Of a stretch of DNA of 34,408 nt, positions 1 through 34,408 are shown in pieces. The DNA comes from Salinivirgaceae bacterium (GTDB lineage: Bacteria; Bacteroidota; Bacteroidia; Bacteroidales; SZUA-534), in the NCBI GenBank assembly GCA_027858735.1, contig JAQICC010000195.1, positions 1-34,408 of the forward strand. The letters run 5' to 3'. Numbering within the stretch: the stretch's first letter is position 1; every line of letters starts with the position of its first letter. The position numbers and the translations under genes are program-made. The notes beneath the pieces are model-generated. The model saw only the letters and a list, made by a program, of their open reading frames with translations. It ran no database searches and had not been told where the DNA came from.

Positions 1-27
1 TACTAAAGCACATTTATTTCAGCACAT

Positions 28-80
28 CTACTTCCTTGCAATCCCTTTGAAGTAGGGAACTACGTCGACAGGTATTGCAA
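28..80. repeat. overlapping alternative hairpins at window edge
   Basis: CTACTTC (28-34) can pair with GAAGTAG (49-55), and TTGCAAT (36-42) can pair with ATTGCAA (74-80). The two stems are interleaved, so they exclude each other. No coding frame is convincing in 1-150. This may be the end of an element or the leader of a gene lying outside the window; its function is unknown. Confidence 0.3.
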
Positions 81-139
81 GTTGTATCTGCACTAAACTA
101 AACGCATGAATTAATCAGGATAGAAAATGGCAATAATTT

Positions 140-172
140 GAGGAAAAAAGAAAACCACCGCTGAACGGTGGT
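140..172 (-). terminator. intrinsic terminator of efp
   Basis: A perfect 7-bp stem, ACCACCG (154-160) and CGGTGGT (166-172), encloses a 5-nt loop. On the minus strand it is followed by a T-rich run (complement of 140-153). It lies about 30 bases past the efp stop codon. Confidence 0.8.
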
Positions 173-200
173 CTTTATATGTGGTAAATTTATTTTCATT

Positions 201-767
201 TTAGCTTTTTACTCTTTCAGCGTATGATTTATCGCGAGTATCAACTTTTATTTTGTCGCCAGCATTAATAAATAGCGGAACCATAACGGTTGCTCCGGTT
301 TCAACCGTTGCTGGTTTAAGTGTATTTGTAGCAGTATCGCCTTTTACGCCAGGTTCGCTATATGTTATTTCCATTTCAACAAAAGGAGGTAAATCAACCT
401 GAAGAACCATTTCTTCTTCTGCATGAAATACAATTTCACACTCTTGACCTTCCTTTAATAAATCAGCGGCTTCAATTAATGTTTCCTCTACCGGAATTTG
501 ATCAAAAGTTTCGCTGTTCATAAAGTTATACCCCATATCGTCCTTATACAAAAATTGGTATGCTCGTCGTTCTATGCGAACTGTTGTGATTTTAATTCCT
601 GAAGTAAAAGTATTGTCAATTACTTTTCCGGTTTCAAGATTTTTTAGTTTTGTTCTTACAAAAGCTGGACCCTTACCGGGCTTAACGTGCTGAAACGATA
701 CAATGGTATAAAGTTTACCATTAAATTCCATACATAATCCGTTTCTAAAATCTGAAGTATCAGCCAT
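201..767 (-). CDS. efp: elongation factor P
   Basis: EF-P binds between the P and E sites of the ribosome and relieves stalling at polyproline stretches. The 188 residues match the usual three-domain length. The N-terminal KOW-like domain carries the tip loop PGKGPAF, with the modifiable lysine at position 32 (Lys34 in E. coli). The middle domain contains [14 protein letters not shown], and the C-terminal OB domain has the signature [20 protein letters not shown]. The start ATG at 767 gives the usual family N terminus ([10 protein letters not shown]). No lysine-modification gene (epmA/epmB) is in the window. The gene is followed by its own terminator and is 67 bases downstream of the membrane-protein gene on the same strand, so the two may be cotranscribed. 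The assignment is secure. Confidence 0.97.
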
Positions 768-834
768 AATATATAATAATTTTCTGTTATTAAATTTGCA
801 GTAAAATTAAACTAAAAGCTTAATATTTCAACAC

Positions 835-1863
835 TTAATTTATGAAATGCATTAAAATACCAAGAACCAAAAGTAAATGGGCAATAAACGAAAAGGCTAA
901 TGACCATATAAACCATCGTTTTTTAGCAAGCTTTAAAAGCACAATAAATCCGGTAAGGTAAATGGGTATTAAACCAAAAGAATCAACCCAATCAAATAGG
1001 GCAATTAAGTGGAACCCGATAAATAGGGGTAAAAAGAATGAAAGAAGAAACCAAAATTCAGGATTTACCTGATTTGGTTTTTCAAATATGCGTGCAAGGT
1101 ATTTAAAAGTTACCCACCATAACCCAATATATAATACGGGGAATATTATTATAAATTGAAATCCTAAAAAGCTAGTAAAAGAATTAAATTTTGAACCTAA
1201 AATATCAAAGAAAGTATGTGCATACGAAATTGCAAATGATGCACTTTCAGCTTGCAATAAACCTGTCCACAAGGGCAAAGTTATAAGCGTTGCAATAAAC
1301 ATTAAAAGGTAGGGGCCAAAACGGAATAAGTGGTAGCGGTATCGCGATGAAAATATTAAGAATACAAACAATCCCACTGGTAGCGCAATGCCTGACAACT
1401 TATTTAAAGTAGCAAATCCAATAAAAACACCTGAAAGCAACCACGATTTTTTATCGTTTTCAAAAATAGCATTGTATAAAGTTAAAACACTTAGTGACCA
1501 AAAGAGTAAGAGTAAATTATCGCTTACTGGTGCTATGGCAAAAAGTGTAAAAAACAGGGTTGAGCAAATAACAACCCATGCCATGTATTTGCGATCTTGG
1601 CGAATAACTTTTTTAATAAGCAAATAAATTATCCATTGAGTAATTAAAGAAATACTAAAGAATAAAAAGTGGATGGCAAATGCACTTTCACCCACAATGT
1701 GATGAACAATAGTATTAATTGAAAGTATTAGTGTTGGAGCTTGACCAATTGCAAGCGCTCCAAAATGCCCTTCAGCTGTTTCGAGAGGAATAAAATTTTC
1801 GAATGGAATTAGAATTACTCTTAATAAATTTAGGGCGATAATTATTAGAAGTGCTTTTTTCAT
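835..1863 (-). CDS. GT-C/PMT_2-like (ArnT family) membrane glycosyltransferase homologue
   Basis: This is a 342-residue integral membrane protein with about eight to nine hydrophobic segments. The N-terminal part resembles family-39/83 lipid-linked-sugar transferases: a first helix, then LETAEGHFGALAIGQAPTL, where the family has a DExHY box followed by a PP loop, then GES-A-A--L as in the 'fG-s-laiRl' motif. A 'GLALLSK'-like stretch, GFATLNKLSGIALPVGLF, lies near residues 147-164. Two features are unusual. It is short for the family (usually about 450-550 residues, with a C-terminal soluble part), and the acidic pair of the first loop is Ala30-Glu31 rather than Asp-Glu. It could be a divergent transferase or a non-catalytic relative. 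The substrate cannot be inferred. It has its own upstream promoter-like box, and the ppiB terminator lies before it. Confidence 0.6.
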   Translation of the reverse strand: MKKALLIIIALNLLRVILIPFENFIPLETAEGHFGALAIGQAPTLILSINTIVHHIVGESAFAIHFLFFSISLITQWIIYLLIKKVIRQDRKYMAWVVICSTLFFTLFAIAPVSDNLLLLFWSLSVLTLYNAIFENDKKSWLLSGVFIGFATLNKLSGIALPVGLFVFLIFSSRYRYHLFRFGPYLLMFIATLITLPLWTGLLQAESASFAISYAHTFFDILGSKFNSFTSFLGFQFIIIFPVLYIGLWWVTFKYLARIFEKPNQVNPEFWFLLSFFLPLFIGFHLIALFDWVDSFGLIPIYLTGFIVLLKLAKKRWFIWSLAFSFIAHLLLVLGILMHFIN

Positions 1864-1886
1864 TGGTATATTTTAGACTAAACACA

Positions 1887-1894
1887 CAAATGTA
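1887..1894 (-). promoter_or_regulatory. -7 box (TAnnTTTG) for the GT-C-like gene
   Basis: The minus strand reads TACATTTG, matching the Bacteroidetes -7 consensus TAnnTTTG, and it ends 24 bases before the start codon. No clear TTTG -33 box is seen at 19-20 bases, so support is partial. Confidence 0.4.
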
Positions 1895-1951
1895 CAGTTA
1901 ATTGAATAAGTAAAAATGCTGATTTAAAAAGCAGAAAACCAGACTTTTTAT

Positions 1952-1982
1952 AGTAAAAAAAGCACAGAAGAAACCGTGCTTT
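1952..1982 (-). terminator. intrinsic terminator of ppiB
   Basis: The stem AAAGCAC (1959-1965) / GTGCTTT (1976-1982) is followed on the minus strand by a run of T (complement of 1955-1961). It lies about 55 bases past the ppiB stop codon and separates ppiB from the next minus-strand gene. Confidence 0.75.
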
Positions 1983-2036
1983 ATAAAAATTAATTTTGTG
2001 TGTTTTACCTCATTAAATCATAAGGTTTATTTGTTT

Positions 2037-2474
2037 TTATTCTTCTGAGACAACAATTTTTTCAATTGTATCACCGCCTTTAATGGTGTCAATAATGTCT
2101 ATGCCAGTAACAACTTTACCAAAGCAAGTATGGTTGCGATCTAAATGAGACGTGTTTTCGCGGTTATGGCAAATAAAAAACTGCGACCCACCTGTATTTC
2201 TTCCCGCATGTGCCATGCTTAATACGCCCTTGTCGTGAAACTGATTGTCACCATCTAATTCACAGTCGATGCTATATCCAGGACCACCTGCACCATTGCC
2301 ATCTGGGCACCCGCCCTGAATTACGAAATTAGGAATTACTCGATGAAATGTTAATCCATCGTAAAATCCTTTTTTCGCTAGTGAAATAAAATTGTCAACG
2401 GTTTTTGGGGCATCATTTTCATAAAACTCAACTTTCATTATTCCCTTTTCAGTATGAATTTCTGCTATCTTCAT
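2037..2474 (-). CDS. ppiB: cyclophilin-type peptidyl-prolyl cis-trans isomerase
   Basis: This is a small single-domain cyclophilin of 145 residues that isomerises X-Pro bonds during folding. The active-site landmarks are all present and in order: FHRVIPNFVIQGG with the catalytic Arg, the GAGGPGYSIDCE loop, LSMAHAGRNTGGSQFFI, and LDRNHTCFGKVVTGIDIID. There is no signal peptide or lipobox, so a cytoplasmic location is inferred. The ATG at 2474 places the expected beta-strand (IHTEKGIMKVEFYE) at the N terminus. It is a single-gene unit with its own upstream -7 box and a strong downstream terminator. It is divergent from the PAS-cyclase gene, with about 105 bases between the two starts. Confidence 0.95.
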   Translation of the reverse strand: MKIAEIHTEKGIMKVEFYENDAPKTVDNFISLAKKGFYDGLTFHRVIPNFVIQGGCPDGNGAGGPGYSIDCELDGDNQFHDKGVLSMAHAGRNTGGSQFFICHNRENTSHLDRNHTCFGKVVTGIDIIDTIKGGDTIEKIVVSEE

Positions 2475-2510
2475 GTTTTTACTAATTAATTATTATTTAT
2501 AAATGTTTTG

Positions 2511-2518
2511 CAAAAATA
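2511..2518 (-). promoter_or_regulatory. -7 box (TAnnTTTG) for ppiB
   Basis: The minus strand reads TATTTTTG, a full match to TAnnTTTG, 36 bases before the ppiB ATG. No good TTTG is seen at the -33 distance. On the plus strand the same 105-bp gap must hold the divergent PAS-cyclase promoter. A TAAATTTTG near 2535-2543 is only an approximate -7 match for that gene. Confidence 0.5.
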
Positions 2519-2579
2519 CTTAAAAAGAATAACATAAATTTTGTATTTTTAGCATTTTACGAATATCTGCAACCAAATT

Positions 2580-3809
2580 ATGACGAATAAAATTGAAATT
2601 GATAAAAGAAAATTGCAAGAGCTTGAGTTGCTTGCCACTATTCCTATATCTGCTGGAAATTCAATTTTAATTCTTGATAAAAACGGAAACATTGAGTGGG
2701 TGAATTCGGCTTTTGAACAATTATATGGTTATACTATAAGTGAATTAGATAGTTCAGAAACCAATGACAGTTCAGATTTTATTAAAATTTTGAATGAAAC
2801 AGATAAAAATTTCTTTAAAAATAATGCTTCATTTAGTTTTTCGCGAACAATACTAAATAAAAATGGAGTAACCGTTTGGATTCAGTCAACCCTTACACCA
2901 ATAAAAGTTAATAGCGATGTAGTTGAGCGTTTTATTGTTATAGAAACAGATATTACGCAGCAGAAAGAAATTGAAGATGAATTGGTACAACGCTGGGAGA
3001 ATACTCAAACCCTTACTGAGCATTTGGAATCGGTTAAAGATTATATTGAAGAACAAATAAAAGAGTTATCGGCGCAAAAAAGAGCTTTAGAGATTGCCAA
3101 GGAAAAAAGCGAAGATGTTTTAAATAAAGTTTTGCCTTACGAAGTTGCTATCCAATTAAAGAAAAAAGGCTACGCATCTCCTCGGCATTATAAAAAAGTT
3201 ACCATCCTTAATATTAATATCCGAAATTTCTTTAAAATGACTCATGATATACCAATTGAGAATTTGGTACAGCAGCTTCATGAGGTTTTAGTGGGTTTCG
3301 ATAATATATTGGAACAGCATTATGTTGAAAAAATAAAAACTGTTGGAGGAAGCTATTTGGGAGCAGGGGGAGTGCCTCTAAGAAACCGAAGCAATCCTAT
3401 TGATGTTGTGCTGTCAGCACTCGAAATACTTGGTAATATTACATCTGTAAATGAGATGCGAAAAAGTGCAGACACCCCGAAATTTGAACTGGGATTTGGC
3501 ATACATACGGGGAAAGTAATTGCCGGTGTAGTTGGCAAAACCAAACTTACTTACGATATTTGGGGCGATACAGTAAATATTGCCAGCACAATTGAGCACA
3601 ATGTGCCTGCAAATGGAATATTTATATCAGAAGCAACATATCAAGAAATTGAGCCGTATTTTGAAGCTAAACCTTCTGAAAAATTAGTTTTGGGTTCGGC
3701 AGAAGAGATTAAACTATTTGAGATCATAAAAATAAAAGATAAATTTGCCAGCGATGCTAAAGGAATTAAACCCAACAAAGATTTTACGCACATATTATCG
3801 AAGCTTTAA
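2580..3809 (+). CDS. PAS domain plus degenerate class III adenylate/guanylate cyclase domain
   Basis: The 409 residues form a PAS/PAC sensor (about 20-130), a charged coiled-coil signalling helix (about 130-180) and a class III cyclase homology domain (about 185-385). There is no membrane segment, so it is probably cytosolic. The cyclase fold is clear (KVTILNINIRNFF, EKIKTVGGSYLGAGG, GFGIHTGKVIAGVVGK, YDIWGDTVNIASTIE). By eye alignment the adenine-selecting Lys253 and Asp326 and the transition-state Asn333 are present. Both metal-binding Asps are replaced (Asn213, Gly257), and the transition-state Arg is Thr337. Cyclase activity from a homodimer is therefore unlikely. It may be a nucleotide sensor, a scaffold, or one half of a heterodimer. 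Four bases separate it from the secreted-protein gene downstream. Confidence 0.85.
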   Translation: MTNKIEIDKRKLQELELLATIPISAGNSILILDKNGNIEWVNSAFEQLYGYTISELDSSETNDSSDFIKILNETDKNFFKNNASFSFSRTILNKNGVTVWIQSTLTPIKVNSDVVERFIVIETDITQQKEIEDELVQRWENTQTLTEHLESVKDYIEEQIKELSAQKRALEIAKEKSEDVLNKVLPYEVAIQLKKKGYASPRHYKKVTILNINIRNFFKMTHDIPIENLVQQLHEVLVGFDNILEQHYVEKIKTVGGSYLGAGGVPLRNRSNPIDVVLSALEILGNITSVNEMRKSADTPKFELGFGIHTGKVIAGVVGKTKLTYDIWGDTVNIASTIEHNVPANGIFISEATYQEIEPYFEAKPSEKLVLGSAEEIKLFEIIKIKDKFASDAKGIKPNKDFTHILSKL

Positions 3810-3813
3810 TAAT

Positions 3814-4341
3814 ATGCCACAAAAATTAATAAAAGGATCCTTTATAATTTTTCTAACAATTTTAATCAATGCCAATAGTTCACAGGTAGTTGCGCAAAAA
3901 TGCAATTACGAAAAGAACGAAATCGAGGCATTAACTGAAATGGTGCTAAAACGAACTAGTCCGCAGTTGTTATGTCGAATTAGTGGGCAACCTCTTTATG
4001 CAAAAGCACAATGTATAGGAACAAATAAATATTTAAAACTGCAATTTTATAAGTTTAACGATTTTTCTTTTCAGGAAGATCGTGAAGTCGGTTTTATTCT
4101 TTCAAGTAACGAAGAATTGGTTGTTTATCCTCGTGTTATGCCTCTCGATTCTTCTAAAATGGATCAGTTTGAGAATGTAAATTCACTAATGATTTACAAA
4201 CTTACTGAAGAACAGTATAAAGCACTAACAATATACCCGATTAAGAAATTTAAATATTTTGTTTCAACAGGTTTTGTTGAGCAAGCCGTAGCCTCTAAAA
4301 GGCAAAGTGTAGTAATGAATGTTCTAAAGTGTATTGAGTAA
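3814..4341 (+). CDS. secreted protein of unknown function
   Basis: I do not recognise a family. The chosen ATG at 3814 starts four bases after the stop of the PAS-cyclase gene. A longer in-frame start at 3745 would overlap that gene and push the signal peptide inwards. The resulting 175 residues begin with a typical signal peptide (MPQKLIKG, a hydrophobic stretch FIIFLTILI, then a cut near VVAQ-KC). The mature part has three cysteines (in QKCNY, LLCRI and AQCIG) and a fourth near the C terminus (LKCIE), and a beta-rich look. A periplasmic or outer-surface location is inferred. The close spacing suggests translational linkage with the cyclase-like protein, but the two would end up in different compartments. 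Confidence 0.7.
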   Translation: MPQKLIKGSFIIFLTILINANSSQVVAQKCNYEKNEIEALTEMVLKRTSPQLLCRISGQPLYAKAQCIGTNKYLKLQFYKFNDFSFQEDREVGFILSSNEELVVYPRVMPLDSSKMDQFENVNSLMIYKLTEEQYKALTIYPIKKFKYFVSTGFVEQAVASKRQSVVMNVLKCIE

Positions 4342-4367
4342 ATGATTGTGCAATACTTGCTTTTTTT
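4331..4367 (+). terminator. weak intrinsic terminator after the secreted-protein gene
   Basis: GTATTG (4331-4336), which overlaps the end of the gene, can pair with CAATAC (4351-4356). The stem is followed by TTGC and a seven-T run (4361-4367). The stem is only six base pairs with a 14-nt loop, so this is tentative. Confidence 0.35.
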
Positions 4368-4521
4368 GCCTATCAACACAACAAACGGCATATCAATTGT
4401 ATGATGTTAGGTTGAAATTTAATTGGCAAGACTAAGACTTTTCCAATAAATAATTCAACAAAAAAATCCTTTTTACAGAACGTTTAGTGCTTTGTAAGCA
4501 TAATTAATCAATTGAAATTAA

Positions 4522-4529
4522 TATATTTG
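4522..4529 (+). promoter_or_regulatory. -7 box (TAnnTTTG) for fbaA
   Basis: TATATTTG is a full match to the Bacteroidetes -7 element, 53 bases before the fbaA ATG. The nearest TTTG upstream (4491-4494) is 27 bases away, longer than the usual 19-21, so the -33 part is weak. Confidence 0.5.
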
Positions 4530-4582
4530 CAAAAATTTTAATTCGAAACAAAATCAACAGTTTTATTTAATAAATTATCATT

Positions 4583-5662
4583 ATGAGTGAGAAAGTTTTT
4601 GACAAAGTAAAGCCAGGTGTAGTAACTGGAAGTGATTTGGCAGAATTATTCCGTATTGCTAAAGTAAATAAGTTCGCAATACCTGCAGTAAATGTTGTTG
4701 GAACTGATTCAATTAACGCAGTAATGGAAGCTGCAAAAGTTGTGAATTCTCCAGTTATTATCCAGTTCTCGAACGGTGGAGCTGTTTTTAATGCTGGTAA
4801 AGGTTTAAAACTTGAAGGACATGAGGCTGGTATTCTTGGTGCAATTGCTGGTGCAAAACACATTCACATTTTAGCTGAAGCTTACGGTGTTCCTGTTGTT
4901 TTGCATACGGACCATGCGGCAAAGAAATTATTGCCTTGGATTGACGGTTTGCTAGATGCTAGTGAAAAGAACTTTAAAGAAACAGGTAAACCTTTATTTA
5001 GCTCGCATATGCTAGACCTATCAGAAGAGCCAATTGAAGAAAATATTGGAACTTGTGTTAAGTATTTAGAGAGAATGAGCAAAATGGGTATGACACTAGA
5101 AATTGAGCTTGGTATTACAGGTGGTGAAGAAGATGGTGTTGATAATACAGATGTAGATACCTCTAAATTATATACACAACCAGAGGAAGTTGCTTATGCA
5201 TATACTGAATTAAGCAAAGTGAGTCCTAATTTCACTATTGCCGCTTCATTTGGCAATGTACATGGTGTTTATAAGCCAGGTAACGTTGTGTTAACACCAA
5301 AAATTTTGGATAACTCTCAAAAATACATCCAAGACAAATACAAAACAGGTGAAAAACCAGTAAATTTTGTTTTCCACGGTGGATCGGGTTCTACTCAAGA
5401 AGAAATTCGCGAAGCAATTGGATATGGTGTTATTAAAATGAATATCGATACAGATACTCAATGGGCTACTTGGTCTGGTGTAATGGAGTTCTACAAAAAG
5501 AACGAAGCATACCTACAAGGACAAATTGGTAACCCTGATGGCGATGACAAACCAAATAAAAAATACTACGATCCTCGTGTATGGTTACGTGCTTCTGAAG
5601 TTGCAATGATTGAGCGCTTAAAGAAAGCTTTTCAAGATTTAAATTGTATTGATGTAAACTAA
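4583..5662 (+). CDS. fbaA: class II fructose-bisphosphate aldolase
   Basis: This enzyme cleaves fructose-1,6-bisphosphate to glyceraldehyde-3-phosphate and DHAP in glycolysis, and runs the reverse reaction in gluconeogenesis. The 359 residues match the zinc-dependent class IIA (E. coli FbaA) type throughout. The catalytic Asp110 and zinc ligand His111 lie in VLHTDHAAKK. The other zinc histidines are His227 (GNVHGVY) and His265 (VFHGGSGS). DHAP-phosphate-binding glycines follow, and the C-terminal NMDTDTQ-like stretch reads MNIDTDTQWATW. The ATG at 4583 gives the usual N terminus (MSEKVFDKVKPGVVTG). It is a monocistronic unit, ended by a strong terminator that it shares with the convergent MORN-repeat gene. 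Confidence 0.97.
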   Translation: MSEKVFDKVKPGVVTGSDLAELFRIAKVNKFAIPAVNVVGTDSINAVMEAAKVVNSPVIIQFSNGGAVFNAGKGLKLEGHEAGILGAIAGAKHIHILAEAYGVPVVLHTDHAAKKLLPWIDGLLDASEKNFKETGKPLFSSHMLDLSEEPIEENIGTCVKYLERMSKMGMTLEIELGITGGEEDGVDNTDVDTSKLYTQPEEVAYAYTELSKVSPNFTIAASFGNVHGVYKPGNVVLTPKILDNSQKYIQDKYKTGEKPVNFVFHGGSGSTQEEIREAIGYGVIKMNIDTDTQWATWSGVMEFYKKNEAYLQGQIGNPDGDDKPNKKYYDPRVWLRASEVAMIERLKKAFQDLNCIDVN

Positions 5663-5690
5663 TTAGTTTTAGAATACTTAAAAAATATGG

Positions 5691-5724
5691 AAGCCGATAA
5701 CTATTTGTTATTGGCTTTTTTTTC
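5691..5724 (+). terminator. strong intrinsic terminator of fbaA
   Basis: The stem AAGCCGATAAC (5691-5701) / GTTATTGGCTT (5707-5717), with one G-T pair, has a 5-nt loop and runs into eight or more T. Its right arm overlaps the stop codon and last codons of the convergent minus-strand gene. Confidence 0.85.
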
Positions 5725-7423
5725 TTTTATCGGTTTTTACTTTAACAGCAACATTGTTCTTAAAAATGGCTTCGTATATAACCCGTCCTCTTATTTCCAG
5801 ATATTTAGTAACACCATGTTTTTTACCATTTTTATAATTAATCTCGCTATTTAAAGGGCCCTCTTTATACCAGGTTTTCCATAAACCATCTGCCTTTCCA
5901 TCTTTATATGTTTCAAGGCGTAACAACTTATTGTATTCATTGTAATAAGACCACTCGCCTTCCTTTATATTATTGGCATAATTCCCCTCAAAAATTTTCG
6001 ATTGATTTGCTCTCCAAGTTGCATACGCACCATTCAGTAAGCCCATATTGTAGTTTTCTTCGAGTCTGGGGTTGCCATTTTCATAATAGTACATGGCTTT
6101 ACCATGCTTCAGATTATTTTTATAGGATAAAACATAATTTCTATCTCCATTTTCAAACCATGAATTCCAGACGCTATCCATTAAACCATCTTTAAAGTAT
6201 CCGGTAAGTTCAAGCTGACCATTTTCGTACCAGCGTTGCCAAAACCCTGACTCTTTTCCATTGTTAAAATCACCCTCATGGAATTTTTGCTTGTTTTCGA
6301 AATAGATAGTCCAATGTCCGTTACGTTTCCCATTTAAATATTTACCCTTTTTCCAAATTTCACCATTTGCATACCAGTAGGTCCAAACACCTACCATTTT
6401 ACCATTTTTATAGTAACCCTCATTTCCTTTTTTGCCGTCGGTGCGCCAAAATGTCCATAGCCCATCCTGAGTGTCTTTTATAAAACTCCCCGTCATGTCA
6501 ATTTTGCTATCCTCATGCCACCACATAGCAGAGCCCGTTTTTTTATCATTTCTAAATGTAATTTTGCTCGCCATCACACCAGTAGGGAACCAGTCAATTT
6601 GCAGCCCATCTTTTTTCCCCTCTTTATATGATATTTGTAATTTGTTTTTCCCGTCATGAAACCAATAATTCCATATGCTGTCTTTCTTTTCATCGATTAG
6701 TAATCCTTCCATCTCTTTCTGACCATTTTTGTAAAAACGAGTATTTAAACCATTTTCATAGTTAATTTCGCTTCGCAGATTTCCCTCTCTGAAATAGGAT
6801 AACCATTTGCCAATTTCTGTTCCATTTTTATAATTACCCGATGACATTATTTGTCCATTTATATAATATCTCTTCCACAAGCCATTTGGCAAACCGTTTT
6901 TATAAATTCCAGATTCTTCAATACTGCCATTTTGATAATATGAAGTAAAAATACCTTCTCCGTTTTTTATTGTTTGATTTCCTTTGGAATCCCAAAAGTC
7001 AATTAAAAAAACCGAATCGTTTTTATATTGATCAGACCTTAACGGATTTCCCTGTCCGTTATATTTAGTCCAGATACTATCTTTTTGACCCATTTTGTAG
7101 TATCCCGATATTCTTGTTTTTCCGTTTGTGTAATTTTCGTAATAGAATCCGTTTAATATACCCTTTGTAAATTGGCCTTGATTTTCAATAGTGCCTTTCC
7201 TGAAAAAATAAGTAAGCTTTCCGTTTACTGCACCATTTTTAAATTCAATTTCTTGAAGTTTAACTCCTGTACTATCATAATAAGTCCATAATCCTTCCTC
7301 CTTTCCTAATTTTAAAACACCTGTGCTAGCTAATTTGCCATTTTGGTAAAATGTTTCAATTTTTTTTTGTCCATATGAAAGCTGGAATAGTATTATGAGT
7401 ATCAGCGTAGAAAGAATTTTCAT
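5708..7423 (-). CDS. secreted MORN/YwqK-type repeat protein (23 repeats)
   Basis: The protein has 571 residues starting at the ATG at 7423. The start gives a clean signal peptide (MKILSTLILIILFQLSYG, then Q). An in-frame start 36 bases upstream would bury that peptide and would lie in the promoter-like box. The rest is a chain of about 23 imperfect units of about 23 residues with the pattern G-x-W-x-x-[YW]-[YWF]-x-N-G...G-x-[YF]-x-N-G, the MORN_2/YwqK repeat. There is no catalytic domain; the C terminus is a short basic tail. Such proteins form long beta-meander solenoids. In Bacteroidota they are often labelled 'YwqK family antitoxin', but nothing here suggests a toxin partner. A periplasmic or surface location is inferred, and the ligand is unknown. 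Confidence 0.85.
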   Translation of the reverse strand: MKILSTLILIILFQLSYGQKKIETFYQNGKLASTGVLKLGKEEGLWTYYDSTGVKLQEIEFKNGAVNGKLTYFFRKGTIENQGQFTKGILNGFYYENYTNGKTRISGYYKMGQKDSIWTKYNGQGNPLRSDQYKNDSVFLIDFWDSKGNQTIKNGEGIFTSYYQNGSIEESGIYKNGLPNGLWKRYYINGQIMSSGNYKNGTEIGKWLSYFREGNLRSEINYENGLNTRFYKNGQKEMEGLLIDEKKDSIWNYWFHDGKNKLQISYKEGKKDGLQIDWFPTGVMASKITFRNDKKTGSAMWWHEDSKIDMTGSFIKDTQDGLWTFWRTDGKKGNEGYYKNGKMVGVWTYWYANGEIWKKGKYLNGKRNGHWTIYFENKQKFHEGDFNNGKESGFWQRWYENGQLELTGYFKDGLMDSVWNSWFENGDRNYVLSYKNNLKHGKAMYYYENGNPRLEENYNMGLLNGAYATWRANQSKIFEGNYANNIKEGEWSYYNEYNKLLRLETYKDGKADGLWKTWYKEGPLNSEINYKNGKKHGVTKYLEIRGRVIYEAIFKNNVAVKVKTDKRKKSQ

Positions 7424-7445
7424 TTTATTAGAGTTAAATTTTTGC

Positions 7446-7453
7446 CAAATATA
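7446..7453 (-). promoter_or_regulatory. -7 box (TAnnTTTG) for the MORN-repeat gene
   Basis: The minus strand reads TATATTTG, a full match, 22 bases before the ATG at 7423. It supports that start over the upstream in-frame ATG. No clear -33 box is present. Confidence 0.45.
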
Positions 7454-7547
7454 GGGCAATAAAATTATAAAAAACTAGCTTATACATGTAACGAAATAAT
7501 AATGTTTTCATTTTTAAAGTTGTAAAAGAATATTTTTCGTTTAACTA

Positions 7548-7579
7548 TTGGAAAAATGAAAAATATTTAATTATATTTG
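7548..7579 (+). promoter_or_regulatory. promoter of tRNA-His
   Basis: TTG (7548-7550), 21 bases, then TATATTTG (7572-7579, full -7 consensus). The tRNA begins 12 bases after the -7 box, so transcription starts almost at the 5' end of the tRNA. Confidence 0.6.
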
Positions 7580-7591
7580 CGCTCGCAAAAT

Positions 7592-7666
7592 GGTGGATGT
7601 AGTTCAGTTGGTTAGAACGCTAGATTGTGGTTCTAGAGGTCGCCGGTTCAAATCCGGTCTTCCACC
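7592..7666 (+). tRNA. tRNA-His (GTG)
   Basis: The cloverleaf can be drawn by hand. The anticodon stem is CTAGA/TCTAG around the loop TTGTGGT, with anticodon GTG at 7627-7629. The T arm GCCGG-TTCAAAT-CCGGT closes with one G-T pair. The acceptor is GTGGATG/CTTCCAC with one T-T mismatch. The extra G(-1) at 7592 opposite C73 at 7666 is the identity element specific to tRNA-His. The 3' CCA is not encoded (CAA follows). A strong terminator follows nine bases later. Confidence 0.95.
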
Positions 7667-7674
7667 CAAAAGAA

Positions 7675-7703
7675 AAGGTTTCGATCTAATCGAAGCTTTT
7701 TTT
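7675..7703 (+). terminator. intrinsic terminator of tRNA-His
   Basis: The stem AAGGTTTCGAT (7675-7685) / ATCGAAGCTTT (7689-7699), with two wobble pairs and a CTA loop, runs into seven T (7697-7703). Confidence 0.8.
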
Positions 7704-7734
7704 GTTTAAGCTGGTTATTGTTAGAAATAATGTC

Positions 7735-8388
7735 ATGGGTGAATCAAAAGTTACTGAAATTATCGAAAAAGTAAAACATCTTCAAAACGGCGATGTGTCT
7801 ACTGCAATGCAAAATATGGGGTTAACATATGAGCTTAACTACGGAGTTTCTATACCCCAGCTCTCGGAGCTTGCTTCAGCTTACAATGCAGATAATGAGT
7901 TAGCCTATGTTTTGTTAAGTAATGAAATTAGAGAAGCGAAAATTTTGGCATCTATGTTATTCGATGTTAGCAAAATATCAATCGATCAAATATTATCAAT
8001 TAGTACAGCTATAAATAATATAGAATTGGTTGAACAGTTTTCCAGAAATGTATTTGCAAAGTCTTCCGATCTTGATGTTGCACTTCCAATTTTAATAGAT
8101 ATTGATTATTGGCAGCAATTAGCAGCAATTTATTCAGCCGGTTGGGCTTTAAAAAAGAACAAAGACGAAAACTCAGAAATAGTTAATTGGAGTAAATACA
8201 CAATATCTAAATATTTAGAAAGTGAGGATAGGCATTTTCAGAAATCTATAGTATTTCTATTTCAATGTTTAATAGCCATAAATAATGAAACAAGGAAAGA
8301 AATGGTAAATTTGGCAGAGAAATTAGCAAAAAGTGAAAATTTATCAGTACAAAAGTTGGCACAAGAATTATTGTGGATAAGTGCATAA
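7735..8388 (+). CDS. AlkD-like HEAT-repeat protein, active-site residues changed
   Basis: The ATG at 7735 gives 217 residues; a TTG 33 bases earlier lies inside the tRNA terminator and is rejected. The protein is all-helical HEAT-like and aligns by eye with DNA alkylation repair (AlkD) proteins: YGVSIPQLSELASAY, then EIREAKILASMLF, then NNIELVEQF, then DIDYWQQLAAI, then HFQKSIVFLF. In AlkD these stretches hold Trp109/Asp113, Arg148 and Trp187. Here they are Asn/Ile and Glu100, Leu129 and Phe174. Glycosylase activity of the AlkD kind is therefore doubtful. It may bind DNA or protein through the HEAT face instead. The start lies 32 bases after the tRNA-His terminator and no separate promoter is evident. 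Confidence 0.65.
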   Translation: MGESKVTEIIEKVKHLQNGDVSTAMQNMGLTYELNYGVSIPQLSELASAYNADNELAYVLLSNEIREAKILASMLFDVSKISIDQILSISTAINNIELVEQFSRNVFAKSSDLDVALPILIDIDYWQQLAAIYSAGWALKKNKDENSEIVNWSKYTISKYLESEDRHFQKSIVFLFQCLIAINNETRKEMVNLAEKLAKSENLSVQKLAQELLWISA

Positions 8389-8490
8389 GTAGTAGATATA
8401 CAATTAAATAGTAAATTAATTACGCCGTGGCATAAAAAATGGTTTGATTTTTGAAAACCATAGCAATGAACGTAAAAAAAATATTTGATT

Positions 8491-9240
8491 ATGAATATAA
8501 AATCATCAAATCCCACATTAAATCAGAAAATAATTCGTGATTTTGCCTATGCCGGTACCGATGCTGGTATTATGACTATTCAAGGAACGGTAAACAAGAT
8601 TGGCATTCTATTCTTGCTAACGTTGGGAGCAGCTGTTTATACATGGAATAAAGTATTGGTTGGAGATTCTGGCGGAGCAATGATTTGGATGGCTGTTGGT
8701 GGTATTGGCGGATTTATTACTGCTCTTATAACAGTTTTTAATAAAAAAAGTGCAGGCATTACTGCACCCATATATGCCATTTTCGAAGGCTTATTTTTAG
8801 GCTCTATTTCTGCTTTATTTGCTGCTATGTATGATGGTATTGTAATGCGGGCTGTATTATTAACATTAGCGGTGTTATTCAGCCTGTTATTTTTATACAA
8901 ATCGGGAATTATAAAAGTTACCCAAAAGTTCAGAGCAGGTGTGGTTGCCGCAACTGTTGGTATTGCAGTAGCCTATTTCTTTAGTTTTATTCTGAGAATG
9001 TTTGGCATGAATGTTAATTTTATGTACGGTGGCGGAATCATGAGTATTATTATTAGCTTGGTAATTGTAGCTGTTGCAGCATTAAATTTGGTATTAGACT
9101 TCGATTTTATTGAACGCGGTTCGCAAGCCGGATTGCCTAAATATTTTGAGTGGTATGGAGCGTTTGGCTTAATGGTAACTCTTATATGGTTATACCTTGA
9201 AATTTTAAGATTACTATCATTGTTGACAGGAAGAGATTAA
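8491..9240 (+). CDS. Bax inhibitor-1/YccA-like (BaxI_1) membrane protein
   Basis: The protein has 249 residues from the ATG at 8491, with about seven transmembrane segments after a soluble N-terminal stretch (SSNPTLNQKIIRDF). The features fit the BaxI_1 branch seen in many bacteria: MTIQGTVNKIGILFLLTL before the first helix, APIYAIFEGLFLGSISALF, and the C-terminal run LDFDFIERGSQAGLPKYFEWYGAFGLMVTLIWLYLEILRLL (split here: LDFDFIERG, then KYFEWYGAFGLMVTLIWL). Relatives include Ca2+-leak channels; a role in this organism is not known. A longer TTG start two codons upstream is less likely. About 100 bases separate it from the HEAT gene. Confidence 0.85.
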   Translation: MNIKSSNPTLNQKIIRDFAYAGTDAGIMTIQGTVNKIGILFLLTLGAAVYTWNKVLVGDSGGAMIWMAVGGIGGFITALITVFNKKSAGITAPIYAIFEGLFLGSISALFAAMYDGIVMRAVLLTLAVLFSLLFLYKSGIIKVTQKFRAGVVAATVGIAVAYFFSFILRMFGMNVNFMYGGGIMSIIISLVIVAVAALNLVLDFDFIERGSQAGLPKYFEWYGAFGLMVTLIWLYLEILRLLSLLTGRD

Positions 9241-9326
9241 TTTAATTAGAAAGCTTATCAGTAATATTGGATTATCGTAAGTAGTATTAGGCTATAGCGT
9301 TTAGCTGATATTTATAGTGGGTGTAA

Positions 9327-9485
9327 AGTCAAGCCTATTTTAGGGCATTAAAAGAAGATAAAAACATAGTATTGGTTCTTTTTGTAAAAAAAGCAAAGGT
9401 ACTACCAGCAGCAGTTGATAATTCTGTAAAAAGGGTTAAATCAAAAGCAAAAATAGCACCATCAAAATTCATAATTATGAGTTAG
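9327..9485 (+). pseudogene. possible gene remnant, open frame without start codon
   Basis: A 52-codon open frame runs between a TAA (9324-9326) and a TAG (9483-9485). It has no ATG, GTG or TTG near its beginning. The translation contains YFRALKEDKNIVLVLFVKKA and a Lys-rich tail, which looks protein-like rather than random. I do not recognise it. It may be the decayed end of a gene or chance; there is no other content in 9241-9481. Confidence 0.2.
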
Positions 9486-9922
9486 TCTGTTACTAGGGTA
9501 AGCACACAAACTCCACAACCCTCTTTGCCATCTTTAAAAAACATTTTAATATAGTATGGACCTGTTTTTGAGCAAATAAAATCGAATGCTCTATATTCGG
9601 TATCAGTTTGTGCATTATAGTTACTGCCATATTGAGAAAAATCATTAGAAAGCTCCATAATGGTTGCACCAGGTTTTGAGGGATCGTTACAAATTAAGAA
9701 TCTATAATGATTGCCTTTCATCAACATTAAAGTAAATGTACCTTGCGATCGTTTTTTAATATTTGGAGCTTCGGCAAAGCGAATACGAAAGTGTTTTATA
9801 TATTTTGCTTCACCACCGCTTGTTGAGCAGGTGTTAATAAATGCATTATCGCATTGAGCACTTATTTTATTTGATTGTGCAAATAAAACAAAAATAAAAA
9901 AGAGAGCTATTAATTTATGCAT
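9482..9922 (-). CDS. secreted Cys-containing protein of unknown function
   Basis: The protein has 146 residues with a signal peptide (MHKLIALFFIFVLFAQSNKI, cut near SAQ-CD). The mature part has seven cysteines, including a CGVC near the C terminus, and a jelly-roll-like ending (GPYYIKMFFKDGKEGCGVC) typical of small Bacteroidota periplasmic or surface beta-proteins. The cysteines are probably disulfide-bonded. No family can be named. It lies 36 bases downstream of another secreted protein on the same strand, probably in one operon. A -7-like box at 9927-9934 is too close to the ATG to serve it. Confidence 0.7.
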   Translation of the reverse strand: MHKLIALFFIFVLFAQSNKISAQCDNAFINTCSTSGGEAKYIKHFRIRFAEAPNIKKRSQGTFTLMLMKGNHYRFLICNDPSKPGATIMELSNDFSQYGSNYNAQTDTEYRAFDFICSKTGPYYIKMFFKDGKEGCGVCVLTLVTD

Positions 9923-9958
9923 ATATCAAAAATAATAAAATATTTTTGATTCTGAACG

Positions 9959-10846
9959 CTAATTTTCTTGTTCTTGCTCCCAAGCATCTATATCAAGTTT
10001 AATTACAAAATTATCGTAAACAAAACTAATTCGTTTTTCCAGTTTATTAATTTCTGTTTGGGTCAATCGAATTTTAAAGGGTGCATCATCTTTTGGTTCA
10101 TAAGGAATTATATTCCCATCGGCATCTATTGCATTGGTATCAAAAAATATTGGAATACCACTAAGTTCAATCTCATTCCCAGCTTTTAAATCTCTAACTT
10201 CAGAGGGGGTAACCTGAATAATACCACCTTTACCAGGATCAACATCAATAGCGTTTTTTAAACCAGAGTTACCCATTGTATTTTCATCTTCATTTTTAGG
10301 AATATACATTTCCTTTTTTACAAGGATGCGTAAGTAATTTTCAAATTTTTCGTCGCGATATATATAATAGTTATCACCAATAGTATAACCATCTATCTTA
10401 TAGTGTTGGGGCTCAATTTTACTACATCCTTTTGGTGTTTGTGAACAATCAACTTCTTCAATTTTACCGGTTTTAAGGTTAATCTTCTTGAAAAGATTTC
10501 TATAAATATCATAGTTTACGTAAAAAAATTCACCCGATTCATCAAATGTACTGTTATACAGCTCGCATCGATTATCATCTAGTTTAATTTTGTATTTTTC
10601 ATTCCAGGTATATAAATTGTATACATACAAATAGACGAAGGACGCTTTTTCACCTCGAAAAGTTGCAACTAGGTAATTACCATACTCGTCAATCATTATT
10701 TCAAGCACTCTGCTTTTTTTATAGTTTGGTCCTTTAATACGATTCTGAAATCGATAACCCTTTGATGGTTTTTCTAAAGGTTGGGTTTGCGACCATGAAA
10801 TAGTTGCGAAAATGGAAAATATAAGAAATGTAATTACTTTCTTCAT
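9959..10846 (-). CDS. secreted protein of unknown function
   Basis: The ATG at 10846 gives a signal peptide (MKKVITFLIFSIFATISWSQ) and 295 residues; an upstream in-frame ATG 21 bases earlier would only lengthen the leader. The mature protein begins with a WD/propeller-like stretch that reads as two to four beta blades (KSRVLEIMIDEYGNYLVATF, VYLYVYNLYTWNEKYKIKL). This is followed by a charged middle and a C-terminal segment, FKIRLTQTEINKLEKRISF. It has no catalytic motif that I can identify. It is first in a likely two-gene unit with the Cys-containing secreted protein. Confidence 0.65.
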   Translation of the reverse strand: MKKVITFLIFSIFATISWSQTQPLEKPSKGYRFQNRIKGPNYKKSRVLEIMIDEYGNYLVATFRGEKASFVYLYVYNLYTWNEKYKIKLDDNRCELYNSTFDESGEFFYVNYDIYRNLFKKINLKTGKIEEVDCSQTPKGCSKIEPQHYKIDGYTIGDNYYIYRDEKFENYLRILVKKEMYIPKNEDENTMGNSGLKNAIDVDPGKGGIIQVTPSEVRDLKAGNEIELSGIPIFFDTNAIDADGNIIPYEPKDDAPFKIRLTQTEINKLEKRISFVYDNFVIKLDIDAWEQEQEN

Positions 10847-11000
10847 CTGTTTAAAATTTGTGATCAAGCTGAGAATTGGTAAACATGTCGGCCGTCAGGC
10901 AGTCATTTTAATCGTTGTTCATGTGATTCAATAGTTTATCTCAGACATGGTCTATTTAATAATGCTATAATTTGGCTTTTAGACATGTAAAAGTATTAAA

Positions 11001-11046
11001 ATTATGCAATTAAGCCATAATTTTTATGATAGCTTAATTGCATAAT
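11001..11046 (-). terminator. long hairpin, probable terminator of glyS
   Basis: A perfect 15-bp inverted repeat, ATTATGCAATTAAGC (11001-11015) and GCTTAATTGCATAAT (11032-11046), has a nested CATAA/TTATG inside the loop. It starts six bases after the glyS stop. On the minus strand it is followed by TTTTAATACTTTTA, an imperfect U tract, so termination is likely but may be partial. Confidence 0.65.
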
Positions 11047-11051
11047 TATTT

Positions 11052-12602
11052 TTAACCCTTTTTTAACAAATTATTAATCGAGGTTTTTGCAATTACAATT
11101 TCTCTAACTTTTTCAACCGGAATACGTTCTTGTTCCATGGTATCTCTGTTGCGAAGTGTTACTGTATTGTCTTCTATGGTTTGATGATCGACAGTTATAC
11201 AATAGGGAGTTCCAATGGCATCTTGACGACGATAGCGTTTCCCAATTGAATCTTTTTCTTCATAAATACAATTTACATCGTATTTAAGATCATTTAGAAT
11301 TTCACGAGCTTTTTCCGGAAGTGCATCTTTACGTAAAAGTGGTAGGATAGCAAGTTTCACAGGAGCTAATTCAGCAGGTATCTTGAGAACTACCCGTTCT
11401 TCTTTCTTTCCACCTTCTTTTTCAATTACTTCTTCGGTATATGCATTGGATAAAATGGTCAAAAACATTCTGTCTAAACCAATTGAAGTTTCAATAACAT
11501 AAGGCACATAGCTTTGATTTGTTTCGGGATCGAAATATTGAATTTTTTTACCGCTAAATTCTTGATGTTGCGATAAATCAAAATCGGTACGTGAGTGAAT
11601 ACCTTCAACTTCTTTGAATCCCATCGGAAAATCAAACTCAATATCAGTAGCTGCATTGGCATAATGAGCCAATTTATCATGATCGTGAAAGCGGTATTTT
11701 TTTTCGCTAGCCCCAAGTGCTTTATGCCATTTTATGCGGGTTTCCTTCCATAGCTTGAACCATTCCATTTCTTCACCCGGACGAACAAAAAATTGCATTT
11801 CCATTTGTTCAAATTCGCGCATTCTGAAAATAAACTGCCTGGCAACAATCTCATTTCTGAAGGCTTTACCAATTTGCGCAATACCAAAAGGAATTTTCAT
11901 ACGACCACTTTTCTGAACATTCAAGTAGTTTACAAAAATACCTTGAGCTGTTTCTGGGCGAAGATAAATGCTGTTGGCATCTTCACTTACAGAACCCAAT
12001 TTGGTTTCAAACATTAAATTGAATTGGCGTACATCAGTCCAGTTTTTTGATCCTGACACAGGACATGCAATTTCTAAATCTTCTATTATTTTTTTAAGCT
12101 CTGCTAAATCATCTTTTTCAAGAGCCGAAACAAAGCGCGTTCTAATAGCTTCAATTTTTTCTTGATTGGCTAATACACGAGGGTTTGTTTTTTTGAATTG
12201 TTCTTCATCAAAAGTATCACCAAACTTTTTTTCTGCTTTATCAACTTCTTTTTGAATTTTGTTTTCAATTTTGGCCATATACTCTTCAATAAGTACATCG
12301 GCACGATACCTTTTCTTTGAATCTTTGTTATCAATTAAAGGATCGCTAAAAGCACCAACATGGCCAGAGGCTTTCCAAACTGTTGGGTGCATGAAAATAG
12401 CTGAATCAATTCCAACAATGTTTTCATTGAGTTTCACCATTGAATCCCACCAGTACCTTTTTATATTATTTTTAAGTTCCGATCCATGTTGTCCATAATC
12501 ATAAACCGCACTTAGTCCATCGTAAATTTCACTCGATTGAAATATAAACCCATACTCTTTAGAATGGGCAATAATTTTCTTTAAAATATCGTCTTGAGCC
12601 AT
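11052..12602 (-). CDS. glyS: glycyl-tRNA synthetase, homodimeric type
   Basis: This class II synthetase charges tRNA-Gly. The 516 residues match the single-chain homodimeric (alpha2) GlyRS, not the two-subunit enzyme of Proteobacteria. The N terminus carries the YGFIFQSSEIYDGLSAVYDY signature and the WWDSMV and HPTVWKASGHV stretches. Motif 2 includes AFRNEIVARQFIFRMREFEQ, then the Gly-binding acidic residues in EMQFF. Motif 3 is IETSIGLDRMFL. The anticodon-binding domain occupies about residues 405-516 (APVKLAILPLL onwards). The ATG at 12602 matches the family start. It has an unusually long upstream gap holding a fold-back repeat, and a long hairpin follows the stop. Confidence 0.96.
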   Translation of the reverse strand: MAQDDILKKIIAHSKEYGFIFQSSEIYDGLSAVYDYGQHGSELKNNIKRYWWDSMVKLNENIVGIDSAIFMHPTVWKASGHVGAFSDPLIDNKDSKKRYRADVLIEEYMAKIENKIQKEVDKAEKKFGDTFDEEQFKKTNPRVLANQEKIEAIRTRFVSALEKDDLAELKKIIEDLEIACPVSGSKNWTDVRQFNLMFETKLGSVSEDANSIYLRPETAQGIFVNYLNVQKSGRMKIPFGIAQIGKAFRNEIVARQFIFRMREFEQMEMQFFVRPGEEMEWFKLWKETRIKWHKALGASEKKYRFHDHDKLAHYANAATDIEFDFPMGFKEVEGIHSRTDFDLSQHQEFSGKKIQYFDPETNQSYVPYVIETSIGLDRMFLTILSNAYTEEVIEKEGGKKEERVVLKIPAELAPVKLAILPLLRKDALPEKAREILNDLKYDVNCIYEEKDSIGKRYRRQDAIGTPYCITVDHQTIEDNTVTLRNRDTMEQERIPVEKVREIVIAKTSINNLLKKG

Positions 12603-12650
12603 TTTTTGTGTTTAATTTTGGTACTACAGTCAATTAGTGAGGAAATTGTT

Positions 12651-12774
12651 AATTGTACCTTTTATAAGTTTGATAGAAGTTAACAGTCTGCAGACCTCAG
12701 TCGGGAGCATACTAATGACTGCCGACTGAAGACTGAGAACTGCCTACACCGAATTATAAAAGGAGTAATCAATT
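12651..12774. repeat. fold-back (imperfect palindromic) element
   Basis: The outer arms are AATTG (12651-12655) with CCTTTTATAA (12658-12667) on the left, and TTATAAAAGG (12754-12763) with CAATT (12770-12774) on the right. The inner arms are CAGTCT (12684-12689) with TCAGTCGG (12697-12704), pairing with CCGACTGAAGACTG (12722-12735). The centre is GC-richer than its surroundings. It has no reading frame. The form suggests a MITE-like or REP-like element. If the -7 box at 12825 is used, the element lies inside the glyS leader. Confidence 0.6.
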
Positions 12775-12824
12775 GTTAAAATCCAAACGAATTAAAATAG
12801 CACCTTATTTATATTAATAGAGGG

Positions 12825-12832
12825 CAAAAATA
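12825..12832 (-). promoter_or_regulatory. -7 box (TAnnTTTG) for glyS
   Basis: The minus strand reads TATTTTTG, a full -7 match. No clear -33 box is seen. Use of it would give a leader of about 215 bases containing the fold-back element. Confidence 0.35.
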
Positions 12833-13040
12833 GTCGAATTGTTTTCTAATAAAAAATTTATTTGAACTGTCTTTGTTTAAGGAGATTATTAATGTGTTAG
12901 GCCTGCCTAAAAGCAAAATAGGGTGGTAATAATTTAAGATACATAAAATTAATATCTATTTTAGCATCGGAATTTGTTGTTAGCTTAACATAATAGTTCA
13001 GCAAAATGCTAAACAAAAGATAGAAAACATAAGTCGATTT

Positions 13041-14612
13041 GTGAAACGAGAATTTGATTTTTTAGTAATTGGATCGGGAGTAGCCGGGCTAACATTTGCC
13101 CTAAAAGCTGCTAACCACGGTTCGGTAGCAATTGTTACCAAGTCGGAGTTAATTGACACCAATACTGCCTTGGCTCAAGGGGGTATTGCTGCAGTAGTTT
13201 CTGAACCCGATAACTTTGAAAAGCATATTGAAGATACTTTTATTGCTGGAGGGCATTCATCGAATCGTGAAGTTGTAAAAATAGTTGTTGAAGAGGCTCC
13301 CGATAGAATTCAAGAATTAATTGATTGGGGAGCAAAATTTGACAAAAATAAAGCGGGTAAATATGATTTGGCGCGTGAAGGAGGGCACTCCGAAAAGCGA
13401 ATTTTACATCATAAAGATAATACTGGGAGAGAAATTCAGCGAGCTCTTGTTGAAAGTGTAAAATCACATAAGAATATATCCATATTTGAAAAGCATTTTT
13501 CAGTTGATTTAATTACGCAACATCATTTAGGTAAAAAGGTTAAACGGACAGATAAAGATATTGAATGCTTTGGTGCTTATGTATTAAATCTGGAAAATGA
13601 AGAAGTGGATACGTTTTTGGCAAAAAACACTATGATAGCCACCGGTGGATCAGGTAATTTGTACCAAACAACAACGAACCCAATTATTGCAACAGGCGAT
13701 GGTGTAGCCCTAGTTTATAGGGCAAAAGGGATTGTTGAGAATATGGAATTTTTGCAATTTCATCCAACAGCTCTTTTTAATCCGGCAGAAAAACCAGCTT
13801 TTTTAATTACAGAAGCATTGCGAGGCTATGGGGCAATACTAAAAAACCCGGATGAAACAGAGTTCATGCAAAAATATGATGAGCGAGGATGTTTGGCTCC
13901 AAGAGATATTGTTGCACGAGCAATTGATAATGAGTTAAAAGTACGAGGTAACGATTTTGTTTTATTAGATGCTACCCACCTTGATGAAGAAGAACTAAAA
14001 GCGAATTTCCCGAACATTACAAAAAAATGTTTGAGTTTAGGAATTGATATTGCACAACAGCCTATACCAGTTATACCAGCAGCTCATTACCAATGTGGTG
14101 GAGTAAAGGTTGATTTAAAAGGTGAATCACATATTAAGAATCTGTATGCTTGTGGCGAAGTAGCATCTACAGGACTTCATGGAGCTAACCGACTAGCTTC
14201 AAACTCCTTGAGTGAAGCTGTTGTTTTTTCACATCGTGCAGCCTTGCATGCAATAGATAAATTACCATACCAACAACTTAATGCAAGTATACCCGAATGG
14301 AATTTTAAAGGGGCTACGCATCTTGAAGAGATGGTTTTAATTACTCAGAATTACAAAGAAATGCAGATGATAATGAGTAATTATGTTGGGATTGTTCGGT
14401 CGAATCTTCGTCTTGAAAGAGCATTAAACAGGTTGCAAATAATATATAAAGAAACCGATGCTTTGTACCAAAAGTCGATACTTTCTAAAAAGCTTTGCGA
14501 ACTGCGAAATTTAATAAATGTGGGATATTTAATTATTAAGTCGGCACAAGATAGAAAGGAAAGTCTTGGATTGCATTACAATATTGACTACCCATTAATT
14601 GATAAAAACTAA
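13041..14612 (+). CDS. nadB: L-aspartate oxidase
   Basis: NadB is a FAD enzyme that oxidises L-aspartate to iminoaspartate, the first step of de novo NAD synthesis. The 523 residues match the family length. They show the N-terminal dinucleotide-binding motif GSGVAGL, then TALAQGGIAAV, then REGGHSEKRILHHKDNTGRE, then LQFHPTAL, the substrate-side RGYGAIL and CLAPRDIVARAI, and the FAD-binding HYQCGGVKVDL and GLHGANRLASNSLSEAVVF. The C-terminal helical domain has the LRLERALNRL stretch. The start codon is GTG at 13041, giving MKREFDFLVIGSG; no ATG upstream fits. The NadA and NadC partners are not in the window. It is distinguished from succinate dehydrogenase flavoprotein by length and by the HHKD/GANRLASNSL context. 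Confidence 0.95.
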   Translation: MKREFDFLVIGSGVAGLTFALKAANHGSVAIVTKSELIDTNTALAQGGIAAVVSEPDNFEKHIEDTFIAGGHSSNREVVKIVVEEAPDRIQELIDWGAKFDKNKAGKYDLAREGGHSEKRILHHKDNTGREIQRALVESVKSHKNISIFEKHFSVDLITQHHLGKKVKRTDKDIECFGAYVLNLENEEVDTFLAKNTMIATGGSGNLYQTTTNPIIATGDGVALVYRAKGIVENMEFLQFHPTALFNPAEKPAFLITEALRGYGAILKNPDETEFMQKYDERGCLAPRDIVARAIDNELKVRGNDFVLLDATHLDEEELKANFPNITKKCLSLGIDIAQQPIPVIPAAHYQCGGVKVDLKGESHIKNLYACGEVASTGLHGANRLASNSLSEAVVFSHRAALHAIDKLPYQQLNASIPEWNFKGATHLEEMVLITQNYKEMQMIMSNYVGIVRSNLRLERALNRLQIIYKETDALYQKSILSKKLCELRNLINVGYLIIKSAQDRKESLGLHYNIDYPLIDKN

Positions 14613-14665
14613 TTATTACTATCTGGTTGGAAACCTTAACGGTGCAAAAAATGTTCAGCTATTGG

Positions 14666-14697
14666 TTTGTGTGGTTTGCTAAAATCATGTAAGTTTG
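14666..14697 (+). promoter_or_regulatory. promoter of the DUF3352-propeller operon
   Basis: TTTG (14666-14669), 20 bases, TAAGTTTG (14690-14697) matches the Bacteroidetes consensus at both boxes. The ATG lies 22 bases downstream. Confidence 0.75.
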
Positions 14698-14719
14698 AAT
14701 CAAATTATTTTTAATATAC

Positions 14720-17461
14720 ATGAATAGAAAGCCTGGATTTATTATTGTAATTATTGTTTTTATTGTGGCAATTGCTAGTTTTTATTTTTTTTTAAAAAAG
14801 CAGCAAAATCCAGGTATTGAACCATTGAATGCAGTTCCCATTAATGCAGCTGCAATAATTGAATTAAAAAAACCGCTAAAGTTTTATAATCAGGTATCAC
14901 AAAAAAATGCTTTCTTCAAAAAACTAAATAATATTTCTGATTTTGCACAGTTCACTGCTAAAATTGCTAATGCATATTCCTTAATTGTTAATAACCAGAA
15001 ACTTAATGATCTTTTCTCGCATAAATCTTTAGTAATTTCAATACACGATATAGGCAAAAATGAGTTTAAACCTCTTTTCGTTATGCCAGTAAAAGGATGG
15101 TATGAATCGAATCAGATATTTAAATCGATAGAGGCCGATTGCTCAGGTAAATATACATTTTCTTTTGAACGCTATAATCAAGTAAAGCTTTTTAAAATTA
15201 GTGATGAGTCAAGCCATTATTTTTACAGTTATCACAACGGCCTCCTTATTGGGAGTACTTCTGAAATGTTAGTTGAAGATGCCTTACGACAAGTAGAAAG
15301 CACTTCAAACTTACTAGTGAATTCAAGTTTAAAACGTTTAAAAGAAACCTCAGGCGATCATGCTGAGGCTAATATTTATATTCAATTTAAATACTTTCAA
15401 TCCTATATTGGGCGTATAGTATCGGCTGCATATTTAAAGAATCTTTCCATAAATCAAATTGGAGACTGGTTAGAATTTGATCTAAACTTGAAGAATCAAA
15501 CCCTGTTATTTAATGGTTTTGCATTTTCTCAATCTTCTGATAATAGGTTTATGAACTTGTTTCAGGGTCAACAACCGCAAAATATTAAGTTTTTGAATTT
15601 TGTACCTGCTGGTGCTGAAGCCTTTATGGGGTTTGAGCTGAGTAACTACAGTTTATATAAAGAAAACTTGAGAAAGTACATGGAGCAAATTGGACAGGTT
15701 GATAGATACGAAATAAATAATAAAAAGATAAGGGATGTTTTTGGGAATAATTCTGACAAAGACCTTGATCATATATTTTCAGGGGAAATTGCTCAAGTTA
15801 CCTTAGCCAACAAATCAGCGCTCTTTTATATAAGAACGAATGGTTATCGAGATGCGTCAGAATTAATAGATAAATGGTTAAAGAATTATTGCAGCAAAAA
15901 TAATGAATCGCTTGGCGAGTTTAAGTTTAACTACAAAATTGATGAGGAATCTGTATTTCCTATATATAAGATGCCCATTGAATATGTTCCAGCCCGTTTG
16001 TTTGGACCATTTTTTAAACTGAGTAAGGCGAATTATGTGACCGTTTTCGATGATTTTATAATTTTTGGCGATGACCAAAAGACACTATCTAACACCATAT
16101 ATAATAATGTGCTTCAAAAAACAATGGTTTATGATGGTGGATTTACCCAATTTGCCGATTACTTATCGACCAAAGTTAACTACTATGGTTACCTTTCATT
16201 GACAGGTACGGGTGAAAGCTTGAGGGAAAGACTTTCAAACAAAGCCTATGTGTTTTATAAAAATAATCAAGAATTACTACGCGATTTTTATGGCATTGGA
16301 TGGCAATTTGCTACCGAGAACAATATGTACTATAACAATCTGTTGTTTAGGCATCAGCCTACAAATACTTTAAAAGCAGCAACAGAATGGGAAACACGAC
16401 TTGATACGGTTATAGCTTTTAAACCAGCTTTAATGAAAAACCATTATACAAATGAGAAAGAAATATTTGTGCAAGATGAAAAGTATAATGTTTACCTTAT
16501 AAATCATTCGGGCAGAGTGCTTTGGAAAAAAAATATTGGTGCGTGCATAATGGGTGAAGTTTTTCAGGTTGACTACTTCAAAAACGGGAAACTTCAATAC
16601 TTATTTAATACAAAAGAAAAGATACACTTACTTGATAGGAATGGAAATTTTGTTAAAAGATATCCCATTAATTTGCCAGATAAAGCAGTCGCTCCCTTGG
16701 CTGTATTCGATTATGAAAATAGAAAGAATTATAGATTATTTATACCATTAGCAAGTAAAGAAATACTGGCATATAATATCGAAGGTAAAAAGGTAAGTGG
16801 TTTTAAATTTTCTGGTGCCGACAATAAAATTATATCAAGTGTTCAGTATGTACGTGATAATAATAAAGACTATATAATTGTTACCGATGAATCTAGAATT
16901 TACCTCTTAGATCGAAGGGGTAATACGCGTGCTACTCCAAAAATGGACAGTGAACCTTCGAAAAATAATATTTTTTCGTATCAGCCCGGAAATAACAATA
17001 GACCAGGAAGGCTTGTTAGAACTGATAGTAAAGGCACTATTTATTATATTTACTTTGATGGTAAAGTTGAAAAGAAACAAATTCAGGAGTGCTCGGGCAA
17101 CCATTTTTTTAATGTTGAAGATGTTAATGATGACAGAATTAATGATTTTGTATTTGTTGATAAAAATGAGCTTACTGTATATAGTTTAACAGGGAAGAGA
17201 ATATTTAACCATACTTTTTCTACAGATATAAAACATGCACCTTCCTTTTATCGTTTTTCATCAAATAAAACTTTTATTGGAATTACCGAATTTGAAGCTA
17301 ATAAAATTTACCTTTTTAATGGCAAAGGGGAAATAAGCAAAGGCTTCCCATTACTTGGTAGAACAAGATTTAGCATTGGTTTTCTTGAACCTGGAAGTGG
17401 GCTGTTTAATTTAGTGGTAGGGGGCGATGAATATTATTTATACAATTTTAAGTTGAATTAG
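14720..17461 (+). CDS. membrane-anchored DUF3352-like protein with C-terminal beta-propeller
   Basis: The protein has 913 residues. One N-terminal transmembrane segment (about residues 7-25) is followed by a large DUF3352-type region (about 30-560) with the usual opening 'P-x-x-A--I-E'. The C-terminal third (about 580-913) has repeated blade-like strands of the PQQ/WD type (EKYNVYLINHSGRVLWKKNI, KEKIHLLDRNGNFVKRYPI, ESRIYLLDRRGNTRATPK, TVYSLTGKRIF). An envelope location with the bulk in the periplasm is inferred. The biochemical function is unknown; propellers of this sort usually serve binding. It is the first gene of a three-gene operon, with the MntP-like gene two bases after its stop. A good promoter lies directly upstream. 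Confidence 0.75.
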   Translation: MNRKPGFIIVIIVFIVAIASFYFFLKKQQNPGIEPLNAVPINAAAIIELKKPLKFYNQVSQKNAFFKKLNNISDFAQFTAKIANAYSLIVNNQKLNDLFSHKSLVISIHDIGKNEFKPLFVMPVKGWYESNQIFKSIEADCSGKYTFSFERYNQVKLFKISDESSHYFYSYHNGLLIGSTSEMLVEDALRQVESTSNLLVNSSLKRLKETSGDHAEANIYIQFKYFQSYIGRIVSAAYLKNLSINQIGDWLEFDLNLKNQTLLFNGFAFSQSSDNRFMNLFQGQQPQNIKFLNFVPAGAEAFMGFELSNYSLYKENLRKYMEQIGQVDRYEINNKKIRDVFGNNSDKDLDHIFSGEIAQVTLANKSALFYIRTNGYRDASELIDKWLKNYCSKNNESLGEFKFNYKIDEESVFPIYKMPIEYVPARLFGPFFKLSKANYVTVFDDFIIFGDDQKTLSNTIYNNVLQKTMVYDGGFTQFADYLSTKVNYYGYLSLTGTGESLRERLSNKAYVFYKNNQELLRDFYGIGWQFATENNMYYNNLLFRHQPTNTLKAATEWETRLDTVIAFKPALMKNHYTNEKEIFVQDEKYNVYLINHSGRVLWKKNIGACIMGEVFQVDYFKNGKLQYLFNTKEKIHLLDRNGNFVKRYPINLPDKAVAPLAVFDYENRKNYRLFIPLASKEILAYNIEGKKVSGFKFSGADNKIISSVQYVRDNNKDYIIVTDESRIYLLDRRGNTRATPKMDSEPSKNNIFSYQPGNNNRPGRLVRTDSKGTIYYIYFDGKVEKKQIQECSGNHFFNVEDVNDDRINDFVFVDKNELTVYSLTGKRIFNHTFSTDIKHAPSFYRFSSNKTFIGITEFEANKIYLFNGKGEISKGFPLLGRTRFSIGFLEPGSGLFNLVVGGDEYYLYNFKLN

Positions 17462-17462
17462 C

Positions 17463-18008
17463 ATGTATTCACAACTATTTTACGCTTCGCTTGCCGTATT
17501 ATCAATTGAATTATTTTTTATTGGAATGGTGGTAGGTTTTTTTCAAAAGAATATTTTAATAGCCGATGTGTTTAAACTAATATTGGCAGGATGGGCAACA
17601 TATATTTTTCTATTTATTGGTCAATTAGTTGGAAATGGTTTCGTTAACTGGTTTGCAGAAAAGAACATTTGGTATGCAGCTACCATTTTGTTTATTCTCG
17701 GATTAAAAATGTTTTACGATATGGTAAAGTTAGGTAAATTTAAACAACTCATTAATCCGCTAGAAACTAAAGGCTTAATAACTTTAACCGTTTTGCTTGG
17801 AATTAATTCGTTTTTTGTTGGTTTGGTTTTTGGCCTACTAAAGTTTCGTGGAGTAATGCAATTCTATCCGCTATTATTTCTTATAACAGTTGTTTTATTA
17901 GGATATTTTTTGGGGTTTAAATCAAAAAAGATATTGTCGAGACGATTTGAATTTCTTTCGGGTCTAATTTATGTTTTAATTGCTATTATTATCGTTTCAA
18001 ATATTTAA
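17463..18008 (+). CDS. MntP-like membrane protein, key acidic residues changed
   Basis: The 181 residues form six hydrophobic segments, and the pattern fits the MntP (Mn2+ exporter)/LysE-like fold. Helix 1 holds SIELFFIGMVVGFF and helix 4 holds GINSFFVGLVFGLL; the C-terminal end RRFEFLSGLIYVLIAIII matches the 'k-aE-lgGlvLi-iG' motif. In MntP both helix 1 and helix 4 carry an essential Asp (positions 16 and 118 in E. coli). Here they are Glu16 and Asn115. Transport of Mn2+ is thus uncertain; another ion, or loss of transport, is possible. Its start is two bases after the propeller gene's stop and the DUF4834 gene follows by six bases, so the three are almost certainly cotranscribed. Confidence 0.6.
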   Translation: MYSQLFYASLAVLSIELFFIGMVVGFFQKNILIADVFKLILAGWATYIFLFIGQLVGNGFVNWFAEKNIWYAATILFILGLKMFYDMVKLGKFKQLINPLETKGLITLTVLLGINSFFVGLVFGLLKFRGVMQFYPLLFLITVVLLGYFLGFKSKKILSRRFEFLSGLIYVLIAIIIVSNI

Positions 18009-18014
18009 ATAGTC

Positions 18015-18242
18015 ATGTTGAAGTTTTTATTAATATTTTTTATAGTAATATACCTGATTGGGTATCTAGGGCGTTTTTTATTTACACGCTGGATTAAAAA
18101 GGTTTCAAATCAACAGATGGGCGGAAAAGATTTTAACCCTAAGCCTGAAGGTGAGGTAACCGTAGATTCAAATGCAAAAAAATCAAAAAAAGACAGATTT
18201 GAGGATGGTGATTATGTTGATTATGAAGAAATTAATGATTAA
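18015..18242 (+). CDS. DUF4834 family small membrane protein
   Basis: The protein has 75 residues: one N-terminal transmembrane segment (FLLIFFIVIYLIGYLGRFLF) followed by RWIKKVS, then a hydrophilic tail with KPEGEVTVD and the C-terminal GDYVDYEEI. This arrangement is the hallmark of DUF4834, a small protein found throughout the Bacteroidota. By the positive-inside rule the tail is cytoplasmic. Its function is unknown. It is the third and last gene of the propeller operon. In many relatives it lies next to housekeeping genes, so the operon link is suggestive only. Confidence 0.8.
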   Translation: MLKFLLIFFIVIYLIGYLGRFLFTRWIKKVSNQQMGGKDFNPKPEGEVTVDSNAKKSKKDRFEDGDYVDYEEIND

Positions 18243-18272
18243 TCACAAACCCTTATAAAATGTTGCAAATTA

Positions 18273-18304
18273 TTTGTTTGAATTAAACAAAAGATATATA
18301 TTCG
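18273..18304 (+). promoter_or_regulatory. promoter of tRNA-Leu
   Basis: TTTG (18273-18276), 20 bases, TATATTCG (18297-18304, one mismatch to TAnnTTTG). It lies about 50 bases before the tRNA. Confidence 0.55.
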
Positions 18305-18356
18305 CACACCGAAAATCAAAAGCTATTTTTGCAATTGGTTTTTAATAAAGTACCAT

Positions 18357-18440
18357 GCCCAGGTGGCGGAATTGGTAGACGCGCTGGTCTCAAACACCAG
18401 TGAGGTTACACTCGTGCCGGTTCGAGCCCGGCTCTGGGTA
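18357..18440 (+). tRNA. tRNA-Leu (CAA)
   Basis: This class II tRNA of 84 bases has a long variable arm. The acceptor is GCCCAGG/TCTGGGT with wobble ends. The anticodon stem CTGGT/ACCAG surrounds the loop CTCAAAC, with anticodon CAA at 18391-18393. The variable arm TGAGGTTACACTCGT can fold, and the T arm is GCCGG-TTCGAGC-CCGGC. The discriminator base is A (18440) and CCA is not encoded. A strong terminator follows directly. Confidence 0.95.
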
Positions 18441-18441
18441 C

Positions 18442-18469
18442 AAAAAGCCCTCTTTTTGAGGGCTTTTTT
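18442..18469 (+). terminator. intrinsic terminator of tRNA-Leu
   Basis: A perfect 11-bp stem, AAAAAGCCCTC (18442-18452) and GAGGGCTTTTT (18458-18468), has a TTTTT loop and runs into T. It begins two bases after the tRNA. Confidence 0.88.
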
Positions 18470-18486
18470 ACTTAAATACAATACCT

Positions 18487-18930
18487 ATGTCTAATCAACC
18501 TTCTGAAATAAATTCTCAAAAGCTACATAAGCTAGATTTACGGTACTTGCAAATGGCACGTATTTGGGCCGATAATTCATATTGCAAACGGCGACAAGTA
18601 GGGGCATTAATTGTAAAAGATAGAATGATTATTTCTGATGGATATAATGGCACCCCATCGGGTTTCGAAAATGTATGCGAAGACCTAAACAATAAAACCA
18701 AGCCATACGTATTGCATGCTGAAGCAAATGCTATAACAAAAGTGGCAAAATCGAACAATAGTAGTGATGGTGCTACGTTATATGTTACATCATCTCCTTG
18801 TATGGAATGTTCAAAACTAATTATTCAGGCTGGAATTAGGAGGGTAGTTTTTTCTGATGCCTATAGGCTACAAGATGGGCTTGAAATTTTAGAAAAGGCA
18901 AATATTGAATTAAAACAAATTGAAATTTAG
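18487..18930 (+). CDS. deoxycytidylate (dCMP) deaminase family protein
   Basis: This is a zinc-dependent deaminase that converts dCMP to dUMP and feeds dTMP synthesis. The 147 residues contain the zinc/catalytic motifs His77-Ala-Glu79 (VLHAEANAI) and Pro104-Cys105-x-x-Cys108 (SSPCMECSK). The N-terminal CKRRQVGALIVKDRMIISDG and GYNGTPSGF are typical of dCMP deaminases as opposed to cytidine or tRNA deaminases. The ATG at 18487 is only 17 bases after the tRNA-Leu terminator, and no promoter fits in that space. Transcription may read through from the tRNA promoter or start inside it. The S41 peptidase gene begins two bases after its stop. Confidence 0.92.
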   Translation: MSNQPSEINSQKLHKLDLRYLQMARIWADNSYCKRRQVGALIVKDRMIISDGYNGTPSGFENVCEDLNNKTKPYVLHAEANAITKVAKSNNSSDGATLYVTSSPCMECSKLIIQAGIRRVVFSDAYRLQDGLEILEKANIELKQIEI

Positions 18931-18932
18931 TT

Positions 18933-20534
18933 ATGGGATTTTTTAATAAGCTGTCAAAAGTAGGAATGCCATTGGTGATTGCTCTTTCAGTGATTCTGGG
19001 TATGTTTGTTCAACAAAATATCGATGTAAAAAAACTGAACTTTCAGCTAAGATCTAAGGAACCAAAAAACAAGCTTGATGCAACATTGAATTATATTGAT
19101 AGCGAATATGTTGATAGTGTTGATGTGCCCGGTATAGTAGAAAAAACGATCCCTATTATTCTAGAAAATTTAGATCCTCATTCTATTTATATTCCAGCTA
19201 AAGATGTTGAAGCAATGAATGAACCCTTGGAAGGAAATTTTGATGGCATTGGGGTTCAATTTAATATTCAAAAAGATACAGTAGCAGTAATTAAAACAAT
19301 ATTTGGAGGCCCATCTGAAAAAGTTGGATTAAAAGATGGAGACAGGATCGTAAAAGTTAATGATTCGCTTATTGCAGGAATTGGCATTACAAACACTCAG
19401 GTAATGAATTTACTGAGGGGCAAAAAAGGAACAAAGGTGGTGGTTGGTATTTTTCGTAGGGGTGAATCAAAACTTATTGACTTTACCATAATGCGCGATA
19501 GAATACCCCTTTATAGTGTTGATGTTTCTTATATGTTAGATGATAATACAGGCTATATTAAGATATCGAAATTTGCAAAAACTACTTACAAAGAGTTTCA
19601 AGATGCCATAGCAAAGCTAAGTAATAAGGGGATGACTAATGTTGTTCTTGATTTACGGTCAAATAGCGGAGGTTTTTTAACTTCAGCAATCAATATTGCC
19701 GATGAATTTCTTGAAAAGGGAAAACTAATTGTATATACAGAAGGAAGAGCGCGTTCAAAATCAAGTTATTTTGCAACGCACCGTGCTTCATGTAATGATT
19801 TGGGAGTAAGTGTTTTAATAGATGAATGGTCCGCATCTGCTTCTGAAATAGTTTCAGGTGCAATACAAGATAACGATCGAGGACTTATAGTTGGACGTAG
19901 ATCATTTGGGAAGGGATTAGTTCAGGAGCCAGTAGCATTTGCTGATGGCTCAGGAATGCGACTAACAATTGCACGTTACTATACTCCTGCAGGCAGATGT
20001 ATTCAACGACCGTACGAAAATGGTCAGGAAGATTATTATACGGATATTCACAAGCGTTTTATGAATGGCGAATTTCTTGAACAAGATAGTATTCAATTTC
20101 CCGATTCGCTAAAATACTATACATCTGAAGGCAGAGTTGTATATGGGGGTGGAGGAATTATGCCTGATAAGTTTATTCCGGCTGATACCAATGGAACCTC
20201 AGAATATTTAGCAGTAGTTCGACGAAAAGGGTTGGAGTATCAATTTAGTTTTGAGTTCACCGATAAAAACAGAGGCCAACTTTCATCGTTTAAATCACTT
20301 GATGAGTTAACAAATTACGTTGATAATCAGCGATTACTGGAAAAGTTTATTATTTTTGCCGAGAAAAATGGGGTTAAACCAAATAAGAGTGACTTAAAAG
20401 AATCGGGAAAAACCATTGAAGTGCAGATAAAAGCGCTAATTGCTCGAAATATTTTCGATAATGATGGATTTTATCCTGTGATTAAAGAAATAGATAAAAC
20501 CTTATTGGAAGCATTACGTTTAAATAATGAGTAA
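18933..20534 (+). CDS. S41 family C-terminal processing peptidase (CtpA/Prc type)
   Basis: This is an envelope serine protease with a Ser-Lys dyad. The 533 residues comprise an N-terminal membrane segment (about 11-27), an alpha-helical linker, a PDZ domain (about 97-185, including GIGVQF and [13 protein letters not shown]) and the S41 core. In the core, [11 protein letters not shown] is followed by [17 protein letters not shown] with nucleophile Ser302, and then [11 protein letters not shown] with Lys327, the usual 25-residue spacing. The C-terminal 150 residues are an extra helical region common in Bacteroidota members. It cleaves proteins near their C termini in the periplasm. It sits between dCMP deaminase (2 bases) and ahcY (17 bases); this link is probably only transcriptional. 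Confidence 0.93.
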
Positions 20535-20551
20535 ATTTAAAATATAAAATA

Positions 20552-22009
20552 ATGTCAGAAGTATTAAATGCAACATTTGCCTACAAAATTGCCGATATTA
20601 AATTGGCTGAGTGGGGACGTAAAGAGTTAGATTTAGCAGAGATTGAAATGCCTGGTTTAATGGCTTTGAGAAAAGAGTATAAAGGCCAACAACCTTTAGC
20701 TGGAGCCAAGATAATGGGTTCACTACACATGACTGTTCAAACTGCTATTTTAATTGAAACTTTAGTTGAACTTGGAGCCGATGTTCGTTGGGTTTCATGT
20801 AATATTTTTTCAACACAAGATCATGCAGCTGCGGCAGTAGTTGTTGGTAAAGAAGGTACAGCAGATAGCCCCAAAGGTACTCCGGTATTTGCTTGGAAAG
20901 GTGAAACTCTTGAAGAGTACTGGTCGTGTACAAATGAAGCTTTACAATGGCCTGATGGTTCGGGTCCAAATTTAATACTTGACGACGGTGGCGATGCTAC
21001 CATGTTAGTAGTAAAAGGTGCAGAATTCGAAGCGGCAGGTAAAGTTTCAGATTTTATTGAGAATGAACATTCTGAAGAAGAAGGTGTTTTTTTAGCATTA
21101 TGCAAAAAAACGTTGGCCGAAGATCCACAACGCTGGACAAAAATGAGAGCACAAATAAACGGTGTTTCTGAGGAAACTACTACGGGAGTGCATCGCTTGT
21201 ATCAAATGGCAGAAGAAGGCAAACTACCTTTCTCAGCTATAAATGTAAATGACTCGGTTACAAAATCAAAATTTGATAACCTTTACGGATGCCGCCATTC
21301 ATTAACTGATGGTATTATGAGAGCCTCTGATGTTATGTTAGCGGGTAAAGTAGCGGTTGTATGTGGATATGGTGATGTTGGTAAGGGTAGTGCTCAATCA
21401 TTGAGAGGACAAGGTGCTCGTGTAATTATTACTGAGATTGATCCTATTTGTGCATTGCAAGCTGCAATGGAAGGTTATCAGGTAACTACTGTTGAAGATG
21501 TTATTTCTGAGGCCGATATTTTTGTTACTACCACGGGTAATAAAGATATTATTACTGCGGACCATATGAGCAAGATGAAAAATATGGCGATTGTTGGCAA
21601 TATTGGTCATTTTGATAATGAAATTCAAATGGCTCAATTGGCAAAAACTCCTGGAATTGTTAGAACAAATATTAAACCTCAGTTTGATAAATGGACATTT
21701 GCTGATGGACATAGTATATTAATGCTTGCTGAAGGACGATTATTAAATTTAGGATGTGCTACTGGTCACCCAAGTTTTGTAATGTCAGCCTCATTTACTA
21801 ATCAGGTTTTGGCTCAATTGGAATTGCATAACAATGGGAAAAGTTATGAGAATCAAGTGTATACTTTACCCAAACATTTAGATGAAAAAGTGGCTCGCTT
21901 GCATCTTGATAAGTTAGGAGTTAAACTTTCAGTGCTTACCGAAGATCAATCAAAATATTTGGGAATACCTGTTGAAGGGCCTTATAAAGCAGATCACTAT
22001 AGATATTAA
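20552..22009 (+). CDS. ahcY: adenosylhomocysteinase
   Basis: AhcY hydrolyses S-adenosylhomocysteine to adenosine and homocysteine, removing the by-product of methyl transfer. The 485 residues contain all family landmarks. These are [20 protein letters not shown], the substrate-side [12 protein letters not shown], the hinge [18 protein letters not shown], the NAD-binding [46 protein letters not shown], and the C terminus ending in DHYRY, which reaches into the neighbouring subunit. The length fits the bacterial long form, which carries the 40-residue insert. The start ATG 17 bases after the peptidase stop gives the usual N terminus. It is the last gene of the run and is followed by a strong bidirectional terminator. 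Confidence 0.97.
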
Positions 22010-22025
22010 TAAATATAGATTTATG

Positions 22026-22052
22026 AAAAAAGAGGCGAAAGCCTCTTTTTTT
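22026..22052. terminator. bidirectional intrinsic terminator between ahcY and Rieske-like gene
   Basis: AAAAAGAGGC (22027-22036), GAAA loop, GCCTCTTTTT (22041-22050). The A run on one side and T run on the other let it work for both strands. The end overlaps the stop codon of the minus-strand gene by two bases. Confidence 0.88.
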
Positions 22053-22494
22053 AGTTATAAACTCTTATACAGTCTCCATCAAAAGCAGTTTTGTATGTTT
22101 TTAGAGGATAGTTTGCAGGACCCTTATTCACCGCTCCAAAAATAACTTCAAATGTCGATCCACAGCAGCCGCAAGTGACCAGACTAATACTTGATTCGTC
22201 AGGCAAAACGGTGCAACCTTCATCTACTTCATACGGGCAGGTAGCATCATAGGCTTTATAAGGGTTACCATTATCCGACAAACCTGTATTAACCAGTATT
22301 ATTCCATTTCCAAGAAACCCTTCATTTTCAAGAACGAAATTGCCATAAATATTCTGTAAAGCGAGGTATTCCACATCATTTATACATATTGGGTTATTCA
22401 AATATACTGGAGTATTGGGAATTGGATGATCGCTATCTTTGTTACAAGCTGTAATTAAACCAATTAAAACTATGGAAATGATATATATTCTCAT
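22051..22494 (-). CDS. Rieske-like lipoprotein lacking the histidine ligands
   Basis: The 147 residues have a lipobox LITAC with lipidated Cys17, so it is a membrane-anchored periplasmic lipoprotein. The C-terminal half has a Rieske-like layout: ATCPYEVDEGC, then VTCGCCGSTFEVIFGAVNKG, then GPANYPLKTY. In true Rieske proteins the cluster is held by C-x-H and C-x-x-H. Here the ligand positions read Cys86-Pro-Tyr88 and Cys108-Gly-Cys-Cys111, so both histidines are missing. The cysteines that form the structural disulfide (Cys94, Cys110) are kept. A normal [2Fe-2S] Rieske centre is not expected. It could bind another metal or be a structural beta-fold. The terminator is shared with ahcY. Confidence 0.65.
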   Translation of the reverse strand: MRIYIISIVLIGLITACNKDSDHPIPNTPVYLNNPICINDVEYLALQNIYGNFVLENEGFLGNGIILVNTGLSDNGNPYKAYDATCPYEVDEGCTVLPDESSISLVTCGCCGSTFEVIFGAVNKGPANYPLKTYKTAFDGDCIRVYN

Positions 22495-22550
22495 TATTTT
22501 TGATATTTGGTATTTGTTAGTTGCAAATTAAACAAAATTAAAACTTGCTA

Positions 22551-22907
22551 ATGACTAAATATGCTTACAAATTTTTGGCTATTACATGCGTTTTTATTTT
22601 TTTTAGTGGAGTTACACAATTAAAGGCTCAATATCAATACTCTATCGATATTGGAGTGCAAAAGTCGAGAAGAGTATCCTTTAAATATTTTATTGGCTCT
22701 GCCAAGAAAGAATTTATTGAGGCAAGAGAGTGGAGAAAGAATAAAAAAATTGAGAAAAAAAGCTCGAAAAGAATTAGAAAACACACCTATAAAATTCAGA
22801 AAAGTGAAGTTAGAAAGCGAATGAAAAAATCGAAGAAAACGGCAGAAAGGCATAATAAAGGAAAGGTTCCTTTATTAATTAAACTTAAAAGATTAATTAA
22901 TGGATAA
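22551..22907 (+). CDS. small, very basic secreted protein
   Basis: I do not recognise a family. The ATG at 22551 gives 118 residues; a TTG two codons earlier is less likely. The signal peptide is MTKYAYKFLAITCVFIFFSG, with the cut near LKAQ-Y. The mature part, about 92 residues, contains about 32 Lys/Arg and only about seven Asp/Glu (for example REWRKNKKIEKK and RKRMKKSKK), so it should bind nucleic acid, lipopolysaccharide or another polyanion in the periplasm. The low-complexity Lys runs could also mean a short-lived or chance gene, but the signal peptide and translational overlap with the next gene argue that it is real. It is divergent from the Rieske-like lipoprotein. Confidence 0.6.
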   Translation: MTKYAYKFLAITCVFIFFSGVTQLKAQYQYSIDIGVQKSRRVSFKYFIGSAKKEFIEAREWRKNKKIEKKSSKRIRKHTYKIQKSEVRKRMKKSKKTAERHNKGKVPLLIKLKRLING

Positions 22908-23268
22908 TATATTTGAAATAGTCGTATTTTTTATCACAGCAATTATTTTTATTATTTCTGCAGTAGCAAAACAGAAAAAAAAATCAAATGGAAAGCAAAC
23001 TAATGTAGGAAATTTGGTAGCGTCTTTTTTTGGAATTCCTGATGAGTTGAAACAACGACCACAAATTATTTATGAAGAAGAGCCTAATCAATTTGAGGAT
23101 ATTAAACAAACTACCATGAGGAACGAAATTTCTTCAAGTGATGAGGGAGTTGATGCTATACCTAATAATGAAGCGGAAGATTTTGAACAAGATGATACTA
23201 CGCAAATTGATTTTGATTTAAGGAAGGCAGTGATCTATTCTGAAATTTTGAATAGAAAAGAGTATTGA
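22900..23268 (+). CDS. small membrane protein with acidic cytoplasmic tail
   Basis: The 122 residues overlap the preceding gene by eight bases, implying translational coupling. One N-terminal transmembrane segment (about 4-22) is followed by AKQKKKSNGKQ, which by the positive-inside rule puts the tail in the cytoplasm. The tail (about 48-106) is rich in Asp/Glu and ends in a helix, DLRKAVIYSEILNRKEY, that looks like a conserved C-terminal motif of small Bacteroidota proteins. The family is not named. Its partner is exported while this tail stays inside, so direct charge pairing between the two is not expected. A terminator lies about 75 bases downstream. Confidence 0.65.
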   Translation: MDNIFEIVVFFITAIIFIISAVAKQKKKSNGKQTNVGNLVASFFGIPDELKQRPQIIYEEEPNQFEDIKQTTMRNEISSSDEGVDAIPNNEAEDFEQDDTTQIDFDLRKAVIYSEILNRKEY

Positions 23269-23318
23269 CAGTAAAACTTAGAATAATTGATAGGAGATCA
23301 ATCTAAATAAAAAATTAC

Positions 23319-23326
23319 TATATTTG
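23319..23326 (+). promoter_or_regulatory. TAnnTTTG box ahead of the greA-leader hairpin
   Basis: TATATTTG is a full -7 match lying 13 bases before the terminator hairpin at 23340. No -33 box is seen. It may be a greA promoter with an attenuator-like leader, or chance in AT-rich DNA. Confidence 0.3.
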
Positions 23327-23339
23327 TATAGTGTTAGGA

Positions 23340-23371
23340 AAGAGTCCCATGTTTTCATGGGATTCTTTTTT
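23340..23371 (+). terminator. intrinsic terminator upstream of greA
   Basis: The 12-bp stem AAGAGTCCCATG (23340-23351) / CATGGGATTCTT (23356-23367), with one G-T pair and a TTTT loop, runs into six T (23366-23371). It most likely ends the small-protein pair upstream. Confidence 0.85.
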
Positions 23372-23482
23372 CATTTGAATGATAGCCATTATAAATGGTT
23401 AAATTAGATGGCTCTCTCGTAAAATTCTTTATTAATAAACATTTACATAGAGACTATCTTTAATTTATAATAGAAGAAAAAT

Positions 23483-23488
23483 GGGAGG
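23483..23488 (+). promoter_or_regulatory. Shine-Dalgarno-like GGGAGG before greA
   Basis: GGGAGG ends five bases before the greA ATG. Most genes in this window have no such purine box, in keeping with Bacteroidota. It overlaps an out-of-frame ATG (23481). Confidence 0.5.
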
Positions 23489-23493
23489 ATATC

Positions 23494-23973
23494 ATGGGCA
23501 AATTGTCATATGTTACAGAAGATGGGTTTAAAAGAATGATGGCTGAGCTAGAAACATTAAAAACTGTTCAAAGGCCTGCTATTACACGAGAGATTGCTGA
23601 CGCACGCGATAAAGGTGATTTGTCGGAAAATGCCGAATACGATGCAGCAAAAGAAGCTCAGGGCATGCTTGAAATGAAAATAGCTCAGCTACAGAATACT
23701 ATCCAAAATTCACGAGTTATTGATGAATCGAAATTAGATTACTCTTCGGTTCAAATATTGTCGAAGGTTAAAATAAAAAATATTAAGAATAATGCTCAAA
23801 TGGAGTATGCGATAGTGTCGGAAGCAGAAGCTGACTTGAAGAAAGGCAGAATTTCAATAAATACACCTATTGCTCTTGGTTTATTAGGAAAAAAAGTGGG
23901 AGATAAAGTCGAGGTTACTGTACCTTCGGGTGTTATGGAATTTGAAATACTTGAGATTAACCCGTTAAATTAA
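23494..23973 (+). CDS. greA: transcription elongation factor GreA
   Basis: GreA enters the RNA polymerase secondary channel and stimulates cleavage of backtracked RNA. The 159 residues match the standard length. They contain an N-terminal coiled-coil hairpin with the tip DARDKGDLSENAEYDAAKEA (the acidic pair near residues 42-48 acts at the polymerase active site) and a C-terminal FKBP-like domain (about 80-159) with SPIA-like NTPIALGLLGKKVGD. The start ATG at 23494 gives MGKLSYVTEDGF, the usual beginning. It is followed by the HIT gene six bases after its stop. Confidence 0.95.
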   Translation: MGKLSYVTEDGFKRMMAELETLKTVQRPAITREIADARDKGDLSENAEYDAAKEAQGMLEMKIAQLQNTIQNSRVIDESKLDYSSVQILSKVKIKNIKNNAQMEYAIVSEAEADLKKGRISINTPIALGLLGKKVGDKVEVTVPSGVMEFEILEINPLN

Positions 23974-23979
23974 CAGCTT

Positions 23980-24372
23980 ATGGCAACTATTTTTTCAAAA
24001 ATTGTAACAGGAGAAATTCCAAGTTATAAAATTGCGGAGGATGAAAATCATTATGCTTTTCTTGACATTAATCCATTAAAGAAGGGTCATGCTTTAGTTA
24101 TTCCGAAAAAAGAAGTTGATTATATTTTTGATTTAGAAGCCGATGAATTGGCAGGATTGCATGTTTTTGCCCAGAAAATTGCAAAGGCTATTGATAAAAC
24201 AATAGCATGCAAACGTGTAGCGGTTATTGTGCTTGGGCTTGAGGTTCCTCATGCTCACATTCATTTAATTCCGATGGATTCAGAGAGTGATGTGAGGTTT
24301 TCAAATAAAAAACGTGAATTTTCGCAAGAAGAGTTTATAGCTATTGCAGAATTAATAAAGAAAAATATTTAA
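23980..24372 (+). CDS. HIT family (histidine triad) hydrolase
   Basis: The 130 residues carry the triad motif H-x-H-x-H in VPHAHIHLIPM near the C terminus and the N-terminal IFSKIVTGEIPSYKIAEDE typical of the HinT/Fhit-like branch. GHALVIPKKEVDYIFDL follows in the expected place. Members act on nucleotide-phosphoramidates or dinucleoside polyphosphates; the exact substrate here is unknown. It lies directly behind greA (six bases) in one transcript and ends at a palindromic terminator. The greA-hit order is seen in Bacteroidota and is a transcriptional rather than a demonstrated functional link. Confidence 0.93.
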   Translation: MATIFSKIVTGEIPSYKIAEDENHYAFLDINPLKKGHALVIPKKEVDYIFDLEADELAGLHVFAQKIAKAIDKTIACKRVAVIVLGLEVPHAHIHLIPMDSESDVRFSNKKREFSQEEFIAIAELIKKNI

Positions 24373-24393
24373 GAGACCATGGTCTCTTTTTTT
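24371..24393 (+). terminator. palindromic intrinsic terminator of greA-hit
   Basis: AAGAGACCATGGTCTCTT (24371-24388) is a perfect palindrome followed by T (to 24393). It begins within the HIT stop codon and touches the 3' end of the convergent ruvC. Confidence 0.75.
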
Positions 24394-24940
24394 ATTTTAG
24401 TCTACCAGGGTTTTTGCTAATAAATTCTTTCCAACTATTTACAGTTTTTGCTGGCCCATTTGGTTTTCTCTGGTAATAATGACAAATTGCTGCAGCCAGG
24501 CCGTCAGTAGCATCCAAATCTTTTGGTATTTCTTTAAAATGAAGGGTTTTCTGAAGCATGATTGCTACCTGTTCTTTTGAGGCGCTACCACTACCTGTAA
24601 TAGCCATTTTAATTTTTAAGGGAGCATATTCAAAAATGGGAATATTTCTTGATAATGCTGCTGCAATAGCTACACCTTGGGCTCTCCCCAATTTTAACAT
24701 CGACTGCACATTTTTACCAAAAAAAGGAGCTTCAATGGCTAATTCATCGGGATTATAAGAATCAATTAATCCGATGGTTCGTTCAAAAATATGCGCGAGT
24801 TTAAGATAAGGATCGGATATTTTTTTTAGGTTGATAGTGCCCATGGTAACCATTTTTGGAGCTTTTTTAACCTCCTCAATAACTCCGTAACCCATCAAGA
24901 TGGTTCCTGGATCGATTCCTAAAATAACACGTTCTGCCAT
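24392..24940 (-). CDS. ruvC: Holliday junction resolvase RuvC
   Basis: RuvC is an endonuclease that cuts four-way junctions in recombination and repair. The 182 residues, from the ATG at 24940 (a TTG 12 bases earlier is less likely), show the four acidic catalytic residues of the RNase-H fold: Asp10 (ILGIDPGT), Glu70 (ELAIEAPFFGKN), Asp143 and Asp146 (DATDGLAAAICHYYQ). GRAQGVAIAAA and KIKMAITGSGSASKEQV are typical. RuvA and RuvB are not in the window. It lies behind serS with a 77-base gap holding a hairpin. Confidence 0.95.
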   Translation of the reverse strand: MAERVILGIDPGTILMGYGVIEEVKKAPKMVTMGTINLKKISDPYLKLAHIFERTIGLIDSYNPDELAIEAPFFGKNVQSMLKLGRAQGVAIAAALSRNIPIFEYAPLKIKMAITGSGSASKEQVAIMLQKTLHFKEIPKDLDATDGLAAAICHYYQRKPNGPAKTVNSWKEFISKNPGRLK

Positions 24941-24959
24941 AAGTGAAGTCAATATACAA

Positions 24960-24993
24960 AGAATGCCTAAGGTTAAGTAACTTTAGGCATTCT
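24960..24993 (-). other. 11-bp hairpin between serS and ruvC
   Basis: AGAATGCCTAA (24960-24970) and TTAGGCATTCT (24983-24993) form a perfect stem with a 12-nt loop that can add partial pairs. On the minus strand it is followed by TTTGTAT rather than a proper T run, and the ruvC ATG is 19 bases further. It is either a weak terminator of serS or an RNA-stability/attenuation element in the ruvC leader. Confidence 0.55.
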
Positions 24994-25016
24994 ATATTTT
25001 CAAGTATTTTATTACG

Positions 25017-26291
25017 TTATTTTATCATGTCAAAACCACAAAAGTCAACTAAACAATCTGGAATTTTAATTCCTTCGGGTGTTTGATTATTTTCAAGAAG
25101 GGCTGCTACTATTCTAGGAAGAGCTAAAGCACTGCCATTTAAAGTATGAGCTAGTTGTGGTTTCTTTTGTCCTTCTTCTTTAAAACGAAGTTTTAATCGG
25201 TTTGCTTGGTACGACTCAAAATTACTAACAGAGCTAACCTCGAGCCATTTTTTCTGAGCTGCTGCATATACTTCAAAGTCGAAGGTTAGGGCAGATGTAA
25301 AGCTCATGTCACCACCACAAAGTCTTAAAATGCGATAAGGCAAATTTAATTTTTGCACTAAGCCTTCAACGTGTTTTACCATAGCATCAAGCATGGCATA
25401 CGATTTGTCAGGGTGCTCTAAGGCTACCACTTCAACCTTATCGAACTGGTGAAGACGGTTTAAACCGCGTACATCTTTACCGTATGAACCAGCTTCGCGT
25501 CGAAAGCAGGCACTGTATGCAGTATTTTTTACAGGAAAATCTTTTGCATTAAGAATTACGTCGCGGTATAAATTCGTTACAGGTACTTCTGCAGTGGGAA
25601 TTAAGTATAGGTTATCAATACCAACATGATACATTTGACCTTCTTTATCGGGCAATTGTCCGGTACCAAAGCCCGAAGCTTCATTGACTACCAGAGGGGG
25701 CATAATTTCAGAGAAACCGGCTTTTTCGTTTTCGTCTAAAAAGAAATTAATTAAAGCACGTTGTAATTTCGCACCTTTACCCTTATATACGGGAAATCCT
25801 GCTCCGGTGATTTTAACTCCTAGTTCAAAATCAATAATATCGTATTTCTTTGCTAAATCCCAATGAGGTTCGGCACCATTGGCAAGTTGAGGCATTTCGC
25901 CTCCCTCTTTTATATTTTCGTTGTCTTCAGCACCTTTCCCGGCAGGAACCGATACGTGAGGTATGTTTGGAATTTGAACCAATAAATCGTGCAATTCAAT
26001 TTCAAGTTGACTTAATTTTTCCGTTAAGCCCTTTACATCTTGTTTTAAAGAAGTGCTTTTTTCTTTTGCCTGATTGGCCTCATCTGCTTTGCCCGATTTA
26101 AATAAATCTCCAATTTCTCTTGATACACTATTTATATGGGCAAGAATATCATCTTGCTCTTTTTGAGTTTTTTTACGCTCTTCGTCTTTTTGTAGGATAG
26201 ACTCAACAATTTGTGAAGCATCAAAGTTCTTGATTTTTAACTTCTCAATTACGTCTTGCTTATTTTCCTGAATAAATTTTAGTGAAAGCAT
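25017..26291 (-). CDS. serS: seryl-tRNA synthetase
   Basis: This class II synthetase charges tRNA-Ser. The 424 residues match the family. They contain an N-terminal long coiled-coil arm (about 27-105), which in the family binds the variable arm of tRNA-Ser. The catalytic core follows with motif 2, FRREAGSYGKDVRGLNRLHQF, split here as FRREAGSYGKD and GLNRLHQFDKVE. The serine/ATP-site stretch SSVSNFESYQANRLKLRF comes next, and motif 3 is ALALPRIVAALLENNQ. The ATG at 26291 gives MLSLKFIQENKQDVIEKL, the expected start. It lies between rpmA (with a terminator) and ruvC on the same strand; no consensus promoter was found by eye, so read-through from rplU-rpmA is possible. Confidence 0.96.
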   Translation of the reverse strand: MLSLKFIQENKQDVIEKLKIKNFDASQIVESILQKDEERKKTQKEQDDILAHINSVSREIGDLFKSGKADEANQAKEKSTSLKQDVKGLTEKLSQLEIELHDLLVQIPNIPHVSVPAGKGAEDNENIKEGGEMPQLANGAEPHWDLAKKYDIIDFELGVKITGAGFPVYKGKGAKLQRALINFFLDENEKAGFSEIMPPLVVNEASGFGTGQLPDKEGQMYHVGIDNLYLIPTAEVPVTNLYRDVILNAKDFPVKNTAYSACFRREAGSYGKDVRGLNRLHQFDKVEVVALEHPDKSYAMLDAMVKHVEGLVQKLNLPYRILRLCGGDMSFTSALTFDFEVYAAAQKKWLEVSSVSNFESYQANRLKLRFKEEGQKKPQLAHTLNGSALALPRIVAALLENNQTPEGIKIPDCLVDFCGFDMIK

Positions 26292-26310
26292 TTTAAATAG
26301 TGTTTTGCGT

Positions 26311-26352
26311 AAAAATAAAAAAATCTCCTGATAAATTGATTAACAGGAGATT
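26311..26352 (-). terminator. intrinsic terminator of rplU-rpmA
   Basis: AATCTCCTG (26322-26330) / CAGGAGATT (26344-26352) form a 9-bp stem. On the minus strand it is followed by a T-rich run (complement of 26311-26321). Confidence 0.78.
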
Positions 26353-26378
26353 CGTTGAATTATAAAAAGTTTGTTAAT

Positions 26379-26636
26379 CTATGCCTCGGGAAGTACAGAA
26401 ACATATGATCGACCTTCTTTCTTCTTGGCGAATGTTACAGTACCTTCAATAAGAGCAAATAAAGTATGATCTTTACCAATACCAACATTATCACCTGGGT
26501 GGTGCTTTGTTCCACGCTGACGAACCAAAATGTTACCAGCTATAGCTTTTTGTCCCCCAAATACTTTTACCCCTAAACGTTTACTTTCTGAATCACGTCC
26601 GTTTCGGGAGCTACCCATTCCTTTCTTATGTGCCAT
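26379..26636 (-). CDS. rpmA: 50S ribosomal protein L27
   Basis: This ribosomal protein reaches the peptidyl-transferase centre. The 85 residues match the family length. The N-terminal [20 protein letters not shown], then LGVKVFGGQ and [19 protein letters not shown], are diagnostic. No N-terminal extension is present, unlike Firmicutes L27, which is processed. It is the second gene of the rplU-rpmA operon, 18 bases after rplU, and is followed by a strong terminator. Confidence 0.97.
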
Positions 26637-26654
26637 TTCTTCTAATTTTATGGA

Positions 26655-26966
26655 TTAAGCAGTAATATTTTCAATCTCAATTTGAGTAAATTCCTGACGG
26701 TGACCGTTTAGTTTTCTGTATCCTTTTCTTCTTTTTTTCTTGAATACTTTTACTTTATCACCTTTCACATGTCCAACAACTTTTGCTGATACTTTTGCTC
26801 CATCAACTAGCGGTTGTCCAACTTTAACATCTCCTTCATTATCTAAAAGCAGCACCTTATCAAAATCAACGGTTGCACCTTCTTCAGCGTCCATTTTATT
26901 AACAAAAATTTTTGCTTTACTCTCAACCTTTAGTTGCTGTCCTGCTATTTCAACTATTGCGTACAT
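26655..26966 (-). CDS. rplU: 50S ribosomal protein L21
   Basis: This ribosomal protein binds 23S rRNA. The 103 residues are typical: [17 protein letters not shown] at the N terminus, [20 protein letters not shown] in the middle, and [19 protein letters not shown] at the C terminus, which is the conserved RNA-binding end. It is the first gene of the operon with rpmA. It has the best promoter match in the window directly upstream. Confidence 0.97.
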
Positions 26967-27003
26967 CAGTCCAATTATTATATATTAAAAAACTTTCGGA
27001 GTG

Positions 27004-27034
27004 CAAAATTAGAAAAGTTTGACTGATCTACAAA
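27004..27034 (-). promoter_or_regulatory. promoter of rplU-rpmA
   Basis: On the minus strand TTTG (27034-27031), exactly 19 bases, TAATTTTG (27011-27004), a full match to TTTG-N19-TAnnTTTG. Transcription would start near 26997, about 30 bases before the ATG. Confidence 0.85.
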
Positions 27035-27192
27035 CATTTAATATAAAATAATTTAATTTTTTTTGACTCAACTGTTTTAAGGTGAAAAAACATTAAATGA
27101 TAGCGGTGTTTGCATCCTTAATATAATATTAAAATCACTTTGGCTTTCGAGCTTTTAATCCTAACAACTCTTAAAATCTACCTTTTATTTTG

Positions 27193-27224
27193 TTTGTGAG
27201 TTTAGTAAAAATCATGTAGGTTTG
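27193..27224 (+). promoter_or_regulatory. promoter of the BFN-CNT operon
   Basis: TTTG (27193-27196), 20 bases, TAGGTTTG (27217-27224), a full match. It puts the transcription start near 27231, so only the ATG at 27249 can be the start codon. Confidence 0.8.
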
Positions 27225-27248
27225 TTATCATTAATTGTTTTTATTGAA

Positions 27249-27836
27249 ATGGGTAGACTTAAATTAAATGTATTAGGATTGTCTTATAGTCAAACACAAT
27301 CGGGTGCTTATGCTCTTGTTTTGGCCGAAGAAGAGGGCGAGCGAAGAATACCCATAATAATAGGAGGATTTGAAGCACAAGCTATTGCTATTGAATTAGA
27401 GGCATTGAAACCTCCAAGACCTCTTACCCACGATTTATTTGTGAATTTTGCTATGGCCTTTAAAATTGATATTCTTGAGGTAACCATTCATCGCCTTGAA
27501 GAAGGTATTTTTTATTCAGAGCTTTTATGCGATAGCGGAGGTTCAAGAATTAAAATTGATGCCCGAACTTCGGATGCAGTAGCGCTAGCTATACGTTTTG
27601 ATTGCCCCATATATACTACCAAAGAAATTATGGATAAGGCAGGTATTATTTTGCCTGTTGAGGATAATATTAGAACAGATAAAGCCGATAAAATGGCACG
27701 CCAGCCAGAGTATTCAGAGAAGTATCAAAATAAAAGTTTAAAAGAATTAAAAGAATTACTGGAAAAAGCGATAATGCAAGAAAATTATGAAGATGCCTCC
27801 CATATTCGTGATGAAATAAAAAGTCGCGAAGCTTAA
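27249..27836 (+). CDS. bifunctional nuclease (BFN, DUF151) domain protein with C-terminal UVR motif
   Basis: The 195 residues begin at the ATG at 27249 (MGRLKLNVLGLSYSQTQSG); an upstream in-frame start would lie within the promoter. The BFN/DUF151 domain spans about 1-130, with RRIPIIIGGFEAQAIAIELE, RPLTHDLF, and DARTSDAVALAIRFDCPIY near the end. The last 40 residues form a UVR (UvrB/UvrC-interacting) helix pair, LKELKELLEKAIMQENYEDA with ASHIRDEIK. BFN proteins are reported as nucleases; the UVR motif suggests contact with the excision-repair or Clp-type machinery. A nucleoside transporter starts 15 bases downstream. Confidence 0.88.
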   Translation: MGRLKLNVLGLSYSQTQSGAYALVLAEEEGERRIPIIIGGFEAQAIAIELEALKPPRPLTHDLFVNFAMAFKIDILEVTIHRLEEGIFYSELLCDSGGSRIKIDARTSDAVALAIRFDCPIYTTKEIMDKAGIILPVEDNIRTDKADKMARQPEYSEKYQNKSLKELKELLEKAIMQENYEDASHIRDEIKSREA

Positions 27837-27851
27837 TTAAAGGTTCAAATT

Positions 27852-29336
27852 ATGACCAAATTTTTATTATTGACTGGAATTATTTGTTTTACATTCCTGT
27901 TCTCAGCTAATGCATCAGTTTCTGATACCGTAATTGTTAGTAGCCCCGATAGTGTTTCAGAAGTTGTTGCTAGTGAGATGAATGATACTGTTGTTAAAAC
28001 TGCGATGGGGCATCATACTGTTGATTTAGCTAAAAATGCCGGTTTTTCGATTCAATCGTTGTTTCGAGGATTTTTAGGAATATTGGTTTTAATTCTGATT
28101 GCTTATGTATTTAGTGAGAATAAGAATGCAATATCCTGGAAAGTAGTATTGATAGGATTAATAATTCAACTCTTGCTTGCCATTGGCGTATTGCAAGTGC
28201 CTTTTGTTCAGGTATTTTTTGAATTTATTGGAAAGCTATTCGTTAAGGTTTTAGATTTTACAAGAATTGGTACCGATTTTTTATTTGGTAGTTTTCTTGA
28301 CACTTCAAAGTACGGATACATTTTTGCTTTTCAGATTTTACCCACTATAATTTTCTTTTCTGCCCTTACTAGTGTTCTGTTTTATTTGGGTTTAATTCAA
28401 AAAATAGTTTATGGCTTAGCATGGTTAATGTCTAAAGCTATGAAACTTTCTGGAGCTGAAAGCTTATCGGTTGCTGGCAATATTTTTCTGGGACAAACGG
28501 AATCTCCATTAATGATAAAGGCCTATTTACCACAAATGAATAAAAGCGAAATGTTCTTGGTAATGGTGGGTGGTATGGCTACTGTGGCGGGAGGAGTATT
28601 GGCCGCATATATTGGTTTTTTAGGAGGTGACGATCCAGTACAAAGAATACTTTTTGCAAAGCACTTGCTTACAGCATCTGTTATGGCGGCGCCAGGAGCT
28701 ATAATAATTTCGAAAATATTGGTACCTCAAACCGAGGATATCAATAAAGATATTGAAATTTCTATGGATAAAATTGGCTCGAACATTTTAGATGCGATGA
28801 GCAACGGAACAGCTGAAGGCCTTAAGTTAGCAGCTAATGTAGGAGCAATGCTATTGGTTTTCTTCGCTTTTATAGCCATGATAAATTTCACCTTTTCGAA
28901 AATAGGAGATTGGACTACACTAAATCTAATAGTAGAAAATGCGACAAACGGGCAATACGCAAAGTTTGATCTGCAGTTTATTTTGGGCTACGGCTTGGCT
29001 CCATTAATGTGGCTTATTGGTGTGCCAGCTGCTGATATAACTCATGTGGGGCAATTATTAGGAGAGAAAATTATAGCCAGTGAGTTTGTTGGCTACGAAA
29101 GCTTGGCTACTTTTAAGGCTAATGGAACCCTATTTTACTCAAAATCCATAATAATGGCTACTTATATGCTTTGTGGATTTGCTAATTTTGCCTCAATTGG
29201 TATACAAATTGGAGGCATCGGTGGTTTGGCACCAAATAAAAGGAAGTTCTTATCAAAATATGGAATGAAAGCGCTTCTTGCTGGTACGCTTGCATCACTT
29301 TTATCGGCTACTATGGTTGGTATGATATTGGGTTAA
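27852..29336 (+). CDS. concentrative nucleoside transporter (CNT/NupC family)
   Basis: This ion-coupled nucleoside importer has 494 residues. The CNT signature is clear: the nucleobase-binding Gly214-Gln-Thr-Glu217 in GNIFLGQTESPLMI, the ATVAGGVLAAYIGF hairpin, ILDAMSNGTAEGLKLAANVG, and the second hairpin region with the ribose-site Asn in CGFANFASIGIQIGG. It is longer than NupC (about 400) because of an N-terminal signal-peptide-like segment (MTKFLLLTGIICFTFLFSAN) followed by a Ser/Asp/Val-rich loop of about 45 residues before the first core helix (about 72-88). Such extended forms occur in Bacteroidota. It is the second gene of an operon with the BFN nuclease, 15 bases behind it. Confidence 0.93.
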   Translation: MTKFLLLTGIICFTFLFSANASVSDTVIVSSPDSVSEVVASEMNDTVVKTAMGHHTVDLAKNAGFSIQSLFRGFLGILVLILIAYVFSENKNAISWKVVLIGLIIQLLLAIGVLQVPFVQVFFEFIGKLFVKVLDFTRIGTDFLFGSFLDTSKYGYIFAFQILPTIIFFSALTSVLFYLGLIQKIVYGLAWLMSKAMKLSGAESLSVAGNIFLGQTESPLMIKAYLPQMNKSEMFLVMVGGMATVAGGVLAAYIGFLGGDDPVQRILFAKHLLTASVMAAPGAIIISKILVPQTEDINKDIEISMDKIGSNILDAMSNGTAEGLKLAANVGAMLLVFFAFIAMINFTFSKIGDWTTLNLIVENATNGQYAKFDLQFILGYGLAPLMWLIGVPAADITHVGQLLGEKIIASEFVGYESLATFKANGTLFYSKSIIMATYMLCGFANFASIGIQIGGIGGLAPNKRKFLSKYGMKALLAGTLASLLSATMVGMILG

Positions 29337-29360
29337 AATATATCGAAATAATATATATAG

Positions 29361-29386
29361 CCAAAGAACTTTCTTCGGTTTTTTTT
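29361..29386 (+). terminator. intrinsic terminator after the CNT transporter
   Basis: CCAAAGA (29361-29367) / TCTTCGG (29372-29378), with one mismatch, runs into eight T (29379-29386). Confidence 0.6.
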
Positions 29387-29426
29387 GTAACTTAATTAGC
29401 CAGTTAATAGCCAATATTATAGCCTT

Positions 29427-31316
29427 ATGAGTTCAATAAAATTTCGTTTAAATTTATATATACTATTAATTGTATTTTTATGTACATCAATAATATCAGC
29501 GGTACTATTTTTTAATGGAAATAAACTTATTAAGGGTTTAATTATTGATGAAAAAACAGAATTAACACAGACGATTAAAAAAGAACTGAACTATTATCAG
29601 GCAACCATTGAACTTGTTGAACAACAGATATTAAGATCGAACCAAAACCAAATAATTCAGGCAGCAACAGCCCTTAGCAAGAAATGGGAAAACCCGGAGG
29701 ATGTTCCGGTTGAATATTTGGAAAAGATAGCTTTTGATTTAAATATGGATCATGTTTTTTTAATTAATTCTGAGGGAGTAATTAAAAATACGACACTGCT
29801 TAAAGAACTAAATTATGACTTGAGTAAAGAGGGAGGTGAATTTTATGAATTTTTCCAGCAGCTGTTTGTTTCAAATAATTTTCAAATTTATAGTTGGGGG
29901 ATTAGTTCGGTTGATTATGCATTAACAATATATTGTTATTATGTTCCGCCAAATTCAAAATACCTATTTGAAACGTCAATAAATATTAAAAACTATTTTA
30001 AGAATTACCATACAAACTATTTACTTAAAGGAGGGTTAAGTCATATTAAAAATGATATACCTAATGAAAAGGAACTTATTTCAGCCATTGATTTATATAA
30101 TATAAATGATGCCTACAAATCTTCGATACTAACCAGTAATAAGCCTTTAGAATTAAGTCAGCAAGAACTTGATGTTTTAAATAGCCAAGGGGTATTAAAT
30201 ATAGGTTCTGAGATTGGTGAAACGTATTATTCTATTATTGAATTGCTCGACAATAATTCAAGATTTCCACATAAATTAATATTGCAAGCAGAATTTAACT
30301 ATGCTAAACATAGGCGATTTATTAAGCAAATTCTCACCTTTAATTTAATAGCACTTTTATTTGTGCTGCTTTTTATTGCACTTGCATCGCCAAAAGTAAT
30401 AGATAGACTATTTATTAGAAAAATCTCGATTATAAATTTTAATTTAAATGCATTAAGGTATGCCAATTACAATGTGTTAAAAAAGTTTAAAGGTAATGAT
30501 GAATTATCTGAGATTTCTGAGAATATAGTTCAGGTGAAGGAATCGGTTATAGAGCGTGAGCAACAGCTAAAAGAAGCCAAGCTTCAGGCAGAATCAGCAG
30601 ATAAGCTAAAATCGGCTTTTTTGGCAAATATGAGCCACGAAATACGAACGCCTCTAAATGCGGTTGTTGGTTTTTCTCAATTGCTTTACGATGCAGATCC
30701 TACAGCAGAAGATACAGATATGTTTGTGGGATTAATAAATACCAATAGCCATAATTTATTGCAAATTATTAATGATATAATTGATTTAGCTCAAATAGAA
30801 TCGGGGCAATTGAAAATTATTAACAGACCAGTCTGTTTAAATGAGCTTTTTAATGAGTTATACGGAAGTGCCCAAAGCAAATTGCATGGCGAAAACATAA
30901 TTTTTAGTGATAAAAGTATCCGTATTTATCTTGATAATGATAGCATTGAGAAAGGGAGGTGTTTTACCAGCGATCCGTATAGATTAAAACAAATAATGGA
31001 GCAGTTAATTGATAATGCTATTAAGTTTACCTACAAGGGTGAAGTACGCATGGGTTATAAAATAACAAATGAATTAATTGAGTTATATGTAGCGGATACA
31101 GGTATGGGTATAGAGGAAAAAGATATGTCGAAAATATTTGGAAGATTTATTCAAGCTGAAGACTATTTAACTCGCGAATATGGAGGTGCCGGACTTGGCT
31201 TAGCCATTTGTAATGAATTGGCTAGAATGTTGAAAGGAAGCATTCATGTAGAGAGTATTGTTGATAAAGGCAGCACTTTTTCAATTCGCATCCCATATGT
31301 AAAATCACCTGAATAG
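29427..31316 (+). CDS. membrane sensor histidine kinase without receiver domain
   Basis: The 629 residues comprise a first transmembrane helix (about 8-29), a large periplasmic sensor region (about 35-300, no family recognised), a second helix (about 302-320), a HAMP-like linker and coiled coil (about 335-395), a HisKA domain with phospho-acceptor His404 ([20 protein letters not shown]), and an HATPase domain with the N box [11 protein letters not shown]1 box [12 protein letters not shown] box FGRFIQ and G2 box [13 protein letters not shown]. There is no receiver or DNA-binding domain and no response-regulator gene in the window, so its partner must lie elsewhere. The sensor has no Cys-rich or Cache-specific motif that I can name, though [12 protein letters not shown] looks like a PAS/dCache-type strand. 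The gene is monocistronic. Confidence 0.92.
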
Positions 31317-31336
31317 TGCAGACATCCTTAATCCAG

Positions 31337-31360
31337 AAAAAATCGGCAGCCTAAAGCCGA
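31337..31360 (-). terminator. intrinsic terminator of the M23/YitT operon
   Basis: On the minus strand TCGGC, an 8-nt loop and GCCGA (complement of 31343-31360) are followed by six T (complement of 31337-31342). It lies about 105 bases past the M23 peptidase stop and close to the histidine-kinase end on the other strand. Confidence 0.55.
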
Positions 31361-31374
31361 AAAACCTGACTTGA

Positions 31375-31385
31375 GACTGCCGACT
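31375..31385. repeat. copy of the GACTGCCGACT motif
   Basis: GACTGCCGACT is identical to 12717-12727 in the fold-back element. It is preceded by CTGACTTGA and followed by CAAACAAC. It lies in the gap between the histidine kinase and the M23 peptidase. Confidence 0.5.
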
Positions 31386-31465
31386 CAAACAACAAAATTT
31401 TGGAATAAAACCTCCATAAACACTATTTTTTAAAATATAGCATCGGAGTTTTGATGGTATATTTA

Positions 31466-32710
31466 CTAATGTTTCTTTTGATCGTTGAAAATTAGCATAA
31501 ATTCGTTTTTAATTTTTTCAAATTCCTCCTTATTTATTTTTTTAATGGGTTCAACTGGAGGGGCATCTACTTTAAGAGGGTCAACAGCTTTGCCATTTTT
31601 AAAAAAGCGAAAATCAAGGTGTGGACCGGTAGCATGGCCTGTAGCACCAACATAGCCAATAAGCTGCCCTTGTTCTACATGGTTACCAGCTTTTAATCCA
31701 TTAGCAAACCCTTTTAGATGAGCATATTGTGTAGTGTAAACACTGTTGTGTTTTATTTTAATAAAATTACCGGCACCTTTTTTATGGTAGCCCTTTTTAA
31801 GTACAAAACCATCGCCAACGCTATAAACAGGAGTACCGGCTAGAGCTGCGTAATCAATTCCACTATGTGGGCGTCGGATTTTTAAAACCGGATGCATTCG
31901 GCTTTTTGAAAAGTGCGAGCTAATTCTGCTGTATTTTAAAGGAGCTTTTAAGAACTCCCTTTTCAAACTTCCTCCTTTATCGTCGAAATAGCTGCCTTGT
32001 TCATCTTGCACAAAATATATGGCATAAAAATCTTTATTCTGATGATTAAATAGTGCCGCATGAATTCGTTCAATACCAGCCGACAAGGTATCTAAATATC
32101 GTTCCTCGTAAATAACATAAAATTGGTCACCTTTCTTTAAGTCAAAAAAGTCAATGCTCCAAGCGTATATTTCCGATAATTCAATCGACATCATTGGGTT
32201 AATATGATTATCGATCATAGCATCCCATAAGTTCGATTTTATGGTTCCCGATGCCATTTTTTTCTTGATGCTTGTTGGTTTTTCGTCAAAGCAAATTTCG
32301 ATGGAATCGACCAGTTTTATCAGCACATATTCGGTTAATGTATGTTCATAAACAAAATACTGTAGTTTCTTTAGCGAATCCTTTGAGAAAAACAACTTGT
32401 AATTGTTTCCTGAACGGATTTTACGCACATCGAAAGGTTCTGTGATATGAGCAATTTTATCGATAGTTTTGGGTGTAACCCCATGTGGAATAAGAATATG
32501 TGACAGGTTTTTGTAGCGTTTAACCACACCGCTTTCAATTTTAAAAGAGTCAATGACCAATCCATATTCTAATTGGATGATTTCTTCTTCAATAATTTCA
32601 TGAATAGCACCTTCATTGTGAATTGGTTGATCGTTGATTTTCGAGCATGTAATTAATAATGCAAGGGTACTAAAGGTTAAAATTAAGCTTAAGAGTAAAT
32701 CTTTTCTCAT
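31466..32710 (-). CDS. M23 (LytM-type) peptidase family protein, putative lipoprotein
   Basis: The 414 residues begin with a hydrophobic leader ending in LLITCSK (Cys22), a possible lipobox, although Thr at -1 is unusual. The middle (about 45-250) is an accessory region with OapA-like or SH3-like strands. The M23 domain is about 255-385: zinc-site HSGIDY (His282, Asp286), AHLKGF (His331) and GPHLDFRFF (His364). The classical second His of the HxH motif is Asp366 here. Asp could still bind zinc, so activity is open; the other zinc and catalytic residues are intact. It is predicted to cut peptidoglycan cross-links in the periplasm. It lies 37 bases downstream of the YitT gene on the same strand. 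Confidence 0.88.
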   Translation of the reverse strand: MRKDLLLSLILTFSTLALLITCSKINDQPIHNEGAIHEIIEEEIIQLEYGLVIDSFKIESGVVKRYKNLSHILIPHGVTPKTIDKIAHITEPFDVRKIRSGNNYKLFFSKDSLKKLQYFVYEHTLTEYVLIKLVDSIEICFDEKPTSIKKKMASGTIKSNLWDAMIDNHINPMMSIELSEIYAWSIDFFDLKKGDQFYVIYEERYLDTLSAGIERIHAALFNHQNKDFYAIYFVQDEQGSYFDDKGGSLKREFLKAPLKYSRISSHFSKSRMHPVLKIRRPHSGIDYAALAGTPVYSVGDGFVLKKGYHKKGAGNFIKIKHNSVYTTQYAHLKGFANGLKAGNHVEQGQLIGYVGATGHATGPHLDFRFFKNGKAVDPLKVDAPPVEPIKKINKEEFEKIKNEFMLIFNDQKKH

Positions 32711-32747
32711 ATATTTTAATTTGGTGAAACAATACGGCTAGGGCTAA

Positions 32748-33632
32748 TTAGCCGCGTATTTTTTCAAAGCCTTCGCCAAACACTCCCATCACTTGTCCTT
32801 GTGATATAAAAGCTTTTGGATCAATTGCATTGACAATACTATGTACCATTGGTGCCTCGTTTTTACGCACTATGGTTACAATAACTTTAATATGTTTTTT
32901 CGTATGCCAACCTTCTCCATCGAGCAGGGTTATACCTCGATGAATTTGGGCGTTAATTTTTTCTGCTATTTCATCATATTTTTGACTGAATATCATTATT
33001 TGGATCGATTGCTTGCTACCATTAAGCACCAAATCGATGGTATAGGCTACTACACCCATGGTTACAAAACCGTAAACGAGTTTTTCCATGCTTTGGAATA
33101 GAAAGTATGATGAGCCAATAATAATTATATCGCAATACAAAATTACCTTACCGGGACTTACATTTCGGTATTTGTTAATTATCATGGCAATAACATCGGT
33201 TCCTCCTGTACTGCCACCTTGTGTAAATACAATACCAACACCAGCACCGCCCAACAAACCACCCAAAACAGTTGACATAAAGCCTTCCGATATTATAGGA
33301 GCGGTAATAAATTTTTGCTGCAGCGTAAGAAAAAAGGAAACCATTATTACGCTGTAAATGGTTTTAATTCCAAAACTTGCACCCAGCATTTTAATGGCAA
33401 CAATTATTAATACGGCATTAATAGCCAAATAAGGATAGCCGGCGGGTATGCCTGTGGCATAGAATACAGCAGCGGCCACACCACTAATTCCACCACCAAC
33501 TATTTCGCCTGGTATAAGGAATGCAGTCCATCCTAATGCATGTATAAACAACCCGAAAGTTGTTATAGCATAGGACTTTATGTGGGGCCATATGTTAATT
33601 TGCGTCTTCAATTTGGGTGCAAGTTTAGGCAT
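32748..33632 (-). CDS. YitT family membrane protein (DUF161 + DUF2179)
   Basis: The 294 residues include about five to six transmembrane helices in the first 200 (AITTFGLFIHALGWTAFLIP, GISGVAAAVFYATGIP, GGLLGGAGVGIVFTQGGSTG with the conserved GGSTGGTDV, IIIIGSSYFLFQ) and a C-terminal soluble DUF2179 domain (about 222-285, starting at IQIMIFSQKYDEIAEKINAQ). This is the normal YitT architecture; the function is unknown, and an uptake or efflux role has not been shown. The ATG at 33632 gives MPKLAPKLKTQINIWPH. It is upstream of the M23 peptidase in a probable two-gene unit. No consensus promoter is evident in the first 100 bases upstream. Confidence 0.9.
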   Translation of the reverse strand: MPKLAPKLKTQINIWPHIKSYAITTFGLFIHALGWTAFLIPGEIVGGGISGVAAAVFYATGIPAGYPYLAINAVLIIVAIKMLGASFGIKTIYSVIMVSFFLTLQQKFITAPIISEGFMSTVLGGLLGGAGVGIVFTQGGSTGGTDVIAMIINKYRNVSPGKVILYCDIIIIGSSYFLFQSMEKLVYGFVTMGVVAYTIDLVLNGSKQSIQIMIFSQKYDEIAEKINAQIHRGITLLDGEGWHTKKHIKVIVTIVRKNEAPMVHSIVNAIDPKAFISQGQVMGVFGEGFEKIRG

Positions 33633-33989
33633 TAAAACAGATATAAAAAAGTTTTGTTCGTGTAGGGAAGTTTATCAAACGTTTGCGTGATGGGCTGAAT
33701 ATCAATAAATAACAGGCGCGCGTGAGTTTTCAACAAAAAAATGAATTTGTTAACTTAATTACGTTAAATAGAAATGTTTTGGAGCTTTATAAACCTAGGA
33801 GTTTCTGCTCCGAGGTACTATATTATATCACAATATTCACAATTTTACCCGGTACTACAATCACCTTTTTCGGGGTTTTATCGGCTAACCTTTTTTTGTT
33901 TATCCATTTTCAGAACTATTTTTTCAACAGTACTGTTATTTATCAATAATAGAATTACTTTTAATTTAAAAATAAAACAACATTGTAAT

Positions 33990-34103
33990 ATGGGCACACA
34001 ATTTTACAAATGGTGTTTAATTTCTTTATTGTTAATTCAGATTTGGGTTTTGTAGGGTCAGGTAAATTTGTTAAATAGTAGTATATTTAAAAACAATGAT
34101 TAA
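33990..34103 (+). pseudogene. possible secreted-protein remnant with in-frame amber
   Basis: From the ATG at 33990 the frame reads MGTQFYKWCLISLLLIQIWV and Leu, a typical signal peptide, then TAG (34053-34055). Beyond the TAG the same frame continues GQVNLLNSSIFKNND to a TAA. A Gln right after the core is what Bacteroidota signal peptides show, so the TAG may have replaced a residue before the cut site. The rest of the gene is missing. This is an inference from a short stretch. Confidence 0.3.
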
Positions 34104-34295
34104 AAAGTTAATTATTCCGGTTCTACTACCAATTTAGTGGGTAGATTCAAAAAATCAGCAAATAAAACAAAAGTGCTTTAATTATGGAATAATGCATGTA
34201 GTTACTGATAGCCTTGTGCGGTGGGAGTCCGAAATATGGCGTGGAATTTTGATAATTGTTTATAGTTATGCTGTTGAAAGAGCGTGTAACCCAAA

Positions 34296-34380
34296 TTGAG
34301 CGATTCGCTATCGCAAATCTGCTCAATCGACTGAGGTCTTGTAAGGTTTTCATACTTTCGTTTCCCCGAAATAATCGGGG
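34296..34380. repeat. two hairpins at the right edge
   Basis: TTGAGC-GATTCGC (34296-34308) pairs with GCAAATC-T-GCTCAA (34313-34326) with one mismatch and one bulge. CCCCGA (34364-34369) pairs with TCGGGG (34375-34380). The latter is a common palindromic word in Bacteroidota intergenic repeats. Neither has a T run on either strand. The window ends 28 bases later, so what they flank is unknown. Confidence 0.4.
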
Positions 34381-34408
34381 CAGGCTACTCAAAATGTGAA
34401 AACCAACA

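Follow-up and report, generated by a model that had tools for sequence, protein, structure and literature searches.

A PAS-linked cyclase-fold protein without metal-binding aspartates or catalytic arginine: a probable pseudo-cyclase conserved in two families of Bacteroidota

Introduction

The usual view of bacterial class III cyclases is that they are symmetric homodimers. The gene described here, P0001, raises the question of what a class III cyclase domain might do once residues needed for catalysis have been replaced. It was found in a stretch of 34,408 nt from a Salinivirgaceae bacterium (assembly GCA_027858735.1, contig JAQICC010000195.1, positions 1 to 34,408), which as a whole is referred to below as the window. 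The original prediction, made by eye from the sequence, was that the PAS-linked cyclase domain of its product lacks both metal Asps and the transition-state Arg while keeping the adenine pocket, and that the protein is a nucleotide-binding signalling domain, or needs a C1-like partner, or is dead. The features to which we refer are as follows.

2037..2474, - strand: cyclophilin-type PPIase, divergent neighbour (PF00160)
2580..3809, + strand: pseudo-cyclase gene P0001 (PAS, coiled coil, cyclase-fold domain), 409 aa, open frame with ATG start; Pfam, orthologues
2658..2960, + strand: PAS domain, residues 27-127 (PF13426, PAS_9, 51 bits; TIGR00229)
2961..3182, + strand: long helix (predicted 126-184) and pre-cyclase element, residues 128-201; predicted model, conservation
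3183..3692, + strand: degenerate class III cyclase domain, residues 202-371; PF00211, structure match
3216..3218, + strand: Asn213, replacing the first metal Asp; alignments
3336..3338, + strand: Lys253, retained adenine-pocket Lys (K in 10/10 orthologues and 37/37 intact relatives)
3348..3350, + strand: Gly257, replacing the second metal Asp (G in 10/10 orthologues, D in 37/37 intact relatives)
3555..3557, + strand: Asp326, retained adenine-pocket Asp (D in 10/10 orthologues and 37/37 intact relatives)
3576..3578, + strand: Asn333, retained (N in 9/10 orthologues, Thr in G001; N in 37/37 intact relatives)
3588..3590, + strand: Thr337, replacing the transition-state Arg (T, T, T, T, T, A, A, L, Q, Q in orthologues; R in 35/37 intact relatives)
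3814..4341, + strand: small-protein gene, signal-peptide-like N-terminus (by eye), starting 4 nt past the pseudo-cyclase stop
4583..5662, + strand: class II fructose-bisphosphate aldolase (PF01116), 241 nt past the small-protein gene

Results

Active site and fold of P0001

Pfam places a PAS_9 domain at residues 27-127 of P0001, in keeping with the predicted attachment to a PAS sensor, and the profile check proposed with the original prediction returned a Guanylate_cyc domain (PF00211) at residues 202-371, scoring 109.7 bits against a cut-off of 21.9 bits. With such a score to the Pfam cyclase model, P0001-like genes could easily be mis-annotated as adenylate cyclases. In an alignment with both halves of human AC9, the second metal site is Gly257 in P0001, Asp in C1 and Ala in C2, the Lys site is Lys253, Ser and Lys, respectively, and the Arg site is Thr337, Leu and Arg; at the Asp site (Asp326) and the Asn site (Asn333) all three sequences have Asp and Asn, respectively. 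Asn213 stands opposite the C1 Asp at the first metal site, near which the C2 alignment is gapped. The placing of the metal Asps at Asn213 and Gly257 thus agrees with AC9, and both positions are Asp in 37/37 intact relatives; likewise Thr337, taken for the site of the transition-state Arg, lies opposite the C2 Arg, and each of the three residues said to be retained lies opposite its C2 counterpart. The pattern, with the metal residues lost and Lys, Asp and Asn kept, is that of C2, but without the C2 Arg, as had been proposed.

An AlphaFold model of P0001 (53 alignment rows), whose pLDDT averages 89.3 overall and about 95 across the cyclase domain, has its elements at the expected sites, namely a strand at 202-215, strands at 249-255 and 258-263, a strand at 324-328 and a helix at 330-341; the VIA-align rows span mainly model residues 127-389 and barely cover the PAS part. 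The model matches CyaB (3r5g_A) with a Z of 26.6 and an rmsd of 1.5 Å over 190 residues, Z ranges from 21.8 to 26.6 across the 50 matches to solved cyclases listed, and Foldseek also matches cyclases. Intact Asps lying elsewhere in the structure would have overturned the assignments made by eye, but the elements of the predicted model fit them. No replacement acidic residue was seen, there being neither Asp nor Glu in the five columns specific to the clade relative to 37 intact relatives; Glu245 (10/10) and Glu303 (9/10) are commoner in the clade, yet also occur in intact relatives. Position 372 is Lys in 34/37 intact relatives and Gly in P0001, and on our own reading this Lys would be the counterpart of Lys1065 of AC C2, which binds phosphate according to the available part of PMC3591389. 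P0001 scores 54.5 bits to VC1 and 53.6 to IIC2, the corresponding scores of L002, an intact paralogue in the same genome, being 84.7 and 72.1.

Compared with an active class III cyclase, P0001 has the fold, by profile and by predicted structure, and the adenine Lys and Asp, and lacks the two metal Asps and the complete transition-state pair of Asn and Arg. Judged from its residues, a domain deprived of the metal and triphosphate half of the active site and of the Arg should not make cAMP, and the P0001 homodimer is very probably inactive as a catalyst.

Distribution and conservation

Orthologues of P0001 were found in 11 of 26 genomes of two Bacteroidota families, its own genome counted. Seven other genomes of its own family carry full-length orthologues that are 54-65% identical (8/20 with its own); orthologues also occur in 3/6 genomes of the second family (f89). 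In a sample of 393 genomes of the order, in which residues were read just for the returned loci, four of the 11 carriers were recognized (G000, G019, G107 and G208). The tree and the column counts cover the first ten orthologues, the eleventh (G408) having been aligned later. Asn213, Gly257, Lys253 and Asp326 are present in 11/11 orthologues and Asn333 in 10/11 (Thr in G001), while position 337, varying between Thr, Ala, Leu and Gln, is Arg in none; the survey of positions 213, 257 and 337 that had been suggested therefore found the two metal-site replacements fixed. The 37 intact relatives show no variation at positions 213, 257, 253, 326 and 333, and 35 of them have Arg at 337.

The first ten orthologues form one clade (support 100/99). 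In five of 240 columns at least 9/10 clade members share one residue and at least 80% of the 37 intact relatives share a different one, and both metal sites are among the five; positions 337 and 372 vary within the clade. Given that new residues have become fixed at the metal sites and positions 337 and 372 drift, we infer replacement in the first case and, for the Arg and the Lys, a loss of function. Similarity to P0001 gave a set of 134 distinct cyclase domains, all complete, from which duplicates, incomplete rows and rows of <26% identity had been removed. Of these, 106 read D,D,K,D,N,R (first and second metal Asp, Lys, Asp, Asn, Arg) and 12 read D,D,R,D,N,R; the pseudo-cyclases account for 10 and other variants for six, and both metal Asps are absent only in the 10 pseudo-cyclases. 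The residue pattern is more than chance, because it recurs in 11 genomes.

Estimates of dN/dS (Nei-Gojobori) could be used for two pairs, whole-gene dS being >2 or not computable in three others. For G003/G004 the ratio is 0.072 over the whole gene and 0.064 over the cyclase domain, and for G107/G208 it is 0.141 and 0.133. The stretch 131-201 gives 0.015 and 0.111, respectively, and 16/30 of residues 172-201 are invariant in the 10 orthologues, as are 47/170 residues of the cyclase domain. We read the low values at 131-201 as selection on relaying the PAS signal to the cyclase fold. Frames are intact in 11 genomes, and with these cyclase-domain ratios P0001 does not look like a pseudogene; it is almost certainly functional rather than decaying.

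Gene neighbourhood

The small-protein gene lies directly downstream of the pseudo-cyclase gene in 11/11 carriers and its product, judged by eye from the N-terminus, is apparently secreted, so that the link to a secreted-protein gene noted in the original prediction is a general one. Gaps, counted by hand from the first in-frame ATG, are 4, 5, 5, 5, 5, 16, 3 and 2 nt in the 8/8 carriers of the own family, about 102 nt in G107 and about 94 nt in G208. Because of the spacing between them the two genes are likely to be co-transcribed. Motifs of the form TAnnTTTG, which we take to be the Bacteroidota promoter element, occur at 3740, inside the pseudo-cyclase gene, and at 4522, before the aldolase gene, and the former could be a candidate promoter of the small-protein gene itself. 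Neither Pfam nor NCBIfam gave a match to the small protein, and predicting its fold from the single sequence produced no usable model (mean pLDDT 36.6).

The aldolase gene follows the small-protein gene in 9/10 carriers looked at, the contig ending in the tenth, and the PPIase gene is upstream of the pseudo-cyclase gene in 8/8 carriers of the own family; the stretches from G107 and G208 showed no such gene. Compared with the pseudo-cyclase gene, the small-protein gene has the broader distribution, occurring in 20/20 genomes of the own family and in 12/393 of the order sample. Where the pseudo-cyclase gene is absent, the small-protein gene adjoins the PPIase gene (11/11 genomes of genus g6, and G360, G295, G231 and G376), although no PPIase gene was seen beside it in the G006 and G133 stretches. 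From this adjacency the pseudo-cyclase gene is, in its own family, a variable element between two neighbours. Further along the window, at 5708-7459 on the - strand, lies a gene for a 583-aa protein of MORN_2 repeats; three relatives (L156, L157 and L159) likewise have it past the aldolase gene.

Related forms and origin

G360 has an intact single-PAS cyclase (D,D,R) of equal length (L133). A related form with N213, Asp257 and Asn instead of the Arg is found in G295 and G409; that of G295, which additionally has a receiver domain, is the sister of the pseudo-cyclase clade with moderate support (87/76), and that of G409 is outside the tree. From its residues this form looks like an intermediate, and it fits a stepwise loss in which the first metal Asp and the Arg were lost before the second metal Asp. 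Descent in both families is most simply read as vertical.

Cyclase paralogues in carrier genomes

The genome of P0001 has five PF00211 genes. At the six sites L001 and L002 read D,D,K,D,N,R, L003, in which the cyclase is combined with an HD domain, reads N,D,K,E,N,R, and L005 reads D,D,N,S,N,R. Among the ten carriers inventoried, from which G408 (66% complete) was left out, eight have an intact D,D,K,D,N,R paralogue; the genomes of the other two, G003 and G208, are 65% and 88% complete, which weakens absences there. G007 (96% complete) yielded no gene of the 541-aa single-PAS type (L002), and G107 (98% complete) none of the double-PAS type (L001). L005 (955-2040, contig C397) has both metal Asps, the Asn and the Arg, with Asn and Ser replacing the adenine Lys and Asp. 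Genes of its type occur in 5/8 carriers and 0/12 non-carriers of the own family; they were not found in the carriers G002 (100% complete), G003 and G004, nor among the PF00211 matches of G107 and G208, and relatives at 51-57% identity are present in G231, G254 and G299, from other families. This distribution favours a link with the pseudo-cyclase, but it is confounded by ancestry and rests on one family split. As obligate partners, the L001, L002 and L005 types were all rejected, each being missing from at least one carrier of at least 96% completeness. Since 8-15 cNMP-binding domains per genome were found in the seven carriers searched, cAMP effectors are likely to be present in carriers, without a tie to P0001; the non-carrier G010 has two such domains.

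L003 (820-2709, contig C279) is a second degenerate cyclase, in which Asn has replaced the first metal Asp and Glu the adenine Asp. Its type is present in 9/10 inventoried carriers and was not found in G004 (90% complete). The first metal site of these cyclase-HD proteins is Asn in 9/9 carriers and Asp in 31/35 non-carriers (exceptions: Asn in G006, G133 and G312, Ser in G174, the last being grouped with the Asn rows in the contrasts), including 11/11 g6 genomes; outside the own family the comparison covers the best 30 loci and a few fetched regions, and the tree leaves out G295 (L253) and the second G360 protein (L272), the second G295 locus (L270) having no row. As there are two independent contrasts on starred branches, or three on all, the apparent tracking of the pseudo-cyclase by this Asp loss proves nothing.

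Other unusual cyclases came to light in the same searches. The G295 locus L253 encodes a large cyclase-like protein whose domain is likewise degenerate, the six sites reading E,N,K,N,N,R. Locus L064 of Ignavibacteriales UBA6490 (DJMM01000002.1, about 5566-6631 and 6726-7851) has two adjacent cyclase genes, each of which, judged by eye, starts with a receiver-like sequence, and their losses are complementary: in the first both metal Asps are present and the Arg is Leu, and in the second the Lys, Asp, Asn and Arg are present and the second metal Asp is Ala, so that this tandem pair looks like a bacterial C1/C2 split. Finally, 12 loci between L042 and L065, from Bacteroidales and related contigs, encode cyclases of about 450-516 aa with Arg for the adenine Lys (the 12 distinct D,D,R,D,N,R domains), lying about 4 kb before a Lys-bearing cyclase.

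Discussion

P0001 shares with the PAS-linked PF00211 cyclases of Bacteroidota, such as L001 and L002, the fold, the PAS-helix-cyclase order, the adenine Lys and Asp and the Asn, but differs in lacking both metal Asps, the Arg and the Lys at 372. It also resembles the C2 half of mammalian transmembrane cyclases, in which, as seen in AC9, the second metal Asp is absent and the adenine-side Lys, Asp and Asn are kept; C2, however, retains the Arg and has a C1 half fused to it, whereas the P0001 domain is PAS-linked and stands alone. NeoR, of the fungal rhodopsin-guanylyl cyclase heterodimers, is a naturally inactive subunit that like P0001 is without the Arg of the NxxxR motif, but the part of PMC12264004 available to us describes it as retaining the metal Asps and lacking both Asn and Arg (T455 and K459), while P0001 has lost the metal residues and kept the Asn. 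P0001 is accordingly not of the NeoR type, defined by retained metal Asps and a lost NxxxR. Catalytic residues are likewise missing from degenerate class III cyclases of actinobacteria, whose family and domain context differ (PMC2447327, in the part available), and from the single-Asp DUF2652 proteins, which keep at least one metal Asp and again differ in family and context (PMC4886424, also in part). Degenerate class III cyclases as a kind are thus already known; as far as our literature search could show, the family described here, its fixed metal-site replacements, the apparent intermediate and the gene link are new. That search recognized no paper on the pseudo-cyclase family, which is weak evidence since subscription journals were mostly outside its coverage.

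What such a protein does can be approached through the readings that its residues allow. A nucleotide sensor, in which the adenine pocket of a homodimer binds ATP, AMP, adenosine or cAMP without turnover and the PAS domain and ligand together set its state, would explain why Lys253 and Asp326 are invariant in 11/11 orthologues and Asn333 is kept in 10/11 while positions 337 and 372 drift, a split to be expected if base binding is still selected. With the triphosphate side gone (N213, G257, T337 and no Lys at 372), however, a low affinity for ATP is to be expected, and Lys253 and Asp326 sit in wholly conserved stretches (EKIK and YDIWGD) and may be structural; we consider it unlikely that P0001 acts as an adenine-nucleotide sensor. 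The loss of the metal residues with retention of Lys, Asp and Asn is equally what a C2-like catalytic partner would have, lending these three residues to a metal-supplying C1-like subunit so as to form one active heterodimeric site. The search for such a subunit yielded L005, a C1-pattern gene with metal Asps and without the Lys and Asp, found in the own genome and in 5/8 carriers but no non-carrier of the family, and two inactive subunits can form an active pair (RGC2-cat/NeoR-cat, in the portion of PMC12264004 available). The L005 type was nevertheless not found in several carriers and is present in other families, L005 is only distantly similar in sequence and retains an Asn and an Arg itself, and the score shift of P0001 towards C2 is small. 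The Arg that C2 supplies is absent in 11/11 orthologues; because the shared site would still lack it (T337), a C1-like catalytic partner is unsupported, and this reading is very unlikely.

Even less can be said for plain decay, in which a dead domain on its way to loss would be retained for the PAS domain or by chance. The catalytic Arg site does vary (T, A, L, Q), and no orthologue was found in 12/20 genomes of the own family, but intact frames, Asn and Gly fixed at the metal sites, the low cyclase-domain dN/dS and the many invariant residues all speak against it, and we regard decay as extremely unlikely. The original suggestion that the protein may be dead therefore very probably holds for the catalytic activity of the homodimer, on account of the residue losses, and falls in the sense of meaningless decay.

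Our working hypothesis is that P0001 is probably a conserved pseudo-cyclase under PAS control, acting by dimerization without catalysis. The PAS domain would sense a signal and relay it through the long helix into the cyclase-fold domain, which would serve as a PAS-switched dimerization partner; the retained motifs presumably lie at the dimer face of known cyclases. The most likely route would be pairing with an intact PAS-cyclase paralogue, giving a heterodimer in which one site lacks the Arg and the other the metals, so that cAMP synthesis would be damped or gated, and the downstream secreted protein would be part of the same response. That P0001 acts by pairing with an intact cyclase is a tentative proposal, whose chances we put somewhat short of even. 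If it does, the heterodimer would more likely be regulatory or poisoned than productive, because with P0001 on the base side every pair would be missing the Arg, a residue described as essential (Yan et al. 1997, as cited in the available part of PMC12264004). In NeoR/RGC1, the same partial source reports, disrupting the non-catalytic site raised activity ninefold, a precedent for regulation through such a site. A fuller scheme, doubtful when taken as a whole, would have P0001 gate cAMP synthesis through asymmetric, poisoned or allosteric heterodimers under PAS control, thereby controlling the co-transcribed secreted protein, and would have it kept since the common ancestor of the two families.

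If this were true, bacteria would have in P0001 a separate protein equivalent to the regulatory site found in mammalian cyclases. With the metal and phosphate half of the active site lost, the adenine half kept and an apparent intermediate at hand, the family offers a natural experiment on the origin of asymmetric or regulatory cyclase subunits.
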